Source: Pseudomonas tructae (GTDB taxonomy: Bacteria > Pseudomonadota > Gammaproteobacteria > Pseudomonadales > Pseudomonadaceae). Taken from it: a stretch of 64,000 nucleotides of DNA. Location: positions 496,001 to 560,000 of the forward strand of contig NZ_CP035952.1 of NCBI RefSeq assembly GCF_004214895.1, in the 5' to 3' direction. The position numbers and the translations under genes were made by a program. Numbering within the stretch: the first letter of the stretch is position 1; each line of letters starts with the position of its first letter. The notes under the pieces are model-generated. The model did no database searches, was not told the origin of the DNA, and saw only the letters and a program-made list of their open reading frames with translations. This document shows, one piece after another, positions 1 through 64,000 of this stretch.

Positions 1-1355
1 GCCAGATGGTCGGGCCGGATTACCACGTGCCGAAGAATGCTGCGCTCCAGCGCGCTGACCTGCAGGGCGAATTGCGCCAGGACGCTGGCAGCGTGGTATC
101 GGCGCCTGTGCCCAAGGACTGGTGGCACCTGTACCAGGACGAGCGCCTCAATGAGCTGGTACGTCAGGCCCTGGCGGCCAACAGCGAGTTGCGCGTGGCG
201 GCGGCGAACATTGCCAGGGCCCGCGCTCAGGTCGAAGAAGCCGAGGCCCGAGGTGGCCTCAACGGCGGTGTGAAGCTGGGCGCCCAGCGTTTGCAGGAGT
301 CTGGCGAAGCTTTCCTGCAGCCGGAGAAAGTGCCGGTCGCCAACGTTGGCGAGGCGATCATCAGCGCCTCCTACCAGTTTGACCTGTGGGGCACCCTCAA
401 GCGTGGCGTCGAGGCCGCCCAGGCCAATGCCGACGCGACCCAGGCCGCGGCCGATACTGCACGCATCACCCTGGTGGCGGATGTGGTGCGCGCCTACACC
501 CAGGTGTGCGCGGCCAACGAGGAATACCACATTGCCCATCAGTCCCTGGACCTGCAGGAGCAGAGTGTGACCCTGACCCAGCGCCTGCGTGACGCCGGGC
601 GCGGTGACGAAACCCAGGTGACTCGTTCGCAGACCCAGTTCAAATCCTTGCGCGCCGAATTGCCGCGTTATCAGGCCGCGCGCGAAGCGGGGCTATACAG
701 CTTGTCGATGTTGCTGGCCACACCGGTCAGGCAGTTACCGGCCGGTACCGCTGATTGCGCTGAGCTGCCGCATATCGCCCAGGTATTGCCGGTGGGTGAT
801 GGCGCCGCATTGCTCAAGCGCCGCCCGGATATCCGTCAGGCCGAGCGCAGCCTGGCGGCGGCCACCGCAACCATCGGCGTGGCCACAGGGCAGCTGTATC
901 CGGATATCAGCATCGGTGCCCAGGTGGGCACTATCGGGATTCTGGATAACCTCGCAGAGCCTGCAACCAACCGTTGGGGCTTCGGCCCATTGCTGACCTG
1001 GAATGTACCGACCAATGGCTCGCGGGCACGCATACGTGAAGCTGAGGCCTCGACCCAGGCGGCGCTGGCGCATTTTGATGGTGTGGTGCTCAACGCCATT
1101 CGCGAAACCCAGACCAGCCTTGCGCAGTACAGCGCCTTGCTGGCGCGACGCGATGCCCTGGCCGATGCCGAGCGCTCGGCGCAGTTGGCGGCGCAGCAGA
1201 CCCATCGCTTTTACCAGGCCGGGCGCGAGTCGTTCCTTGCGGACCTGCAGGCGACCCGCACCTACACTGACATGCGCGCGCAGCTGGCGGCGGCCAACAC
1301 CCAGGTGGCGATGGGGCAGATCGGGTTGTTTCTGGCGTTGGGGGGTGGCTGGTAG
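1..1355 (+). CDS. NodT-family outer-membrane efflux lipoprotein (5' truncated by window edge)
   Basis: This is an outer-membrane channel of a tripartite efflux pump (TolC/OprM/NodT family). The visible frame reads Gln-Met-Val-Gly-Pro-Asp-Tyr, the sequence that follows the lipobox cysteine in this family. The two bases at the window edge (gc) fit the end of that Cys codon, so the signal peptide and true start lie outside the window. The ATG at base 6 is internal. About 450 residues are visible, with the long helical, Ala/Gln-rich heptads of two OEP repeats and a typical end in LALGGGW. Inner-membrane and periplasmic partners are presumably upstream. A hairpin repeat follows the stop codon. Confidence 0.88.
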   Translation, partial: QMVGPDYHVPKNAALQRADLQGELRQDAGSVVSAPVPKDWWHLYQDERLNELVRQALAANSELRVAAANIARARAQVEEAEARGGLNGGVKLGAQRLQESGEAFLQPEKVPVANVGEAIISASYQFDLWGTLKRGVEAAQANADATQAAADTARITLVADVVRAYTQVCAANEEYHIAHQSLDLQEQSVTLTQRLRDAGRGDETQVTRSQTQFKSLRAELPRYQAAREAGLYSLSMLLATPVRQLPAGTADCAELPHIAQVLPVGDGAALLKRRPDIRQAERSLAAATATIGVATGQLYPDISIGAQVGTIGILDNLAEPATNRWGFGPLLTWNVPTNGSRARIREAEASTQAALAHFDGVVLNAIRETQTSLAQYSALLARRDALADAERSAQLAAQQTHRFYQAGRESFLADLQATRTYTDMRAQLAAANTQVAMGQIGLFLALGGGW

Positions 1356-1360
1356 ATCGC

Positions 1361-1396
1361 ATCGCGGGGCAAGTGGGAGCGGGCTTGCCCCGCGAT
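1361..1396. repeat. REP-like palindrome (hairpin) between convergent genes
   Basis: Perfect 13-bp arms (1361-1373 and 1384-1396) enclose a 10-nt loop. The right arm belongs to the recurrent GAGCGGGCTTGCCCCGCGAT family seen throughout the window. It lies between the convergent efflux and slipin genes and could act as a bidirectional terminator. Confidence 0.85.
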
Positions 1397-1401
1397 AAAT
1401 C

Positions 1402-2148
1402 TCACTTGTCCACAAACCCCTTGAGCATCTCGATCGGCAACGGAAACACGATGGTCGACGATTTGTCGCCGGCAATGCTGCCCAGGGTCTGCATATAGCG
1501 CAGTTGCATCGCCCCCGACTGGCGGCTGAGCATTTGCGCTGCCTGCATCAGCTTCTCCGAGGCCTGCAGTTCACCTTCGGCATGGATCACTTTGGCCCGT
1601 CGTTCGCGTTCGGCTTCGGCCTGACGGGCAATGGCGCGGATCATCGACTCGTTGAGGTCGACATGCTTGATCTCGACGTTGGCTACCTTGATGCCCCAGG
1701 CATCGGTTTGCGCATCCAGTACCTGGCGAATGTCCAGGTTCAGCCGCTCCCGCTCGGCCAGCAGTTCATCCAGCTCATGCTTGCCGAGCACCGCACGCAA
1801 TGTGGTCTGGGCCAGCTGGCTGGTGGCCATGAGAAAGTCCTCGACCTGGATGATTGCCTTCTGCGGGTCGAGGACGCGAAAGTACAACACGGCGTTGACC
1901 TTGACCGACACGTTGTCGCGGGTGATGACGTCCTGCGGCGGGACATCGAGGACGATGGTGCGCAGGTCGACCCGGACCATCTGCTGGATCCCCGGAATCA
2001 GCAACACCAGCCCCGGCCCCTTGACCCGCCAGAAGCGCCCGAGCTGGAACACCACGCCCCGCTCGTATTCGCGCAGGATGCGAAACGCCGACAGCAACAG
2101 CACCGCCAGCAGTGCCAGCAAGGCGCCAAAGCCCAGTTCGAAAAACAT
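1402..2148 (-). CDS. Slipin / stomatin-like SPFH-domain membrane protein
   Basis: This 248-residue protein has one N-terminal membrane segment (about residues 5-24). An SPFH/band-7 domain follows (about 28-190), starting at the typical [13 protein letters not shown] sequence, and then a charged coiled-coil stretch rich in [10 protein letters not shown]. Stomatin-like proteins form oligomeric rings in the inner membrane and are linked to membrane-protein quality control. The gene starts 1 bp after the stop of the NfeD-type protease gene. This is the classic slipin/STOPP operon, so the two products are expected to act together. Confidence 0.92.
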
Positions 2149-2149
2149 C

Positions 2150-3523
2150 TCAGTCTCCTCGCGCAGGCACTTCGGCCTCGGCGCTGACGTCCAGTTGTAC
2201 GCCCTTGCGAGTGATCACCCGGACGCATTGCCCCACCTGCAGGGGTGTCTGGCACTGGGCTTGCCACTGCTCACCCTGCGCTTGTACGGACCCGATGAAC
2301 GGATCACTGTCATTGACCGCCATCACCGTCGCCAGGCTGCCCACCAGCCCGGCGTCACCGCTGACCAACGCTCGCTTGCGCGCCTTCATGGCCATGCCCA
2401 GCACCCCGCCGAGCAGCAGCGCTGAGAGCAGGGCAAGGCTCAGGATCAAGGCGATGGGGATGCCAAAGCCGGGCACATCGGTATCCATCAGGATCACCGC
2501 ACCGACCACGAAAGCGACGATGCCGCCAAAGCCGACCACGCCGAAACTGGGCAAGAACGCCTCGGCAATCATGAACGCGATACCGAGCATGATCAGCGCC
2601 GCACCGGCATAGTTCACCGGCAGCAACTGCAAGGCGTACAGCGCCACCAGCAGGCAGATGCCGCCAACCACCCCGCCAACCCCGGAGCCCGGGCTCATGA
2701 ACTCGAACATCAAGCCGTAGATGCCGATCATGATCAGAATCAGCGCCACACTGGGGTTGGTGATCACCGCCAGCAGGCGCGTGCGCCAGTCCGGCTCGCG
2801 CTCGATGATGCTCACGTTGGCAGTGTGCAATTGCACCGGCTGGCCGGCCGCTTCGAGGCTTTTGCCATCGAGCTGACGCAGCAGGTCGGGCAGGTCGTTG
2901 GCGATGCGGTCGATGACTTTAAGGCGCAGGGCTTCACTGGCTGGCAGGCTGACGGATTCGCGCACCGCCTGTTCCGCCCAATCGGCATTGCGCCCGCGCA
3001 GTTGCGCCAGGCCGCGAATATAGGCTGCGGCGTCGTTGACCTGCTTGCGGGTCAGGGTGTCTTGTTCATTGTTCGGCGTTTGCTTGTCACCTGTGGGCGC
3101 GGCCGGGTCCTTTGGCGTGCCTGGCAGGCCGCCGATTTGCACCGGTGTGGCGGCGCCGAGGTTGGTGCCAGGTGCCATTGCGGCAATGTGGCTGGCGTAG
3201 AGGATGTATGTCCCGGCGCTGGCCGCGCGGGCGCCACCGGGGGCGACAAAGGTGACGATCGGTACGGGGCTTGCGAGGATTGCCTTGATCATGGTGCGCA
3301 TCGAACTGTCGAGCCCACCGGGGGTATCGAGGCGAATCACCACCAGTTGCGCCTGCTGCACCTTGGCCTGCTCCAGGCCGCGCACAAGATAGTCGGCGCT
3401 GGCCGGGCCGATGGCGTCGTTGATGCTCAACACCAGCACTGGGTTTGCGGGCGCAGCCACACCGCTCGTCAGTACGCCGAGCAGCAAAAAAAGAAGCAGG
3501 TGCCGACACCAGCGAGCGCTCAC
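2150..3523 (-). CDS. NfeD-family membrane-bound serine protease (stomatin operon partner)
   Basis: The protein has 457 residues: a signal peptide (about 1-23), a ClpP-like protease domain (about 28-220), several membrane segments (about 250-375) and a C-terminal OB-fold NfeD domain. The probable Ser-Lys dyad is Ser102 (in RAASAGTY) and Lys160 (in LTRKQVND), by analogy with archaeal PH1510. The related archaeal protease cleaves the hydrophobic C-terminus of stomatin. It is the promoter-proximal gene of a two-gene operon with the slipin. The region around residues 131-157 is rich in Pro, Gly, Asn and Gln and looks like a flexible linker. Confidence 0.92.
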
Positions 3524-3625
3524 CTGAATTCACCCGGGCTGTGCGTGTCCAATAAGTTTAGTCGGCTGCTTGGCGCAGCACGGCCTAAACTTCAAAAGTG
3601 GGGGCGTTGTATCCGGAGGTGCATC

Positions 3626-4084
3626 ATGCGTATGGCAAAAACCCTGCAGCAATGCCTGGACAAGGCCGGCTGCGATTACGACATTGTTTCTCACCCGCAC
3701 TCATCCACCAGCCTTGAGTCGGCGCGTACGGCCGGGGTGCCCGCTGAACGGGTGGCCAAATCGGTCATGCTCGACGACCGCCACGGCAACTACCTGATGG
3801 CCGTACTGCCGGCCAACCGTCATCTGGACATGAGCAAGGTGCGCGCCACTGGCGCATGGCAAATGACCCATGAAAGCGGCCTGCCACACCTGTTTGGCGA
3901 CTGCGAGCGCGGCGCGATTCCGGCGCTGGGTGATGCGTACTCGATCAAGATGCTGGTCGACCCGACCCTGACCCGTCAGGGCGATATCTATGTCGAGGCC
4001 GGTGATCACGATCACTTGATCCACATGAACATGGCGCAATACCTGAAACTGGTGCCAAACGCCGAAGTGCGTGAGGTGTGCTGA
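3626..4084 (+). CDS. YbaK/EbsC-family aminoacyl-tRNA deacylase
   Basis: This 152-residue protein has the YbaK/ProX editing-domain fold. Family members hydrolyse mischarged aminoacyl-tRNAs, typically Cys- or Ala-tRNAPro. The N-terminus (AKTLQQCLDKAGCDYDIVSHPHS) and the later VAKSVML and HLDMSKV segments match the family. The conserved Lys in AKSVML is the usual catalytic residue. The start at 3626 is chosen because GGAGGT lies 5-10 bases upstream. The reading frame stays open far upstream, but that stretch is antisense to the nfeD gene. The gene is transcribed divergently from nfeD. Confidence 0.9.
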   Translation: MRMAKTLQQCLDKAGCDYDIVSHPHSSTSLESARTAGVPAERVAKSVMLDDRHGNYLMAVLPANRHLDMSKVRATGAWQMTHESGLPHLFGDCERGAIPALGDAYSIKMLVDPTLTRQGDIYVEAGDHDHLIHMNMAQYLKLVPNAEVREVC

Positions 4085-4144
4085 TGATCAACCCACTGCC
4101 AGGCTGGCGTCGTGGATGCCCGGCCTGGCCTCAAGGAGTTATGC

Positions 4145-4387
4145 ATGGAACCGAACATTCATCCGTTTTCGGAGCTCTTCAAACAGCTTGGCCTGGCTGA
4201 TGATGCGCAAAGTATCGACCAGTTCATCACCAGTCATTCGCCGCTGAAAAACGAAATAAAACTGGTGGATGCGCCCTTCTGGACCGAGAGTCAGCGGGAC
4301 TTTCTGAGACAAAGCATTCTTGATGACGCTGACTGGGCAGAGCCGTTCGACCAGCTCAACGAGGCGTTGAGGCGTCCACGAAAATAA
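4145..4387 (+). CDS. DUF2789 family small protein
   Basis: An 80-residue acidic protein (MEPNIHPFSELFKQLGL...) with the sequence pattern of DUF2789, a family of unknown function common in gamma-proteobacteria. The start is set by AAGGAG at 4133-4138. There is no signal peptide or membrane segment. It lies 60 bp after the YbaK-type gene on the same strand and may be co-transcribed with it. No function is proposed. Confidence 0.8.
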   Translation: MEPNIHPFSELFKQLGLADDAQSIDQFITSHSPLKNEIKLVDAPFWTESQRDFLRQSILDDADWAEPFDQLNEALRRPRK

Positions 4388-4457
4388 TCGCTGAGCGGCA
4401 CATCTACCGGTGAATGGCGTTGCTATGCTCAGGAAAAAACAACAGGGGATAGCGCCA

Positions 4458-5096
4458 ATGAAAGATCCCTATGCCGCCGGATTCTGGTGCGCCGTGACTG
4501 CCTTGGGGCTGCTGAGCGTCGGCTATTTCTATGGCATCAAACAGACTCACCAACTGGGCCAGGCCCTGGTGTTTCTCTATGCCGCCGGGGGCGTGATCGG
4601 CGCGCTGGCGCTGACTGCGTTGGCGTGGATTGCCTGGCAGCAGCTGCGGGTCAGCAAGCGTCAGTTGGCTCAGGGGCGCACCCTGGTGGCAATCTGGAAC
4701 ACCAAAGTTGCCCTGCGCCGGGTCGAAACCGTGTTCGACCGCTATTTCTGGGGCAGCTACTGGCAGCCCGGGCGCACCTTCCAGGAGGTGATGGGCGAGC
4801 TTGAAGGCACGCCACTGGAGCAGAGCCTGGAAGCCTTGAAGCGCCAATGCCGCGAACTGGATCGCGAAACCCACGACCACCGCCGGCACTGGCTGGACAA
4901 CGCCCGGGAGCTGTCCACCGTCGCTACCGCCATGGCCCGGGAACGTTATCAACTGGACTTGTGCGACTCACAGCAAAGCAGCGGCCGTGGCGCCGCCGTG
5001 CTCAACCGCGACCTGGAAGTGCTGGTGTATACCTGGTCGGCGCGCCTGCGCAGCTTCGACCACCAGCTCGATGAGCTGGAGGGCGAATACCGCTGA
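4458..5096 (+). CDS. Hypothetical two-TM inner-membrane protein with coiled-coil tail
   Basis: The predicted product has 212 residues. Two hydrophobic segments (about residues 9-26 and 38-62) are followed by a long soluble, charged, helical C-terminal part rich in Arg, Glu and Gln, which is probably cytoplasmic. The start ATG at 4458 has CAGGGGA upstream; an earlier in-frame ATG at 4425 (MLRKKQQ) is less likely. I do not recognise a family with a known function. The gene ends 1 bp from the convergent CBS-domain gene. Confidence 0.7.
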   Translation: MKDPYAAGFWCAVTALGLLSVGYFYGIKQTHQLGQALVFLYAAGGVIGALALTALAWIAWQQLRVSKRQLAQGRTLVAIWNTKVALRRVETVFDRYFWGSYWQPGRTFQEVMGELEGTPLEQSLEALKRQCRELDRETHDHRRHWLDNARELSTVATAMARERYQLDLCDSQQSSGRGAAVLNRDLEVLVYTWSARLRSFDHQLDELEGEYR

Positions 5097-5097
5097 T

Positions 5098-5538
5098 TCA
5101 GTCGCCGCGAATGTACTGTTCCAGTTGCAGGATCATGTTGGCCTGCTCGGCGATAGCTTCCTTGACCAGATCACCGATCGACAGCAAACCGAGCAGCTCG
5201 CCGTTCTCGACCACCGGCAGGTGGCGCAGGTGACTGTTGGTCATCATGCTCATGCAGTAGTCGATATTCTGGTGCGGGTCGACGGTGATCACCGGCGCAC
5301 TCATGATCGCGCTCACCGGCGTCCCCACTGAACTGCGGCCCTTGAGTACCATCTTGCGTGCATAGTCACGCTCGCTGACGATCCCTACCACTTGCCCATC
5401 CTGCACCACTGGCAGGGCACCGACGTTCTTCTCGGCCATCAACTTCAGCGCATCGAGCACCATATGGTCAGGCCCAATAGTGTGCACCTGGTGGTGCTGC
5501 TGGGCTTTTGTTTTTAAAAGCTGTGCCACGGTTTTCAT
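5098..5538 (-). CDS. Tandem CBS-domain protein
   Basis: A 146-residue protein made of little more than two CBS motifs (about residues 10-65 and 75-130). Typical signatures are GALPVVQDGQVVGIVSERDYAR and LRHLPVVENGELLGLLSIGDLVKEAI. Stand-alone CBS pairs bind adenine nucleotides and sense energy or redox state; the partner is unknown. The start MKTVAQLLKTK at 5538 is preferred because the upstream in-frame stretch is low-complexity and not conserved-looking. Confidence 0.88.
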   Translation of the reverse strand: MKTVAQLLKTKAQQHHQVHTIGPDHMVLDALKLMAEKNVGALPVVQDGQVVGIVSERDYARKMVLKGRSSVGTPVSAIMSAPVITVDPHQNIDYCMSMMTNSHLRHLPVVENGELLGLLSIGDLVKEAIAEQANMILQLEQYIRGD

Positions 5539-5659
5539 AGAGGCCTCTGCGATGCTGGGAGTGGGTGACGGCAGATAGCTACAGAATCGTGTACAGATGG
5601 CCGCAGGGCAAGGGCGAAAGCGGCATCGATGTGATTGAAAAACGTCATGGGCGTAAAAA

Positions 5660-5691
5660 TGCAAAAGCGGCCAATGATGGCCGCTTTGCAT
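5660..5691 (-). terminator. Rho-independent terminator after the DUF805 gene
   Basis: Perfect 10-bp arms AAAGCGGCCA (5664-5673) and TGGCCGCTTT (5678-5687) flank a 4-nt loop. On the minus strand they are followed by a T-rich run, 22 bp beyond the stop of the zinc-ribbon/DUF805 gene. Confidence 0.8.
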
Positions 5692-5712
5692 TGAGTCTCG
5701 ATCAATCCGTGA

Positions 5713-6165
5713 TCAAGCGATACCTTTCGGGTTCGGGCCGAAACGGTTCGGGCCTGGCTGGCTGTCCTGGCACAGGAAGATCAGGTTGACGATCGGGAGC
5801 AGCAACCACCAGCCGCTACGGTCGGTATCGTGCATGCGTCGAACGCCGACGGCGATACCCGGGAGCAGCACCGCCAGGCTGTACAGGTTGGAGAGGATGG
5901 CGCCAGTACCGGCCACGCCTTCGATAATGCCCAACACAACGGCAACCAGGACGTTGACCAGGCAGAACATCCAGTATTCCTTGCGGCGTGCGCGGCCAGC
6001 GAATACGGCGTACTTCTTCAGTACTTCAAAGTACCAGATGCCGGTCGGCGCAGGCGCGGCGGTTGCAGCGGCTGGCGCAGTTGCTTGCGGCGCGCCGCAG
6101 GCAGGGCAGGCCACGGCGCTGCTGTGGATTTCCTTGGCGCAGCCGCGGCAAAAAACCATACTCAT
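5713..6165 (-). CDS. Zinc-ribbon plus DUF805 membrane protein
   Basis: A 150-residue protein. An N-terminal zinc ribbon carries CRGC and CPAC pairs (residues 6-24), then an Ala/Pro linker, then a DUF805 domain with about four membrane segments. The DUF805 hallmarks are FAGRARRKEYW and RRMHDTDRSGWW. An AAGGGA ribosome site precedes the ATG. The next gene upstream starts with a nearly identical zinc ribbon (MAMVFCRGCAKEIH against MSMVFCRGCAKEIH), so the two share a recently duplicated N-terminus. Function is unknown. Confidence 0.85.
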   Translation of the reverse strand: MSMVFCRGCAKEIHSSAVACPACGAPQATAPAAATAAPAPTGIWYFEVLKKYAVFAGRARRKEYWMFCLVNVLVAVVLGIIEGVAGTGAILSNLYSLAVLLPGIAVGVRRMHDTDRSGWWLLLPIVNLIFLCQDSQPGPNRFGPNPKGIA

Positions 6166-6180
6166 TTGTTGTCCCTTACA

Positions 6181-6534
6181 TTAATTGACTGAAAGTCCGA
6201 TATACACAAACAGAGAAATGCCCGACATAGCCGCACCGGCTACCGCCATGTTGCTTCCCGGCTTTTTATTGATGAGGCTGAGGATACCCAGGATCAGTCC
6301 GACCAGCGCAAATAGGCTCAACCCAAAAAGGGTGTCACTGTCCCATTCGCCGTCATCGGTGAGAGTAACTGCGCACAGAATCCCGAGGATGAGCGAGGTA
6401 ATGCTCATCCAGTACGATGGCTGGCTGACAGGTTGAGCTGTAGTGGGAAGATACTGAGGAGCGCCGCACTTTGGGCAGCTAGGAGCCGTTTCATGGATTT
6501 CCTTGGCACAACCGCGGCAAAAAACCATTGCCAT
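6181..6534 (-). CDS. Zinc-ribbon plus DUF4190-like membrane protein
   Basis: A 117-residue protein with the same N-terminal zinc ribbon as its downstream neighbour (CRGC...CPKC) but a different membrane part. Two or three hydrophobic helices (about residues 43-60, 70-88, 95-114) with LILGILSLINKKPG resemble DUF4190. AAGGA lies at a normal distance before the ATG. It ends 15 bp before the DUF805 gene, so the two are probably co-transcribed. Function is unknown. Confidence 0.8.
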   Translation of the reverse strand: MAMVFCRGCAKEIHETAPSCPKCGAPQYLPTTAQPVSQPSYWMSITSLILGILCAVTLTDDGEWDSDTLFGLSLFALVGLILGILSLINKKPGSNMAVAGAAMSGISLFVYIGLSVN

Positions 6535-6629
6535 GACAATTCCTTTTGATCGTTTTCGCTTGCGTGGGCGCAGCAGCGGGCGCCGCGGAGTTTACCAAAT
6601 ATTTCATAGATGGCGTAACGGTGGCAGTA

Positions 6630-6656
6630 CCCTGCGGCACACAAGGTGCGGCAGGG
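6630..6656 (-). terminator. Hairpin downstream of the DUF3857 gene
   Basis: CCCTGC-G-GCAC (6630-6640) pairs with GTGC-G-GCAGGG (6646-6656) around a 5-nt loop, 10 bp past the stop codon. There is no clear U-tract, so termination is inferred from position and stem strength. Confidence 0.5.
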
Positions 6657-6665
6657 CACGACACA

Positions 6666-8522
6666 TCAGCTCTTCTGGACGATTACCTGGCTGTTCAGGT
6701 CATTGAGCATGGCTTCAATCGTCGGTTTCATTTTCTCGAAGTCCTTGGCACTGCACACCGCTTTGGGGTAGTGGAAGTCCAGGCGACGCTTGATCACCAG
6801 GCTATTGCCTTGCTGGGCATATTCGGCGCTGTAGTCGAAGTGCTTGTCCTTGAGGGTCACAGGCTTTGGCGCAGCAAGGATGGTGACGTCAGCCGGGAAC
6901 TCGAAACGCGCCTGTTCTTCGGTGATGCCGGAGATGCAGGTGAAGTCCTGAGTGCGCTGCTTTTCAGCGACAAAACCGAAGACGTTCTGGGCGATGCCAC
7001 CGGCCAGGCTGGTCAAGGTCGGCACACCGATCGGGCCGGGCAGGTTGACCAGGTTTTCACTACGGCCATTGATCTGCATGCTGAACGAGCCGGTGTTTTC
7101 CAGGTCATCGCTGCTGATCTTGCCGCTGCCGCGCTGGCCGTAGGCGGCAAGGATGCGCTGGGTCAGCAGGTCGCGTTCGGCCGGCTGCATGTTGCGCATT
7201 ATCCAGCGGTTCATCTCGGCGGCCCAGCCGTCGATCTTCGAGTCATGCGCGAAGTCGGCGGCACCGGTGCTGGCCACGGTGTAGGTGGTGCTGTTGCGCA
7301 CCAGCCCTGGCTGGTTGGACGGGGTGTGGCCGAGTTTGCCGGAGCGGGCCAGTACGGTGGGCTTGTCCAGCACTGCGGCGGGCAGGTAGCCGCTGGCGAT
7401 GGCTTCGGCGGTGGAATCCAGGTACAGGTCAAGGCTCGGAATGTAGGTGATCACGTGGTTGATCACGCCCAGGGTCGGCACCTTGGGCAGGGTATAGGCA
7501 TTGCCGAGATTGATCAGCGCCGGGGTGCTCTCGATATTGACGGCGGCCAGTAGTGCTTCGAGCAGGGCGACATGGTCCTTGCAGTCGCCATAGCGATTGC
7601 TCAGCACGGTGTCGGCGGCATGCGGCACCACACCACCGGCGCCAATGTACACGGCTACGTAGCGAATGTTGCGGCGCACCCAGTCGCCCAGGGCCAGGGC
7701 CTTGTCACGCGGGTCGTCGATCTTGGCAGTGAGCTTCTCGGCCAGTTCGCGGATGGCCGGGGTGACCTCGCTGTTGGCGCGCGCCGCGTAGGCGTTGGCG
7801 AACTCGCTGTAGTCGGCGAAAGTAGACACGGCCAGGTATTTGCCGTAATCCGAATAGGCTACCGCACCGAGTTCGGTACGGGCGTTGTCACCCTGCACGT
7901 AATCCCACTGGTAGACCTTGCGGCCGGCCTCGGCCTTGGGGCTGGAAGCCTTGAAGCCTTTGGCTTCGGCATTGAGCTTGAGGCTTTTCGGCAGGTCGTA
8001 GATCAGCGTGAACTGCTTGGTCGGGTGGAACTGTGGCATGGCCAGGTCTTCGAACTGACCTGGGAACAGCGGGGTCTTGCGCTGTTTCTTGAAGCTCAGC
8101 ACCAGGCGATCGCCCACCGCCACTTCCGGGAAAATCACCACCTTGACCAGGCTGTCGTGGAACATCGGCGCTCGGGAAGACTGCTGCTCCTGCTGCTCCT
8201 TGATCTGCTCGGGGCTGACCTGCACCTTGCGGCCATCGGGCTTCTGGGTATAGGCCTGGGTTACTTCGAGGCTTTCCAGAGTGCGGTTGTAGTACAGCGA
8301 CTGCTGGGCCTTGGCCTGGATCGCGCGTTCTTCGTTGATCAGCAGGACCAGGTCCTGGGTGGAGGCGTAGCTGCCATCTTCGGCAACCACGGTGCGTAGA
8401 ATGTCCTTTTCGATAGTGACGGAGGGGTCGGTACCGTCATCCTTGGCCTGCGCCACGTTCAGGGCGAACAGGCAGCACAGCATCCCGACCAACCGGGTCG
8501 GGGTCAAAGCGAACCGCTTCAT
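6666..8522 (-). CDS. DUF3857 / transglutaminase-like periplasmic protein
   Basis: A 618-residue exported protein with a signal peptide ending around AQA (residue 26). An N-terminal DUF3857 region (about 50-210) is followed by a transglutaminase-like core (about 255-380) and a beta-rich C-terminal region. The papain-like triad is visible: Cys in NRYGDCKDH, His in INHVITYIP and Asp in LYLDSTAE. Such proteins are presumed peptidases or peptide ligases; the substrate is unknown. It appears monocistronic. An inverted repeat lies upstream at 8555-8576. Confidence 0.88.
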   Translation of the reverse strand: MKRFALTPTRLVGMLCCLFALNVAQAKDDGTDPSVTIEKDILRTVVAEDGSYASTQDLVLLINEERAIQAKAQQSLYYNRTLESLEVTQAYTQKPDGRKVQVSPEQIKEQQEQQSSRAPMFHDSLVKVVIFPEVAVGDRLVLSFKKQRKTPLFPGQFEDLAMPQFHPTKQFTLIYDLPKSLKLNAEAKGFKASSPKAEAGRKVYQWDYVQGDNARTELGAVAYSDYGKYLAVSTFADYSEFANAYAARANSEVTPAIRELAEKLTAKIDDPRDKALALGDWVRRNIRYVAVYIGAGGVVPHAADTVLSNRYGDCKDHVALLEALLAAVNIESTPALINLGNAYTLPKVPTLGVINHVITYIPSLDLYLDSTAEAIASGYLPAAVLDKPTVLARSGKLGHTPSNQPGLVRNSTTYTVASTGAADFAHDSKIDGWAAEMNRWIMRNMQPAERDLLTQRILAAYGQRGSGKISSDDLENTGSFSMQINGRSENLVNLPGPIGVPTLTSLAGGIAQNVFGFVAEKQRTQDFTCISGITEEQARFEFPADVTILAAPKPVTLKDKHFDYSAEYAQQGNSLVIKRRLDFHYPKAVCSAKDFEKMKPTIEAMLNDLNSQVIVQKS

Positions 8523-8554
8523 AAAGATCCTTCTCGCAGGTGTATTCCAGATGC

Positions 8555-8576
8555 CTGATTCAGGAATGCGAATCAG
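8555..8576. promoter_or_regulatory. Short inverted repeat upstream of the DUF3857 gene
   Basis: CTGATTC (8555-8561) and GAATCAG (8570-8576) form a perfect 7-bp inverted repeat about 35 bp before the DUF3857 start, in a promoter-length gap. It may be an operator; no regulator is identified. Confidence 0.3.
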
Positions 8577-8720
8577 TTAGTAGCATTTTGCCTTATCTGC
8601 AGGCTGGTTTGCTGGAGGATTTTTTTTCAGTGTGTGTTTCCCTGAGGTCGCTACCAGCGTGCGCGGGTCGTCGGGGGCGTTAGCAAACCTGCCGGTGGGC
8701 AAGCAGTGCGATCTACCAGA

Positions 8721-8745
8721 GCGCACCCTGTATGCCGGGGTGCGC
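8721..8745 (-). terminator. Hairpin at the 3' end of the nine-gene operon
   Basis: Perfect 8-bp arms GCGCACCC (8721-8728) and GGGTGCGC (8738-8745) enclose a 9-nt loop, 26 bp after the last stop codon of the operon. No U-tract follows, so this may be a 3' stabilising stem rather than a true intrinsic terminator. The rest of the 8523-8771 gap holds nothing recognisable. Confidence 0.45.
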
Positions 8746-8771
8746 CCGAGTTCCTGAAATCCTGGTGGCGG

Positions 8772-9863
8772 TCAGGCCAGCTTGATGAACATTGCACTGC
8801 CCATGACAAAGGCGCAGTCGATGTTATCCAGGTGCTGTTCGATGAAGGCATCGGCCACCCGTTGCGGGCCGTCGCCATAGGGCCAGATGTAATCATCGAT
8901 GATGATCCAGCCACCGGGCACCACCAGGTCAGCCCAGGCTTGCACGTCGGCATGGGCGCTCTCGTAGCTATGGTTGCCGTCCACGTGCAGCACGGCAATG
9001 CGTCCGCTGTAGGTGGTGGCACCGAACGCCGGCGTGTTGACCTGACGGCTGCCACGGTACGCCACGGCGGCCTCTACTGACGGCAGGCGCAGGTAGTTCA
9101 CTGCACCATTGGCATAAGGCAGCAGGTTGAGCTGGAATACGGTCAGGGCTTCGTCGGCATTGACCGGCACGCGGTCGACCAGGCCCTTCTCGTCGTTCTG
9201 GATCAGGTGTTCATTCGACCAAGGGTCGACGCACAGCAGTTTGCCGACGTTGAAGCAGTTGGCCAGGCGGCTGAGGATGAATGCCGATTTACCCCACCAG
9301 CTGCCAATCTCGACCACATCGCCTTGTGGCGCGTAGCGGAACAGTTCGCACAAGGCACGGGTTTTTTCATGATCGCACATGCCGGGAATCGACTCGGCAT
9401 GGCGGAACAGCGCAGCAAGCTCAAGGGCACTCAGAGCAGGCTTGGGCTCGGTAGCCCCAGCCAGCGGCAGTGGTTCGGCCAGTAGCGCGGCGCCAAACTG
9501 CAGGGCCTTGTTGTAAGGCGCGACTTCGCTGGCGACCGGTGATGCATTGACCAGCGTCACCCCCGGGAACGCCTCGCCAATGCACCGGCTGAGGTAGTCC
9601 CATACCACCGGGTTGGGGGTAAAGATCCCGCCGATATCGAACTCGGCGATGGCCTGGCGCAGCTTGTCGTCGAAGTCGGCGGCAGTGACGTAGGGCAGGT
9701 GCACCCAGTCCGGGTAGCTTTCACGGGAAGGGTCGTGGCCCAGGGAGGAAGAGCCGACCACGCGTTGCCCTTCGCTCAAAGCTCGCTCCAGGTAGGCCAG
9801 CGAACGGGGCATGCCCGCCGGGAAAATCAGCACGGGTTTAGCCACGGGAAGGTCCTTTTTCAC
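8772..9863 (-). CDS. Class I SAM methyltransferase fused to an ATP-grasp-type N-terminal domain
   Basis: A 363-residue protein. Residues 1 to about 130 look like the Rossmann-like pre-ATP-grasp domain of ATP-grasp ligases (VLIFPAGMPRSLAYLERAL..., then FTPNPVVWDYLSRCI and an NKALQFGAALL helix). The ATP-grasp catalytic core is absent. From about residue 155 there is a class I methyltransferase (Methyltransf_24-like): VVEIGSWWGKSAFILSRLA as the SAM-binding loop, then HVDGNHSYESAHADVQ and VVPGGWIIIDDY. It is the last gene of the nine-gene operon and overlaps its upstream neighbour by 26 bp. The acceptor substrate is unknown, probably a sugar or sugar-peptide made by the operon. Confidence 0.8.
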   Translation of the reverse strand: MKKDLPVAKPVLIFPAGMPRSLAYLERALSEGQRVVGSSSLGHDPSRESYPDWVHLPYVTAADFDDKLRQAIAEFDIGGIFTPNPVVWDYLSRCIGEAFPGVTLVNASPVASEVAPYNKALQFGAALLAEPLPLAGATEPKPALSALELAALFRHAESIPGMCDHEKTRALCELFRYAPQGDVVEIGSWWGKSAFILSRLANCFNVGKLLCVDPWSNEHLIQNDEKGLVDRVPVNADEALTVFQLNLLPYANGAVNYLRLPSVEAAVAYRGSRQVNTPAFGATTYSGRIAVLHVDGNHSYESAHADVQAWADLVVPGGWIIIDDYIWPYGDGPQRVADAFIEQHLDNIDCAFVMGSAMFIKLA

Positions 9864-10614
9864 AGAGCAGGAAGATACTCGAGCACAGGTCTGGGTAGTG
9901 CTGGCCCAACTGGTAGCAGCCTTCGAGGTACTCGTCGGAAATGATGTCGGTTTGCAGCAGGCGGTCCCACTGGAAATTGGCCAACGCCTTGAAGAAGATG
10001 CCTGAACGCTGCACCACTTTCAGCCCGGCGGCTACTGCATCGCGTTCGAGGGTATCGAGCGAGTAGGTGCAGCGATGGCCGTGCTCAAGCTCCGCCGGGG
10101 TAACCGCGGCGTTATGGCTGATCAGGCCCATTTTCACTGCAATCTGGCGCGATGGTGCATTGGCGTTCGGGCACGCGAGAAAGAAGCGCCCGCCTTCTGC
10201 CAGCCACTCGTCGTTGATCCGGCGCAGCACTGCAACCGGGTCATCCAGGTGTTCGAGCACATGGGTGAGGATGATGTTGTCGTAACGGCGTGGCAGGGTC
10301 ACGGTCTCGAACATCGAATTGACGTAGTTGACCCGGTCGCCGAATTTTTCCCGGGCTTCGCCAAGGGCTTCGTCGGACGCTTCGACGCAGGTGATATCGT
10401 CGAAATGCTCGAGAAAGCGGCGCGTGAATTCGCCTTTGAAACTGCCCAGCTCAAGCAGGCTGCCTGGGCGGAAGAAGGGCTGGAAAGAGCGGATCATGTA
10501 CGGGTGCATCACGTCGTAGTCAAACGAGTATGCGTACTTGCGACCGCTGTCCTTGATATCGGAATCGGTAAATTCCAAGTTATGGTTTCTTTGCTTTTCC
10601 ACAGTGTTCCCCAT
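9838..10614 (-). CDS. Class I SAM-dependent methyltransferase
   Basis: A 258-residue methyltransferase. The SAM-binding motif is LLELGSFKGEFTRRFLE (about residues 53-69), followed by the acidic loop CVEASDEAL and the motif NIILTHVLEHLDDP. The family (Methyltransf_11/23) methylates sugars and small molecules in many glycan and secondary-metabolite loci. It resembles the other methyltransferase of the operon (15036-15758) in layout, including the C-terminal GIFFKALANFQWDRLL segment. The start follows the upstream propeller gene stop by 6 bp. Substrate unknown. Confidence 0.85.
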   Translation of the reverse strand: MGNTVEKQRNHNLEFTDSDIKDSGRKYAYSFDYDVMHPYMIRSFQPFFRPGSLLELGSFKGEFTRRFLEHFDDITCVEASDEALGEAREKFGDRVNYVNSMFETVTLPRRYDNIILTHVLEHLDDPVAVLRRINDEWLAEGGRFFLACPNANAPSRQIAVKMGLISHNAAVTPAELEHGHRCTYSLDTLERDAVAAGLKVVQRSGIFFKALANFQWDRLLQTDIISDEYLEGCYQLGQHYPDLCSSIFLLCEKGPSRG

Positions 10615-10620
10615 TGGAAT

Positions 10621-11577
10621 CTAGTCGCTTTCCAGCACTGCCAGACCGAAGCCGTGGCGCCCGAATTCGTTGCCGTTGTACAGCAGGTAAACATTGCCTT
10701 GGCTCTGGAACAGATGCGGATAGCACTGCATCTGCGCGTCCCAGCCGTCACTTGAAACATCAATGCCTGCCAGGCTGTCGTCACGCTCCCAGTTCAGCAG
10801 ATCGGTTGAACGGGCATAACCCAGGCGATAACCGCGGCTGGGGTCCTGGCGGAAACCATAAGCCTGGCGATAGCAGAAATACATGTGATAGACGCCGTTG
10901 ATCTCGACCACCGTCGGTAATGCCTGGCATTCGTCGGCATTCAGCCGGTCGCTGATGATCTGCAGACCGTCCCGCTGCCACTCGACACCATCATGGGATG
11001 TGGCATGGGCAATCTTGTAGACCCGGTCAGGTGCATCGGCGTCGCTGAACTTCTTCCATTGGGTACCGAAGATGTACCACATATGAAAGCGCTCACCGTG
11101 ACGCTGCACGAAGGCATCTGCCACCAGAAACGGCTCTTTCAGCGAAGCCGCCATCACCGGCCCGGTGCCGTGGCGCTGGAAGGTCCGGCCCTGGTCATGA
11201 CTGATCGCCAGGCCGATGGCTGCATCGGCAGACACCGATACCTTGCGGTTCCAGCCTGTGGTGTAGGCCAGTACCCGGTCGCCGTCCTTGAGTACGTTGA
11301 TCGGGAAGATCCCGTGTTCGTCGAAACAACCCAGGCCACCGATAGGCAGGACCGTGTGCTTCGAAACATCGAGCAAACGGCTCATGTCCAGCGAGTAGTC
11401 AGCGTACGCGACATGACTGATGAACTTGCCCAGACTGTCGCGCTCACGGGTGGAGAAATACACCCGCACCCGGTCTTCAAGCACCAGGGTCTGCGGCGAC
11501 TGGGCGAACTCCACGCAACGGTTGGCCAAGCTGTGTTCGGTCGGGTCGAAGACCTTGCCGAGTTTTTTCCACTTCAT
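10621..11577 (-). CDS. Five-bladed beta-propeller glycosidase-like protein (copy 2)
   Basis: A 318-residue protein made of repeated beta-propeller blades like GH32/43/62/68-type enzymes: CVEFAQSPQTLVLEDRVRVYFSTR, GLAISHDQGRTFQRHG, IAHATSHDGVEWQRDG and YHMYFCYRQ. It is paralogous to the next gene upstream: both begin KWKKLGKVFDP and end GFGLAVLE. The ATG at 11577 overlaps the upstream stop as ATGA with GGGGGCAGG before it, so I prefer it to a TTG at 11589. There is no signal peptide, so it is cytoplasmic and unlikely to be a secreted glycanase. Relatives occur in polysaccharide loci, where catalytic function is unproven. Confidence 0.78.
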   Translation of the reverse strand: MKWKKLGKVFDPTEHSLANRCVEFAQSPQTLVLEDRVRVYFSTRERDSLGKFISHVAYADYSLDMSRLLDVSKHTVLPIGGLGCFDEHGIFPINVLKDGDRVLAYTTGWNRKVSVSADAAIGLAISHDQGRTFQRHGTGPVMAASLKEPFLVADAFVQRHGERFHMWYIFGTQWKKFSDADAPDRVYKIAHATSHDGVEWQRDGLQIISDRLNADECQALPTVVEINGVYHMYFCYRQAYGFRQDPSRGYRLGYARSTDLLNWERDDSLAGIDVSSDGWDAQMQCYPHLFQSQGNVYLLYNGNEFGRHGFGLAVLESD

Positions 11578-12548
11578 GCCTGCCCCCAAGCGTTTTCATC
11601 TTCCAGTACCGCCAGACCGAAGCCGGCACGGCCCATGCCATTGCCCTGGTAGAGCATGTAGGTGGCGCCGTCGAGTTCGAACACGTGTGGATAGTTGACC
11701 ATCTCCGAGTCCCAGCCCGTTTCACCCAGGGCAATATCAACCAGCGTATCGTCTCGCTGCCAGTCGATCATGTCCGTCGAGCAGGCGTAGCCGATGCGGT
11801 AGCCCCCCTCGCGGCCCTTGTAGTTGCGGATGTCGCGATAGGAAAAGAACATGTGATAGCGGCCGTTCCGGTAGATCACATCCGGGCAGGCCTGGCATTC
11901 ATGCTCACCGAGTTTGTCCGCGATCAGGTCCTTGCCGACTTTGACCCAGTCGATACCATTGTCAGAGGTGGCCATGCGAATCTTGTACAGCGGCTCAGGC
12001 TTGCCGTCGGTCATCCGCCATTCCTTGCCCGCCACGTACCAGAGCTGCCATTGGCCATTGAACCGGCGAATACGCGGACTGCCGAGTAGAAACGGTTCAT
12101 CGGCGCTGTAGGGGAGTACCGGCCCGTCGCCCAGGCGCTGGAACGTTTCGCCGCCGTCGCGGCTGATGGCCAGTCCGATTGCTGCGTTGAACGGCACGGA
12201 TTCGCAGCGCGTCCAGCCGGCGTAATAAGCACGGACCTCGTCGCCATCGGCAATCACCGAGACAGGATAGGTGCCGAACTCATCAAAGGTACCGAACTTG
12301 CCCAGCGCCATGACCGGCTGCGGGCAAATCCGAAAGACCTTGCTCAGATCGTTACGGTCCAGGTCAATGTAGGAGATGTAGCTGAGGTATTGCCCGTCCG
12401 CACCCGGCGCCGGACGTGAGCAGAAGTACACGCGCACGTAGGTTGGGGTTACCAGAACTGAAGGTGACTGGGCGAATTCGTGCATCCAGGTCGGCTCGGT
12501 CAGATCCTTGGGATCGAACACTTTGCCAAGTTTTTTCCATTTGAACAT
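11574..12548 (-). CDS. Five-bladed beta-propeller glycosidase-like protein (copy 1)
   Basis: A 324-residue cytoplasmic beta-propeller protein related to its downstream neighbour over the whole length. Shared segments include FAQSPSVLV, VRVYF, AAIGLAISRDGGETFQR and YHMFFSYRD. The motif ECQACPDVIYRNGRYHMFF recalls the acidic residues of GH43-type blades. The start MFKWKK (12548) is chosen over a TTG two codons upstream because it gives the same N-terminus as the paralogue. It follows the phosphoesterase stop by 13 bp. It could hydrolyse or transfer a sugar inside the operon's pathway; this is inference. Confidence 0.78.
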   Translation of the reverse strand: MFKWKKLGKVFDPKDLTEPTWMHEFAQSPSVLVTPTYVRVYFCSRPAPGADGQYLSYISYIDLDRNDLSKVFRICPQPVMALGKFGTFDEFGTYPVSVIADGDEVRAYYAGWTRCESVPFNAAIGLAISRDGGETFQRLGDGPVLPYSADEPFLLGSPRIRRFNGQWQLWYVAGKEWRMTDGKPEPLYKIRMATSDNGIDWVKVGKDLIADKLGEHECQACPDVIYRNGRYHMFFSYRDIRNYKGREGGYRIGYACSTDMIDWQRDDTLVDIALGETGWDSEMVNYPHVFELDGATYMLYQGNGMGRAGFGLAVLEDENAWGQA

Positions 12549-12561
12549 GTGCAATCCCGCT

Positions 12562-13239
12562 TCAGTCGGCCAGGCGGCGCAAGCGCGCAGCGCCGGTCTT
12601 CAGACCGCCATAGTAGTAATCGTTGAAACCTGCGGCTTCCATCAGGTCGAACACTGTCTGCATGTCGTACTCGACACGGTGCAGGGTGAAATCGCCATTC
12701 TCGTAGACGGCAAAGGCTGCACGTGGGTTGCCATCGCGCGGCTGGCCCACCGACCCTGGGTTGCAGTAGATCTTTTCGCCAAAATGTTTGACGGTCTGGT
12801 GATGGGTGTGGCCAGAAACGAACACCCGCCCCTCTACTTGCTCGAAGTACTCAGCCGTAGGCTTGAGGTACTCATCGATCGGATCGCCCCAACCACCATG
12901 GACCATGCGCACCTCGCCGATCTGACGCTGCAGGGGGAAGCTGCGCAGCCAATCCAGGTGTTCGGCCTTGATGACCGTGCGCAGGTAGGCCAGGCAATCG
13001 TTGACGCTACGCGAACGCGGGCAGAAGCCGCCACCGGCCATGTACCAGTCGTGGTTGCCCATCACGCAGGGGATTTCGCGGTCGCGCAGTTCCTGGCAGC
13101 ACTCGTTGATCTGGGCGTAGTAGCCCACAACGTCGCCAGCGCAGTAGATGCTGGTCACACCCAGGCGGTCGATCTCGGCCAGCACTGCCTTGAGCGCTTC
13201 ATAATTGCCGTGGATATCAGAGATGAACGCCGTCTTCAT
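12562..13239 (-). CDS. Calcineurin-like metallophosphoesterase (YfcE/MJ0936-type)
   Basis: A 225-residue protein with all dimetal phosphoesterase motifs: FISDIHGNYEAL, CAGDVVGYY, VMGNHDWY, MVHGGW and VSGHTHHQ. The start MKTAFISDIHGN at 13239 gives the usual N-terminus; the longer open frame upstream lies over the neighbouring ATP-grasp gene. The coding overlap is 23 bp. Family members hydrolyse phosphodiesters or phosphomonoesters. Here it may dephosphorylate an intermediate of the tailoring pathway. Confidence 0.88.
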   Translation of the reverse strand: MKTAFISDIHGNYEALKAVLAEIDRLGVTSIYCAGDVVGYYAQINECCQELRDREIPCVMGNHDWYMAGGGFCPRSRSVNDCLAYLRTVIKAEHLDWLRSFPLQRQIGEVRMVHGGWGDPIDEYLKPTAEYFEQVEGRVFVSGHTHHQTVKHFGEKIYCNPGSVGQPRDGNPRAAFAVYENGDFTLHRVEYDMQTVFDLMEAAGFNDYYYGGLKTGAARLRRLAD

Positions 13240-14194
13240 AGAAAATCTGCTCGTCGGTGTAGCGTACGGCGCGACCACGGCGGATGGCCGGCTGCACCGG
13301 ATCGCGTTGATCCAGGAAATAGTCCAGGGCCATGGCACTTTCGTTGTAACCGAAGGCGCTGCGGATGGAGGTGGACGAAGAAATCCGTGGGTTGATCTCC
13401 AGCAGCTTGGGCCCCTGGGCGCAACCGCGGAACTGGAAGTTGGTCGGCCCCAGCGGGCGGAACAGGCGACACAGTTCATCGATGGCTGGAATGAACTGCG
13501 CCGAGTCGACCACTTCGGCCTTGTCGGTGAAGCCATCGCGCGACAGCTTGCGGCGCAGAGTCATGCTGGCGAAGGAGCCGCCGCGGCCATCGCAGAATGC
13601 CGAGGTGGTGAACTCTTCATCATCGTTGCCGACAATCGGCTGGGCCATCAGTACCGGGCCAATGTCGGTGCGATACTGCTGAAACTGCGCTTCGCAGCTG
13701 ACCCGCACGATGCCTTTGGAACCAAATCCACGGCGTGGCTTGAGCAAGAATGGCAGGCCGAAGCGGGCGACCAGCGTGGCATAGTCCTGTTCCAGTGAGC
13801 TGTCGATGGCGCAGGCGACGCCGGCTGCCAACAGCTGCTGGTAGAAGCCCCACTTGTCCTTGCACAAGCCGATCAAGGCCGGGTCATTGAGCAACGGCAG
13901 GGCGCCTGTGCTGCTGATTTGCGGGATGTGCTCGACCCAGTGATACATGTCGGCCTCGATACCCGGGATCAACATGTCAATGTGCTGACGCCGCAAGGTG
14001 TCCAGCAACCAGTCGAGGTACTCCGGCGCCGAGGTGGGCGGCGCCTGTTCGAAGACATCGCAAAACGCCGGTGCGACCGAGTCATCATAGATGGTCGTGC
14101 CGACCAGCAGGCAATCCGGCCTGGCCTGGCGTAGCGCGCGCAAAATGCCGTAACCGACGATACCGCTGGCGCCGGATACCAGGATTCTTTTCAT
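13217..14194 (-). CDS. ATP-grasp ligase
   Basis: A 325-residue ATP-grasp enzyme. The N-terminal Rossmann-like part starts ILVSGASGIVGYGILRALRQA and contains the DMLIPGIEADM segment. The ATP-binding subdomain has GLPFLLKPRRGFGSKGIVRV. The metal and catalytic part has PKLLEINPRISSSTSIRSAFG, with the metal-ligand Glu-Ile-Asn-Pro-Arg. The architecture is CarB-like, as in enzymes that make amide or peptide bonds via acyl-phosphates. Its ATG overlaps the stop of the upstream epimerase gene by 4 bp. In a glycan or peptide pathway it would join an amino acid or acid to an amine; the exact substrate is unknown. Confidence 0.87.
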   Translation of the reverse strand: MKRILVSGASGIVGYGILRALRQARPDCLLVGTTIYDDSVAPAFCDVFEQAPPTSAPEYLDWLLDTLRRQHIDMLIPGIEADMYHWVEHIPQISSTGALPLLNDPALIGLCKDKWGFYQQLLAAGVACAIDSSLEQDYATLVARFGLPFLLKPRRGFGSKGIVRVSCEAQFQQYRTDIGPVLMAQPIVGNDDEEFTTSAFCDGRGGSFASMTLRRKLSRDGFTDKAEVVDSAQFIPAIDELCRLFRPLGPTNFQFRGCAQGPKLLEINPRISSSTSIRSAFGYNESAMALDYFLDQRDPVQPAIRRGRAVRYTDEQIFYEDGVHL

Positions 14195-15039
14195 CGTGCT
14201 TGCAACCTGCTGTCGACCAGGCGCCCGAGGCCTTGCTCCAGGCTGATGGACGGGTAAAGCCCGAGAGTACGGTAGAGGGTGTCGTCGTAGGCAAAGACGT
14301 TATCGCTGATAGCACTCTTGCTGGTGTCGAAGCTTACGCTACTGCTCGAGCCGGCGGCCTGGACCAGCGCACTGGCCACGCCAAAGAGGCTGGCATCCTG
14401 TGGGTGGGTGCAGGTGTACAGGCCTTCAACCCGGTCTTTGATGACCGCGCTGATAATCTTGCAAAGGTCATCGATATGCAGGTAATTCCGGCGCGCATCG
14501 TGGTTGCCGTAGATAACGATGTCATGGTTGCTCAGGGCTTTGTCCAGGGTGCCATAGATGAACGCCTGGTGACGCCTGAAGCTGTCGGGCTCACCGTATA
14601 GCTGCGATGGCCTGAGCACTGTGCAGGCCAATTCGGCCCGGGCACAGTACATCTGCACCAGCTCATCACCATGGCGTTTGGAGAGACCATAAATGCCGTA
14701 GAAATCGCTTCGGCTGTCCAGTTCGGCGTTGATACTGGAGATCTGTACGAAATGTTGCACACCTGCGCGTTGGGCTGCATCGCAGAGCTTAAGCGCGCCC
14801 AGGGCATTGATGTGTTCAGCCGTGAGCAGGGCGTTGATGTCGCCGTCGACAAAACTGGCGGCGGTATTGATCACAACATCGATGCCAGGCGGCAGGCTGA
14901 TCTGATCAGCCGACCCGCTCAGGTCCAGTTCCAGCGCACAGCCGCTGCGGCCTGCCGTGAGCACTTCGGCAAAGGTCGCCAGCACTGGCTGCAGTGCCTG
15001 TGCCAGAGAGGACTGGCCGCCAACGAGCAGAATCTTCAT
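14191..15039 (-). CDS. NAD(P)-dependent epimerase/dehydratase (extended SDR)
   Basis: A 282-residue nucleotide-sugar-type SDR. It has an N-terminal glycine motif LLVGGQSSLAQALQ, an active-site YGIYGLSKRHGDELV (Tyr-x3-Lys) and an upstream Ser in FVQISSINAE. The segments VLRPSQLYGEPD and RRNYLHIDDLCKII are standard for sugar epimerases, dehydratases and reductases. The start at 15039 has ATGA overlap with the upstream methyltransferase. The glycine motif GGxxxxA is looser than the classical GxxGxxG. It probably modifies a nucleotide sugar in the operon's pathway. Confidence 0.85.
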   Translation of the reverse strand: MKILLVGGQSSLAQALQPVLATFAEVLTAGRSGCALELDLSGSADQISLPPGIDVVINTAASFVDGDINALLTAEHINALGALKLCDAAQRAGVQHFVQISSINAELDSRSDFYGIYGLSKRHGDELVQMYCARAELACTVLRPSQLYGEPDSFRRHQAFIYGTLDKALSNHDIVIYGNHDARRNYLHIDDLCKIISAVIKDRVEGLYTCTHPQDASLFGVASALVQAAGSSSSVSFDTSKSAISDNVFAYDDTLYRTLGLYPSISLEQGLGRLVDSRLQAR

Positions 15040-15758
15040 CGTGCGGAAATCTCGGCGAACAAGCCGCAGCTCAGTTCTGGATAGTCGACACCGATGGTGC
15101 AAAGGCCTTCGATCACCTGGCGATCCAGTTGCAGCGAGAGGATCTGCCGAGTGGTGAACGGCTTGAGGTAGATGCCTTCCAGGCGATCAACGCGGCAACC
15201 GGCCTGGGCGACGTCGTCGCTGAGTGTGGCGACGGTGTAAAAGCGCTGATGGCCTAGCAAGTGATCGTTTTCGGACAAGGTCGTCACGTCGTCAAGCAGC
15301 CCGGCCAACTGACCCAGCCTGCGGTTGAGCACTTCGGCGTTGGGCACGGCAATGAACATCCTCCCACCGGGGGCGAGAAACTCGCGAAAGCGTCGCAGAA
15401 TCACCAGCGGATCATCGACGTGCTCCAGGATGAAGCCCATCACGATCACGTCAAAGCGCTCATCGGTGCTGAACTTCTCGAACCAGGTCTCGATGATCTG
15501 CGCCCGGCACTCGGGGTGTTTGCTGTGGAAATTGTCGATAACGGCAGGCGAGCCCTCCAGCACCACGTGGCGCTCGAAGCGGCGCGAAAAAATATCCGTG
15601 GTATAGCCGTGGCCCAGGCCCAGTTCCAGCAACGAACGAGCGGCACCCGCATGGTGCAGGACGCGCTGCGGATACCAGGTCAGGAGAATCTCGTTGTCGA
15701 AATCGTACAGGTTGTCGCCCTGATAGGCGGCCACGTGTTTATCCAGCGTATTGCTCAT
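15036..15758 (-). CDS. Class I SAM-dependent methyltransferase
   Basis: A 240-residue methyltransferase with the SAM motif SLLELGLGHGYTTDIFSRRF (about residues 41-61), the post-I region VVLEGSPAVIDNF, the motif VIVMGFILEHVDDP, then APGGRMFIAVPNAE. It shares layout and C-terminal style with the operon's second methyltransferase. It starts 9 bp after the stop of the WbqC-like gene, and its stop overlaps the epimerase start. Substrate unknown. Confidence 0.86.
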   Translation of the reverse strand: MSNTLDKHVAAYQGDNLYDFDNEILLTWYPQRVLHHAGAARSLLELGLGHGYTTDIFSRRFERHVVLEGSPAVIDNFHSKHPECRAQIIETWFEKFSTDERFDVIVMGFILEHVDDPLVILRRFREFLAPGGRMFIAVPNAEVLNRRLGQLAGLLDDVTTLSENDHLLGHQRFYTVATLSDDVAQAGCRVDRLEGIYLKPFTTRQILSLQLDRQVIEGLCTIGVDYPELSCGLFAEISAR

Positions 15759-15767
15759 CTTTTCCCC

Positions 15768-16466
15768 TCAAACCAGTTCATAGCGAGCATTGACGATGGC
15801 GCGGACCTGCTCTGGCGCATTGAACATCATCACATCCACCATGGAAAGCCAGGGCACGAAGGGTGCGCCGAACTGCGGATAGTCCAGGGAATGCGAGCGG
15901 ATGAAGCGCAGCTCGGTGCCTTGAGCGCGAAACACCTCGCGATCGTACAGCTCGGTGCCGCCGATGGCATTGATGTAAGTCTCTGCGCCCAGCGCCTTGC
16001 ACAGTGCCAAGACTTTGTCCTGGCCTTTCAATTGGTGATCGATGTCGATCTGCGATGACACTCGGATCTGCGTGTTCAATTGCAAATAGGCGCAGATTTC
16101 GACAATAGCGTTATAGATGTAGCGGAACAGGTTGTGCTCTTCGCTGCTGACAATGCGCTGCAGCAAGGGCCAGACCTGTGCGAAATACGGTGCCTGGCTA
16201 TAGGCGCCCTTGAACTGATTGAGCAGCTTGCTGCGGTCGAACTCGGCGCTCAGCTCGCGCTGAACCACATCGAGGCTGTCGGAGTCTTTCTTTAGCGCCA
16301 GTGAAAACATCGCATCACTGCCGTTTTGCAGTAGACGGTTGCGATTGATCCAGCCCTTTTTGGTGTACTTGATGTTGTCGTACACCACGAACACATCCGC
16401 TGCCGCGATCAGCTGGAAATAGCCGATGTAGGGCAGGAAGTAGGGCTGCATGATCGATAATTTCAT
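15768..16466 (-). CDS. WbqC-like family protein (first gene of the nine-gene operon)
   Basis: A 232-residue protein with the WbqC hallmark N-terminus MKLSIMQPYFLPYIGYFQLI and VYDNIKYTKKGWINRN, plus the C-terminal GTELYD...FIRSHSLDYPQFG...LSMVDVMMFN. WbqC proteins occur in O-antigen, capsule and flagellin-glycan loci and in some amino-acid-modifying pathways; their biochemistry is poorly defined. The start at 16466 is fixed by the conserved N-terminus, although no strong ribosome site is visible. It is the first gene of the operon, so the promoter should lie in the roughly 300 bp between here and the tRNA terminator. Confidence 0.88.
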   Translation of the reverse strand: MKLSIMQPYFLPYIGYFQLIAAADVFVVYDNIKYTKKGWINRNRLLQNGSDAMFSLALKKDSDSLDVVQRELSAEFDRSKLLNQFKGAYSQAPYFAQVWPLLQRIVSSEEHNLFRYIYNAIVEICAYLQLNTQIRVSSQIDIDHQLKGQDKVLALCKALGAETYINAIGGTELYDREVFRAQGTELRFIRSHSLDYPQFGAPFVPWLSMVDVMMFNAPEQVRAIVNARYELV

Positions 16467-16759
16467 GGTGCAACGGTCCGGCAGTGGAGCGCGCAGGGCG
16501 CGCAGTTCGGCACGTCCGGTAACGGGCGTGATGACAAGAACGATTCTCGCCAATCTGTGCAGTTAGTCGGCCGCAGAACCGATCCCTTGAGCGCCTGAGG
16601 ATGGGCGGCGTTTGCCGCAGCACAATACCCGAGCCACCCCTGGGCCTCAACGGCTGCGGCTTGGCGACGGCCTGGCGGCAGTGGCCCGACAGATGAGCGG
16701 TCGGTTTGAGGGGCGTGATCCTCGCGCAGGGATTTGTTTCTTCAGATTTCGCCAGAAAC
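16467..16759. other. Intergenic region before the nine-gene operon
   Basis: About 290 bp with no supported gene. It must contain the promoter of the WbqC-led operon unless transcription reads through from tRNA-Arg, whose terminator makes that less likely. I see no convincing -35/-10 pair or strong palindrome. Confidence 0.5.
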
Positions 16760-16789
16760 AAAAAAGGCCCAGGTATTCACCTGAGCCTT
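16760..16789 (-). terminator. Rho-independent terminator of tRNA-Arg
   Basis: On the minus strand AAGGCTCAGGT pairs with ACCTGGGCCTT (one G-U) around a 4-nt loop, followed by a run of six T. It lies 8 bp past the tRNA CCA end. Confidence 0.88.
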
Positions 16790-16797
16790 GATCGATA

Positions 16798-16874
16798 TGG
16801 CGCACTCGGCGGGATTCGAACCCACGACCCCTGCCTTCGGAGGGCAGTACTCTATCCAGCTGAGCTACGAGTGC
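16798..16874 (-). tRNA. tRNA-Arg (anticodon CCG)
   Basis: A 77-nt cloverleaf including an encoded CCA. The acceptor stem GCACTCG/CGAGTGC is perfect (16868-16874 with 16802-16808). The D-arm has AGCTCAGCTGGATAGAG. The anticodon loop CTCCGAA lies on the stem CTGCC/GGCAG, and the T-arm contains GGTTCGAATCC. Positions 34-36 read CCG, giving tRNA-Arg for CGG codons. Confidence 0.97.
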
Positions 16875-17053
16875 AGCGCGGGCGCCATGATACCCATCTA
16901 GGCTAGCGGCGTCCATCGTCAGAATGGCTGTGGTCGATTTCGCACACTCAAGGGGCCATAAGTGACGTTGATCCGAAAAAATTAGCCGCACAGCGCTTTT
17001 TGTTCTTTTTTTCGAACACCCTATTGTCCTTTCTCCTCGTTGATCCTAGGATT

Positions 17054-17071
17054 CGTTTGAGATTTCAAACG
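17054..17071. promoter_or_regulatory. 18-bp palindrome upstream of gabD
   Basis: CGTTTGA (17054-17060) and TCAAACG (17065-17071) form a perfect inverted repeat with a 4-bp spacer, 65 bp before the gabD start. A second palindrome, CCGTGC-CT-GCACGG, lies at 17102-17115. Either could bind the regulator of the gab genes; this is inferred from position only. Confidence 0.45.
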
Positions 17072-17135
17072 CTCTCCTTTTTCTACAATCAATAATTCGC
17101 GCCGTGCCTGCACGGTGCCGTTAAGGAAGCCAGAC

Positions 17136-18578
17136 ATGCAGCTTAAAGACGCCCAGTTGTTCCGCCAGCAAGCCTTCATCAATGGAGAGTGGCTGGACGC
17201 GGACAACGGCCAGACGATCAAGGTCAACAACCCGGCGACGGGCGAGATCATCGGCACTGTGCCGAAGATGGGCGCCGCTGAAACCCGCCGTGCCATCGAG
17301 GCCGCCGACAAGGCGCTGCCGGCCTGGCGCGCGCTGACCGCCAAAGAACGTGCTGGCAAGCTGCGTCGCTGGTTCGAGCTGATGATCGAGCACCAGGACG
17401 ACCTGGCCCGCCTGATGACCACCGAGCAAGGCAAGCCACTGGCCGAAGCCAAGGGCGAGATTGTCTATGCTGCTTCCTTTATTGAGTGGTTCGCCGAAGA
17501 AGCCAAGCGCGTGTACGGCGACACCATCCCGGGTCACCAGCCAGACAAGCGCCTGATCGTGATCAAGCAACCCATCGGCGTGACCGCGGCAATCACTCCG
17601 TGGAACTTCCCGGCGGCGATGATCACCCGTAAAGCCGGCCCGGCCCTGGCCGCTGGCTGCACCATGGTGCTCAAGCCTGCTTCGCAAACCCCATACTCGG
17701 CCCTGGCCCTGGTTGAGCTGGCCACCCGTGCCGGTATCCCGGCTGGCGTGCTCAGCGTGGTGACCGGCAGCGCCGGCGACATCGGCAGCGAGCTGACCGG
17801 CAACCCGATCGTGCGCAAGCTGTCGTTCACCGGTTCCACCGAGATCGGTCGCCAGCTGATGGCCGAATGCGCCAAGGACATCAAGAAAGTGTCCCTGGAA
17901 CTGGGCGGTAACGCTCCGTTCATCGTGTTCGACGACGCTGACCTGGATAAGGCGGTCGAAGGCGCGATCATCTCCAAGTACCGCAACAACGGCCAGACCT
18001 GCGTTTGCGCCAACCGCATCTACGTTCAGGACGGCGTCTACGATGCCTTCGCCCAGAAGCTCAAGGCAGCAGTGGCCAAGCTGAAAATCGGCAACGGCCT
18101 GGAAGACGGCACCACCACCGGCCCGCTGATCGACGGCAAGGCCGTGGCCAAGGTCCAGGAACACATCGAAGACGCAGTCGCCAAGGGCGCCAAGGTGCTC
18201 AGCGGTGGCAAGCTGATCGAAGGCAACTTCTTCGAGCCGACCATTCTGGTCGACGTACCCAAGCACGCTGCCGTGGCCAAGGAAGAAACCTTCGGCCCGC
18301 TGGCGCCACTGTTCCGTTTCAAGGACGAGGCCGAAGTCATCGCCATGTCCAACGACACCGAGTTCGGCCTGGCCTCGTACTTCTATGCCCGCGACATGAG
18401 CCGTGTGTTCCGTGTTGCCGAAGCCCTGGAATACGGCATGGTCGGTATCAACACCGGTCTGATCTCCAACGAAGTCTCGCCGTTCGGCGGTATCAAGGCC
18501 TCGGGCCTGGGCCGCGAAGGTTCCAAGTACGGCATCGAGGACTACCTGGAAATCAAATACCTGTGCATCAGCGTTTGA
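17136..18578 (+). CDS. gabD: Succinate-semialdehyde dehydrogenase (NADP+)
   Basis: A 480-residue aldehyde dehydrogenase that oxidises succinate semialdehyde to succinate, the last step of GABA (and lysine via 5-aminovalerate/glutarate-type) catabolism. Visible catalytic elements are Glu255 in SLELGGNAPF, nucleophile Cys289 in NNGQTCVCANR, ITPWNFPAAMITRK, and FTGSTEIGRQL for cofactor binding. Length and sequence fit GabD. The start at 17136 has AAGGAAG 7-13 bases upstream. It is followed by gabT on the same strand, with a terminator-like hairpin between them. Confidence 0.96.
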   Translation: MQLKDAQLFRQQAFINGEWLDADNGQTIKVNNPATGEIIGTVPKMGAAETRRAIEAADKALPAWRALTAKERAGKLRRWFELMIEHQDDLARLMTTEQGKPLAEAKGEIVYAASFIEWFAEEAKRVYGDTIPGHQPDKRLIVIKQPIGVTAAITPWNFPAAMITRKAGPALAAGCTMVLKPASQTPYSALALVELATRAGIPAGVLSVVTGSAGDIGSELTGNPIVRKLSFTGSTEIGRQLMAECAKDIKKVSLELGGNAPFIVFDDADLDKAVEGAIISKYRNNGQTCVCANRIYVQDGVYDAFAQKLKAAVAKLKIGNGLEDGTTTGPLIDGKAVAKVQEHIEDAVAKGAKVLSGGKLIEGNFFEPTILVDVPKHAAVAKEETFGPLAPLFRFKDEAEVIAMSNDTEFGLASYFYARDMSRVFRVAEALEYGMVGINTGLISNEVSPFGGIKASGLGREGSKYGIEDYLEIKYLCISV

Positions 18579-18601
18579 TCGCAGCGTAAGGCTTTACCTC
18601 T

Positions 18602-18640
18602 GCCAGCGGGGCGCGAGAGCGACGTCTCGCTGGCCTTTTT
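18602..18640 (+). terminator. Rho-independent terminator between gabD and gabT
   Basis: GCCAG (18602-18606) pairs with CTGGC (18630-18634), and GCGAGA pairs with TCTCGC inside, followed by CTTTTT. The stem could attenuate rather than fully stop transcription into gabT. Confidence 0.7.
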
Positions 18641-18761
18641 ACACCGTACATCCAGTGGCCTGGGCCCCTGCGGCAGTCGATCAACGCATGCTGCCAGCAG
18701 TTGAATACCGGCCGCTCCGACTTGAATCGCGCCACCTTGTGTGTGGCGAATTGAGGACATT

Positions 18762-20042
18762 ATGAGCAAGACCAACGAATCTTTGATGCAACGTCGTGTC
18801 GCCGCTGTTCCACGTGGTGTTGGCCAGATCCACCCGATCTTTGCCGACTCGGCAAAAAACGCCACCGTCACTGACGTCGAAGGCCGCGAGTTCATCGACT
18901 TCGCCGGCGGTATCGCGGTACTGAACACCGGTCACCTGCACCCGAAGGTGATCGCTGCGGTTCAGGAACAGTTGACCAAAGTGACTCACACCTGCTTCCA
19001 GGTATTGGCCTACGAGCCGTACGTCGAGCTGTGCGAAAAGATCAACGCGCGTGTTCCTGGCGACTTCGCCAAGAAAACCCTGCTGGTCACCACCGGTTCC
19101 GAAGCCGTTGAAAACGCCGTGAAGATCGCCCGTGCCGCCACTGGCCGTGCCGGTGTCATCGCTTTCACCGGCGGCTACCACGGCCGTACCATGATGACCC
19201 TGGGCCTGACCGGTAAGGTCGTACCTTACTCGGCCGGCATGGGCCTGATGCCAGGCGGCATCTTCCGCGCCATCTTCCCGAACGAGCTGCACGGCGTGAG
19301 CGTCGAGGATTCGATCGCGTCCATCGAACGCATCTTCAAGAACGATGCCGAGCCACGCGACATCGCCGCGATCATCATCGAGCCGGTTCAGGGCGAGGGT
19401 GGTTTCATCCCGGCTCCCAAAGAGCTGATGAAGCGTCTGCGCGCGCTGTGCGACCAGCACGGCATTCTGCTGATCGCTGACGAAGTACAGACCGGCGCTG
19501 GCCGCACCGGTACGTTCTTCGCCATGGAGCAGATGGGCGTTGCACCTGACCTGACTACCTTCGCCAAATCCATCGCCGGTGGTTTCCCACTGGCTGGTGT
19601 CTGCGGCAAGGCCGAGTACATGGACGCCATTGCCCCGGGCGGCCTGGGCGGTACCTACGCCGGCTCGCCGATTGCCTGCGCCGCGGCCCTGGCCGTGATC
19701 GAAGTGTTCGAGGAAGAGAAACTGCTCGAGCGCAGCCAGGAAGTTGGCGAGCGTCTGGTTGCCGGCCTGCGCAAGATCCAGGACAAGCACCCGATCATCG
19801 GTGACGTGCGTGCGCTGGGCTCGATGATTGCTGTTGAAGTCTTCGACAAAGCCGGTTCCCACACCCCGAACGCCGCTGCTGTGGCTTCGGTGGTTGCCAA
19901 GGCGCGTGACAAGGGTCTGATCCTGCTGTCGTGCGGAACTTACGGCAATGTCCTGCGTGTCCTGGTGCCGCTGACTGCACCGAATGAGCAACTGGACAAA
20001 GGTCTGGCGATCATCGAAGAGTGCTTCGCAGAACTCGCGTAA
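18762..20042 (+). CDS. gabT: 4-aminobutyrate aminotransferase
   Basis: A 426-residue class-III PLP aminotransferase that converts GABA and 2-oxoglutarate to succinate semialdehyde and glutamate. PLP Lys269 lies in TFAKSIAGGFPLAG, Asp240 in LLIADEVQTGAGRTG, and the phosphate-binding region is TGSEAVENAVKIAR. The start MSKTNESLMQRR at 18762 has TGAGGA upstream. It works directly with GabD, whose substrate it makes. It can probably also act on 5-aminovalerate, as in P. putida lysine catabolism. Confidence 0.96.
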   Translation: MSKTNESLMQRRVAAVPRGVGQIHPIFADSAKNATVTDVEGREFIDFAGGIAVLNTGHLHPKVIAAVQEQLTKVTHTCFQVLAYEPYVELCEKINARVPGDFAKKTLLVTTGSEAVENAVKIARAATGRAGVIAFTGGYHGRTMMTLGLTGKVVPYSAGMGLMPGGIFRAIFPNELHGVSVEDSIASIERIFKNDAEPRDIAAIIIEPVQGEGGFIPAPKELMKRLRALCDQHGILLIADEVQTGAGRTGTFFAMEQMGVAPDLTTFAKSIAGGFPLAGVCGKAEYMDAIAPGGLGGTYAGSPIACAAALAVIEVFEEEKLLERSQEVGERLVAGLRKIQDKHPIIGDVRALGSMIAVEVFDKAGSHTPNAAAVASVVAKARDKGLILLSCGTYGNVLRVLVPLTAPNEQLDKGLAIIEECFAELA

Positions 20043-20060
20043 ACTGTGACGCATTAGAAG

Positions 20061-20088
20061 AAAAACCCGCTTCGGCGGGTTTTTTTTC
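20061..20088 (+). terminator. Rho-independent terminator of gabT
   Basis: AAACCCGC-TTCG-GCGGGTTT followed by a T-run gives a textbook intrinsic terminator 18 bp after the gabT stop. Confidence 0.95.
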
Positions 20089-20183
20089 GCCCAAAGGAAT
20101 ACCAGGGGGCTAAGGTTGGCTGTAAGGAGACACCTTGGAAGGTGCGCTGGATTGCGTGTAGTGGAACATCGGGAGAGTTGTGT

Positions 20184-21392
20184 ATGAGCGTTGTAGACCC
20201 CGTCCAGGCACCTTGTGTGCTGATTGCCGAAGGTGACCCCTGGGTCCTGGACATGCTGAGCCAGATGCTGCTCAGCGTGCGCTGCGATGCACGCTTGTTG
20301 GCGTGCGCCGACGGTTCTCAAGCACTGGCGGCGCTGACCAGCAAACCGGACCTGATCATCGCCGCACGCGAATTGCCAGGCGGTGATGGCCTGGACCTGT
20401 TGCGCAACGTGCGTGCCAAGGGCCGCCAGCCGGCGCTACCGTTCATTCTCATGAGCAACCGCAGTGACGCCGCCAGTGTCCGCGAGGTGCTACCGTTCGC
20501 GCCCACTGCTTATCTGAGCAAGCCACTGAACATGGACGCCCTGCGCCAGCGTCTGCAAGAACTGTTGCCCGGCAGCGGGGAAGCCGTGGCCTGCCCGGCG
20601 CCGGTGTTGCAGCCGGGTGCAACCTTGCCGGCGTTTCTCGAAGGGCGCCGCGCCACTTCAGATGGCGGGCCGCTACTGGCTGACGTGAAACAGGCCATCA
20701 ATCGTAGCCTGCAGCCCCAGGGGCTGGACCTCAACGTGCTGGAAACCGAGATCGGCAACGACCCGCAGGTCACCGCTGTGCTCATCGCCGCCGCCAACAG
20801 TGCGGCCTTGCATCGTGACGGTGCGGTGCAGAACCTGATGCAGGCGCTGAACAAGCTGGGCACCACCCAGAGCATGAACCTGATCCTTGGACTGGCGCTA
20901 AAACGGTGCGCCAAGCTCAGTGATCCGTTGCTGTCGCGCCATGCCGAACACTTCTGGGCATTGTCGCTGCACACCGCCGAATACGCGCGGACCCTGGCAC
21001 GCATGCTCGAGCTCGACCAGGAACGCTGCTATTGCGCCGGGTTGCTGCATTGCCTGGGGGACCTGGCGTTGCTGCGTTGCTTGCAGGAATGGCAACAGGC
21101 TGGGGGCGCGCTGGATGAAGACGCGGTGGAGCTGTCGCTCAACGAATTTGCCGCAGCGTTCGGGTCGGCCCTGCGTACCCGCTGGCGTTTGCCGCTGGAA
21201 CTGCGCCAGCTGATTGCGGCGATCTACCAGTTGGGCGGTGGCGTGTATTCACGCGATGCGCTGGTCATGCACCTGGCCGGACAACTGGCACGCTTGCCGG
21301 CGGACCAGGGGCTGGAAGCGTTGGCTCAAAGCAAGACGGCGCGCTTGCTCAAGGTGGGAATGGCGCAGTTGGGCAGTTTGCGCAAGGAGTGA
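20184..21392 (+). CDS. Pseudo-receiver plus HDOD domain signalling protein
   Basis: A 402-residue two-domain protein. Residues about 10-130 form a response-regulator receiver fold, keeping the acidic pocket (AEGDP), the conserved Ser91 (ILMSNRSD) and Lys113 (YLSKPLN). The position of the phospho-accepting Asp, four residues before Pro65 in IIAARELPGG, is Ala61. Classical Asp phosphorylation therefore looks impossible. Residues about 165-360 form an HDOD domain, a degenerate HD domain used as a protein-interaction output. A ribosome site GGGAGAG precedes the ATG. It lies beside two c-di-GMP proteins, but no direct link is shown. Confidence 0.85.
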   Translation: MSVVDPVQAPCVLIAEGDPWVLDMLSQMLLSVRCDARLLACADGSQALAALTSKPDLIIAARELPGGDGLDLLRNVRAKGRQPALPFILMSNRSDAASVREVLPFAPTAYLSKPLNMDALRQRLQELLPGSGEAVACPAPVLQPGATLPAFLEGRRATSDGGPLLADVKQAINRSLQPQGLDLNVLETEIGNDPQVTAVLIAAANSAALHRDGAVQNLMQALNKLGTTQSMNLILGLALKRCAKLSDPLLSRHAEHFWALSLHTAEYARTLARMLELDQERCYCAGLLHCLGDLALLRCLQEWQQAGGALDEDAVELSLNEFAAAFGSALRTRWRLPLELRQLIAAIYQLGGGVYSRDALVMHLAGQLARLPADQGLEALAQSKTARLLKVGMAQLGSLRKE

Positions 21393-21396
21393 GAGC

Positions 21397-21421
21397 GATC
21401 GCGGGGCAAGCCCGCTCCTAC
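21397..21421. repeat. REP-like palindromic repeat
   Basis: A single copy of the GATCGCGGGGCAAGCCCGCTCC element between the convergent HDOD and GGDEF genes. The core GCGGG-GCAAG-CCCGC folds as a hairpin. Confidence 0.85.
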
Positions 21422-21423
21422 CC

Positions 21424-22413
21424 TCAGCTTCTTACAATTTGGTTCTTGCCCTGGCGCTTGGCCTGGTACATCGCCGCGTCCGCCCGGGCAAACAGGCTGT
21501 CCAGCGATTCGTCGGCCTCGATGATCCCGGTCAGACCCTGGCTCACGGTCACCCCGAACACCTGGTCTTCATGGCTGAAGCTCAAGCGCTGGATCTCGCG
21601 CTGCAGGCGTTCGGCGATCTGCTGGGCTATCTGAGGCGTACAGCCGGGGAACACCGCAGCAAACTCCTCGCCGCCAATGCGTCCGAATTGGTCACCACGA
21701 CGCAGCACTGCCTTGCCGGTGTCGGCGATACGTTGCAGCACATGGTCGCCTTCCTGGTGGCCGTAGGTGTCGTTGATCTGCTTGAAGTCATCGATGTCGA
21801 GCAGCAGGAACGATAACGGCCCTTGCTCCAGCCGAGCGGTTTCAAAGGCTTGCTGGGCGCACTCGAAGAAGTGCCGGCGGTTGCTGCTCTGGGTCAGCAC
21901 ATCGGTAGTGGCCAGGCGCTGCAGCTCACCCTCTAGCTGTTTCTTGTCAGTGATGTCCTCGGCCATGCCGACAATGATGAGTCGCTGGTTTGGATCGCTT
22001 TGCTGGTTGATGAAGCACTTGTCGCTGATCCAGCGTACCTGGCCATCGGCGTTGATGATGCGGTACTCACGGTCTTCCACCGCGCCTTTGACCAGCACTT
22101 GGGCCAGGCTGCGTTCGGCGTAGTCAAGGTCGTCGGGGTAGATGCTGTCACGCCATTCATTGAAGTCGGCCAGCAACAGCCCGGCCGGGCGGCCAAAGAT
22201 ACGCTCATAAGCGGGGCTGACGTACAGCACCTGGCGGCTTTGCCAATCAAACGCCCAGAGCACCGCATTGACGCTGTCGAGCAAGGCGCTGAACAGCTGT
22301 TCACGCTCGCTCAGGCGGGCGACTTCACCTTGGGCATGCATCAGGGCCAGAAGGGTTTGGGCGGCTTCAGGGGGCGAATTGCAGGTCGGGCTTGTTGATT
22401 TGTTCTTGACCAT
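21424..22413 (-). CDS. PAS-GGDEF diguanylate cyclase
   Basis: A 329-residue cytoplasmic protein: a short N-terminal helix (about 16-48), a PAS domain (about 45-155, PAS_3-like with LYVSPAYERIFGRPAG and EYRIINADGQVRWI) and a GGDEF domain. The active-site motif is GGEEF at residues 247-251, which is catalytically competent. An inhibitory I-site RxxD is present at Arg238-Asp241. It should make c-di-GMP in response to a ligand or redox signal. I use ATG 22413; a GTG at 22431 is an alternative start. Confidence 0.88.
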   Translation of the reverse strand: MVKNKSTSPTCNSPPEAAQTLLALMHAQGEVARLSEREQLFSALLDSVNAVLWAFDWQSRQVLYVSPAYERIFGRPAGLLLADFNEWRDSIYPDDLDYAERSLAQVLVKGAVEDREYRIINADGQVRWISDKCFINQQSDPNQRLIIVGMAEDITDKKQLEGELQRLATTDVLTQSSNRRHFFECAQQAFETARLEQGPLSFLLLDIDDFKQINDTYGHQEGDHVLQRIADTGKAVLRRGDQFGRIGGEEFAAVFPGCTPQIAQQIAERLQREIQRLSFSHEDQVFGVTVSQGLTGIIEADESLDSLFARADAAMYQAKRQGKNQIVRS

Positions 22414-22511
22414 TTGCGCGGAAATTCTCACGACGGGGGCGTGCGGCCACGACCCGGCCCGCCACGCGGGCGATATGCCTGTCAGAGTGAGATTAGGCGG
22501 GTAAGTTCCGG

Positions 22512-22539
22512 TCGGCGCGCCGGGAGGCAGGCGCGCCGA
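22512..22539 (-). terminator. GC-rich hairpin after the desaturase gene
   Basis: Perfect 10-bp arms TCGGCGCGCC and GGCGCGCCGA around an 8-nt loop, 10 bp beyond the desaturase stop. There is no U-tract, so intrinsic termination is plausible but unproven. Confidence 0.5.
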
Positions 22540-22548
22540 TCAACGGCA

Positions 22549-23733
22549 TCAGGCCAGGGCAGGCCGTAGCGAGTAGGTCTTGAGCTGGGCGGCAAAATCG
22601 CGCAGCGACTGGATGCCGCTGGCTTCTGCTTCGTGCACCCAGTCTTTCATGGCGGCGAGCATGTCGTGGCCATTGGCGCTGGTGCGCGCCCAGATCTGTT
22701 GCAGGGCCAGGCGCTTCTCGTAGATGGTCTTGAGTGCCTGGCTGTGCTCGAGCATGGTCTGGATGCGCAGGTGATGGCGGTCTTCGAGCAGGCTGGTTTC
22801 CCGCGAAAGCAAGCGCTTGGCGCGGCGGAACTGGTGGCGCACCGAATCGTCCACCCGCGCCAGCTCCTGCTTGACCAAAGGTGCGATCACCAGCTTGCGG
22901 TACTGGGCCATGATCTGGAAGCGGTTGTTGAGGATAGCCATGGCGGTGTCCATGTCCAGCTGGCCTTTGCCTTCGATCCGGTGGGCGATCGGTGCGACGC
23001 GTTGCACCTTGGCCAGGCGCAACCAGCAGAACAGCTTGATCCAGGCCCAGCCCATGTCGAACTCCCAGCGCTTGACCGACAGCTTGGCCGAGTTGGGGTA
23101 GGTGTGGTGGTTGTTGTGCAGCTCTTCACCGCCAATGATGATGCCCCAGGGCACAAGGTTGGTGGCGGCGTCGCGGCATTCGAAGTTGCGATAGCCGACG
23201 GCATGGCCCAGGCCGTTGACCACGCCGGCCGCCCAGAACGGAATCCACATCATCTGCACCGCCCAGATGGTGATACCGGCGGTGCCGAACAGCAGCAGGT
23301 CGATCACCGCCATCAGGGCGATGCCGCCGAGCTTGTAGCGGCTGTAGAGGTTGCGCTCGATCCAGTCTTGCGGGCAGTTCTTGCCGTAGATACGCAGGGT
23401 TTCCGGGTTCTGTGCCTCTTCGCGGTACAGCTCGGCGCCCTTGCGCAGCACCGTGGACAGGCCTTTGATCACCGGGCTGTGCGGGTCATCGACGGTTTCG
23501 CATTTGGCATGGTGCTTGCGATGAATGGCGGTCCATTCCTGGGTGTTCTGCGCCGTGGTCAGCCACAGCCAGAAACGGAAAAAGTGCTTGAGCCCGGCGT
23601 TGAGTTCCAGCGAGCGGTGGGCGGAATAACGGTGCAGGTAGACGGTGACACTGACGATGGTCACATGCGTCATTACCAGGGTAACTGCCAGCAACTGCCA
23701 CACGGACAAGTTGAGCAAACCTTCGTACCACAT
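22549..23733 (-). CDS. Membrane fatty-acid desaturase (DesA/DesC-like)
   Basis: A 394-residue integral-membrane di-iron desaturase. The three histidine boxes are visible: HRYSAH, HRKHHAKCETVDDPHSP and ELHNNHHTYPNS. Four membrane helices lie in the first 200 residues, and a C-terminal helical extension (about 270-394) is typical of the Pseudomonas proteins. It is expected to introduce a cis double bond into acyl chains to maintain membrane fluidity. The start MWYEGLL at 23733 is preferred to the ATG eight codons upstream. It is divergent from the GGDEF-EAL gene. Confidence 0.88.
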   Translation of the reverse strand: MWYEGLLNLSVWQLLAVTLVMTHVTIVSVTVYLHRYSAHRSLELNAGLKHFFRFWLWLTTAQNTQEWTAIHRKHHAKCETVDDPHSPVIKGLSTVLRKGAELYREEAQNPETLRIYGKNCPQDWIERNLYSRYKLGGIALMAVIDLLLFGTAGITIWAVQMMWIPFWAAGVVNGLGHAVGYRNFECRDAATNLVPWGIIIGGEELHNNHHTYPNSAKLSVKRWEFDMGWAWIKLFCWLRLAKVQRVAPIAHRIEGKGQLDMDTAMAILNNRFQIMAQYRKLVIAPLVKQELARVDDSVRHQFRRAKRLLSRETSLLEDRHHLRIQTMLEHSQALKTIYEKRLALQQIWARTSANGHDMLAAMKDWVHEAEASGIQSLRDFAAQLKTYSLRPALA

Positions 23734-23882
23734 AGGCGATATGGCCCTCAAAAACATAGGAAACAGCGGGAAGCATTATCCCTGCGCCAGCAAATAAAAC
23801 CAGTCGGCCTTTTAGATAGGAGGTTAGTGGATGTTTCTACCCTATAATCCCCAGAAATTTTTGTGGGTTTGCCCGGGACCTT

Positions 23883-25778
23883 ATGTCTGCTTCCATTCGA
23901 GACGCCATGCGCATGGCGGCGCTCTACCTCGTGTTGTCGGTACTGTGGCTGGCTCTGTCTGATCAATTACTGAACAGTCTTTTCGATGCTGCCGAGCAGA
24001 TCGCCCGTTGGCAGCTGATCAGCGCGCATTTCTGGGTGTTGTGCAGCGCCTTGCTGATCTTTGTTTCGCGCGCGCGGCTGCTCAACTTCATCGGTGTCGG
24101 CGTGCGCTTGCGCCGCGAAGACCGCGAGCGCCTGCGCATGGCCGCAGCGGTGTTCGACAGTACCCTGGAAGGGGTGTTGGTGACGGACCGCGATGGCCTG
24201 ATCGTGCACGTGAACCGGGCATTCATGCAGATCACTGGCTACGACAAGGACGAAGTGCTCGGCCAGCGCCCGAGCAAGTTCAAGTCCGGTCGCCATGGGG
24301 CGCCGTTCTACCAGCAGATTTACGCCACCCTGGCGCAAAAGGGCGAATGGAGCGGTGAGATCTGGAACCGGCGCAAAAGCGGCGAGGTGTACCCGCAATG
24401 GCAGACGATTTGCGCCATCCGCGATGACAGCGGCGAGCTGAGCCATTATGTCGCGGTGTTCAGCGACATCAGCGCGATCAAGCATTCCGAGCGCGAGCTG
24501 GCCTACCTGGCCCACCACGACCCGCTGACCGACCTGCCCAACCGGCTGCTGTTCAATGACCGCACCCAGCAGGCACTGGCTGCGGCCCAGGCCAACAAGC
24601 GCGGCTGCGCCCTGTTGCTGCTCGACCTGGACCATTTCCAGAGCATCAACGATAGCCTTGGCCATAACATCGGTGACCAGTTGCTCAAGGTCGTCGGCGA
24701 GCGCTTGCGGTCGTTGCTGGACAATGCAGTGACACTGGCGCGGCTGGGCGGCGACGAATTTGCCGTGCTCGCCGAGAACTGCCCGCAGGTGGGCCAGGCC
24801 GCAGCCTTGGCGCAGAGCATCATCGACTGTATGAAAGAGCCGTTCGAACTCGACAGCCAGCGCCTGTTCATCAGTGTCAGCATTGGTATCAGCCTGTTTC
24901 CCAGCGATGCCCTGAGCGCCGAACAATTGTTGCGCAATGCCGACTCTGCGCTGTTCAAGGCTAAAACCTGTGGCCGCGCCGGTTACGCGTTGTACACCGA
25001 AGAGCTGACGGCCCATGCCCAGCAGCGGGTGGAGACCGCCGGGGAATTGCGTCGGGCGTTGGAGCAGGAAGAGCTGCGGGTCTACTACCAGCCGGTGCAC
25101 GACCTGAGCAGTGGCAAGATGATCGGTGTCGAGGCGCTGGTGCGCTGGCAGCATCCGCAGCGCGGGCTGGTGCCGCCAGGGGAGTTCATCCCGATTGCCG
25201 AGCGCACCGGGCTGATTGCCGATATCGACACCTGGGTACTGCGCCAGGCGTGCTTACAGATGGTGCAGTGGCAGGCCGAGGGGCGGCGGCTGGAGTTCGT
25301 CGCGGTGAATATTTCCAGCCGCCTGTTTGGCCATCGCGACCTTTATCAGCAGGTTGCCCAGGTGCTTCACGATACGGCGCTGGAGCCAGCCTTGCTGGAG
25401 CTGGAAGTGACCGAAAGCGCGGTGATGGAAGACCCCGAGGTGGCCCTTGAGCAACTGCATCGGCTGCGTGAGCTGGGTTTGCGCCTGGCCATCGATGATT
25501 TTGGCACCGGCTACTCGTCGTTGTTGCGGCTCAAGCGCCTGCCGGTGCAGAAGCTCAAGATCGATCAGGGATTTGTTGCCGGCTTGCCGTGTGATGACGA
25601 CGATGTGGCGATCGTGCGGGTCATCATTGCCCTGGCCCGGAGCATGGGCATGCTGGTGCATGCCGAGGGTATCGAACAGGCCGAGCAGGCGCGCTTTCTG
25701 CTCGAGCAGCAATGCCAGCTGGGCCAGGGCTACTGGTTCGGTCGGCCGGCGCCGGCGCAGCAATTGCGCCGGGCCTGA
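23883..25778 (+). CDS. Membrane PAS-GGDEF-EAL c-di-GMP protein
   Basis: A 631-residue protein: two membrane helices (about 11-28 and 48-66), a PAS domain (about 85-200), GGDEF (motif GGDEF at 289-293, no RxxD I-site) and EAL (motif EAL at 417-419). The EAL domain keeps the metal and catalytic residues: VNISSRLF, LELEVTES, IDDFGTGYSSL, KIDQGFV and HAEGIEQ. It therefore looks competent for c-di-GMP hydrolysis. The GGDEF half may be a cyclase or a GTP-sensing regulatory domain. It is known to sit next to oscA-sbp in other pseudomonads. Confidence 0.9.
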   Translation: MSASIRDAMRMAALYLVLSVLWLALSDQLLNSLFDAAEQIARWQLISAHFWVLCSALLIFVSRARLLNFIGVGVRLRREDRERLRMAAAVFDSTLEGVLVTDRDGLIVHVNRAFMQITGYDKDEVLGQRPSKFKSGRHGAPFYQQIYATLAQKGEWSGEIWNRRKSGEVYPQWQTICAIRDDSGELSHYVAVFSDISAIKHSERELAYLAHHDPLTDLPNRLLFNDRTQQALAAAQANKRGCALLLLDLDHFQSINDSLGHNIGDQLLKVVGERLRSLLDNAVTLARLGGDEFAVLAENCPQVGQAAALAQSIIDCMKEPFELDSQRLFISVSIGISLFPSDALSAEQLLRNADSALFKAKTCGRAGYALYTEELTAHAQQRVETAGELRRALEQEELRVYYQPVHDLSSGKMIGVEALVRWQHPQRGLVPPGEFIPIAERTGLIADIDTWVLRQACLQMVQWQAEGRRLEFVAVNISSRLFGHRDLYQQVAQVLHDTALEPALLELEVTESAVMEDPEVALEQLHRLRELGLRLAIDDFGTGYSSLLRLKRLPVQKLKIDQGFVAGLPCDDDDVAIVRVIIALARSMGMLVHAEGIEQAEQARFLLEQQCQLGQGYWFGRPAPAQQLRRA

Positions 25779-25783
25779 AGGCT

Positions 25784-25820
25784 CTATCGCGGGCGTAGGA
25801 GCGGGCTTGTCCCGCGATAG
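25784..25820. repeat. REP-like palindrome (hairpin)
   Basis: CTATCGCGGG (25784-25793) pairs perfectly with CCCGCGATAG (25811-25820) around a loop containing the shared GTAGGAGCGGGCTTG core. It lies 5 bp after the GGDEF-EAL stop. Confidence 0.85.
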
Positions 25821-25849
25821 GCTCCATACAATATTTTGGTTATATAAAA

Positions 25850-25874
25850 ATTCTTAAATAGTATTTTTAAGAAT
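25850..25874. promoter_or_regulatory. AT-rich inverted repeat upstream of oscA-sbp
   Basis: ATTCTTAAA (25850-25858) and TTTAAGAAT (25866-25874) form a perfect 9-bp inverted repeat in a strongly AT-rich patch that begins GGTTATATAAAAA. It lies 90 bp before oscA. Sulfate-uptake genes are usually CysB targets, so this is a candidate activator site (inference). Confidence 0.5.
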
Positions 25875-25962
25875 ATTCGTGCCCCCCTAAGATTGCCCTC
25901 AAGCCAGGCGCAGTCGCTCCCCTTCACGCACTGCACGGCACCCATTTCACAGGAGCACGAGC

Positions 25963-26145
25963 ATGAGCGCATCTCTGCGTAGCGTTGACGGTCAGGACGA
26001 AGCCACCATTCTGCGCGAAATCCAGAGCGCCCTGCGCGACCTGCGGTTTGGTGCGGTGGAAATCACCGTGCACAACGCCCAGGTCGTCCAGATCGAACGC
26101 AAGGAAAAGTTCCGCCTGCAAAACCCCGGCAACAAGCCCAGCTGA
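25963..26145 (+). CDS. oscA: OscA, DUF2292 small protein for organosulfur use
   Basis: A 60-residue protein (SLRSVDGQDEATILREIQSAL..., then LRFGAVEITVHNAQVVQIERKEKFRL) matching DUF2292/OscA. In Pseudomonas corrugata oscA lies beside sbp and is needed to use organosulfur compounds during sulfur limitation, including chromate exposure. The biochemical role is unknown. The C-terminal VEITVHNAQVVQIERKEK pattern may be a small beta-hairpin. CAGGAG precedes the ATG. It heads the sbp-cysTWA cluster, with one REP element between oscA and sbp. Confidence 0.88.
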   Translation: MSASLRSVDGQDEATILREIQSALRDLRFGAVEITVHNAQVVQIERKEKFRLQNPGNKPS

Positions 26146-26151
26146 CCGACT

Positions 26152-26175
26152 GTGGGAGCGGGCTTGCCCCGCGAT
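26152..26175. repeat. REP-like element inside the oscA-sbp operon
   Basis: A single copy of GTGGGAGCGGGCTTGCCCCG(CGAT) between co-directional oscA and sbp. Here it may stabilise or partly terminate the message. Confidence 0.8.
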
Positions 26176-26221
26176 GAACGCGCCACCTAATTAGAAAAAT
26201 ACGCCAATCGGGAGCTTCACC

Positions 26222-27229
26222 ATGTCCATCCGCCGTTATGCCCTGGCCACCCTCGCCAGCGCCGTTTTTGCCGGTTCCGCTATCGCGAAGGACTACGAAC
26301 TGCTGAACGTATCCTATGACCCGACCCGTGAGTTGTATCAGCAGTACAACGCCGAGTTCATCAAGCACTGGCAGCAGGCTCACCCGGACGACAAGGTGAA
26401 GATCCAGCAGTCCCACGGTGGGTCGGGCAAGCAGGCTCGCGCGGTGATCGATGGTCTGCGCGCCGACGTGGTAACCCTGGCCCTGGCCGGTGATATCGAT
26501 GAAGTGGCCAAGCTGGGCAAAACCCTGCCGGACAACTGGCAGACCCGCCTGCCGGACGCCAGCACCCCCTACACCTCGACCATCGTGTTCCTGGTGCGCA
26601 AGGGCAACCCCAAAGGCATCAAGGACTGGGGCGACCTGATCAACAAAGACGTCTCGGTCATCACCCCGAACCCGAAAACCTCCGGCGGCGCCCGCTGGAA
26701 CTTCCTCGCCGCCTGGGCCTATGGCCTCAAAGCCGGTGGCAGTGAAGCCAAGGCCCAGGAATACGTAAAAGAGCTGTTCAAGCACGTGCCGGTACTGGAT
26801 ACCGGCGCCCGTGGCTCGACCATCACCTTTGTCAACAACGGTCAGGGTGACGTCTTGCTGGCCTGGGAAAACGAAGCCTTCCTGGCTCTCAAGGAAGACG
26901 GTGGCAGCGATAAGTTCGACATCGTCGTGCCGTCGCTGTCGATCCTCGCCGAGCCGCCGGTGGCCGTGGTCGACAAGAACGCCGAGAAAAAGGGTAACGA
27001 GCAGATCGCCGAGGAATACCTCAAGCACCTGTACAGCCCGGCCGGACAGAAGATTGCCGCCGAAAACTTCTACCGCCCGCGTGATCCGAAAGTCGCCGCC
27101 GAATACGCCAAGCAGTTCCCGAAACTGGATCTGGTGACTATCGACAAAGACTTCGGTGGCTGGAAGACTGCCCAACCCAAGTTCTTCAACGATGGTGGCG
27201 TGTTCGACCAGATCTACACGGCGCAGTGA
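26222..27229 (+). CDS. sbp: Periplasmic sulfate-binding protein
   Basis: A 335-residue ABC binding protein with a signal peptide cleaved after SAIA (about residue 22). Sulfate-binding-family motifs are present: [34 protein letters not shown] and [24 protein letters not shown]. It delivers sulfate (and thiosulfate) to CysT/CysW/CysA encoded next. GGGAG precedes the start. It is probably induced under sulfur limitation through the AT-rich region before oscA. Confidence 0.95.
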
Positions 27230-27317
27230 TGCATTGCCTGTGAGGATGATCGCCGTTCAGTAGCCAGCATGGGCCCGGGATTCGTTCCGGGCTTCGTGCG
27301 TTCAACCAGGGACCTTT

Positions 27318-28136
27318 ATGTCACGTCGTATTTCCCCCGTCATACCCGGCTTCGGGCTGACGCTGGGCTACACCTTGGTGTACCTCAGCCTGATTGTGCT
27401 GATACCGCTGGCCGCCATGTTCATACATGCCGCCCAGCTCACCTGGGAGCAGTTCTGGGCCATCGTCAGCGCGCCGCGAGTGCTTGCGGCGCTCAAGCTG
27501 AGCTTCGGCACGGCCCTGTGCGCCGCCATCATCAACGGCATCATCGGTACCCTGCTGGCCTGGGTGCTGGTGCGCTACAGCTTCCCCGGGCGCAAAGTCA
27601 TCGATGCGATGATCGACCTGCCGTTCGCCCTGCCCACGGCGGTCGCCGGCATTGCCCTGACCGCGCTGTATGCGCCGGCCGGCCTGGTCGGGCAGTTCGC
27701 CACCGACCTGGGATTCAAGATCGCCTATACCCCGTTGGGCATCACCCTGGCGCTGACCTTCGTCACCTTGCCGTTCGTGGTGCGCACGGTGCAGCCGGTA
27801 CTCGCCGACATTCCCCGTGAAGTCGAAGAGGCCGCCGCCTGCCTGGGTGCCAAGCCGCTGCAGGTATTTCGCTACGTGCTCGCGCCGGCGCTGTTGCCGG
27901 CGTGGCTGACCGGCTTCGCCCTGGCCTTTGCCCGTGGCGTTGGCGAGTACGGCTCGGTGATCTTCATCGCCGGCAACATGCCGATGAAGACCGAGATCCT
28001 GCCGCTGCTGATCATGGTCAAGCTCGACCAGTACGACTACACCGGCGCCACCGCCATCGGCGTATTGATGCTGGTGGTTTCCTTCATCCTGTTGCTGCTG
28101 ATCAATCTGCTGCAGCGGCGCATCGAAACCCCTTGA
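27318..28136 (+). CDS. cysT: Sulfate ABC transporter permease CysT
   Basis: A 272-residue inner-membrane permease with six hydrophobic segments and the cytoplasmic EAA loop ([28 protein letters not shown]) that contacts CysA. It begins [20 protein letters not shown], typical of CysT/CysU. It lies 88 bp after sbp, and the next gene follows 14 bp later. It forms the heterodimeric channel with CysW. Confidence 0.95.
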
Positions 28137-28150
28137 AGGAGGCCACGTCC

Positions 28151-29023
28151 ATGTCTGCGACTTCTATTGGCGCGGCCGCTTCGGCCAATGCCGCCCGCCG
28201 GGGCAGTGCCACGTCACGGCGTATCCTGATCAGCCTAGGCTGGTTGATTTTCGCCCTGTTCCTGCTGCTGCCGCTGGTGATCGTGGTGTCCCAGGGCCTG
28301 AAAATGGGCCTGGGGACTTTCTTCGAGGCGATCTTCGAGCCCGACGCCCTGTCGGCCCTGAAGCTGACCCTGATTGCCGTGGCCATTTCGGTGCCGCTGA
28401 ACCTGGTGTTCGGGCTCAGCGCCGCCTGGTGCGTGAGCAAGTACAACTTCCGCGGCAAGAGCATCCTGGTCACCCTTATCGACCTGCCGTTCTCGGTATC
28501 GCCGGTGATCGCCGGCCTGGTCTACGTGCTGATGTTCGGCGCCCAGGGCCTGTTCGGGCCGTGGCTGCAGGATCACGACATCCAGATCGTCTTCGCCTTG
28601 CCGGGCATTGTCCTGGCGACCATCTTCGTCACCGTGCCGTTCGTCGCCCGTGAGCTGATCCCGCTGATGCAGGAGCAGGGCACCCAGGAAGAGGAGGCTG
28701 CGCGCCTGCTCGGTGCCAACGGCTGGCAGATGTTCTGGCACGTAACCCTGCCCAACATCAAATGGGGCCTGATCTACGGTGTGGTGTTGTGTACCGCGCG
28801 GGCGATGGGTGAGTTCGGTGCGGTGTCGGTGGTGTCCGGGCATATTCGCGGGGTGACCAACACCTTGCCCTTGCACGTCGAGATCCTCTACAACGAGTAC
28901 AACCACGTTGCGGCCTTCAGCGTCGCCAGCCTGCTGCTGATCCTGGCGCTCTTCATCCTGCTGCTCAAGCAGTGGAGCGAGTCCCGTATTAACCGTCTGC
29001 GCCATAACGCGGCGGAGGAATAA
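28151..29023 (+). CDS. cysW: Sulfate ABC transporter permease CysW
   Basis: A 290-residue permease with six membrane helices and the EAA loop ([24 protein letters not shown]). The start at 28151 is set by AAGGAGG at 28136-28142, which overlaps the cysT stop region. The longer open frame upstream lies within cysT. The N-terminus has a short Ala/Ser-rich extension before the first helix (about residue 28). Confidence 0.95.
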
Positions 29024-29026
29024 TTC

Positions 29027-30016
<990 letters not shown>

Positions 30017-30022
30017 GGGCCT

Positions 30023-30082
30023 CATCGCGGGTCAAGCCCGCTCCCACAAGTTGATCTGTGGGAGCGGGCTTGACCCGCGATG
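30023..30082. repeat. Paired inverted REP elements (large hairpin)
   Basis: Two REP copies in opposite orientation form perfect 26-bp arms (30023-30048 and 30057-30082) with an 8-nt loop. They lie exactly between the convergent cysA and sulfatase genes and are a likely bidirectional terminator or 3' stabiliser. Confidence 0.9.
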
Positions 30083-30085
30083 GCT

Positions 30086-31693
30086 TCACCACACCCCAAT
30101 CTTCACCACACTGTCCTCCCGCGGCTCGCCATAGCGAAACCACTGCCCACGCCGCTCGATCTCGGCATGGCTGATGGTGGTCCGCCGTTTCAAGCCCCTC
30201 AGCCATTCGAACAGATAACCCTGGTGCGTCTCCCGCACGCCGGCAAAGGCCGGGTCCGCGCCCAGATCGTGCAATTCCTGCGGGTCATTGAGCAGGTCGA
30301 ACAACTGCGCGCGAAAACCGTCATAGGCGATGTACTTCCAGCGCTCGCTGCGCACCATGGTCATCCGGCAACGGTCGATCGGTTGGCCCAACCGTTCACG
30401 GGCCGGTGCCTGGAAGGCGTAGTCGTATTCGGCGATGGCGTAGCCGCGCCAGGCGCTGGCCGTGCCATGCAGCAGAGGAATCAACGAGCGCCCCTCCAGC
30501 CGATGCTCTGCACCTGGCAGCCCCAGGGCGTCGAGAAAGGTCGGCAGTGCATCGATGGTTTCCACCAAGCGCTCATCCAGTGTGCCGCGGCTGACATCGG
30601 CGGCGGCCCGCGGATCACGCACGATCAGCGGTATACCCACCGCAGGCTCGAGCAGAAACTCCTTTTCACCCAGGCCATGGTCGCCAAGAAAATCGCCATG
30701 ATCGCTGGTGAAGACGATCAGTGTGTCATCCCAGCGTCCATTGCTTTGCAGCACATCGAACAGGCGCCCGAGCTGATCGTCGATCTGTTTGATCAGGCCC
30801 ATGTAGGTGGGGATCACTTTGCGTCGCACCGCTTCGCGAGAGAAGTTCTGGCTCTCCTGGTGCTGGCGGAACGCGGCATACACCGGGTGATCGTTGTCTT
30901 GCGCAGCGGGTATCGCCGGCTGCACCTGGCTGGCGTTGTACAGCGCGTGGTAGGGGGCCGGAGCGATATAGGGCCAGTGCGGCTTGATGTACGACAGGTG
31001 CAGGCACCAGGGCTGTTCGCCCTGGGCCTGGATGAAATCGATGGCGCGGTCGGTGGTGTAGACAGTCTCTGAGTGTTGTTCGGGCAGGCGCGTGGGCAGG
31101 TCGGCATTGCGCATGTGCCAGCCGCTGAGGATGCCGCCGTCATCGCCCTGGGCAGCATTGGCCCAGCTGTGCCAGGGGTTGTCGTCGGCAAAGCCGTGAT
31201 CGCGCAGGTAGCGGGTGTAGGGCGCGCTTTCGCGTTTGTCGGCGAACAGTGGATCGTCGGGGAAGATGCCGTCGTGGCGGGCGACCGGCTCGAAACCTGC
31301 CTCGTTGAGTTGTTCGGCTGTGCTCCCGAGCGGGTCGATGGCCAGTTGTTGCAGGGCTTCCTGGTTCGGCGTGGCGTGGGTCTTGCCCACCAGTGCGGTG
31401 CGGATCCCGGCTGGGCGCAGGTAATCACCCAGCGTCAACTCGTCCAGCGGCAGTGGCACGCCGTTCCAGGCCACTTGGTGGCTGCTGACGTAGCGGCCGG
31501 TGTAGGCCGACATCCGCGAGGGGCCACAGATGGTGCCCTGGGTATAGGCGCGACTGAAGCGCACCCCGGCGGCGGCCAGGCGGTCGATGTTCGGCGTGTG
31601 CAGGTGGCGGTGGCCATAGCACGACAGGTAATCGCGACGCAGTTGGTCGCACATGATGTACAGCACGTTGCGCACGGTAGTGGAGTGGGGCAT
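30086..31693 (-). CDS. Formylglycine-dependent sulfatase / phosphonate monoester hydrolase family enzyme
   Basis: A 535-residue alkaline-phosphatase-superfamily hydrolase. The formylglycine signature CGPSR starts at Cys56 in GTICGPSRMSAYTGRY. Metal ligands are visible in MCDQLRRDYLS (Asp16) and TSDHGDFLGDHG. The sequence style resembles the arylsulfatase/phosphonate monoester hydrolase group rather than choline sulfatase. There is no signal peptide, so it is cytoplasmic. The start at 31693 leaves a standard N-terminus. It lies downstream of a LysR gene on the same strand, with a divergent TonB receptor and nearby sulfate genes. It is therefore likely to release sulfate from an imported sulfate ester. 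Confidence 0.88.
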   Translation of the reverse strand: MPHSTTVRNVLYIMCDQLRRDYLSCYGHRHLHTPNIDRLAAAGVRFSRAYTQGTICGPSRMSAYTGRYVSSHQVAWNGVPLPLDELTLGDYLRPAGIRTALVGKTHATPNQEALQQLAIDPLGSTAEQLNEAGFEPVARHDGIFPDDPLFADKRESAPYTRYLRDHGFADDNPWHSWANAAQGDDGGILSGWHMRNADLPTRLPEQHSETVYTTDRAIDFIQAQGEQPWCLHLSYIKPHWPYIAPAPYHALYNASQVQPAIPAAQDNDHPVYAAFRQHQESQNFSREAVRRKVIPTYMGLIKQIDDQLGRLFDVLQSNGRWDDTLIVFTSDHGDFLGDHGLGEKEFLLEPAVGIPLIVRDPRAAADVSRGTLDERLVETIDALPTFLDALGLPGAEHRLEGRSLIPLLHGTASAWRGYAIAEYDYAFQAPARERLGQPIDRCRMTMVRSERWKYIAYDGFRAQLFDLLNDPQELHDLGADPAFAGVRETHQGYLFEWLRGLKRRTTISHAEIERRGQWFRYGEPREDSVVKIGVW

Positions 31694-31793
31694 GGCAGTC
31701 ACCTGAGCGAATTTCAGCTGTCTGTTTTCGCCGCCCACGGCGCGCATCACAAGCGCATTTTCTGAATGCCTTTGATGCGTTTTGCGCAATGGC

Positions 31794-32744
31794 TCAGATC
31801 GCCAGGTGCTCCAGGTTGCAGGCGTCAAGGGCGCGGTCGGCCTGATCGGTGAGGATGATCTGCTCGATCATCGCCTCGGCCAGCGGTGACAGGCGCAGGC
31901 GCGCCTGGCTGACGATGCCGTAGCGGGTGTAAAGCTCTTCACAGTCGTCACCCAGGCCGTCGATGCTCAGCCGCACCAACTTGCCGTTGGCGTTGTGCAG
32001 GGCGTCGCTGTAAGCGCCACAGATGCCGATGGCATCGGAGTTGAGCACCACGCCGAGCAGGCTGTAGCTGTTTTCGCATTCGACGTTGGCGACGAAATCC
32101 GGTCGGCCGCTGAGATCGGCGATGACCTTGCGCAGGTTGGGCGGGCGCAGGGTGACGGCCAATGGATAGTGCAACAGTTGCTCGGCGCTAACGCTGGGCA
32201 GCGCTGCCAGCGGGTGCCCGAAACGGCAACAGAAGTGCCAGCGCCGCGGGCGCAGGCGCAGGGTCTGGTACTGCGGGTCGGCCTCGAAATGGCGGGTATC
32301 GGCGACGAAGAACTCGAACTCCTCGGCCAGCAGGCGTTTGTTCAGGCTCTGCCAGTCATCGACATGAAACTGCACCCGCGCCTTGGGATAGCGGCCAATG
32401 AAGCCGCCAATCGCCCGTGGCACCAGGCCTGCAGCGGGCGCCGGGCCGCAGCCAAAGCGCAACTCGCCCGCCTCCAGGCCATTGAACTGGCTGATCTCGT
32501 TGCTCAGCTGGCGTGCGCCGCTGACCAGCCGCCGCGCGTGTTCGAGCACCACCAGGCCCTGCTTGGTGGGCGGCAGTTCCTTGTGCGAGCGGTCCACCAA
32601 CTGGCAGCCAGCGCTGTGCTCCAGGGCCTGGATGCTGCGGCTGAAGGCCGATTGCGACAGGCTCACCGACGTTGCCGCGGCAACAAAGCTGCGGTGTTCG
32701 GCAAGGGCAATCAGGTGGCGAAGTTGGCGCAGGTCTATATGCAT
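31794..32744 (-). CDS. LysR-family transcriptional regulator
   Basis: A 316-residue LTTR with an N-terminal winged HTH (LRQLRHLIALAEHRSFVAAATSVSLSQSAFSRSIQALE, about residues 5-45) and a periplasmic-binding-like effector domain (about 90-300). It is divergent from the TonB-dependent receptor gene and upstream of the sulfatase on its own strand. The simplest inference is that it controls both through the palindrome-containing 144-bp intergenic region. Confidence 0.93.
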   Translation of the reverse strand: MHIDLRQLRHLIALAEHRSFVAAATSVSLSQSAFSRSIQALEHSAGCQLVDRSHKELPPTKQGLVVLEHARRLVSGARQLSNEISQFNGLEAGELRFGCGPAPAAGLVPRAIGGFIGRYPKARVQFHVDDWQSLNKRLLAEEFEFFVADTRHFEADPQYQTLRLRPRRWHFCCRFGHPLAALPSVSAEQLLHYPLAVTLRPPNLRKVIADLSGRPDFVANVECENSYSLLGVVLNSDAIGICGAYSDALHNANGKLVRLSIDGLGDDCEELYTRYGIVSQARLRLSPLAEAMIEQIILTDQADRALDACNLEHLAI

Positions 32745-32765
32745 TTTTCACATAAAAAGTATCGG

Positions 32766-32779
32766 GCAAATGCATTTGC
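32766..32779. promoter_or_regulatory. 14-bp perfect palindrome in the LysR/receptor intergenic region
   Basis: GCAAATGCATTTGC is self-complementary and lies 22 bp upstream of the lysR start, the usual place for an LTTR autoregulatory site. Its 5' TNA/TNT-rich flanks fit an LTTR box loosely. Confidence 0.55.
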
Positions 32780-32854
32780 TCTGCCGCTGGTGCACTCCTT
32801 ATAAAGGCAATCTCTTATGCAGTAAATGTATGTTGAATCATAAATAAATAACTG

Positions 32855-32874
32855 AAAGGAATATAAATTCCTTT
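32855..32874. promoter_or_regulatory. Inverted repeat immediately before the TonB receptor start
   Basis: AAAGGAAT (32855-32862) and ATTCCTTT (32867-32874) are perfect 8-bp arms with a 4-bp spacer, 14 bp before the ATG. The right arm is close to the ribosome site, so it could be an operator or an RNA hairpin that masks translation. Confidence 0.45.
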
Positions 32875-32888
32875 GCCAGGAGCCGCCC

Positions 32889-35231
32889 ATGAGCCTGTCC
32901 CTTCGCGCTGCACCCTTGTCTTCACGGCGGCTCCAGCGCCTGCCCCTGGCCTTGCTGCTGGCCGGCAGCGCCCATTGGTTGCCGGCCCAGGCCGCAGAAT
33001 CGGTAGCGCCTGAGGTCAAGGCCAGCGACAGTCAGCTCAAGACCGTTACCGTCACTGCCCGGCGCCGCGAAGAGAGCGCCCAGGACGTGCCGACACCGAT
33101 CAGCGTGCTCGATGGCCAGGCCCTGGAAAGCCAGCGGGTGTATCGCATCCAGGACCTGCAGCAACTGGTGCCCAGCGTCAACGTCGCCTACATGCATGCG
33201 CGCCAGTCCAGCGTGTCGATTCGCGGCCTGGGCAACAACCCGGCCAGTGATGGCCTGGAAGGCAGCGTCGGCCTGTACCTGGACAACGTCTACCTCGGCC
33301 GCCCGGGCATGGCCGTGTTCGACCTCATGGACATCGAGCAGCTGGAAGTGCTGCGCGGCCCGCAAGGCACGCTGTTCGGCAAGAACACCACTGCCGGGGT
33401 GATCAACATCAGCACCCGCGCGCCCAGCTTCACCCCCGAGCGCAGTATCGAAACCTCGGTGGGCGAGGACGGTTACTTCCAGACCAAGGGCACGCTGTCC
33501 GGCCCCTTGAGCGAAACCCTGGCCGGGCGCATTTCGGCTTACCGCACGCGCAATGACGGCGACATCAAGAATGAGTTCGACGGCCACACCCTCAACGGCG
33601 GTTCGCGCCAGGGCTTTCGCGGGCAACTGCTGTACAAGCCCAGCGAGCAGTTCAACCTGCGCTGGATCGGCGACTACAACGAAGAGGACTCCAGCGCCGG
33701 CACCCGCGTGCTGTACAGCACCGGGCCGACCATCAATGGCTTCAATCGCTATGAAGCACGGGCCCGGGCGGCCGGGGCGACGCTGGTCGACGGCAGCAAG
33801 CGCAAGGTCAACCTCGACGACGATCAGCAGGTCACAGTGTTCCAGGGCGGCACTTCACTGGAGGCCAACTGGACCCTGGACAACGACTTTACCCTGACCT
33901 CGGTAAGTTCTTACCGCTGGTGGGACTTCACCCCGCGCAACGATGACGGCCTCAATGTGCCGGCGGCCTACAACGCCGGTGTTTCGGTGCGCGATAAGCA
34001 ATACTCGCAGGAGTTTCGCCTGGCCTCGCCCACCGGTGGCTTCTTCGACTATGTGCTGGGTGCCTATTACTTCGGCTCCGACCTGGATAACAAATCCTTC
34101 GTTCAGTACGGGCCCCAGGCGGATGTCTGGAACGGCACTCCAGACGGCGCACTGGCCAACGTCAGCAGCGTCGGCAAGGGCCATATCAAGACCGATAGCT
34201 TCGCCTTGTTTGCCCAGGGCACCTGGCACCTTACCGAGCGCCTGGACTTCACTGCCGGGGTACGTGGCACCTATGAGGAGAAAAGCGCCTGGGTCGATCG
34301 CGCCGCCCCTGTGGGTGGTGCGAGCGTGGCCGGCGCCGCGGCCGCTGCCCGCCAGGGCCGGGTTGGCGCTTATGATTCGGGCGATCTCAACCAGTACAGC
34401 ACCAGCCCTTCAGGTTTGCTCAACCTGAGTTATCGCTTCACCGATGACCTGCTCGGCTACGCCACCTTGTCTCACGGCGAGAAGTCCGGTGGCGTCAACC
34501 TGGCCGTGGGCACCGCGCCGGTAGCCGGTGCCGACTCGCTGCTGATCGGCACCGAGCGCGCCAACAACGCCGAGCTGGGTTTGAAAAGCACCCTCTGGGA
34601 CCGCCGCTTGCAGCTCAATGCCAATCTGTTCTGGACCGAAGTACACGGCTACCAGACCAACGCCTACGACGATGCCAACCGCGTGCAGTACCTGACTAAC
34701 GCCGGCTCCGTGCGTTCACGCGGGGTGGAGCTGGAAAGCACGCTGATCCCGGTGCGTGGCCTGACCCTTAACCTCAATGGCTCCTACAACGACGTTCGGT
34801 ACCTGTCTTACAAAGATGCCCCTTGCGCGCCGGAAGTCGCCCTGCAGCCGGGTGCCCCCGCAGCTTGCGACCTGAGCGGCCATCAGGTGGTCGGTGCGTC
34901 GAAATGGATCGCCAACGCCAACGGCCAGTACCAGTGGGACCTGGACAACGGTCTGCAGCCTTATGTCACCGCCAGCTACGCGTTGCGCTCCAAGGCGGTC
35001 GGTACGGTCGAAGACTCGGACTTCGCGCAGATCCCCAGCTACGCCGTGGTCAACCTCTCCACCGGCCTGCGTGGCGACCTTGGCCAAGGCCAGTGGGATG
35101 TCTCGCTGTGGCTGAAGAACGCCTTCGACAAGACCTACTACACCACCCTCTGGAGCGCGGCCAACGGCGGCTATGAGGGGCTGCTGGGCACGCCGCGGAC
35201 CTTGGGTGTAACCGGCCGCTACGAGTTCTGA
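32889..35231 (+). CDS. TonB-dependent outer-membrane receptor
   Basis: A 780-residue receptor with a signal peptide (about 1-36, ending AQAAE), TonB box LKTVTVTARRREE, a plug domain (about 60-165: VPTPISVLDGQ, VSIRGLGNNPAS, LEVLRGPQGTLFGKNTTAGVINISTRAP) and a 22-strand barrel ending in the aromatic GRYEF. There is no N-terminal STN signalling domain, so it is a transducer-independent receptor. The neighbours (sulfatase, LysR, sulfate ABC, own TonB/ExbBD) suggest import of a sulfate ester or other organosulfur ligand. Confidence 0.93.
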   Translation: MSLSLRAAPLSSRRLQRLPLALLLAGSAHWLPAQAAESVAPEVKASDSQLKTVTVTARRREESAQDVPTPISVLDGQALESQRVYRIQDLQQLVPSVNVAYMHARQSSVSIRGLGNNPASDGLEGSVGLYLDNVYLGRPGMAVFDLMDIEQLEVLRGPQGTLFGKNTTAGVINISTRAPSFTPERSIETSVGEDGYFQTKGTLSGPLSETLAGRISAYRTRNDGDIKNEFDGHTLNGGSRQGFRGQLLYKPSEQFNLRWIGDYNEEDSSAGTRVLYSTGPTINGFNRYEARARAAGATLVDGSKRKVNLDDDQQVTVFQGGTSLEANWTLDNDFTLTSVSSYRWWDFTPRNDDGLNVPAAYNAGVSVRDKQYSQEFRLASPTGGFFDYVLGAYYFGSDLDNKSFVQYGPQADVWNGTPDGALANVSSVGKGHIKTDSFALFAQGTWHLTERLDFTAGVRGTYEEKSAWVDRAAPVGGASVAGAAAAARQGRVGAYDSGDLNQYSTSPSGLLNLSYRFTDDLLGYATLSHGEKSGGVNLAVGTAPVAGADSLLIGTERANNAELGLKSTLWDRRLQLNANLFWTEVHGYQTNAYDDANRVQYLTNAGSVRSRGVELESTLIPVRGLTLNLNGSYNDVRYLSYKDAPCAPEVALQPGAPAACDLSGHQVVGASKWIANANGQYQWDLDNGLQPYVTASYALRSKAVGTVEDSDFAQIPSYAVVNLSTGLRGDLGQGQWDVSLWLKNAFDKTYYTTLWSAANGGYEGLLGTPRTLGVTGRYEF

Positions 35232-35478
35232 AACAGCGTTTTGCCATGCCTTTGCCGAATACTTTTCATGCCCTGCAAGCATGGCGTTTCTGGCGTTTGG
35301 CGCCAGCCCTTGAAGGCTGCGGCCTAGAGCGGTTCGGTCAGTTTTTATATGTGTTCTAGTTATATTCATAACTTTAAAAATTACTTTAAGACATAAGCAG
35401 TGCACGTTGATGATTCATCCCAGCGAAGGCAATTGACCTGCCTTCGATGAACCGCACCCACGTCCCAGGAGTTGATCA
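35232..35478. other. Intergenic promoter region of tonB-exbB-exbD
   Basis: The 247-bp gap has a GC-rich inverted sequence (GGCGTTTCTGGCGTTTGGCGCC) just after the receptor gene. An AT-rich patch (about 35340-35395, containing AGTTATATTCATAACTTTAAAAA) resembles the patches before oscA and other units of this region. No gene is seen. Confidence 0.5.
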
Positions 35479-36267
35479 ATGGGTAATGTCCAGACCGCCG
35501 CCAGTGCTCACGATGTGCTTTGGCGCCAGACGCCGAGCGGCGAGCTGGTCGACCTCGGTCGCCCGCTGCGGTTGCCGCTGGCGCAGTTGCGCCTGCAAAG
35601 CACGCCGAAAAGCGCGCTGAGCCGTCGGGAGAAGATTCTGCTCGGGGTGTTTGCCCTGGCCTTGCACGGTGCGGTGGCGTACTGGGTCAGCCAGGCGCCG
35701 ACCCCGGTGTTGCCAGTGGTACCGCCGGAAATCCCACCAATGACCATTGAGTTTTCGCAACCGGCGCCTCCCGCTGTGGAGCCGCCACCACCACCTCCGG
35801 CGGTGGTTGAGCCGCCGCCACCGGTGGTCGATGAACTGGCCGCCAAGCCTGCACCTAAGCCGGCGCCCAAGCCCAAGCCGAAACCTGTGCCCAAGCCGGT
35901 ACTCAAGCCTGAACCCAAGGCCGTCGAGCAACCGCCGGCAGCGCCGCAACCGCCAGCGCCTGCCGCACCCCCGGCGCCAGCACCGGTGACGCCGGCGTCG
36001 GCCAACGCCGCGTACCTGAAGAACCCGGCGCCGGAATATCCATCGCTGGCTCAACGTCGCGGTTGGGAAGGCACGGTGGTGCTGCGGGTGCAAGTGCTGG
36101 CCAGCGGCAAGCCGGGTGACATCCAGATCCAGAAAAGCAGTGGCCGCCAGCAACTCGACGACGCCGCCCTGGCTGCGGTCAAGCGCTGGAGCTTCGTCCC
36201 GGCCAAGCAGGGCGATGTGGCCCAGAACGGCTGGGTCAGCGTACCCATCGACTTCAAGATCCGCTAA
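35479..36267 (+). CDS. tonB: TonB energy-transducer protein
   Basis: A 262-residue TonB. It has a cytoplasmic N-terminus (about 1-50), a single membrane anchor (about 53-75, ILLGVFALALHGAVAYWVS), a long periplasmic Pro-rich spacer with Pro-Pro and Lys-Pro repeats (about 85-165) and a C-terminal TonB domain (about 175-262: YPSLAQRRGWEGTVVLRVQVLASG...SSGRQQLDDAALAAVKRWSFVPA). It transmits proton-motive force to outer-membrane receptors, most likely the receptor encoded just upstream. It forms a three-gene operon with exbB and exbD. Confidence 0.94.
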   Translation: MGNVQTAASAHDVLWRQTPSGELVDLGRPLRLPLAQLRLQSTPKSALSRREKILLGVFALALHGAVAYWVSQAPTPVLPVVPPEIPPMTIEFSQPAPPAVEPPPPPPAVVEPPPPVVDELAAKPAPKPAPKPKPKPVPKPVLKPEPKAVEQPPAAPQPPAPAAPPAPAPVTPASANAAYLKNPAPEYPSLAQRRGWEGTVVLRVQVLASGKPGDIQIQKSSGRQQLDDAALAAVKRWSFVPAKQGDVAQNGWVSVPIDFKIR

Positions 36268-36295
36268 TTCGCGCTAATAGAAGAGAGTATTGATC

Positions 36296-37024
36296 ATGAC
36301 TGTATTGGCATCCCCCCTCGAATCCATCGAAAGCGCGGTGATCTGGCTGCTGGTGGGCTTCTCCGTCGTCACCTGGGGCCTGGCCCTGGTCAAGGGCGTG
36401 CAGTTCGTCCGCCTGAAGAACCAGGACAAACGCTTCCACAAACAGTTCTGGGCCGCTTCAAGCCTGGATTCCGCTGCCGAACTCAGCCATGCGCAACCCG
36501 GCGCTGCGGCCCGTGTTGCCCAGGCCGGTTACGCTGCCATTGCCGTCGGTGAGCCGGGCCAACAGGCCAGCGACCTTAGCCAGGCGATCAACCATCAGGA
36601 CCGTCTCGAACGCGCCTTGCGCCAGCAGATCGTCCGTGAGCGCCGCTCGCTGGAAACGGGGCTGGCGGTGGTGGCCAGCATTGGCAGCACCTCGCCCTTT
36701 ATCGGCCTGTTCGGCACTGTCTGGGGCATCATGGAAGCGCTCAAGGGCATCAGCGCCGCAGGTTCGGCCAGCCTGGAAACCGTGGCCGGGCCGATCGGCG
36801 CAGCGCTGGTCGCCACCGGTGTGGGGATTGCCGTCGCAGTGCCGGCAGTGTTGGTCTACAACTACTTCCTGCGCCGCCTGAAGCTGACCGCCGCCGACCT
36901 CGATGACTTTGCTCACGACTTCTACAGCCTCGCGCAGAAGAGCGCATTCCGCGTGCTGGTGCACCCTGCCGCCCACAAGGCCGGCACCGGCCAGAACACC
37001 CAGAAAGTGAAGGAGGCCTCCTGA
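36296..37024 (+). CDS. exbB: ExbB, MotA/TolQ/ExbB proton-channel subunit
   Basis: A 242-residue protein with three membrane helices. The first lies at about 15-33. Helices two and three contain SIGSTSPFIGLFGTVWGIMEAL and VAGPIGAALVATGVGIAVAVPAVLVYN, the conserved channel region. ExbB pentamers with ExbD power TonB. The start at 36296 has AAGAGAG upstream; a TTG two codons earlier is less likely. The gene starts 28 bp after tonB and ends 1 bp before exbD. Confidence 0.94.
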   Translation: MTVLASPLESIESAVIWLLVGFSVVTWGLALVKGVQFVRLKNQDKRFHKQFWAASSLDSAAELSHAQPGAAARVAQAGYAAIAVGEPGQQASDLSQAINHQDRLERALRQQIVRERRSLETGLAVVASIGSTSPFIGLFGTVWGIMEALKGISAAGSASLETVAGPIGAALVATGVGIAVAVPAVLVYNYFLRRLKLTAADLDDFAHDFYSLAQKSAFRVLVHPAAHKAGTGQNTQKVKEAS

Positions 37025-37025
37025 T

Positions 37026-37427
37026 ATGGCCTTCTCGACCCAGGACAGTGACGAAGTACTCAGTGAGATCAACGTAACGCCGCTGGTGGATGTGATGCTG
37101 GTGCTGCTGGTGGTGTTCATCGTCACCGCGCCGCTCTTGACCAATGCCATCCCGATCAACCTGCCCAAGACCGAGGCCGTGGCCCCGGTGGAGCAGAAAG
37201 ACCCGCTGGTTGTCAGCATCGACGGTGGCGGCAAGCTGTTTATCAACAAGGATGAGATCCAGCCTGATTTGCTGGAAACCAACCTGCAGGCGGCCAAGGC
37301 CAAGGACCCGGAACTGCGCGTCCAACTTCAGGCGGACGATGGCGTGAATTATGGGGAAGTGGCGCGGGCCATGGCCTCGATCGAACGTGCGGGTATTACC
37401 AAGTTGTCGGTGATTACCGCTCGCTGA
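37026..37427 (+). CDS. exbD: ExbD, TonB-system biopolymer transport protein
   Basis: A 133-residue protein with one membrane helix (about 18-38, INVTPLVDVMLVLLVVFIVTAPLL). It contains the essential Asp of the LVDVMLVLL motif, which carries protons. A periplasmic domain of about 95 residues follows. GAAGGAGG precedes the ATG, within the end of exbB. Confidence 0.95.
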   Translation: MAFSTQDSDEVLSEINVTPLVDVMLVLLVVFIVTAPLLTNAIPINLPKTEAVAPVEQKDPLVVSIDGGGKLFINKDEIQPDLLETNLQAAKAKDPELRVQLQADDGVNYGEVARAMASIERAGITKLSVITAR

Positions 37428-37452
37428 GCAACAACGCTCAGGCAATGCTTCA

Positions 37453-37488
37453 GGGACCGTCCTTCGGCAGGGGGCGGTCCCTTTTTTT
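37453..37488 (+). terminator. Rho-independent terminator of tonB-exbB-exbD
   Basis: GGGACCG (37453-37459) pairs with CGGTCCC (37475-37481) and is followed by seven T, 26 bp after the exbD stop. Confidence 0.88.
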
Positions 37489-37493
37489 GCTCG

Positions 37494-37518
37494 GTAGGAG
37501 CGGGCTTGCCCCGCGATG
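37494..37518. repeat. REP-like palindromic repeat
   Basis: A single GTAGGAGCGGGCTTGCCCCG(CGATG) copy just after the exbD terminator. Confidence 0.82.
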
Positions 37519-37632
37519 AGGTCAAGCCGTCTTGTTATTTGGTTATTAATAAATAGCTTCTTATTCCTTTACGAATATAACCATCTCCCTATACTTGACC
37601 TCATGCACGCAAACGCAGCAGGAGGCGTCCCC

Positions 37633-38214
37633 ATGCGCAACGAGTCGATCCGTTACCTGATTGTGCCGGGCTGGCAAGGTTCGCCAGATGATCATTGGCA
37701 AACCCATTGGCAGCAGGTGCTGCCCAACAGCGCCCGGGTCGAACAGGCCGACTGGTTGACTCCGCAGCGCCAGGATTGGGTGGCTGCCCTCGAACACGCC
37801 GTGGCCGCCGATGAATCGCCCGTGATCCTGATCGCTCACAGCCTGGGTTGCATCACCGTTGCCCATTGGGCGGCGCAAGCCAGCGCGACTCTGCTGCGCC
37901 GGGTTCGTGGCGCTTTGCTGGTGGCGCCGGCGGACGTCGAGCGTCCGACTTGTGCTCCGGCGCTGCGTAACTTCGCACCGATTGCGCAACTGCTGTTGCC
38001 CTTTCCAAGCCAGGTGGTCAGTTCCGACAACGACCCGGCCGTGAGTGCGCCTCGGGCCATGCAACTGGCCCGTGCCTGGGGCGCTGAGGTGGGCTTTCTC
38101 GCCGGTGCCGGGCACATTAACGTCAAGTCCGGGCACCGTCGCTGGGAACAGGGTTTTGCCTACCTGTATCGCCTGCAGAACCGCCTGGAGCAGCACGCCC
38201 TACGCCGCGCCTGA
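37633..38214 (+). CDS. RBBP9/YdeN-family alpha/beta hydrolase
   Basis: A 193-residue serine hydrolase of the RBBP9/YdeN family. YLIVPGWQGSPDDHWQTHW gives the N-terminal strand and oxyanion region. Ser70 lies in the nucleophile elbow LIAHSLGC, Asp in SSDNDPAVS and His in GAGHINVKSG. The substrate is unknown. AGGAGG precedes the ATG. The 5' region (about 37530-37590) is AT-rich with GGTTATTAATAAATAGCTTCTTA, similar to the sequence before oscA, so it may share sulfur-starvation control. Confidence 0.88.
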   Translation: MRNESIRYLIVPGWQGSPDDHWQTHWQQVLPNSARVEQADWLTPQRQDWVAALEHAVAADESPVILIAHSLGCITVAHWAAQASATLLRRVRGALLVAPADVERPTCAPALRNFAPIAQLLLPFPSQVVSSDNDPAVSAPRAMQLARAWGAEVGFLAGAGHINVKSGHRRWEQGFAYLYRLQNRLEQHALRRA

Positions 38215-38283
38215 GGTTCAGGCGCTGACCCTTTGCCTTGATTCGAACGCCCGGGTGTAAAGCGCTCAGGGCGGGAGTTTGCC

Positions 38284-39225
38284 ATGAGTAATCACGACAC
38301 CTTCGGCCAACCGTTGCTGACCTTTCCCGAACTGGACAAGAGCCCGCTGAGTATCCGCGCCAAGGCGCTGGTATTTGTCGACCCGCGCTCGCGACAACTG
38401 CGCGAGGAACTGGAGCTGCTCGCGCCCTTGGCCCTGCCGGTGTTGATCCGCGGCGAGACCGGCACCGGCAAGGAACTGCTGGCAAGGCAGATTCACCGTG
38501 CCAGTGACCGTGGCGGGTTGTTTGTTTCGGTCAACTGCGCGGCAATCAGCCCGACCTATGCCGACGCCGAGCTGTTCGGCTACAGCGCCGGCGCCCACAG
38601 CGGTGCCGCCAGTAGCCGGGCCGGCTGGTTCGGTTCGGCCAATGGCGGCACCCTGTACCTGGATGAAATCGCCGACTTGCCGCTGCCAATCCAGACCAAG
38701 CTGCTTTCGGCCCTGGAGAACCGTGAAGTCACCCGTGTCGGTGCCCAGCAACCGAATCCGGTGGATGTGCGTCTGGTTGCCGCGTCGAGCATTGATCTTG
38801 CCGAAGCGGTCAGTGCCGGCAAGTTCCATGACCGCCTCTATCACTACCTGCGCGAAGGCCAGCTGGAGCTGCCTGCCTTGCGCGAACGGGTTGGCGATAT
38901 CCTGCCGCTGGCCGAGTATTTTGTCGGTATCTACAGCCCGCGCCTGAACCTGCCGGTGCCATTGATCAGCGAGGCGGCGCAGCGGGTGTTGGAATTGCAT
39001 GGCTGGCCGGGCAACACGCGCGAGCTTGAGAACGTCATTCACTTCGCCCTGCTGGTCAGCAGTGGTGACGAAATTCTCCCTCAGCATCTGAGCCTGCCAA
39101 CCCCGTTGAAGGCTCTGGCTGGCCAGCTGGAGCAGTTGTTGAGCCTTGGCGAACCAGATGAGCGCAGCGCGTTGCAACAACTGCTGGAAAAGACCATGTT
39201 GCGCCTGGCGCAACCACACGCCTGA
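38284..39225 (+). CDS. Minimal sigma-54 AAA+ ATPase without regulatory or HTH domain
   Basis: A 313-residue protein that is essentially one AAA+ domain of bacterial enhancer-binding proteins. Walker A is GETGTGKE (57-64), Walker B GGTLYLDE (121-128), arginine region LRERVGDI (200-206) and sensor GWPGNTRELEN (240-250). The sigma-54-contacting GAFTGA loop reads GAHSGA (103-108), and FREDLYYRL is replaced by FHDRLYHYL. There is no N-terminal sensor domain, and after about residue 275 no Fis-type HTH is visible. It may act with a partner or directly from solution. The SfnR sulfur regulators of pseudomonads also lack an N-terminal domain, so a sulfur role is possible. Confidence 0.8.
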   Translation: MSNHDTFGQPLLTFPELDKSPLSIRAKALVFVDPRSRQLREELELLAPLALPVLIRGETGTGKELLARQIHRASDRGGLFVSVNCAAISPTYADAELFGYSAGAHSGAASSRAGWFGSANGGTLYLDEIADLPLPIQTKLLSALENREVTRVGAQQPNPVDVRLVAASSIDLAEAVSAGKFHDRLYHYLREGQLELPALRERVGDILPLAEYFVGIYSPRLNLPVPLISEAAQRVLELHGWPGNTRELENVIHFALLVSSGDEILPQHLSLPTPLKALAGQLEQLLSLGEPDERSALQQLLEKTMLRLAQPHA

Positions 39226-39401
39226 GCCAATGCGCAGGGCGCATGGATGCGTCCGTTCAAAATGGCATAAGCAGCAAAATAAAAGATATTGTTCTGGTAT
39301 AAAAAATCTAGGTATTGTCCGCTTCAAGCCAGCTAGCAAAGTGCTGGCAACCCCCACCTTCGCCGTCGCCCGATGGCCGTGTATTCGAATAAGGACTGCG
39401 C

Positions 39402-40187
39402 ATGAAAAAGGCTCTGTTGTTGACTGCTCTGGCGGCCGCTCTGTCGGTTGCAGGTTTGGCCCAGGCGGGCGAGAAACTGGTGGTTGCCGCTACTCCGGTA
39501 CCGCACGCGGAAATCCTCGAGCTGATCAAGCCAACCCTGGCCAAGCAAGGTGTGGACCTGGAGATCAAGGTATTCACCGACTACGTGCAGCCTAACGTGC
39601 AGGTTGACCAGAAGCGCCTGGACGCCAACTACTTCCAGACCCTGCCGTACCTGAAGAACTTCAACGAAGGCAAAGGCACCCACCTGGAAACCGTGATCGG
39701 CGTGCACGTTGAACCTTTTGGCGGTTACTCGAAGAAGGTCAAGAGCCTGAGTGAACTGAAGGAAGGCGCGACCGTTGCCATTCCTAACGAAGGCAGCAAC
39801 AGCGGTCGTGCCCTGTTGCTGCTGCAGAAGGCTGGCCTGATCACCCTGAAGGACCCGAAGAACGCCCTGGCGACCCCAAAAGACATCGCCGAGAACCCGA
39901 AAAAGCTGAAATTCCGCGAGCTTGAATCGGCCATGCTGCCGCGTGTGCTGGATCAGGTCGACCTGGACCTGATCAACACCAACTACGCCCTGGAAGCCGG
40001 TCTGAATCCAGCCAAGGACGCCCTGGTGATCGAAGGCGCCGATTCGCCATACGTGAACTTCCTGGTGGCCCGTCCGGACAACAAGGACAGCGACGCCATC
40101 CAGAAGCTGGCCAAAGCCCTGACCAGCCCTGAGGTGAAGACCTTCATCGAGAAGAAGTACAGCGGCGCGGTACTGCCGGCGTTCTGA
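39402..40187 (+). CDS. MetQ/NlpA-family ABC substrate-binding protein
   Basis: A 261-residue periplasmic binding protein of the NlpA/MetQ family: LVVAATPVPHAEIL, VFTDYVQPNVQVDQKRLDANYFQ, VAIPNEGSNSGRALLLLQKAGLI and ESAMLPRVLDQVDLDLINTNYALEAGL. The signal peptide ends LAQAGEK without a lipobox Cys, so it is soluble and periplasmic. Relatives bind D/L-methionine. No metN or metI is adjacent, so it either serves a distant permease or is an orphan. The AT-rich upstream region (39265-39320) resembles that of other units here. AAGGA precedes the ATG. Confidence 0.88.
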   Translation: MKKALLLTALAAALSVAGLAQAGEKLVVAATPVPHAEILELIKPTLAKQGVDLEIKVFTDYVQPNVQVDQKRLDANYFQTLPYLKNFNEGKGTHLETVIGVHVEPFGGYSKKVKSLSELKEGATVAIPNEGSNSGRALLLLQKAGLITLKDPKNALATPKDIAENPKKLKFRELESAMLPRVLDQVDLDLINTNYALEAGLNPAKDALVIEGADSPYVNFLVARPDNKDSDAIQKLAKALTSPEVKTFIEKKYSGAVLPAF

Positions 40188-40196
40188 TTCACCCCA

Positions 40197-40265
40197 GTGG
40201 GAGCGGGCTTGCCCCGCGATGCGATCTGCCAGTCATATCGCATCGCGGGGCAAGCCTGCTCCCAC
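40197..40265. repeat. Paired inverted REP elements (extended hairpin)
   Basis: Two opposite REP copies with 29-nt arms (40197-40225 and 40237-40265) and one mismatch. They lie after the metQ-like gene and before the oppositely oriented small ORF. Confidence 0.88.
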
Positions 40266-40272
40266 AGTGCAT

Positions 40273-40356
40273 TTAATTTCCTGCTTTGACTGCGCGGCGC
40301 AATGCCGTCAGCCACTTGATCAATTCGTTTGCATCGAGGGTCGGAGCGCTATTCAT
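40273..40356 (-). CDS. Candidate 27-residue small protein
   Basis: This short ORF encodes MNSAPTLDANELIKWLTALR plus RAVKAGN. AAGGAAG lies 7 nt before the ATG, a very good ribosome site, and the REP pair lies just past the stop as a natural 3' boundary. The composition suggests an amphipathic helix (ANELIKWLTALRRAVKA). It is divergent from the amino-acid ABC operon across a 272-bp AT-rich region. No family is recognised. Support is the ribosome site, a complete frame in an otherwise empty gap and the flanking signals. Confidence 0.5.
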   Translation of the reverse strand: MNSAPTLDANELIKWLTALRRAVKAGN

Positions 40357-40475
40357 CTTTTGTCTTCCTTGTTGGTGTGATGGGTCGACAGCGCTTGGAT
40401 AGCATTTGCAGCGAAAAGGTCCCGCCACCGCCAAGGATTTCGCAGGTTAGCTGTTTGGGTGATATCAATATGCAA

Positions 40476-40509
40476 TAAAGGTATTTAAATAAATATTTTT
40501 ATACCTTTA
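40476..40509. promoter_or_regulatory. AT-rich inverted repeat before the amino-acid ABC operon
   Basis: TAAAGGTAT (40476-40484) and ATACCTTTA (40501-40509) are perfect 9-bp arms around a 16-bp spacer of only A and T. It lies between the divergent small ORF and the permease gene, and is a candidate activator or repressor site. The rest of 40357-40628 shows no gene. Confidence 0.5.
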
Positions 40510-40628
40510 GAGTCTACTCATTGTGCTCACCCGCACTGACAACCCCTGTGTAGAGCCGCCCGTTTACCCTCGGGCCGGTCCGAGATCCTGCCCATGCCCC
40601 ATTGCCATCGTCTGCCGAGGCTCACTCC

Positions 40629-41294
40629 ATGAGCTTCGACTTCGCCTTTATCCTTAGCACATTGCCAGCCTTTCTCAAGGCGGTGGGCGTCACCTTGCAA
40701 GTGGGCCTTATCGCTATCGCTACTTCGCTGCTGGTGGCGCTGGTCAATGCCGCGATCCTGGTTTACCGCACGCCGTACCTGCAACGCCTGGTAAAGCTCT
40801 ACGTGGAGCTTGCGCGCAATACGCCGTTGCTGATCCAGTTGTTCTTCGTCTACTTCGCCTTGCCGGAGCTGGGCCTGAAGATTTCCGGCTTTGCTGCGGC
40901 GATCATCACCATGACCTTTCTGGGCGGTGCCTACCTCACCGAGGTGCTGCGCGCCGGTGTCGAGGCGGTGCCTGTGGCGCAACTGGAATCGGGGCGCTCG
41001 ATCGGCCTGTCAGAAGGTCAGCTGCTGCGCCACGTGATCCTGCCCCAGGCCGGGATTCTCAGCCTGCCGGCGTTGTTCGCCAACTTCATCTTTCTGCTCA
41101 AGGAAACCACCGTGGTGTCGGCGGTGGCGGTGCCGGAGATTCTCTACACCACCAAGAGCTACATTGCCCTGTACTACAAGACCTATGAAATGCTCGCGGT
41201 GCTGACGCTGATCTGCGTGCTGCTGTTCTTGCCCTTGTCGCTGCTGCTCAGCCGCCTGGAACGGAGGCTGCAACATGGCCAGTTCGGGTCTTGA
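40629..41294 (+). CDS. Polar amino-acid ABC transporter permease (subunit 1)
   Basis: A 221-residue His/Glu/Gln/Arg/opine-type permease with about five membrane helices. It has the family region LYVELARNTPLLIQLFFVYFALP and the EAA loop (VAQLESGRSIGLSEGQLLRHVILPQA). It overlaps the second permease gene by 20 bp. Together with the following three genes it forms a complete uptake system for a polar amino acid; the sulfur context suggests cystine or a related compound, which is inference. Confidence 0.92.
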   Translation: MSFDFAFILSTLPAFLKAVGVTLQVGLIAIATSLLVALVNAAILVYRTPYLQRLVKLYVELARNTPLLIQLFFVYFALPELGLKISGFAAAIITMTFLGGAYLTEVLRAGVEAVPVAQLESGRSIGLSEGQLLRHVILPQAGILSLPALFANFIFLLKETTVVSAVAVPEILYTTKSYIALYYKTYEMLAVLTLICVLLFLPLSLLLSRLERRLQHGQFGS

Positions 41295-41934
41295 GCTGTT
41301 GCTGGTGTCCTTGCCGCAGTTGGGCAAGGGCGCGGCGCAGACACTGGCAATCTCGGCGCTGAGCATCGTTTTCGCCACCCTGGGCGGCGTGCTCTATGGC
41401 GTGCTGGCGACCCTGGGTAAACGTAGCGTGAATGTACTGCTGCGCATTTACCTGGAGTTGTTCCGGGCGATCCCGGTGCTGGTGTGGCTGTACCTGCTGT
41501 TTTTCGGATTGCCGATTTTCTTTGCCTTGAGTATTCCAAGCTTCTGGTGCGCGGTGCTGGTGCTGTCGTTGTGGGGTGCCAGCGAAGTGGGTGAGGTGGT
41601 GCGTGGTGCACTGCAGTCGCTGCCACGCGGGCAGCGCGAAGCCGGGCTGTCGATCGGCCTGTCGGGTGCGCAGTTGTACGGCTACGTCCTGCTGCCCCAG
41701 GCGCTCAAGCGCATGACACCGCCGACCATCAACATCTACACGCGCATCATCAAGACCAGCTCCCTGGCGGTGCTGATCGGCGTGGTCGATGTGATCAAGG
41801 TCGGCCAGCAGATCATCGAGCGCACCTACGAGTCGGTGCTGATCTACGGCGCACTGTTCCTGTTTTTCTTCTTCATCTGCTACCCGCTGTCAGCCGCCTC
41901 GCGCGCGCTGGAGCGTCGCTGGACACACGCATGA
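41275..41934 (+). CDS. Polar amino-acid ABC transporter permease (subunit 2)
   Basis: A 219-residue partner permease with the same fold: IYLELFRAIPVLVWLYLLFFGLP and an EAA loop (RGQREAGLSIGLSGAQLYGYVLLPQALKRMTPP). The ATG lies inside the end of the first permease gene, and its stop overlaps the ATPase start by 4 bp, indicating translational coupling. Confidence 0.92.
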   Translation: MASSGLELLLVSLPQLGKGAAQTLAISALSIVFATLGGVLYGVLATLGKRSVNVLLRIYLELFRAIPVLVWLYLLFFGLPIFFALSIPSFWCAVLVLSLWGASEVGEVVRGALQSLPRGQREAGLSIGLSGAQLYGYVLLPQALKRMTPPTINIYTRIIKTSSLAVLIGVVDVIKVGQQIIERTYESVLIYGALFLFFFFICYPLSAASRALERRWTHA

Positions 41935-42704
41935 GCGCACTGATCGAGTTCAAGGGCTTCAACAAATTCTTCGGCGAGCAGCAGGTGCTCGACCACGTCG
42001 ACCTGCAGGTAAGCAGCGGTGAAGTGGTGGTGATCCTCGGCCCCAGCGGCTGCGGCAAAAGCACCTTGCTGCGCTGCCTCAACGGCCTGGAAACCGCCCA
42101 CAGCGGCAGCCTGCGCCTGGCCGGTCAGGAGCTGCTGATGCCTGGTACCGACTGGCGCCAGGTGCGCCAGCAGGTCGGCATGGTGTTCCAGAGTTATCAC
42201 CTGTTCGGCCACATGAGTGTGCTCGACAACCTGCTGCTCGGCCCGCTCAAGGTGCAAAAACGCGAGCGCCGCGAAGCCCAGGCTCAGGCCGAAGCCTTGC
42301 TGGCCCGAGTCGGCCTGCTGGACAAGCGTGACGCTTTCCCGCGCCAGCTTTCCGGTGGCCAGCAGCAACGCATCGCCATCGTCCGTTCGCTGTGCATGAA
42401 CCCGCAAGTGATGCTGTTCGATGAAGTCACTGCGGCGCTCGACCCGGAAATGGTCAAGGAAGTGCTGCAAGTGATCCAGGGCCTCGCCGAAGGCGGCATG
42501 ACCCTGCTCATCGTTACCCATGAAATGGCCTTCGCCCGTGCGGTGGCCGATCGCATCGTGTTCATGGAGGCCGGCAGGATCCTTGAACAGCGCGACCCCG
42601 AGAGCTTCTTTACGAACCCGCAGAGCGCACGCGCGCAGCAGTTTCTGGAGAAATTCAGCTTCGTTGAAAGCCTGCCTAAAACCCCCGCAAAGGAACTGTC
42701 ATGA
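41931..42704 (+). CDS. Polar amino-acid ABC transporter ATPase
   Basis: A 257-residue ATPase: Walker A GPSGCGKSTLLRC, Q-loop MVFQSYHLFGHMSV, signature LSGGQQQRIAIVRSL, Walker B VMLFDEVTAALDPEMV and H-loop IVTHEMAFARAV. This is the GlnQ/HisP/TcyN group. ATGA overlaps occur on both sides, so all four transport genes form one operon. The signature spacing and the ALDPE motif are canonical. Confidence 0.95.
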   Translation: MSALIEFKGFNKFFGEQQVLDHVDLQVSSGEVVVILGPSGCGKSTLLRCLNGLETAHSGSLRLAGQELLMPGTDWRQVRQQVGMVFQSYHLFGHMSVLDNLLLGPLKVQKRERREAQAQAEALLARVGLLDKRDAFPRQLSGGQQQRIAIVRSLCMNPQVMLFDEVTAALDPEMVKEVLQVIQGLAEGGMTLLIVTHEMAFARAVADRIVFMEAGRILEQRDPESFFTNPQSARAQQFLEKFSFVESLPKTPAKELS

Positions 42705-43579
42705 AAACTGCCAAGACGTCGAAACTGCTGTTGTCCCTCCTCGGGCTGGCCCTGCTGGCCGGCTGCAACAAGGCTGAAGAGCCGGGCAAGCCAGCCGCCG
42801 GTGGCGTTGCACCGGCTACCAGCTACCTGGAAACCATCAAGGCCCGCGACAAACTGATTGTCGGCGTGTTCACCGACAAGCCGCCGTTCGGTTTTGTCGA
42901 CGAGGCCGGGCGCTATGTCGGCTTTGATACCGACATCGGCCGCCAGCTTGCCAAGGGCTTGCTGGGCGATGAGAACAAGGTGGAGTTCGTTGCAGTCGAG
43001 CCGGCCAGCCGTATCCCGTTCCTGCAGAGCGACAAGGTCGACCTGATCCTGGCCAACATGACCGTGACCCCGGAGCGCAAAGAGGCGGTGGAGTTCACCA
43101 ACCCCAACCTGCGGGTTGCCGTGCAGGCCCTGGTGCCCGAAGGCAGCAGCGTGAAAAAACTCGATGACCTGGCCGACAAGACCACCATCGTGACCACGGG
43201 TACCACCGCCGATATCTGGCTGACCAAGAACCACCCGGACTGGAAGCTGCTCAAGTTCGAAAAGAACACCGAGTCGCTGCAGGCTTTGGCCAGCGGTCGT
43301 GGGGATGCCTATGCCCAGGACAACCTGATCCTGTTCAGCTGGTCGAAGCAGAACCCGGGCTACCGCGTGCTGGATGAAAAACTGGGCGAGGAAGCGCCGA
43401 TTGCACCAGCGGTGAAGAAGGGCAACATCGAGCTGCGCGATTGGGTTAACGCTGAGCTTGCGCGCCTGGGCGAGCAGAAGTACCTGCTCAAACTGTATGA
43501 CCAGTATGTGCGCAAGGAACTGAGCGATGACACCAAGCCTGAGAGCGTGATTGTCGAAGGCGGTAAGTGGCAGGGCTGA
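42701..43579 (+). CDS. Polar amino-acid ABC transporter substrate-binding lipoprotein
   Basis: A 292-residue binding protein with a lipoprotein signal (LALLAGCNKAEE, Cys about residue 24), a short Ala/Gly/Pro linker and a SBP_bac_3 domain: LIVGVFTDKPPFGFVDEAGRYVGFDTDIG, VDLILANMTVTPERKEAVEFTNP and LASGRGDAYAQDNLIL. It resembles PEB1/FliY-type proteins for acidic or sulfur amino acids. It is the last gene of the transport operon and is followed by a REP pair. Confidence 0.92.
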   Translation: MKTAKTSKLLLSLLGLALLAGCNKAEEPGKPAAGGVAPATSYLETIKARDKLIVGVFTDKPPFGFVDEAGRYVGFDTDIGRQLAKGLLGDENKVEFVAVEPASRIPFLQSDKVDLILANMTVTPERKEAVEFTNPNLRVAVQALVPEGSSVKKLDDLADKTTIVTTGTTADIWLTKNHPDWKLLKFEKNTESLQALASGRGDAYAQDNLILFSWSKQNPGYRVLDEKLGEEAPIAPAVKKGNIELRDWVNAELARLGEQKYLLKLYDQYVRKELSDDTKPESVIVEGGKWQG

Positions 43580-43583
43580 TTTA

Positions 43584-43637
43584 TCGCGGGGCAAGCCCGC
43601 TCCTACCGATCTGGGTAGGAGCGGGCTTGCCCCGCGA
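43584..43637. repeat. Paired inverted REP elements (hairpin)
   Basis: 24-bp perfect arms (43584-43607 and 43614-43637) with a 6-nt loop, between the convergent transporter operon and acylase gene. Confidence 0.9.
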
Positions 43638-43642
43638 AGCTT

Positions 43643-46006
43643 TCAAGGCACCAGTTTCAAGGTGCTCTGCGCCGGAATCACCCCCATCTGTGCCTTGTGA
43701 TACCGGCCCTCGATATAGTCCTTGGCCTGATCAGCATAATGCTTGTCGAATAGCACCCCGCTTTGCCCGACCGGGTTGATGGTCAGCGCCTGGCCTGCAT
43801 CGGCAAAGTCGATCAGGCGTCGGGTGGACGGGCCATAGGTCACCGGCCACGGCGCCGGACCGATCTTCGCCGACAGGTTGTTCGGCACTTCATGGGTACC
43901 CGGTGCGGCAAAGGGGCCCACATTGAACAGCAGGTTCAGCGGCTTTTGCAGCCCCAGCGGATGGTTGTGGGTCAGGGTATGCGCCTTGCCCCATTGCCAG
44001 CCTGCCGGGTCGTTGCCGAAGGTCTCGCGCAGGTGGGCCAGGGTTTTACCCCAGGCCTGCTTCACCGCCGCAGTGCGGTCGCCTTGTTCGCTGCTGCCCT
44101 GCTTGCCCCACCAGGGTGAGTTGGCGTCGGCTGCCAGGCGAGGCAAGGCGGCGTCGATGGCGCGGGTGCTGATCAGGGTCTTGAACCAGGTATCGCCCAG
44201 CTCATCGTGCAGCGCCGCGTAGGCCAGCTCGTAGAGGAACTGGTTGAACAGCGTGGCGCTGACCGAGTCCACCGGATAGTCACCGTTCCACGCCGCCAGT
44301 TGCTCGACCAGTTCCTTCTGCTGATCGCCCTCGGCCACTTCGCGCAGTACCGAGAGCAGTGGCGCCAGGGTGCGCGGGCCGTAGTCGGTGATGGTGTCCA
44401 GTTGCAGAGCCTGGCTGTTCTGCTGGTCCCATTTGGTTTGCGGGTCGGCCAGGTGCTGGTTCAGGCGCTGGCCACGGTCGGCCAGGTTGTAGTAGCCCGG
44501 GATCGGCATGCTGGCTGGCGGCTGGAAGTTGGCCGAGACGATGTAGCCGCTGGCCGGGTTCTCTGACTGCGGGTTGGCACTGAAGGGGTAGAAACCCAGT
44601 TTGTCGGCCTGGGGCGTGCTGCCATCCAGAATGAAACCCGGGTTGACCCCTTCAGGGCGAATGGGCAACTGCGCCGCGGCCCACCAACCGATATCGCCAC
44701 GGGCGTTGGCCCAGATCAGGTTGAGCCCGGGTGCCTGAATCTTTGCTGCTGCGGCGCGCATCTTGTCCAGGGTGTCGGCGCGGTTGACTTGATAGAAGCC
44801 GTCGAGCAGTGGGTTCTTGGTTTCCAGGAACGCCCACCACAGGGCAATGGGCGCAGCGCCTGCAGTTTCGCCCAGCGCTGTGTTGACGATCGGCCCGTGA
44901 GATGAGCGGCGCAGGGTGATGGTCACCGGCGCTTCGTTCTTCACCGCAATCTGTTCCCGGGTCTGGGTCAACGTCTGCCACTGGCCGTTGATCTTTACCT
45001 GTTCGGAGTTGTCCGGGTTGACCTGTTCGGCGATCAGGTCGACGTCGTCGTTCTGGAACATGGTCAGGCTCCAGCCGAAGTCGCGGTTGTGCCCAAGGGA
45101 TGCGAAGGGGTTCAGCGCCTGGTGGTAGCCATAGAGGTTGAAGCCGGGCGCAGTCAGTTCCGCCTCGTACCACACCGAAGGCACGGCGAAACTGATGTGC
45201 GGATCGCCGGCCAGCAACGGTTTGCCGCTACGGGTGCGACTGCCGGAAATGGCCCAGGCGTTGCTGCCTTCGTACTGGGGAATGCCGGCATCGCTCAGGG
45301 CCTTGTGGCTGAGCTGCGCCAGTTGTTGCAGGCTTTGCCAGTCACTCGCGGCCAGGGCTGGCTTGCCGGCCAGGGCGCCTTGCGGGTTCCAGTCGAGGTC
45401 GAAGATTTTCAAGTAATCGGCGCCCAACTGGTCACGGATGTAAGTCAGCACAGGTTCGGTACGAAATGCAGCGGCAAAGCTGTAGGCCATGTAACCAGCG
45501 ATGCTGATGGTGTCCTGCGCGGTGAAGGGACGGGGCGTGATACCCAGCGCGTCGAACTCCATCGGCTTGGGATGGCTATCCTGCCAGGCGTTCACGCCTT
45601 CGAGGTAAGCCTGCAGGGCAAGCCAGGCTGGCGAGGTTTTGTCCTGGCGTTCGACGTAAAGCTCGGCCTGCTCGCGAATGCGCAGGCTGCGGAACAGGGT
45701 GTCGGTGGTCACCAGCTTGCTGCCGAGGATTTCGGCCAGCTCGCCGCGGGCCAGGCGACGGACGATCTCCATCTGGAACAGGCGGTCCTGGGCATGCACA
45801 TAGCCCAGGGCGCGGTACAGGTCGGCCTCGTTCTGCGCCTGGATATGCGGCACGCCGCGGGCGTCGTAGCGCACGCTGACCGGCGCCTGCAGGCTGCTCA
45901 AGGTGACCTCGCCATCGCGTTGCGGCAGCTTGCCGTGCACATACCAGTAACTACCGCCAGCGGCCGCGGCAATGACCACGGCGAGGAAGGTCAGGCTGCG
46001 CTTCAT
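43643..46006 (-). CDS. Penicillin-acylase-family Ntn hydrolase
   Basis: A 787-residue precursor with an N-terminal membrane or signal segment (about 4-22), an alpha-chain region with ALGYVHAQDRLFQMEIVRRLARGELAEILG, and Ser248 in YEGSNAWAISGSRT. Ser248 would become the N-terminal nucleophile of the beta chain after autocleavage. GDPHISFAVPSVWYEAEL follows. Relatives hydrolyse beta-lactam side-chain amides or acyl-homoserine lactones (PvdQ, QuiP, HacB), so substrate cannot be assigned from sequence alone. It acts in the periplasm. It appears monocistronic and divergent from the acetyltransferase gene. Confidence 0.9.
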   Translation of the reverse strand: MKRSLTFLAVVIAAAAGGSYWYVHGKLPQRDGEVTLSSLQAPVSVRYDARGVPHIQAQNEADLYRALGYVHAQDRLFQMEIVRRLARGELAEILGSKLVTTDTLFRSLRIREQAELYVERQDKTSPAWLALQAYLEGVNAWQDSHPKPMEFDALGITPRPFTAQDTISIAGYMAYSFAAAFRTEPVLTYIRDQLGADYLKIFDLDWNPQGALAGKPALAASDWQSLQQLAQLSHKALSDAGIPQYEGSNAWAISGSRTRSGKPLLAGDPHISFAVPSVWYEAELTAPGFNLYGYHQALNPFASLGHNRDFGWSLTMFQNDDVDLIAEQVNPDNSEQVKINGQWQTLTQTREQIAVKNEAPVTITLRRSSHGPIVNTALGETAGAAPIALWWAFLETKNPLLDGFYQVNRADTLDKMRAAAAKIQAPGLNLIWANARGDIGWWAAAQLPIRPEGVNPGFILDGSTPQADKLGFYPFSANPQSENPASGYIVSANFQPPASMPIPGYYNLADRGQRLNQHLADPQTKWDQQNSQALQLDTITDYGPRTLAPLLSVLREVAEGDQQKELVEQLAAWNGDYPVDSVSATLFNQFLYELAYAALHDELGDTWFKTLISTRAIDAALPRLAADANSPWWGKQGSSEQGDRTAAVKQAWGKTLAHLRETFGNDPAGWQWGKAHTLTHNHPLGLQKPLNLLFNVGPFAAPGTHEVPNNLSAKIGPAPWPVTYGPSTRRLIDFADAGQALTINPVGQSGVLFDKHYADQAKDYIEGRYHKAQMGVIPAQSTLKLVP

Positions 46007-46090
46007 CGTGACTCCTTGTGCTTTTTTGCGGATCTTGTGGTCCGATCATCGAGGTAAAGTCGGACAGAGGATAGTCCCAAAGGAGGGAAG

Positions 46091-46639
46091 ATGAAGCTCA
46101 GTGAAAAGCAGAAGATGCTCGGCGGCCAGCTCTATCACGCCAGTTGCCCGCAGCTGCAGGCCGAACAGATCGCCAACAAAAACTGGATGGCGCGCTACAA
46201 CAACAGCGCCGAACTGCTCAACGAGCAACGCCATGGTTTGCTGGGCGAGCACTTTGGCAAGATCGGTGACGGTGTGGTGATTCGCCCGCCGTTCTACTGC
46301 GACTACGGCTACAACATCAGCGTCGGCGCCAATGTGTTCATGAATTTCAACTGCGTGATCCTCGACGTTACCCCGGTGAGCATTGGCGATGATTGCCAGA
46401 TCGGCCCAGCGGTGCAGATCTACACCGCCGACCATCCGCTGGACCCGGAGCTGCGCCGCAGCGGCCTGGAAAGCGGGCGGCCGGTAACGATCGGCAACAA
46501 TGTCTGGATCGGCGGCGGGGCGATCATCCTGCCGGGGGTGGCGGTGGGTGATAACGCAGTGATCGGTGCCGGCAGCGTGGTGACCCGCGATGTGCCGGCG
46601 GGTGCCACCGTGGTCGGTAACCCGGCGCGGGTACGGTGA
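46091..46639 (+). CDS. Maltose/galactoside-type O-acetyltransferase
   Basis: A 182-residue left-handed beta-helix acetyltransferase of the Maa/LacA/NodL group: N-terminal Mac domain ([22 protein letters not shown]), [22 protein letters not shown], the catalytic His in [14 protein letters not shown] and hexapeptide repeats to VVGNPARVR. It acetylates sugars with acetyl-CoA, probably for detoxification. AGGAGGG precedes the ATG. Confidence 0.92.
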
Positions 46640-46645
46640 AAGCTG

Positions 46646-46676
46646 CCTGTGGGTACGTGTCGGTCGTCCCCACAGG
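46646..46676 (-). terminator. Hairpin after immunity gene 2 (duplicated unit)
   Basis: CCTGTGGG (46646-46653) and CCCACAGG (46669-46676) flank a 15-nt loop. It is the diverged copy of the hairpin after the other immunity gene. Confidence 0.55.
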
Positions 46677-46684
46677 CATCTGGT

Positions 46685-46960
46685 TCAGGCAGGTTTGAAG
46701 CCGGGCTTGCCGTTGGCAGCGCGCCATTCCTTGACGCGTCTCAGGACGCCTTCGGGGCTGTCTTCTTCGCCTACGGCGGGGTAGCAAATGACGTCGGATT
46801 TGCCGGGGTGTTCGGTGATGGTTACGAAATGGTTCATTAACTTGTCAATGTACTGGCCATATTCCTTTCCGGTAAGCCCAGATCGATTCTCGAAGAACTC
46901 ACGAACAAGCTCCAGGAATTCGGCGTCGGTGTAATCCTCAATGCGCTGCTTCAGTTCCAT
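46685..46960 (-). CDS. Colicin/S-pyocin DNase immunity protein (copy 2)
   Basis: A 91-residue acidic protein of the Im2/Im7/Im8/Im9 family: MELKQRIEDYTDAEFLELVREFFE..., VTITEHPGKSDVICYPAVGEEDSPEGVLRRVKEWRAANGKPGFKPA. The SDxIxYP segment is the nuclease-binding helix III region (Tyr in ICYP). It inhibits the matching HNH DNase by binding next to its active site. The start is fixed by AGGAG nine nt upstream. It is a tandem paralogue of the gene at 47019, with identical last residues but different helix II, so specificity may differ. Confidence 0.92.
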   Translation of the reverse strand: MELKQRIEDYTDAEFLELVREFFENRSGLTGKEYGQYIDKLMNHFVTITEHPGKSDVICYPAVGEEDSPEGVLRRVKEWRAANGKPGFKPA

Positions 46961-46978
46961 GATTATGGTCTCCTGCTG

Positions 46979-47010
46979 CCTGTGGGTACCTGTCGGGTCG
47001 TACCCACAGG
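46979..47010 (-). terminator. Hairpin after immunity gene 1
   Basis: Perfect 11-bp arms CCTGTGGGTAC (46979-46989) and GTACCCACAGG (47000-47010) with a 10-nt loop, directly after the first immunity gene. It is repeated about 333 bp downstream. Confidence 0.65.
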
Positions 47011-47018
47011 CATGCGGC

Positions 47019-47294
47019 TCAGGCAGGTTTGAAGCCGGGCTTGCCGTTGGCAGCACGCCATTCCTTGACGCGTTTCAGGACGCCCTCAGGGCTGTCTTCG
47101 TCACCTTCGGCGGGGTAGTAGATGAGGTCGGATTTACTTGGGTGTTCGGTGACCGCCTCAAGATGGCCCAATAATTTATGATGGAAGGCGTCGAGGGCGC
47201 TACCACGTAGTCCTGACCGATTTTCAAAGAACTCGCGGACAAATTCCAGAAATTCAGCTTCTGTGTAGTCTTCAAGTCGAGGTTTCAATTCCAT
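47019..47294 (-). CDS. Colicin/S-pyocin DNase immunity protein (copy 1)
   Basis: A 91-residue Im-family protein: MELKPRLEDYTEAEFLEFVREFFE, TEHPSKSDLIYYPAEGDEDSPEGVLKRVKEWR. It has the Tyr-Tyr pair (IYYP) of helix III that contacts the HNH DNase in colicin E-type immunity. ATG 47294 is preferred because GGAG lies nine nt before it and the length then equals the paralogue; an ATG two codons upstream is an alternative. It lies next to the decayed nuclease gene, so it is the probable cognate immunity gene. Confidence 0.92.
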   Translation of the reverse strand: MELKPRLEDYTEAEFLEFVREFFENRSGLRGSALDAFHHKLLGHLEAVTEHPSKSDLIYYPAEGDEDSPEGVLKRVKEWRAANGKPGFKPA

Positions 47295-47296
47295 CT

Positions 47297-48138
47297 TCAT
47301 GGTCTCCGGATGTGCAGATTGATATGGCGTCTGGGTGTCATGAGCGTGAGATTATCGAGATCGTAGACAGCGCCGCCATTCGCAATGTGCTCAATATGGT
47401 GCAATTCGAGTGTTCTACGTCCGCCAACTTGTTCCGTAGCGGGTGCAAACGGGGACAGCCCTTCTCTCATTCTGTCTCGGTTTTTCTTGTTGAAATGAAT
47501 ACGTAACTCAGCATTGTCTTCTACCGCCATCCAGAACGCCTCGCGCAGCTTTTCGGCAATTTGTGACGGAATGGGTGCACCGTCAGGTGTGCTCACCGCC
47601 TGGGCCCAACCCTCCCCGGGAACTTGCCCATACCCTGTCGCACCCCCTGCATACTCGCGCGCATCCTTGAGCATGATGTAGACCGGGGCGAGGCCCGAGT
47701 CGGCGGGGAAGACGATGATGTAGTCGTCGAAATGCGCATCGGTCAGCCCCGGCAGCGGCGACACGGTCGGGACAGTGGGGACATGGATCGTGCCTGGATA
47801 GTGGTGGTGGCGCCCACACCGTCAGACGTGAAGCTGTAGCTGTTTTGAGCCTGGCCTTGGCAGCGTTTTTCAAACCTGTTTCGAATGCGGACAGAACCGC
47901 TTCGAAGGTCGCCATAGCCCCCCGTGAGGCGGCGAGTACGAGTGTGTGGCTGGTGCTGGCAGTCCAGGCATTGAACACCGTTGGGGTTTGCGCCGCAGGT
48001 TGACCGGCCAGTGCAGCCAGGCGTGTCTGCTCTTCGAATGCTGCAGTGATGTTCTGGTGTGCGCTTGCCATGAGTTCGGCAAGCCACGCTTGTTTAGGAT
48101 TCGGGTGGCCTTAGGTGCACAGTTCCATTGTTAGACAT
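47297..48138 (-). pseudogene. Decayed S-type pyocin/colicin-like HNH DNase gene
   Basis: A bacteriocin gene remnant read in at least two, probably three or four, frames. A start with AGGAGAACCTGT before ATG 48138 gives MSNNGTVHL and then stops at 48094. Another frame continues as LAELMASAHQNITAAFEEQTRLA to about 47840. The last frame (47764-47297) gives PLPGLTDAHFDDYIIVFPADSG, a translocation-domain motif, and an intact C-terminal nuclease. The nuclease motif is HH-x14-N-x8-H-x3-H, exactly the colicin E9-type HNH pattern. Total length is about 280 codons against 600-800 in full S-pyocins, so receptor and most translocation domains are missing. Immunity genes remain downstream. Confidence 0.82.
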
Positions 48139-48221
48139 ACAGGTTCTCCTGTTCTGTATGTCGTCAGCCTAAAAAGCTCGGCCTCATTGAGTGCCATAAC
48201 TAATTAGGGTGTGCAGCCTGT

Positions 48222-48785
48222 CTACCAGGGGCAATAGCACCCCACCGCCATGGTGTGGGTGGCGCTGACTGCCCGGCCTTGGCTCAAGGCAAGCAGGATC
48301 GGCTCGATGAAGCTGTTGCTCGAGTTGCAGGTCGCGCCTTCGCTGTAGGGGCCGAAGTAGGCCAGTTGGCCGTTGCGGTCCCAGATCGCCACGCCGGGGG
48401 TGGCTGGCAGGTGTTCGGCGCCAGGCAGCTCGCTCAGCGGTTTGAGCGCGCTCAGGGTGGCGGGCAACTGGCCGCGCGTTCCGGGCTTTTGCACCACATA
48501 GAACTCCACGCCCTGGGGGCCGAAGTGCTCAATCAGCTCGCCCAGGTGCTGCTGGTTGCCGACGTTGCACGGGCAGGCCGGGTCCCAGAAGTGCACTAGG
48601 CGGATCGGGCCGGGGCCGGCAATGCTTGCCGGCAGTTGCAGGCGGTCGCCGGAGAACAGCGCGGTCTGGTTGTCGAAGGTGCGCAGGTAGCGGCTCTGGA
48701 AGCTGTCGTAGGCCCACCACAGGCCGGCGCCGCAGAGGGCAGCGAGCAACAGGCCAAGCAGGGTGCGGATGGGCGAGCGGGGCAT
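48222..48785 (-). CDS. DUF6436-like thioredoxin-fold membrane-anchored protein
   Basis: A 187-residue protein with an N-terminal membrane anchor (about 8-28, LLGLLLAALCGAGLWWAYDSF) and a thioredoxin-like domain containing VHFWDPACPCNVGNQQHL. The CPCN motif sits at the redox position. A C-terminal Cys-Tyr-Cys pair is also present. Probably periplasm-facing, perhaps in redox or metal handling; unproven. The start MPRSPIRTLLG at 48785 lacks a strong ribosome site. Confidence 0.72.
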   Translation of the reverse strand: MPRSPIRTLLGLLLAALCGAGLWWAYDSFQSRYLRTFDNQTALFSGDRLQLPASIAGPGPIRLVHFWDPACPCNVGNQQHLGELIEHFGPQGVEFYVVQKPGTRGQLPATLSALKPLSELPGAEHLPATPGVAIWDRNGQLAYFGPYSEGATCNSSNSFIEPILLALSQGRAVSATHTMAVGCYCPW

Positions 48786-48883
48786 GTCGGCAATGTCCGA
48801 AAAAAGTCGCCTAGCTTGCCATGCTGGCGGCGACAGATGAATATCACAGGTCAATAACCCGCTTTTGCGTCTGGAAATCTTTT

Positions 48884-49825
48884 ATGTCCGCGTCATTTCA
48901 GCCCGACTCCCTACGTGCCAGCCTGACTTCCCTGGCGGCGCGGCAGCCGCTGTCGACGCAGGCCCAGGCCTACCAGCGTTTTTATGGGTTGGACCTGCCA
49001 GCCCGTGACCAGCCCGTCGAACGCTGGCTCGGGCGCTTCGATGTCGCGGGGTTTGAGGTGGTCGGCCAGGTGTGGCTGCCACCTGCACCGGTGGCGACGC
49101 TGATTCTGCTACACGGCTTCTACGATCACATGGGCCTGTACCGGCATGTCATCGATTGGGCGCTGGACCAGCAGTATGCGGTGATCTCCTGCGACCTTCC
49201 CGGGCACGGGTTGTCCAGTGGCGAGCGGGCCAGCATCGATGACTTCGGGGTTTATCAGCACGTGCTGCAAGCGCTGTTCGAGCAGGCGCGCAGTGTGAAC
49301 CTGCCGCAGCCCTGGCATCTGTTCGGGCAGAGCACCGGCGGGGCGATCATCGTCGATCATCTGTTGCATGGCGGCGCCCAGAGCCCGGCCCAGGGTGAGG
49401 TGATCCTGCTTGCGCCGCTGGTGCGGCCCCGTGCGTGGCGTTGGTCGAAGTTCAGCTATTGGATGCTCAGGCCCTTCGTCAACGGCATCGAACGGCGTTT
49501 CAGCGAGAACAGCAACGATCCGACCTTCCTGCCGTTCCTGCTGGCTGACCCGTTGCAACCAAGGCGCTTGCCTACGGCCTGGGTCGGGGCGTTGCTCGAT
49601 TGGGTCAAACGCATTGAAGCGGCGCCGCACAGCCCGCGCCAGCCGCTGATCATCCAGGGCGAATGCGATATGACCGTCGACTGGCCGTACAACCTCAAGG
49701 TGCTCGGGGAGAAATTCGCTGCGCCGCGGACCCTGATGATCCCCGAGGCGCGGCATCACCTGGCCAATGAACTGCCGGCGATTCGCGCCCGCTACTTCGA
49801 CTTCATCGACCAGCGCCTGGGCTGA
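48884..49825 (+). CDS. Alpha/beta hydrolase (S33 / monoglyceride-lipase-like)
   Basis: A 313-residue serine hydrolase. LILLHGFYDHMGLYRHVIDW gives the oxyanion region and CDLPGHGLSSGERASIDDF the lid start. Ser150 lies in the elbow LFGQSTGG, Asp in QGECDMTVDW and His in EARHHLANE. It resembles lysophospholipase/monoglyceride-lipase-type proteins. There is no signal peptide. It is divergent from the thioredoxin-like gene and convergent with the DUF2059-like gene. Confidence 0.88.
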   Translation: MSASFQPDSLRASLTSLAARQPLSTQAQAYQRFYGLDLPARDQPVERWLGRFDVAGFEVVGQVWLPPAPVATLILLHGFYDHMGLYRHVIDWALDQQYAVISCDLPGHGLSSGERASIDDFGVYQHVLQALFEQARSVNLPQPWHLFGQSTGGAIIVDHLLHGGAQSPAQGEVILLAPLVRPRAWRWSKFSYWMLRPFVNGIERRFSENSNDPTFLPFLLADPLQPRRLPTAWVGALLDWVKRIEAAPHSPRQPLIIQGECDMTVDWPYNLKVLGEKFAAPRTLMIPEARHHLANELPAIRARYFDFIDQRLG

Positions 49826-50575
49826 TCACTTCAGCTGCGAGGCGTCCTGGCCAACCGCGAGGCCGGCACGAATCGCTGCCAGGGCGGCCTTGTAGTAGGT
49901 CTTGCCTTCGGCAGACTCGGCAAAGGTGGCGAACTCTTCCAGCTCGGCATCGGACAGCTCGCGATAGACGTACAGCAGGGTATTGTTCAGCTCGCTGCCG
50001 ATCTGTTCCATCAGGCGCTGGCGCTGGCCGTCGAGCAGGCCCTGGGCCTGGCCGCCGCCAAGCAGGCCGGGGATCATCTGGCTGAGGCTGTCGGCGGCGA
50101 CCCCGGCAATCGCCAGGCTCACTTCGGCACCGGCTTCACGGGCTGGCAGCGCCTGAGCCAGGTGGCCAACGATTAGCAGGCGGTTGTCGCTGGCCTGGAC
50201 CTTGGGCAGGCCCTTGGCATGCTTGGCCAACTGGTCGCGACGGGTGGCAAGCAGTTCGGCGGCAACGATCTTGCGCCCCAGCGGCGACTGGAAGAACGCC
50301 AGGGCCGGGGCCGGGTCGCTGAGGTTGGCGCGTAACTGGGTTTCGGCGCGCTTGTCCACGGCCTGAGCCTGGAAGCGCTGGTTGCTGTTGTTGACCAGCG
50401 CCTGGTAAACCGCAGGCGGCAAGCTGTTGCGATAGCGCTGTTGGGCGGCATCGAGGGCATCGGTAAAGTGGGCGCGCTGCTCAGGCCAGCCCGCCACCTT
50501 GTACAGTTGGTCGAGGCTGTCTGCCCAGACAGGCGTGGTGCAGATCATCATCAGCAGTAAAAACAAGCGGTGCAT
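49826..50575 (-). CDS. DUF2059-like periplasmic protein
   Basis: A 249-residue exported protein with a signal peptide (about 1-18, ending VWADS). It has two DUF2059-like segments: ALAFFQSPLGRKIVAAELLATRR and YRELSDAELEEFATFAESAEGKTYYKAALAAI. Function is unknown. It abuts the hydrolase stop with no gap, so the two genes converge end to end. Confidence 0.75.
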   Translation of the reverse strand: MHRLFLLLMMICTTPVWADSLDQLYKVAGWPEQRAHFTDALDAAQQRYRNSLPPAVYQALVNNSNQRFQAQAVDKRAETQLRANLSDPAPALAFFQSPLGRKIVAAELLATRRDQLAKHAKGLPKVQASDNRLLIVGHLAQALPAREAGAEVSLAIAGVAADSLSQMIPGLLGGGQAQGLLDGQRQRLMEQIGSELNNTLLYVYRELSDAELEEFATFAESAEGKTYYKAALAAIRAGLAVGQDASQLK

Positions 50576-50688
50576 TCAGGGCTCCTGTCGGCAGGGCGCT
50601 ATTGTCCTTGCCATGGCGGGGCTTTGTCGAGAAGCCATTGCATACTCTCGCCAAGTGGCGCTGTCGGATTTCGCAGCAGATCGATACT

Positions 50689-51321
50689 ATGCGCGACATG
50701 CACATATCACCTGATGACCCCCTGCTGTCGCGCATCGTCGATGACCTGGCCACCCGTGGCTGGTCGCAGCAAGATACCTTTGTTCCAGAGTCTCTGACCC
50801 TGGCGCTGGCGGCCGAGTGCCGCAAACGCGCCGCCGAGGGTGAACTGGAACCGGCAGCGGTAGGCCGGGGCGTCTCCCAGGAAGTCCGCGAGGGCATCCG
50901 GGGCGACCGTATCCAGTGGCTGGAGCCTGGCCAGGCCGAGCCTTGCGACCACTACCTGGCGCTCATGAACAGCCTGCGTGAAGCGCTCAATCGCGGGTTG
51001 TTCCTCGGTCTTGAGGACTTCGAATGCCACTTCGCCCTGTACCCACCGGGTGCCTTCTATCGCAAGCATGTCGACCGCTTTCGCGATGACGACCGGCGCA
51101 CGGTGTCTGCGGTGATCTACCTCAACCAGGACTGGCAGCCCGCGGACGGCGGCCAGTTACGCATGACCCTCAGGGGGGACGTCGAGCACGACGTGCAACC
51201 GATTGGCGGGTGCCTGGTAGTGTTCCTTTCCGGCGAATTCCCCCACGAGGTGTTGCCGGCTCATCGCGATCGCCTGTCGCTGACAGGCTGGTTCCGCCGC
51301 CGTGGCAACGAGCCGTTCTGA
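50689..51321 (+). CDS. 2-oxoglutarate/Fe(II)-dependent prolyl 4-hydroxylase-like protein
   Basis: A 210-residue oxygenase with the iron triad His127-x-Asp129 (FYRKHVDRF) and His186 (GEFPHEVLPA), and the 2OG-binding Arg in AHRDRLSLTGWFRRR. The segments ALYPPGAFYRKH and AVIYLNQDWQPADGGQLRM are typical of the P4Hc family. Bacterial relatives hydroxylate a protein proline, in P. putida EF-Tu (PPHD). The start is uncertain between ATG 50689 and ATG 50698. It is followed 1 bp later by the DUF523 gene. Confidence 0.88.
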   Translation: MRDMHISPDDPLLSRIVDDLATRGWSQQDTFVPESLTLALAAECRKRAAEGELEPAAVGRGVSQEVREGIRGDRIQWLEPGQAEPCDHYLALMNSLREALNRGLFLGLEDFECHFALYPPGAFYRKHVDRFRDDDRRTVSAVIYLNQDWQPADGGQLRMTLRGDVEHDVQPIGGCLVVFLSGEFPHEVLPAHRDRLSLTGWFRRRGNEPF

Positions 51322-51322
51322 A

Positions 51323-51805
51323 ATGGACAAGGTCCTGGTCAGTGCCTGCCTGCTTGGTCAGCCGGTGCGTTATGACGGACGTGCCAGTGGCCACCCGGAC
51401 TTGCTCCAGCAGTGGCAGGCCGAGGGACGGGTCGTGCCGTTGTGCCCTGAAGTGGCAGGCGGCCTGCCAACGCCGCGGCCGCCAGCGGAGATCCCGGGCG
51501 GGCAGGGGGCTGCGGTGCTTGAGGGGGATACCCAGGTGCTGACCGTCACGGGCGAGGATGTCAGTGCGCAATTCCTGGCCGGGGCGCAGTTGGCATTGGC
51601 GCTGGTGCGCCGCCACGGCATCCGTATTGCGGTGCTCAAGTCCGGCAGCCCGTCGTGCGGCAATGCGCTGACCTATGATGGCACCTTCAGTGGCACCAAG
51701 GTTGCCGGTGAGGGCGTGACCACCGCGTTGCTGCGCCGCGAAGGGGTACGGGTGTTCAGTGAGCTGGAGCTTGAGGCGGCGCAGCGGGCTCTGAGGCGAC
51801 TATGA
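51323..51805 (+). CDS. DUF523 family protein
   Basis: A 160-residue protein of DUF523 (2-thiouracil desulfurase/TudS-like): ILVSACLLG-type start (VLVSACLLGQPVRYDGR), PLCPEVAGGLPTPRPPAEI, and VLKSGSPSCGNALTYDGTFSGTKVAGEGVTTALL. The three conserved Cys (in SACLLG, LCPEV and SPSCG) fit the ligands of a [4Fe-4S] cluster described for thiouracil desulfurases. It is 1 bp after, and probably co-transcribed with, the oxygenase gene. Confidence 0.88.
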   Translation: MDKVLVSACLLGQPVRYDGRASGHPDLLQQWQAEGRVVPLCPEVAGGLPTPRPPAEIPGGQGAAVLEGDTQVLTVTGEDVSAQFLAGAQLALALVRRHGIRIAVLKSGSPSCGNALTYDGTFSGTKVAGEGVTTALLRREGVRVFSELELEAAQRALRRL

Positions 51806-51808
51806 CAT

Positions 51809-51833
51809 CATCGCGGGGCAAGCCCGCTCCTAC
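51809..51833. repeat. REP-like palindromic repeat
   Basis: A single CATCGCGGGGCAAGCCCGCT(CCTAC) copy 3 bp after the DUF523 stop, between convergent genes. Confidence 0.85.
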
Positions 51834-51847
51834 ACGGGTATCAGGCT

Positions 51848-52618
51848 TTACTTCGGTGGCTTGCTCGCATCCATCCCGAACCACTTCTGTGACAGCTCGC
51901 TCAACCGGCCGTCGGCCTTGATCCGCTGCAGGGCGTTGTCCACAGTATTTTTGAACGCCGGGTTGCCCTTCTGAAACGGAATTGCCAGGCTCAGGATCGG
52001 GCCCACTGTTGCACCTTTGCTGACCGGCTGCTGGCTGTCGCGAATGGCGTAGGGCACCAGCAGGCGATCGCTGATGGCGGCATCGATCTGGTCGCTGGCC
52101 ACATCCTTGATCGGCTGGGTGGCATCCGGGTAGCTGCGCAGGTCCACACCCTCCACCGCTCGCGCTTGCTCGGCGAACTGGCTGCCCTGGACGACGCCCA
52201 GGCTATGGCCTTTGAGTGCATCTAGCGTGCTTGGCGGGCGCTTTTCTTCCTTGCGCACGATCAGTTGGGCGCTGGAGTAGGCGTAGGGGTCGCTGAAGTC
52301 AAAACGCTCCTTGAGCTCCGGGGTCGTGGCGATGTGGTTGATGGCCACGTCGTACCTGCCGCTTTCCACGCCTGGCAGCAAGTCTTTGGCTTCGACCACG
52401 ACAAACTCGGCGCGTACATCCATTTCGCTGGCCAGCAAGCGCCCGAGCTCAACTTCGAAACCGTTCGGCTTGTCGTTTTCGTCCTTGAAATTGAACGACG
52501 GCATGTTGGCTTCGATGGCAATACGCAGTTCACCGCGCTCGTTGACGTCGTCGATCAGTTCGGCCTGTGCCCAAGGGCTGAGCAGCATGGCGAGGAGTAC
52601 CCCGATGGCAAAACGCAT
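51848..52618 (-). CDS. Periplasmic SBP_bac_3 amino-acid-binding protein
   Basis: A 256-residue binding protein with a signal peptide (about 1-19, ending AQAE): RGELRIAIEANMPSFNFKDENDKPNGFEVELGRLLA, GVESGRYDVAINHIATTPELKERFDFSDPY and LSLAIPFQKGNPAFKNTVDNAL. No permease or ATPase gene is adjacent. It may serve a distant transporter or a sensor. Confidence 0.88.
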   Translation of the reverse strand: MRFAIGVLLAMLLSPWAQAELIDDVNERGELRIAIEANMPSFNFKDENDKPNGFEVELGRLLASEMDVRAEFVVVEAKDLLPGVESGRYDVAINHIATTPELKERFDFSDPYAYSSAQLIVRKEEKRPPSTLDALKGHSLGVVQGSQFAEQARAVEGVDLRSYPDATQPIKDVASDQIDAAISDRLLVPYAIRDSQQPVSKGATVGPILSLAIPFQKGNPAFKNTVDNALQRIKADGRLSELSQKWFGMDASKPPK

Positions 52619-52714
52619 TTAAGCCCCTTCAATGCTTGGCAGTAAAATCGTGGTCGCCGTGACTTTCTGTTGTTGTCAGGGTCGAACGCAACTTGAGACC
52701 GCGTCGGGTGGAGG

Positions 52715-52760
52715 ATGTTTAACCGCCAGTGAAATATTTTCTCGCAGCGTGGTTAAACAT
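52715..52760. promoter_or_regulatory. Long-spaced inverted repeat in a divergent intergenic region
   Basis: ATGTTTAACC (52715-52724) and GGTTAAACAT (52751-52760) are perfect 10-bp arms 26 bp apart. They lie midway between the divergent binding-protein gene and the DUF4399 gene, so this may be a two-site operator for either. Confidence 0.45.
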
Positions 52761-52847
52761 GTTTTGTCGCATTTGGACTATGGTAATCCACCGTTGCCGT
52801 TCGTTCAGTGGCAAAGGGTTATTTGAAGTAAATCACAGGAGAAGTGA

Positions 52848-53321
52848 ATGAAAAGCCTATTTTCGCGTGCAGCCGTCGCCGGCTTGCTGATGGGGGTCTC
52901 GGCGTTCGCCGCCGCTGAAGGCCTGAAGAGCCAGGAGCCGCCAAAAGACGCCAAGGTCTTCATCGTTTCCCCGGCCGATGGCGCCACGGTCGACAAGACC
53001 TTTACCGTCAAGTTCGGCATCGAGGGCATGGAGCTCAAGCCTGCGGGTGATCAGACCCCGCACAGCGGTCACCACCACTTGCTGGTGGATGTCGATAAAG
53101 AGCCTGCGGCCGACCAGGTACTGCCCACCAGCCTGCTGCCGGAAAACAAGGCGCCGCTGCCGGCCGGCCCGCAAGTGCTGCATTTTGGCAAGGCGCAGAC
53201 CGAAGTCGAGCTGACCCTGACCCCGGGCAAGCACACCCTGCAACTGGTGCTGGGCGACAAGTTCCACGTGCCGTTCAAGCCGAGCGTCGAGTCGAAGAAA
53301 ATCACCGTTACTGTTAAGTAA
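52848..53321 (+). CDS. DUF4399 periplasmic protein
   Basis: A 157-residue exported protein with a signal peptide (about 1-22) and a DUF4399 domain: VFIVSPADGATVDKTFTVKFGIEGMELKPAG, HSGHHHLLVDVD and LTPGKHTLQLVLGD. The conserved GHHH motif could bind a metal. Function is unknown. AGGAG precedes the ATG. Confidence 0.88.
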   Translation: MKSLFSRAAVAGLLMGVSAFAAAEGLKSQEPPKDAKVFIVSPADGATVDKTFTVKFGIEGMELKPAGDQTPHSGHHHLLVDVDKEPAADQVLPTSLLPENKAPLPAGPQVLHFGKAQTEVELTLTPGKHTLQLVLGDKFHVPFKPSVESKKITVTVK

Positions 53322-53332
53322 CGGCTAGAAGC

Positions 53333-53388
53333 ATCGCGGGGCAAGCCCGCTCCCACAGGTCAGTGTGGGAGCGGGCTTGCCCCGCGAT
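53333..53388. repeat. Paired inverted REP elements (hairpin)
   Basis: Perfect 25-bp arms (53333-53357 and 53364-53388) with a 6-nt loop, between the convergent DUF4399 and serA genes. Confidence 0.9.
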
Positions 53389-53404
53389 TTGCCGCCTGAA
53401 AAAC

Positions 53405-54634
53405 TTAGAACAGAACGCGGGAACGGATGGTGCCCTTGATGTGTTGCAGTTTTTCCTGGGCCAGGTCCGAGTACTCGGCATCAACGTCGATTACCACGTA
53501 ACCGACTTTCTCGTTGGTCTGCAGGAACTGACCGGAGATGTTGATTGCGTTTTCGGCGAACACTTTGTTGATTTCGCTGAGTACGCCCGGAATGTTTTCG
53601 TGGATGTGCAGCAGACGGTGCTTGCCCGGGTGTGCCGGCAGGGCCACTTCAGGGAAGTTGACCGACGACACGGATGTACCGTTGTCGCTGTACTTGACCA
53701 GCTTCTCAGCCACTTCCAGACCGATGTTGGCCTGGGCTTCGGCGGTGGAACCGCCGATGTGCGGGGTCAGGATCACGTTGTCCAGGCCACGCAGCGGGCT
53801 TTCGAACTGCTCGTCGTTGGAGCGCGGCTCGACCGGGAACACGTCGATGGCGGCGCCGATCAGGTGCTTGTCCTTGATTGCCGCAGCCAGGTGATCCAGC
53901 TCGACCACGGTACCGCGGGCGGCGTTGATCAGGATCGAGCCTTTCTTCATCGCACGGATTTCTTTCTCGCCGATCATCCACTGGGTGGATGGCAGCTCCG
54001 GCACGTGCAGCGAGACGATATCGGCCAGGCCCAGCAGCTCGTGCAGGCTGGTGACCTGGGTAGCGTTGCCCAGTGGCAGCTTGGTCAGCGGGTCGTAGAA
54101 GAACACCTGCATGCCCAGGCCTTCGGCCAGGACCGACAGTTGGGTACCGATCGAGCCGTAGCCGACGATGCCCAGCTTCTTGCCGCGGATCTCGAAGGAG
54201 TTGGCCGCGCTCTTGATCCAGCCACCACGGTGGCAGGAAGCATTTTTCTCGGGGATGCCGCGCAGCAGCAGGATCGCTTCGGCCAGCACCAGCTCGGCCA
54301 CCGAACGGGTGTTGGAGTAGGGCGCGTTGAACACGGCGATACCGCGCTCACGCGCGGCGTTCAGGTCAACCTGGTTGGTACCGATGCAGAAACAGCCGAC
54401 AGCGACCAGTTTCTTGGCGCAGTCGAAAACCTCTTCGGTCAGTTGGGTGCGCGAGCGGATGCCGATGAAGTGGGCGTCGGCGATCTTTTCTTTCAACTCA
54501 GCGTCGGGCAGAGAACCGGTGAGGTACTCGATGCTGGTATACCCGGCGGCCTTGAGGACGTCCACGGCGGATTGGTGGACGCCTTCGAGAAGAAGGAACT
54601 TGATCTTGCTCTTATCGAGAGAAGTCTTGCTCAT
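53405..54634 (-). CDS. serA: D-3-phosphoglycerate dehydrogenase
   Basis: A 409-residue enzyme, the first step of serine synthesis (3-phosphoglycerate to 3-phosphohydroxypyruvate, NAD+). The NAD motif is GIVGYGSIGTQ (158-163), with catalytic Arg240, Glu269 and His292 and a C-terminal ACT domain (about 335-409) for serine feedback. SerA in Pseudomonas and E. coli also reduces 2-oxoglutarate to D-2-hydroxyglutarate, which drives the unfavourable forward reaction. The divergent neighbour is the dehydrogenase that removes this product. The start at 54634 gives the standard length. Confidence 0.96.
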   Translation of the reverse strand: MSKTSLDKSKIKFLLLEGVHQSAVDVLKAAGYTSIEYLTGSLPDAELKEKIADAHFIGIRSRTQLTEEVFDCAKKLVAVGCFCIGTNQVDLNAARERGIAVFNAPYSNTRSVAELVLAEAILLLRGIPEKNASCHRGGWIKSAANSFEIRGKKLGIVGYGSIGTQLSVLAEGLGMQVFFYDPLTKLPLGNATQVTSLHELLGLADIVSLHVPELPSTQWMIGEKEIRAMKKGSILINAARGTVVELDHLAAAIKDKHLIGAAIDVFPVEPRSNDEQFESPLRGLDNVILTPHIGGSTAEAQANIGLEVAEKLVKYSDNGTSVSSVNFPEVALPAHPGKHRLLHIHENIPGVLSEINKVFAENAINISGQFLQTNEKVGYVVIDVDAEYSDLAQEKLQHIKGTIRSRVLF

Positions 54635-54807
54635 CTGCGTAAACCTGTGTCCCGGAGAAAAATGGCAGGGAAGTGAAGCTCTCGCAGCATCGGCCTGAAG
54701 CACGATCGGCGGGGGGGCGTATGCTAGCATGAGTACCCCCCGATACGCCCATCCCTGGGACGTGAAGAGTGCTCAGGGTGACTATGAATAGTTCGAGAGT
54801 TCTATCG

Positions 54808-56205
54808 ATGACCAATCTTGCGCTGATTGATGAGCTGATGACCCTGGTAGAGCCCGGCAAGGTGCTGACCGACGCTGCCTCCCTTGATGCTTATGGCAAG
54901 GATTGGACCAAGCACTTCGCTCCCGCGCCCTCGGCCATCGTTTTTCCCAAGAGCATCGAACAGGTGCAGGCCATCGTCCGCTGGGCCAACCAGCACAAGG
55001 TCGCGCTGGTGCCGTCAGGCGGTCGCACCGGCTTGTCGGCAGCGGCGGTGGCGGCCAATGGCGAAGTGGTCGTGGCCTTCGACTACATGAACCAGATTCT
55101 GGACTTCAACGAGTTCGACCGCTCGGTGGTCTGTCAGCCGGGGGTGGTTACCCAACAGTTGCAGGATTTTGCCAAAGACAAGGGCCTTTATTACCCGGTG
55201 GACTTCGCCTCGGCAGGTTCCAGCCAGATTGGTGGCAATATCGCTACCAATGCCGGGGGAATCAAGGTAATTCGCTACGGCATGACCCGCAACTGGGTGG
55301 CCGGCCTCAAGGTCGTCACTGGCAAGGGCGACCTGCTTGAGTTGAACAAGGACCTGATCAAGAACGCCACAGGCTACGACCTGCGTCAGCTGTTCATCGG
55401 CGCCGAGGGTACCCTCGGTTTTGTGGTCGAGGCGACCATGCGCCTGGACCGGGCGCCGAACAACCTCACGGCCATGGTTCTCGGCACGCCGGACTTCGAC
55501 TCGATCATGCCGGTGCTGCACGCCTTTCGCGCCAAGCTCGACCTGACAGCCTTCGAGTTCTTTTCCGACAAGGCGCTGGCCAAGATCATGGGCCGCGGCG
55601 ACGTGCCCGCGCCATTCGAGACCGACTGCCCGTTCTATGTCTTGCTGGAGTTCGAAGCCAGCAACGAGGAGGTGGCCAACGATGCCCTGGCGACGTTCGA
55701 GCATTGTGTGGAGCAGGGCTGGGTGCTCGATGGCGTCATGAGTCAGAGTGAACAGCAACTGCAGAACTTGTGGAAGTTGCGTGAGTACATCTCCGAAACC
55801 ATCTCCCACTGGACCCCGTACAAGAACGACATTTCGGTTACCGTGTCGAAAGTGCCGGCGTTTCTAAAGGACATTGACGCGATCGTCGCAGATAACTACC
55901 CGGATTTCGAAGTGGTCTGGTACGGCCACATCGGTGACGGCAACCTGCACCTGAACATCCTCAAACCGGAAAGCCTGAGCAAGGACGAGTTCTTTGCCAA
56001 ATGCGCAACGGTGAACAAGTGGGTGTTCGAGACGGTCCAGAAGTACAACGGCTCGATATCTGCCGAGCACGGCGTGGGCATGACCAAGCGTGATTACTTG
56101 ACCTACAGCCGCTCGCCGGTCGAAATCCAGTACATGAAAGCAGTGAAGGCGGCGTTCGACCCCAACGGGATCATGAACCCGGGCAAGATCTTCGCTGTCG
56201 AGTAA
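54808..56205 (+). CDS. FAD-binding oxidoreductase, D-2-hydroxyglutarate dehydrogenase type
   Basis: A 465-residue FAD_binding_4 / FAD-oxidase_C (VAO-family) enzyme. The PP-loop is VPSGGRTGLSAAAV, the FAD site GSSQIGGNIATNAGGIKVIRYG, and the C-terminal metal and substrate site GHIGDGNLHLNIL with ISAEHGVG. Next to serA, this type is the D2HGDH that oxidises D-2-hydroxyglutarate to 2-oxoglutarate and feeds electrons to the respiratory chain, as shown in P. stutzeri and P. aeruginosa. I use the start MTNLALIDEL at 54808; an ATG at 54784 is possible. Confidence 0.92.
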   Translation: MTNLALIDELMTLVEPGKVLTDAASLDAYGKDWTKHFAPAPSAIVFPKSIEQVQAIVRWANQHKVALVPSGGRTGLSAAAVAANGEVVVAFDYMNQILDFNEFDRSVVCQPGVVTQQLQDFAKDKGLYYPVDFASAGSSQIGGNIATNAGGIKVIRYGMTRNWVAGLKVVTGKGDLLELNKDLIKNATGYDLRQLFIGAEGTLGFVVEATMRLDRAPNNLTAMVLGTPDFDSIMPVLHAFRAKLDLTAFEFFSDKALAKIMGRGDVPAPFETDCPFYVLLEFEASNEEVANDALATFEHCVEQGWVLDGVMSQSEQQLQNLWKLREYISETISHWTPYKNDISVTVSKVPAFLKDIDAIVADNYPDFEVVWYGHIGDGNLHLNILKPESLSKDEFFAKCATVNKWVFETVQKYNGSISAEHGVGMTKRDYLTYSRSPVEIQYMKAVKAAFDPNGIMNPGKIFAVE

Positions 56206-56246
56206 TCCACAGGCACAAGAGCATCCAATAGCGCCAGGAGTCGGTA

Positions 56247-56912
56247 ATGAGCTATCAGCACCAGTATGTAGACGGCACGCGTATTCATTTTGCGTTGGGC
56301 AAGGTGGTGTGCATCGGGCGCAACTATGCAGAGCACGCAGCAGAGCTGGATAACCCGATCCCGACTGAACCCCTGTTGTTCATCAAGCCAGGCAGTTGTG
56401 TGGTACCGCTTGAGGGTGGTTTCAAGATCCCGAGCGAGCGCGGTGCTGTGCACTACGAAACGGAAATCGCCGTGTTGCTCGGCAAGTCGCTGTCCACCCA
56501 TCCGACCGAAGAAGAAGTGCTCGACGCCATCTCTGGCTTCGCACCTGCCCTGGACCTGACCCTGCGCGACCTGCAGGCGCAGTTGAAGGAAAAAGGCCTG
56601 CCGTGGGAGCGTTCCAAATGCTTCGATGGCGCCTGTGTGTTGCCGCCGTTCGTACCGGTCAGTGCTTTTGAAGACCTGGCTGACATCGGCATCCGTCTGA
56701 CCCTCAACGGTGAAGTGCGCCAGGACGGCAACAGTGCGCTGATGCTCAATCCGATCGTGCCGATGATCCAGCACATGGCCACGCAGTTTTCGTTGCTGGC
56801 CGGTGATGTGATTCTCACCGGCACCCCGGTTGGCGTCGGCCCGCTCAATCCTGGCGATACGCTGGTAATAGAGCTGCCAGGCGTCAGCCGTTTCGAAGGC
56901 CAGGTGCTCTAA
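56247..56912 (+). CDS. Fumarylacetoacetate hydrolase (FAH) family protein
   Basis: A 221-residue FAHD1-like enzyme. CIGRNYAEHAAEL holds the general base His30, metal ligands Glu71 and Glu73 lie in VHYETEIAVLLG, and the third acidic ligand is at about Asp103 (ALDLTLRDLQ). The C-terminus has GDVILTGTPVGVGPLNPGD. Family members cleave acylpyruvates or decarboxylate oxaloacetate. AGGAG precedes the ATG. It lies 41 bp after the D2HGDH gene and is probably co-transcribed. Confidence 0.92.
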   Translation: MSYQHQYVDGTRIHFALGKVVCIGRNYAEHAAELDNPIPTEPLLFIKPGSCVVPLEGGFKIPSERGAVHYETEIAVLLGKSLSTHPTEEEVLDAISGFAPALDLTLRDLQAQLKEKGLPWERSKCFDGACVLPPFVPVSAFEDLADIGIRLTLNGEVRQDGNSALMLNPIVPMIQHMATQFSLLAGDVILTGTPVGVGPLNPGDTLVIELPGVSRFEGQVL

Positions 56913-56920
56913 GCCGGCGG

Positions 56921-56949
56921 CCTGGCAGCCAGGAACACTGGCTGCTAGG
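56921..56949 (+). terminator. Hairpin after the FAH-family gene
   Basis: CCTGGCAGCCAG (56921-56932) pairs with CTGGCTGCTAGG (56938-56949) with one G-U and a 5-nt loop. There is no immediate U-tract, but a T-run follows about 18 bp on. Confidence 0.5.
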
Positions 56950-57062
56950 CTGTCCGTCGGCTTTTGCCATTTTTTTCACAATCTATCCGGATAATGCCTG
57001 CGGACCTGGCTCAGCGAACGTGCCGGTAATGTGTTATCAACTGGCAAAAAGAGCACACATCC

Positions 57063-57995
57063 ATGGCCACTCCGCTTCCTTCGAGCAACTCCCTGCCGCC
57101 TGCGCGCAAGCGTGGCCTGGCCTTGCGCTGGTCCACCTGGCTGGTGGCCGCAGCGATTATCGGCTACGGCGTGGCGATTGCCATGCATTGGGATGACCGT
57201 GGCTTGCTCTGGTTGCAGGAGCGTTTCGAAAGCAAGGTCGAACAACAGGCCAGCATCTGGTTGCCGGATTATCAAGTCGATATCGACGCCAAGGTGCTGC
57301 CGGGCATGGAGGATGATGAAGCTTCCGACCTGTCCTACAACCCGGTGAGCAAAACCCTGTTCGCAGTCATGGGCAAGAACCCGTTCCTGGTCGAATTGAC
57401 CCTGGAAGGCGACGTGTTGCGCAAGATGCCTCTGGTAGGTTGGAGCAACCCTGAAGGCGTCGCGGTACTCGAGGGCGGGCGCCTGGCAATCGTCGATGAA
57501 CGCACGCACAAAATGACCATCGTCACTCTGGCTGCTGATACCCGTTCGCTGAACATCACCGATTTCCCGCAGTACGACCTCGGCCCTTCGCAGAACCAGA
57601 ACAAGGCCTTCGAGGCGGTGGCCTGGGACCCTATGCAGCAACGCATCATCCTCGGCGAAGAGCGGCCACCGGCGTTGTTTACCTGGCGCAGCGACGGCCA
57701 TAGCCCGCTGACCGGTGACAAGCAGCCGCTGCCTAGCGAAGAACTGGACCTGCGCAACCTTTCTGCCCTTGGCGTTGACCCGCGCACCGGTCATCTGCTG
57801 GTGCTTTCGGCAGATTCCAACATGCTGCTGGAGCTGGACGAGAAGGGCGAGCAGGTCAGCTTCATGACCCTGCTCGGTGGCTTCAACGGTTTGAACAAGC
57901 GTATTCCGCGGGCTGAAGGCGTGGCGATGGACGAGAAGGGCACGCTGTACATCGTCAGTGAGCCGAACCTGTTCTATCGTTTTAACAAGCCCTGA
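57063..57995 (+). CDS. SdiA-regulated-family (YjiK-like) membrane-anchored beta-propeller
   Basis: A 310-residue protein with one N-terminal membrane helix (about 23-42) and a periplasmic propeller domain. Repeats include DLSYNPVSKTLFAVMGKNPFLVELTLEGDVLRKMPLVGWSNPEGVAVLEGGRLAIVDER and RAEGVAMDEKGTLYIVSEPNLFYRF. The SdiA-regulated (YjiK) family has no settled function. It is followed by a second member of the same family, which arose by duplication. Confidence 0.85.
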   Translation: MATPLPSSNSLPPARKRGLALRWSTWLVAAAIIGYGVAIAMHWDDRGLLWLQERFESKVEQQASIWLPDYQVDIDAKVLPGMEDDEASDLSYNPVSKTLFAVMGKNPFLVELTLEGDVLRKMPLVGWSNPEGVAVLEGGRLAIVDERTHKMTIVTLAADTRSLNITDFPQYDLGPSQNQNKAFEAVAWDPMQQRIILGEERPPALFTWRSDGHSPLTGDKQPLPSEELDLRNLSALGVDPRTGHLLVLSADSNMLLELDEKGEQVSFMTLLGGFNGLNKRIPRAEGVAMDEKGTLYIVSEPNLFYRFNKP

Positions 57996-58080
57996 TTTCA
58001 GGCTTTTCCTACGCCGTGATTAAGTTTCGCTTCAGTTGAGTGTGGGAAGATTCAGGCTGTCACCTAATGAGTCCACCTGA

Positions 58081-58989
58081 ATGCGCCGCTACATCCGTCT
58101 GCCGCTGATTTTCCTGGTGTTGAGCCTGCTTGCCTTGCTCCTTGTTGCTGTAGCGGGGCAGCAGTATCGATTGTTCGAGCGCGGCTGGTTCAACCTAAAG
58201 ACCTGGTGGCAGCCGTTCGAACAAAGCATCGGCCTGGATCAATACCAGGTGGTGCTGGAGGCCAAGCCCATCGAGGGGCTGGATGAAGACATCTCGGCGC
58301 TGACCTTCGACCCTGATCGCAACAGCCTGTTCACCGTCACCAACAAAAGCCCTGAGCTGATCGAGCTGTCGCTGGATGGGCGCATCCTGCGTCGCGTACC
58401 GCTCACCGGCTTTGGTGATCCGGAGGCAGTGGAGTATGTCGGCGCCAATAGTTATGTCATCACCGATGAGCGCGAGCAGCGCTTGATTCGCGTGCGCCTC
58501 GACGACGACACCCCGTTTCTCGATGCCAAGGACGCCGAACAGCTGACCCTGGGCATCGGCCTCAATGGCAACAAGGGCTTTGAAGGCCTGGCCTATGACT
58601 CCGCCGGCAAGCGCCTGTTCGTGGCCAAGGAGCGTGACCCGATGCTGATCTACGAAGTCCACGGCTTCCCTCATGACAACCCCGAACAGCCGTACGCGGT
58701 GCATGTGGTGCAAGACCGCAAGCGCGATTCGCGGCTGTTCGTGCGTGACCTGTCGAGTTTGCAGTTCGATGAGCGCAGCGGCCACTTGCTGGCGCTGTCG
58801 GATGAGTCGCAGCTGGTGCTGGAGCTGGATGTGCAGGGTAAGCCGCTGAGTACCTTGTCACTGCGCAAAGGCTTTCAGGGCTTGAGCAAGAGTGTGCCGC
58901 AGGCCGAAGGCATCGCCATGGACGATGCCGGGACCATCTACCTGGTCAGCGAGCCGAACCTGTTTTACGTGTTCAAGAAGCCGCTGTAG
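58081..58989 (+). CDS. SdiA-regulated-family (YjiK-like) membrane-anchored beta-propeller (second copy)
   Basis: A 302-residue paralogue of the preceding gene: N-terminal helix (about 8-27), then ISALTFDPDRNSLFTVTNKSPELIELSLDGRILRRVPLTGFGDPEAVEYVG and QAEGIAMDDAGTIYLVSEPNLFYVF. It keeps the same order of blades and the same end. Its stop codon TAG (58987-58989) is part of a REP element that begins at 58986. Confidence 0.85.
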   Translation: MRRYIRLPLIFLVLSLLALLLVAVAGQQYRLFERGWFNLKTWWQPFEQSIGLDQYQVVLEAKPIEGLDEDISALTFDPDRNSLFTVTNKSPELIELSLDGRILRRVPLTGFGDPEAVEYVGANSYVITDEREQRLIRVRLDDDTPFLDAKDAEQLTLGIGLNGNKGFEGLAYDSAGKRLFVAKERDPMLIYEVHGFPHDNPEQPYAVHVVQDRKRDSRLFVRDLSSLQFDERSGHLLALSDESQLVLELDVQGKPLSTLSLRKGFQGLSKSVPQAEGIAMDDAGTIYLVSEPNLFYVFKKPL

Positions 58990-59056
58990 GAGCGGGCTTG
59001 CCCCGCGATTGCGGTTAGCCTGGCACACCGCGATCGCGGGGCAAGCCCGCTCCTAC
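58986..59056. repeat. Paired inverted REP elements
   Basis: Copies at 58986-59009 and 59033-59056 are in opposite orientation (24-bp arms, 23-nt spacer containing a further GCG(G)TT/ACCGC pairing). They lie between the convergent YjiK-like and rpiA genes. The left copy contains the stop codon of the upstream gene. Confidence 0.88.
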
Positions 59057-59066
59057 ACGCTAGGCA

Positions 59067-59738
59067 TCAAGCCTTGAGGGTTTTCACGCCTTCTGCGGTG
59101 CCCAGCAACAGCAAGTCAGCCGGCCGCGCCGCGAACAGGCCATTGGTGACCACGCCAACGATGGCGTTGATCTGGCTTTCCAGTTCGACCGGGTTGGTGA
59201 TCTGCAGGTTGTGCACATCCAGAATGATGTTGCCGTTGTCGGTCAGCACGCCTTCGCGGTACACCGGGTCGCCACCGAGCTTGACCAGCTGGCGTGCCAC
59301 ATGGCTGCGGGCCATGGGGATCACTTCGACCGGCAACGGGAAGGCGCCCAGCACCGGTACCAGCTTGCTGGCATCGGCGATGCAGATGAAGGTCTTGGCC
59401 ACGGCGGCAACGATCTTCTCGCGGGTCAGGGCCGCGCCACCGCCCTTGATCAGGTTCAGGTGCTCGTCGCTTTCGTCGGTGCCATCGACGTAGAACTCCA
59501 GGTCGCTGACCGTGTTCAGCTCATACACTGGAATACCGTGACCCTTCAGGCGCTCGGCGGTCGCTTCGGAGCTGGCGACAGCGCCGTCGAAGGCGGTCTT
59601 GTGCTTGGCCAGGGCATCGATGAAGCAGTTGGCGGTCGAGCCGGTACCGACGCCGACGATGCTCTTGGCGTCGAGCTTGGGCAGAATGAAATCGACAGCG
59701 GCCTGGGCGACAGCCTGTTTGAGTTGGTCCTGGGTCAT
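59067..59738 (-). CDS. rpiA: Ribose-5-phosphate isomerase A
   Basis: A 223-residue enzyme of the non-oxidative pentose phosphate pathway (ribose-5-phosphate to ribulose-5-phosphate). Family motifs: [62 protein letters not shown] (with the catalytic Asp, Glu and Lys) and [10 protein letters not shown]. It is divergent from ilvA. Length is standard. Confidence 0.97.
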
Positions 59739-59872
59739 GCGGGCTCCGAAACGGGGAGGAGTATCTTAAAGGCGCCTAGTATAGCGGCTAAAACCCCGGC
59801 CTTGCTGTGGTCGCCCGACAGGGCGCTGGGGTAGACTCGCAAACCTCGCCCAACCGCTCAGTGATGCTTTCG

Positions 59873-61387
59873 ATGCTCGAACAGTACGTCAAGAAGATCC
59901 TCACCTCGCGCGTTTACGACGTTGCCGTCGAAACTCCATTGCAGACCGCCGGCCAGCTGAGCAAGCGTCTGGGCAACAACATCCTGCTCAAGCGCGAAGA
60001 CTTGCAGCCGGTGTTCTCTTTCAAGATCCGCGGTGCCTACAACAAGCTGGCCCAGCTCAGTGCCCAAGAGCTGGCCTGTGGCGTGGTCACTGCCTCGGCC
60101 GGCAACCATGCCCAGGGCGTGGCCCTGGCGGCCCGTGAGCTGGGGATCAAGGCCACCATCGTGATGCCCAAGACCACCCCCGAGATCAAGGTCGAAGGCG
60201 TGCGCTCGCGCGGAGGCAAGGTGGTGCTGCACGGTGATTCGTTCCCGGAGGCGCTGGCCTATTCGCTGAAGCTGGTGGACGAGAAGGGATTTGTCTACAT
60301 CCACCCTTATGATGATCCGCACACCATCGCCGGGCAGGGCACCGTGGCCATGGAAATCCTCCGTCAGCACCCTGGCGAGCTGGACGCGATCTTCGTGCCG
60401 GTCGGTGGTGGCGGCCTGATCGCCGGTATCGCGGCCTATGTGAAGTACCTGCGCCCGGATATCAAGGTGATCGGCGTCGAGCCGGACGATTCCAACTGCC
60501 TGCAAGCCGCCATGGCTGCGGGCGAGCGTGTGGTGCTGCCCCAGGTCGGGCTGTTTGCTGATGGCGTGGCGGTGGCGCAAATTGGTCAGCACACCTTCGA
60601 TATCTGCAAGGACCATGTCGACGAGGTGATCACCGTCAGTACCGACGAAATCTGCGCAGCAATCAAGGATATCTACGACGATACCCGCTCGATCACCGAA
60701 CCTGCCGGCGCCCTGGGCGTCGCCGGGATCAAGAAGTACGTCGAGCTCAATGGCGTGACCGGGCAGACCCTGGTGGCCATCGACTCCGGCGCCAACGTCA
60801 ACTTCGATCGCCTGCGCCATGTGGCCGAGCGCGCCGAGCTGGGTGAGGGCCGCGAAGCCATCATCGCCGTGACCATTCCCGAGCAGCCGGGCAGCTTCAA
60901 GGCCTTCTGCGAGGCGGTCGGCAAGCGCCAGATCACCGAGTTCAACTACCGTTACCATGCCGACGGCGAAGCGCACATCTTTGTTGGCGTGCAGACCCAC
61001 CCGGATACCGACCCGCGCAGCGCTTTGATCCAAAGCCTGAGCGAGCAAGGCTTTCCGGTACTCGACCTGACCGACAACGAACTGGCCAAGCTGCACATCC
61101 GCCACATGGTCGGCGGCCACGCGGCGCGGGTCAGCGATGAGCTGGTGCTGCGCTTCGAATTCCCGGAGCGTCCGGGCGCGCTGTTCAACTTCCTCAACAA
61201 GCTGGGCGGGCGCTGGAATATCTCGATGTTCCACTACCGCAACCACGGCGCGGCCGATGGTCGCGTGGTCGCCGGCCTGCAGGTACCGGATGATGAGCGC
61301 CACCTGGTGCCGGCGGCATTGGCCAAGATTGGCTACCCGTACTGGGACGAAACCGATAACCCGGCGTACCGGCTGTTCCTGGGCTGA
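59873..61387 (+). CDS. ilvA: Threonine ammonia-lyase (biosynthetic threonine dehydratase)
   Basis: A 504-residue PLP enzyme that makes 2-oxobutyrate from threonine for isoleucine synthesis. PLP Lys51 lies in FSFKIRGAYNK, the phosphate-binding loop is VPVGGGGLIAGIAAYVK, and SAGNHAQGVAL is conserved. Two C-terminal ACT-like regulatory domains (about 325-400 and 420-500) indicate the allosteric, isoleucine-inhibited form. The start MLEQYVKKIL at 59873 gives the standard length; ATG 59864 is possible. Confidence 0.96.
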   Translation: MLEQYVKKILTSRVYDVAVETPLQTAGQLSKRLGNNILLKREDLQPVFSFKIRGAYNKLAQLSAQELACGVVTASAGNHAQGVALAARELGIKATIVMPKTTPEIKVEGVRSRGGKVVLHGDSFPEALAYSLKLVDEKGFVYIHPYDDPHTIAGQGTVAMEILRQHPGELDAIFVPVGGGGLIAGIAAYVKYLRPDIKVIGVEPDDSNCLQAAMAAGERVVLPQVGLFADGVAVAQIGQHTFDICKDHVDEVITVSTDEICAAIKDIYDDTRSITEPAGALGVAGIKKYVELNGVTGQTLVAIDSGANVNFDRLRHVAERAELGEGREAIIAVTIPEQPGSFKAFCEAVGKRQITEFNYRYHADGEAHIFVGVQTHPDTDPRSALIQSLSEQGFPVLDLTDNELAKLHIRHMVGGHAARVSDELVLRFEFPERPGALFNFLNKLGGRWNISMFHYRNHGAADGRVVAGLQVPDDERHLVPAALAKIGYPYWDETDNPAYRLFLG

Positions 61388-61428
61388 GCGTCTAGGCTTT
61401 TGGGCAACGCCTGAGGAAGATAAAAGAA

Positions 61429-61857
61429 ATGGAACTGCTGACGACCCTGAAAACCGCCCATGTCCTGGCCACCGTGTTGCTGCTGGGCAGCGCACTGGGG
61501 CTTGCGATCTGGACCTTTATGGCGCGCCGCAAAGGTGACGCCGGTGCCCCTGCACGGCTGATGGCCAGGCCGCTGGTGTTTGTCTGGTTGTTGATGGGGA
61601 TCTGCCTGGTGAGCATGCCGTTCACCGGCTGGTGGCTGGTGCACCTGATTGGCTGGCCGCTGGGCCAGACCTGGGTGCTGGGCTCCAGCGTGATCTACAC
61701 CTTCGGCGCATTCAGCTGGTTCTGGCTGCTGGCGCGGGTCAACCGCCTGCGCACGGCACCGACCGTGGGTAACCCGACGTTCACCCTGGCGCTGGCGGTG
61801 TTCAGTGGGGTCTGTTTCATTGCCATCGCCGGGCTGATGGGTGCCAAGCCGGTTTAA
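61429..61857 (+). CDS. DUF2269 membrane protein
   Basis: A 142-residue protein with four membrane helices (about 5-25, 45-67, 78-98, 118-138). It belongs to the DUF2269 family (LLTTLKTAHVLATVLLLGSALGLAIW, LMARPLVFVWLLMGI). Function is unknown. It is the first gene of a tight DUF2269-SDR-DUF2269 unit; GAGGAAG precedes the ATG. Confidence 0.85.
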   Translation: MELLTTLKTAHVLATVLLLGSALGLAIWTFMARRKGDAGAPARLMARPLVFVWLLMGICLVSMPFTGWWLVHLIGWPLGQTWVLGSSVIYTFGAFSWFWLLARVNRLRTAPTVGNPTFTLALAVFSGVCFIAIAGLMGAKPV

Positions 61858-61872
61858 ACGATAAGGATCGTC

Positions 61873-63129
61873 ATGAAAGTTTTACTGGTGGGGGCCACAG
61901 GGTTCGTTGGTCGCCATCTTTTGCATGCGTTGCAGGCGAGCGGCCATCAGGTGGTTGCGACCAGCCGCCATCCGCAATCCGCGTTGCTGCCCGGCGTTAC
62001 CTGGCAAACCCTCGACCTCGACCGGCTGGCGCTAGATCCCAAGGCTTATGCGTTGCCCGATGGTATCGATCTGCTGATTAATGCCGCTGGCGTGCTCAGC
62101 ACTCGGGAAGGCGAACTGTCGCTGACCCAGGACGTGGGTACCCGCGCACTGTTCGACCTGGCGGCGCAGCGTGGCGTCCGGGTTTTGCAGATTTCCGCAC
62201 TAGGGGCTGGTGAACAGGCAGATGTGCTATTTCTGGCCAGCAAGGCGCGTGCGGACGACTACTTGCTCGGCTTGGGTGTTCCGGCCGTAGTCCTGCGCCC
62301 GTCACTGGTGCTCGGTGCAGGCGGCACCAGCAGCCAGTGGCTGGCGCGCTTGTCGCCCTGGCCTTTGATACCACTGTTGAGCGTCAAGGCGCAGTTGCAG
62401 CCCGTGCATATCGACGACCTGAGTGCTGCAGTGCTGGCGTTGTTGCGCCAGTGGCCGGCGCACCCCTGCGTCGTGCCGCTGGTCGGCCCGCAGCAAATGA
62501 CCCTGGCACAGGTGCTGGATAGTCTGCGCGCTGCACAGGGCTGGGCGCCGGCCCGCTACGTGGCAGTGTCGTCACTGTTCGCCCGGCCTGCGGCATGGCT
62601 TGGCGATCGCCTGGGCTGGCGGGCACTGAACAGTCAGAGCCTGAACATGGCCCAGCGCGATAACTGCGCCGACCCCGGCATCCTTGCCGAGCACAGCGGT
62701 TATCGCTGCGCACCGCTGGCCTCGCGGCTGGCAACCTGGCCGAGCGCCGGCCAGAGCAGTCAGCTGGCGTTACGACCGCTGATGCTGGCAGTGCTGGTAT
62801 TGATCTGGCTGGGCACTGCCGTGGTCAGCCTTGGCCCTGGCCACGACTGGGGCTTGCGCATTCTTGCCGAAGCAGGCTTGCAAGGCTTGCCCGCCACCCT
62901 GGCAGTGATTGCCGGCTCGCTGTGTGATTTCGCCCTGGGCATCGGCCTGTTGCTGCGCCGCTGGCGGCGCCGGGCGCTGCAGGCGCAACTGCTGTTGATG
63001 CTCGGCTACACGCTGATCATCAGCCTGATCCTGCCGCACTACTGGTTCGACCCTTACGCTGCCGTCGCCAAGAACCTGGTGATGATGGTGGCAACCCTTT
63101 GGCTTCTATGGACTGAACCGCGTCGATGA
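61873..63129 (+). CDS. SDR-type NAD(P)-binding protein fused to a DoxX-like membrane domain
   Basis: A 418-residue two-part protein. An atypical SDR (about 1-290) starts with LLVGATGFVGRHLLHALQ and is NmrA/complex-I-assembly-like, with VLQISALGAGEQADVLFLASKARADDYLL in place of the usual YxxxK. A C-terminal membrane domain of four helices (about 295-418) resembles DoxX-like_3. It overlaps the following DUF2269 gene by 4 bp. Possibly a quinone- or redox-linked membrane oxidoreductase; unproven. Confidence 0.83.
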   Translation: MKVLLVGATGFVGRHLLHALQASGHQVVATSRHPQSALLPGVTWQTLDLDRLALDPKAYALPDGIDLLINAAGVLSTREGELSLTQDVGTRALFDLAAQRGVRVLQISALGAGEQADVLFLASKARADDYLLGLGVPAVVLRPSLVLGAGGTSSQWLARLSPWPLIPLLSVKAQLQPVHIDDLSAAVLALLRQWPAHPCVVPLVGPQQMTLAQVLDSLRAAQGWAPARYVAVSSLFARPAAWLGDRLGWRALNSQSLNMAQRDNCADPGILAEHSGYRCAPLASRLATWPSAGQSSQLALRPLMLAVLVLIWLGTAVVSLGPGHDWGLRILAEAGLQGLPATLAVIAGSLCDFALGIGLLLRRWRRRALQAQLLLMLGYTLIISLILPHYWFDPYAAVAKNLVMMVATLWLLWTEPRR

Positions 63130-63593
63130 GTGCTTACCTGCTGCTCAAAACCCTGCATATCCTGTCTTCCACCGTATTGTTCGGCCTGGGTGCCGGTTCT
63201 GCCTACTACGCATTGCGTGCCTGGCGCACCGGCAAGGTCGAAGTGATCGCGGCCACCTTCAAACACCTGGTGTTCGCCGACTGGGCATTTACCGCGACCA
63301 CCGCGGTTTTCCAGCCGTTGAGCGGCATCGGCCTGGTGCTGCTGGCCGGATGGCCGCCGCACCAGAGCTGGTTGATGTGGAGTTTTGGCCTGTATGTGTT
63401 TGCCGGGATTTGCTGGTTGCCGGTGGTCTGGCTGCAAATCCGCGTGCACAAGATGGCCGAGCAGGCGCAACGGGACGAAATGCCAATGCCGATGAAGGCC
63501 GCCAGCTACATGCGCTGGTGGTTTGGCCTGGGCTGGCCGGCATTCCTGGCGTTCATGGTGATCTTCTACCTGATGGTCGCCAAGCCAAGCTGA
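63126..63593 (+). CDS. DUF2269 membrane protein (second copy)
   Basis: A 155-residue, four-helix membrane protein of DUF2269 (YLLLKTLHILSSTVLFGLGAGSAYYALRAWRTG, FAGICWLPVVWLQIRVHKMA). It is related to the DUF2269 gene on the other side of the SDR gene. Its ATG overlaps the SDR stop by 4 bp, so translation is probably coupled and the three proteins may form one complex. Confidence 0.86.
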   Translation: MSAYLLLKTLHILSSTVLFGLGAGSAYYALRAWRTGKVEVIAATFKHLVFADWAFTATTAVFQPLSGIGLVLLAGWPPHQSWLMWSFGLYVFAGICWLPVVWLQIRVHKMAEQAQRDEMPMPMKAASYMRWWFGLGWPAFLAFMVIFYLMVAKPS

Positions 63594-63594
63594 A

Positions 63595-63617
63595 GCCGCT
63601 GCCGGGGAGGCAGCGGC
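63595..63617. terminator. Hairpin between convergent genes
   Basis: Perfect 9-bp arms GCCGCTGCC (63595-63603) and GGCAGCGGC (63609-63617) with a 5-nt loop, directly between the DUF2269 and HAD-gene stops. There is no U-tract. Confidence 0.55.
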
Positions 63618-63627
63618 CGCTCAGGCA

Positions 63628-64000
63628 TCAGTCGCGCAGGCTGAGCACTTGCCAGCCGCGCTTCTGGGCCTCAGCGCGCAGGTTCGGGTCAGGGTCGACC
63701 GCCACCGGGTGGGTGACCTGCTCCAGCAGCGGCAGGTCGTTCATCGAGTCGCTGTAGAAGTAGCTGTCGTCCAGGCTGTAGCCGTTTTCCAGCAACCAAC
63801 GGTTCAGGCGCGTCACCTTGCCTTCACGGAAGCAGGGTATATCGGTACTGCGCCCGCTGAAACGGCCGTCGACCATTTCGCATTCGGTGGCCAGCAGGGT
63901 CTGCACGCCCAGGCGTTTGGCAATCGGGCCAGTGATGAAACGGTTGGTGGCGGTGATGATCACCAGCTTGTCGCCAGCGGCGCGGTGCTTTTCCAGCAGG
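63628..64000 (-). CDS. HAD-IB family phosphatase (5' part beyond window)
   Basis: The C-terminal ~123 residues of a HAD-superfamily IB (SerB/CicA-like) hydrolase. Motif II Thr lies in [15 protein letters not shown], the motif III Lys in [14 protein letters not shown], and the motif IV acidic pair in [16 protein letters not shown]. The frame runs off the right edge ([11 protein letters not shown] at the border), so the nucleophile DxDxT and the start are outside. The GTG at 63963 is internal. Probably a phosphoserine-phosphatase-like or lipid/sugar phosphatase. Confidence 0.87.

Follow-up and report, generated by a model that had tools for sequence, protein, structure and literature searches.

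A horizontally acquired cassette of Pseudomonas tructae that probably tailors dTDP-viosamine for flagellin

Introduction

The flagellin glycosylation islands of Enterobacteriaceae are described as inserts between fliC and fliA that bring their own glycosyltransferases (PMC4875605). The fliA-fliC insert of Dickeya zeae WH1 is reported to encode a methyltransferase, a glycosylase, a WbqC protein, a DegT aminotransferase, two hypothetical proteins and a methyltransferase-regulatory-domain protein (PMC9650423), and judged by these gene names it is the same type of cassette as the operon analyzed here. The viosamine island of Pseudomonas syringae pv. tabaci is alike in its VioA-type aminotransferase, N-acylation, methylation and flagellin target. 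The genes named for it are vioA, vioM, vioT, vioS, vioB, vioR and acp, with no WbqC, propeller or ATP-grasp ligase among them, and the acyl group is 3-hydroxybutanoyl (PMC3927599). The type B flagellin glycan of Clostridioides difficile is likewise an amino-dideoxy sugar N-acylated by a peptide, and its locus is described with an aminotransferase, an acyltransferase, a D-alanine ligase and an alanine dehydrogenase. It differs in its sugar (Fuc3N) and Gram-positive host, and the description consulted mentions no WbqC or propeller (PMC5207245).

The Escherichia coli O121 module for Qui4N(N-acetylglycyl) shares a row of aminotransferase, WbqC and GNAT genes; it differs in its O-antigen target, and its region has no match to the propeller or H queries. 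BshC, the cysteine-adding enzyme of bacillithiol synthesis, is similar to WbqC in fold and in the proposed formation of an amide on an amino sugar, but not at the level of sequence profiles. WbqC itself (PF08889) has been termed functionally uncharacterized (PMC5532660). Compared with the Enterobacteriaceae islands (PMC4875605) and WH1 (PMC9650423), the P. tructae cassette lies outside the flagellin locus, adjoining tRNA-Arg instead of separating fliC from fliA, has neither an aminotransferase nor a glycosyltransferase, and carries genes B-C-D-E in place of a GNAT gene.

Results

Gene content of the operon

Nine intact minus-strand ORFs, A to I, occupy 16466..8772 of the window, the whole 64,000-nt stretch of Pseudomonas tructae NZ_CP035952.1 that was analyzed (Table 1). 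The junctions from A to I are a gap of 9, overlaps of 4, 4 and 23, a gap of 13, an overlap of 4, a gap of 6 and an overlap of 8 nt. Gene I starts with GTG, and an alternative GTG is possible upstream at 9863. An earlier note, made from the sequence alone, had described nine packed genes beside tRNA-Arg, and the ORFs, their junctions and ARAGORN agree with it. Pfam agrees with the families it named (WbqC, methyltransferases, epimerase, ATP-grasp, metallophosphoesterase and two propellers), and its remark that a glycosyltransferase, flippase and polymerase are missing holds, with no Pfam or NCBIfam match to any of them among the nine proteins. The wzx, wzy and glycosyltransferase genes of an O-antigen gene cluster are therefore absent from the operon, and Pfam finds no VioB, VioR or ACP in it. 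Gene I had been read as an ATP-grasp-domain fusion. Its C-terminal half is a methyltransferase and is the only part to match; the N-terminal ~165 residues have no family match in Pfam or NCBIfam.

Table 1. Features of the operon and its tRNA edge (window coordinates).
Feature	Coordinates	Strand	Assignment and evidence
A	15768..16466	-	WbqC-family protein, 232 aa; predicted BshC-like amino-acid:amino-sugar ligase
B	15036..15758	-	class I SAM methyltransferase; Methyltransf_23 PF13489
C	14191..15039	-	NAD-dependent epimerase/dehydratase-like (SDR); PF01370 E 1e-23
D	13217..14194	-	ATP-grasp (carbamoyl-phosphate-synthase-like) ligase; PF15632 43.3 bits, cut-off 29.1
E	12562..13239	-	YfcE-like metallophosphoesterase; PF12850 E 2e-23
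F	11574..12548	-	five-bladed beta-propeller, GH130/GH43-like fold
G	10621..11577	-	second propeller; paralogue of F (46%)
H	9838..10614	-	SAM methyltransferase, cassette core; Methyltransf_23 PF13489
I	8772..9845	-	Methyltransf_24/TylF-like methyltransferase, accessory; PF13578 E 4e-17
tRNA-Arg(CCG)	16798..16874	-	ARAGORN; edge of variable region
Terminator-like hairpin, 3' of tRNA	16764..16789	-	hairpin search

The WbqC match spans the whole of A (E = 2e-68, 230.9 bits, cut-off 21.3), and Q7, Y16, D30, W39, R42 and N43 are invariant in 44 relatives. The PF15632 score places D among ATP-grasp proteins; it also resembles PDB 2pn1 (E = 7e-12) and scores 183 bits against NF009402, under the cut-off of 218. 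H matches PDB 2p7h/2p7i (E = 5e-127), and H and B are a second paralogous pair (32% identity). F and G have the five-bladed propeller fold of GH130 phosphorylases. F scores 21.1 bits against the GH130 family PF04041, below the curated cut-off of 26, and G has no match; both exceed the GH32N cut-off of 22.1 (29.7 and 29.9), over short stretches. Acidic and Arg columns of the propellers are conserved, and G and F carry different residues at positions 223 and 282 (F numbering). Two other readings were rejected: for a defense system PADLOC yields only weak matches, to B, E and H, and for a phage origin F has no match in 50,697 phage records.

The hairpin that follows tRNA-Arg suggests that the operon probably requires a promoter of its own, with the proviso that terminator-like matches in total (8, against a mean of 6.9 in shuffled sequence) are not above expectation. 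No flagellar-type promoter signal was found above chance. A sigma-54-like site at 16622-16636 was discarded: the window has 3 such motifs (0.84 expected), a count reached by 3 of 100 shuffles, and matches to the full consensus with at most 3 mismatches are fewer than expected. The window contains a single copy of the tRNA 3' end, and a search for long flanking repeats gave none; an att-bounded element is therefore not shown. In the five relatives whose regions were compared, the alignment covers the gabD side and leaves out the operon. The DUF3857 neighbor of 12 relatives gave no match at E<=1e-60, and the gabD side was accordingly taken as the empty-site anchor.

Conservation and module exchange among relatives

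Within the genus, F occurs in 1 of 398 genomes. Outside it the operon genes recur together in other phyla, beyond chance. The co-occurrence check proposed in the earlier note thus turned out negative inside the genus and positive outside it, and the common pathway it had suggested is supported because the genes are co-conserved outside the genus. In the 80 loci collected by an F/G query, G is present in all (at least 50% identity), A in 76 and H in 75 (at least 50%). Sixty loci carry A and an aminotransferase (at least 35%) both on the plus strand, and in 52 of them the aminotransferase ends <400 bp ahead of A. A GNAT gene is found in 64 loci versus D/E in 13 (D 13/80; E, at least 60%, 13/80); no locus has both, and three have neither, one of which (L090) carries a different ATP-grasp gene in that place. 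B (at least 55%) follows the same division, being found in none of the 64 GNAT loci and in 12 of the 80: ten D/E loci, L090 and one partial locus (L017). C (at least 40%) occurs in 11 loci and was not found in some D/E relatives, and I (E<1e-5) occurs in 10, alongside either variant.

Genes for an aminotransferase, a glycosyltransferase, GtrA and RmlA/B recur beside the relatives, as do flagellar genes. Flagellar genes are present in 11 of the 80 loci versus polysaccharide-type genes near 28, and in Buttiauxella (L081) the cassette sits between flagellin and fliA. A Gtr-type GT2 (at least 45%) accompanies 22 loci and GtrA 14. The earlier note had allowed a lipid carrier; these relatives beside Gtr-type genes make another carrier possible in other hosts. 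Distant propellers of seven other genomes also adjoin glycan-type genes, with WbqC in five of the seven. Fifteen cassette genomes have no close aminotransferase in the fetched stretch. Three of them have one elsewhere (62-79%), seven have 34-43% relatives alone and five, in a set whose genome completeness is not given, have none at E<=1e-40. The sugar therefore need not always be viosamine.

WbqC shares its core fold with BshC

Two structure aligners ranked BshC first for the WbqC model, and the shared core fold covers 223 of the 232 residues of A. The similarity is confined to structure, a point against a BshC-like role. Against nine BshC sequences, taken from genomes whose cassette loci are titled Bacteroidetes, hhalign gave a probability of 0.1%; the BshC family PF10079 is absent from the Pfam matches of A at E<=0.01, and the best PDB match by sequence has E = 0.27. 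A literature search for BshC together with O-antigen returned no match.

In E. coli O121 the WbqC gene (39% identity to A) stands between the aminotransferase and GNAT genes, and a serine O-acetyltransferase gene is also present. The reported substituent is N-acetylglycyl in O121 and acetyl in O116, according to a review citing the structures (PMC3210612), and at two vioA loci that carry an O116-type flippase the stretch from galF to gndA/wzzB has no gene annotated as WbqC. WbqC as the glycyl ligase of O121 is a proposal by elimination, and the serine O-acetyltransferase gene weighs against it. A 324-aa neighbor of WbqC in E. coli O123/O186 was a candidate propeller and proved not to be one.

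It is rather unlikely, although well worth weighing, that WbqC is not the ligase and performs another step, the amide bond being made by D here and by GNAT elsewhere. WbqC does stay constant while GNAT and D/E swap, its fold is also common, at lower Z, to class I tRNA synthetases and nucleotidyl transferases, and BshC activity had no in vitro demonstration as reported in PMC4360819. Against this, making an N-acetylglycyl group takes two acylation steps, and the genes directly after the aminotransferase in O121 are those of WbqC and a single GNAT; the two loci with an O116-type flippase lack an annotated WbqC.

Probable partner genes at the flagellin locus

The sole close aminotransferase of the genome lies at 1980637-1981764, near fliC at 1983308 and 1.47 Mb from the operon. 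It is 65% identical to a Paraburkholderia copy and 62% to genes that RefSeq names vioA (E. coli), so that the VioA-type aminotransferase of the P. syringae-type viosamine pathway is present. Large glycosyltransferases are encoded at the same locus, one ~68 bp from the aminotransferase, both frames being open. A FabH-like KAS III gene adjoins fliC. None of the nine operon proteins has a match at this locus; the genome has no WbqC besides A, and H and B are its only H-type genes at E<=1e-8.

The aminotransferase regions of eight relatives were compared. Five (L126-L130) have, in order, the aminotransferase, WbqC (34-39% to A), other genes, an H-type methyltransferase (49-51% to H) and a glycosyltransferase (51-64% to that of P. 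tructae), and in L129 fliC adjoins this set; WbqC of all five and the aminotransferases of L130 and L132 were seen by tblastn. These WbqC genes strengthen the flagellin reading. L131 has ATP-grasp and methyltransferase genes and no WbqC. L132 counts against the reading: its aminotransferase stands beside a glycosyltransferase without WbqC or H, and a search of its genome for relatives of H gave none at E<=1e-20. Loci of this kind may thus function, or lie unused, in the absence of a cassette.

That the cassette serves the lipopolysaccharide or exopolysaccharide of the strain is improbable. The polysaccharide-type and Gtr-type GT2 neighbors of relatives and the glycan-type surroundings of distant propellers speak for it, as does the genome's polysaccharide-type cluster near 4.44 Mb, which encodes a separate DegT aminotransferase. 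That enzyme, however, is only 28% identical to the one beside fliC, and the operon supplies the WbqC and H-type genes missing at the flagellin locus in a genome with no other WbqC. Still less probable is a passenger operon not used in this strain, which would accord with its separation from the aminotransferase, the rarity of F in the genus, the promoter search that gave no promoter and the cassette-free gene pair of L132; the nine open frames with short junctions, and the open aminotransferase and glycosyltransferase frames beside fliC, argue against it. Natural-product clusters also combine ATP-grasp with methyltransferase genes. The soluble small molecule that the earlier note gave as another option gained nothing from the analysis, and a product of this kind with no relation to glycans is extremely improbable given the recurrent neighbors of the relatives.

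Discussion

The operon is probably a horizontally acquired sugar-tailoring cassette that decorates dTDP-viosamine for flagellin. Gene content, conservation, the module swap, the place of the aminotransferase, the absence of another WbqC and the fold of A were computed; from them we infer the substrates, the order of the steps and flagellin as the target. The VioA-type aminotransferase at the flagellin locus would make dTDP-4-amino-4,6-dideoxyglucose (viosamine, Qui4N), the cassette substrate. WbqC would then form an amide bond from the sugar amine to an amino acid or similar carboxylate. ATP-grasp D, SDR C, methyltransferase B and phosphoesterase E may build or cap the substituent, standing in for the GNAT acetyltransferase of most relatives, and H, with I where present, would carry out methylation. 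The finished sugar would be transferred to flagellin by the large glycosyltransferases beside fliC.

The earlier note's proposal of a sugar or amino-acid-like moiety, amide-linked and methylated, that decorates a glycan or flagellin has become the leading reading through the aminotransferase next to fliC, the flagellar WbqC and H-type genes of relatives, the GNAT/ATP-grasp exchange and the BshC-like WbqC. Transfer by the operon itself, suggested there too, is not borne out, as the large glycosyltransferases are at the flagellin locus.

A broader proposal is put forward tentatively and falls somewhat short of probable. WbqC may be a widespread BshC-like class that amide-links amino acids to nucleotide-activated amino sugars, and the operon may equip the flagellin of a Gram-negative bacterium with aminoacyl or peptidyl viosamine, using an ATP-grasp extension module and a repurposed pair of glycosidase propellers. 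It would be a freely exchanged cassette that replaces, from another chromosomal place, the WbqC module kept by relatives in the flagellin locus.

These results offer a testable function for the large uncharacterized family WbqC and would connect surface glycans with the amide formation that has been proposed in the synthesis of thiol cofactors. They also point to a tailoring module that is exchanged between phyla as a unit and, in one genome, is split between two sites.

Operon architecture and acquisition

The operon consists of nine intact, contiguous genes (A to I), with junctions ranging from a 13-base gap at the widest to a 23-base overlap at the tightest. Pfam labels agree with the families listed in the earlier note (WbqC, A; methyltransferases, B, H and I; epimerase/dehydratase, C; ATP-grasp, D; metallophosphoesterase, E; beta-propellers, F and G), except that the N-terminal part of I, a protein described there as an ATP-grasp-domain/methyltransferase fusion, has no family match in Pfam or NCBIfam. 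F and G are 46% identical, and B and H 32%. A solved close homologue of H (PDB 2p7h/2p7i, E 5e-127) is deposited as a hypothetical protein and is presumably encoded by a Pectobacterium gene. A terminator-like hairpin lies after tRNA-Arg, and the operon is therefore probably transcribed from a promoter of its own; no such promoter was found.

F was found at E ≤ 1e-70 in 1/398 genus genomes, the focal genome only, and the DegT/VioA-like aminotransferase at E ≤ 1e-110 in 61/398. In a smaller set of 95 genomes searched at E ≤ 1e-10, 7 other genomes have F relatives at only 31-42% identity, and WbqC was found in 5 of these 7 loci. The closest F copies among the matches listed are from Achromobacter (86%), a Pseudomonadota MAG (84%), a beta-proteobacterial MAG (82%) and Paraburkholderia (81%). 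At the tRNA-Arg site, regions from five relatives align on the gabD side and show no alignment with the operon. G+C is unremarkable.

From the tRNA to the point where alignment with the relative G005 resumes, ~11.7 kb is not shared with that genome; genes for DUF805, CBS-domain and DUF3857/transglutaminase proteins also lie there. Searched for in 12 relatives, the DUF3857 protein gave no match at E ≤ 1e-60. In the genus relative G015 (stretch L134), a second copy of the tRNA-Arg 3' half with its terminator lies ~0.86 kb away from the intact tRNA, which looks like the trace of an integration at this tRNA.

Locations of the operon and compared features
Feature	Coordinates	Strand	Remarks
Operon A-I	window 16466-8772	minus	
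tRNA-Arg(CCG)	window 16874-16798	minus	
Region unshared with G005	window 5080-16797		
Focal aminotransferase	1980637-1981764		between 1221-aa glycosyltransferase ORF and KAS III gene; fliC after KAS III
Polysaccharide-type cluster, focal genome (L103)	G000:C1:4437000-4456900		
GNAT-type cassette, Rhizobium leguminosarum plasmid pRL4b5 (L104)	7097-13052		
tRNA-Arg/terminator repeat, G015 (L134)	9374-9457; 10315-10392		92% to window 16760-16842
Partial cassette, Achromobacter sp. Root83 (L017)	8290-11988		B-C-F-G only within the fetched stretch
Aminotransferase and glycosyltransferase, G218 (L132)	6165-10891		
Pfam-less family, genus relative (L128)	11667-12662		
Pfam-less family, locus stretch L139	10810-11784		

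Cassette relatives and exchange of modules

An F/G alignment was scanned against genome_contigs (one genome per species, 84,980 species), giving at least 541 relatives. The best 80 were kept for locus counts, and proteins of the operon and its neighbours were placed on them by tblastn. In these 80 best loci, F and G were present in all, the query itself having selected for them, A in 76 and H (≥50% identity) in 75. The aminotransferase was detected in 67/80 at E ≤ 1e-5, in 61 at ≥40% identity and in 44 at ≥55%, in agreement with neighbour clustering (58/80). Where both genes are on the plus strand (60 of the best loci), the aminotransferase (≥35%) stops fewer than 400 bp upstream of A in 52 cases. 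Record titles of the relatives listed span Proteobacteria, Bacteroidetes, Verrucomicrobia, Rhodopirellula, Chloroflexi and candidate phyla, where MAG labels may err. The pRL4b5 cassette is a complete, stand-alone, plasmid-borne set (aminotransferase, WbqC, F, G, GNAT, H, glycosyltransferase); ~1.5 kb upstream of it lies a gene for a LuxR-family regulator.

A GNAT acyltransferase (~150 aa) occurred in 64 of the 80 best loci and D with E in 13; the two modules were never found together (0/80), and 3 loci had neither. One of these three (L090) has a different ATP-grasp gene before F, another (L083) comes from a stretch flagged as cut, and the third is L017. B (≥55%) was found in 10/13 D/E loci, L090 and L017, and in 0/64 GNAT loci. 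Given the exclusivity of the modules, the ATP-grasp gene of L090 and the distribution of B, an ATP-grasp-based module takes the place of a GNAT. The nearest NCBIfam model for the GNAT is RimI, with weaker matches to WecD and PseH, which are sugar N-acyltransferases; none of these matches reaches its cut-off. We infer that both modules cap the substituent on the sugar. The partial cassette of L017 matches the window at the highest identity. Its C stops ~70 bases short of F, and it thus lacks D and E; a 79% aminotransferase lies elsewhere in that genome.

The aminotransferase at the flagellin locus

The focal genome has one close aminotransferase, 65% identical to the Paraburkholderia cassette copy and 62% to genes of two E. 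coli loci that carry the name VioA in RefSeq. Among NCBIfam models it fits DesI (dTDP-4-dehydro-6-deoxyglucose aminotransferase) best, below cut-off, and the best solved relative of the Paraburkholderia copy is 2po3, which we take to be DesI. Together these sequence affinities point to dTDP-viosamine. A separate polysaccharide-type cluster of the focal genome (L103) has its own DegT aminotransferase, with only 28% identity to the enzyme encoded next to fliC.

Eight aminotransferase regions from genus relatives were compared. Five (L126-L130) have the order aminotransferase, WbqC, a Pfam-less family, PhyH dioxygenase, H-type methyltransferase and glycosyltransferase. Their aminotransferases (75-84%) and glycosyltransferases (51-64%) resemble the focal proteins; WbqC is 34-39% identical to A with open frames, and the methyltransferase 49-51% to H. 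L130 additionally has a GNAT, and in L129 KAS III and fliC (85%) adjoin the aminotransferase-WbqC-glycosyltransferase set. In the focal genome the aminotransferase adjoins the glycosyltransferase (~68 bp from stop to likely ATG), and none of the nine operon proteins matches at this locus. The window's A is the sole WbqC of the genome, which at E ≤ 1e-8 has no H-type methyltransferase other than H (52%) and B (35%) of the window. Compared with the five relatives, the WbqC and H-type genes are missing at the focal flagellin locus and present in the operon, which therefore supplies the missing part. G218 (L132) is a counter-case: like the focal genome, it has its aminotransferase (70%) directly beside a large glycosyltransferase, with neither WbqC nor an H-type gene separating them, and elsewhere in G218 neither a cassette F nor an H relative (E ≤ 1e-20) was found. 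Of the other two regions, L131 has ATP-grasp and methyltransferase genes and no WbqC match, and L133 is a polysaccharide-type locus.

In E. coli O123/O186, as in the flagellar loci of the relatives, WbqC is directly followed by the Pfam-less family, whose members from these two sources are 36% identical and which may be another amino-sugar acylation enzyme.

Flagellin or another target

Among the best 80 loci, flagellar genes occurred in 11 stretches, polysaccharide-type genes in 28 and both in 3, counted over stretches of unequal length and with RmlA/B able to serve either kind. Flagellar cases comprise L022, L023, L024 and L026 of the D/E variant (4/13) and include L037, L081, L086 and L093 of the GNAT variant; confirmed names are FliA, FliD and flagellin in L081, FlgM in L022 and FlgK in L024. 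These mixed surroundings suggest that the cassette is a donor-sugar module with varied outputs. For the focal genome, the reading that flagellin is the probable target rests on the aminotransferase position and the relatives' loci.

If viosamine is required, a VioA-like gene is expected in cassette genomes. Of 15 genomes chosen for a stretch without a close aminotransferase, 3 had a VioA-like gene at 62-79%, 7 had only 34-43% relatives and 5 had none at E ≤ 1e-40. Two of these five (L024, L026) have no aminotransferase match in the stretch; flagellar genes surround their cassettes, and an RmlA-type gene is present. Either another amino sugar is used there, or the assemblies are incomplete.

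Relation to known systems

PMC4875605 gives an account of flagellin glycosylation islands; of the worked-out pathways, the viosamine island of P. syringae (PMC3927599) comes nearest. The Dickeya zeae WH1 fliA-fliC region lists cassette genes, with no function given in the relevant portion of PMC9650423; judged by gene names, this insert is the same cassette type. In C. difficile, a peptide is amide-linked to a flagellin amino sugar, and the locus has an acyltransferase and a D-alanine ligase (PMC5207245). The P. tructae operon is a real, horizontally acquired variant, and sugar modules for flagellin or surface glycans as such are already known. Its chief value lies in proposing for WbqC a function that can be tested, and in a pathway split between sites.
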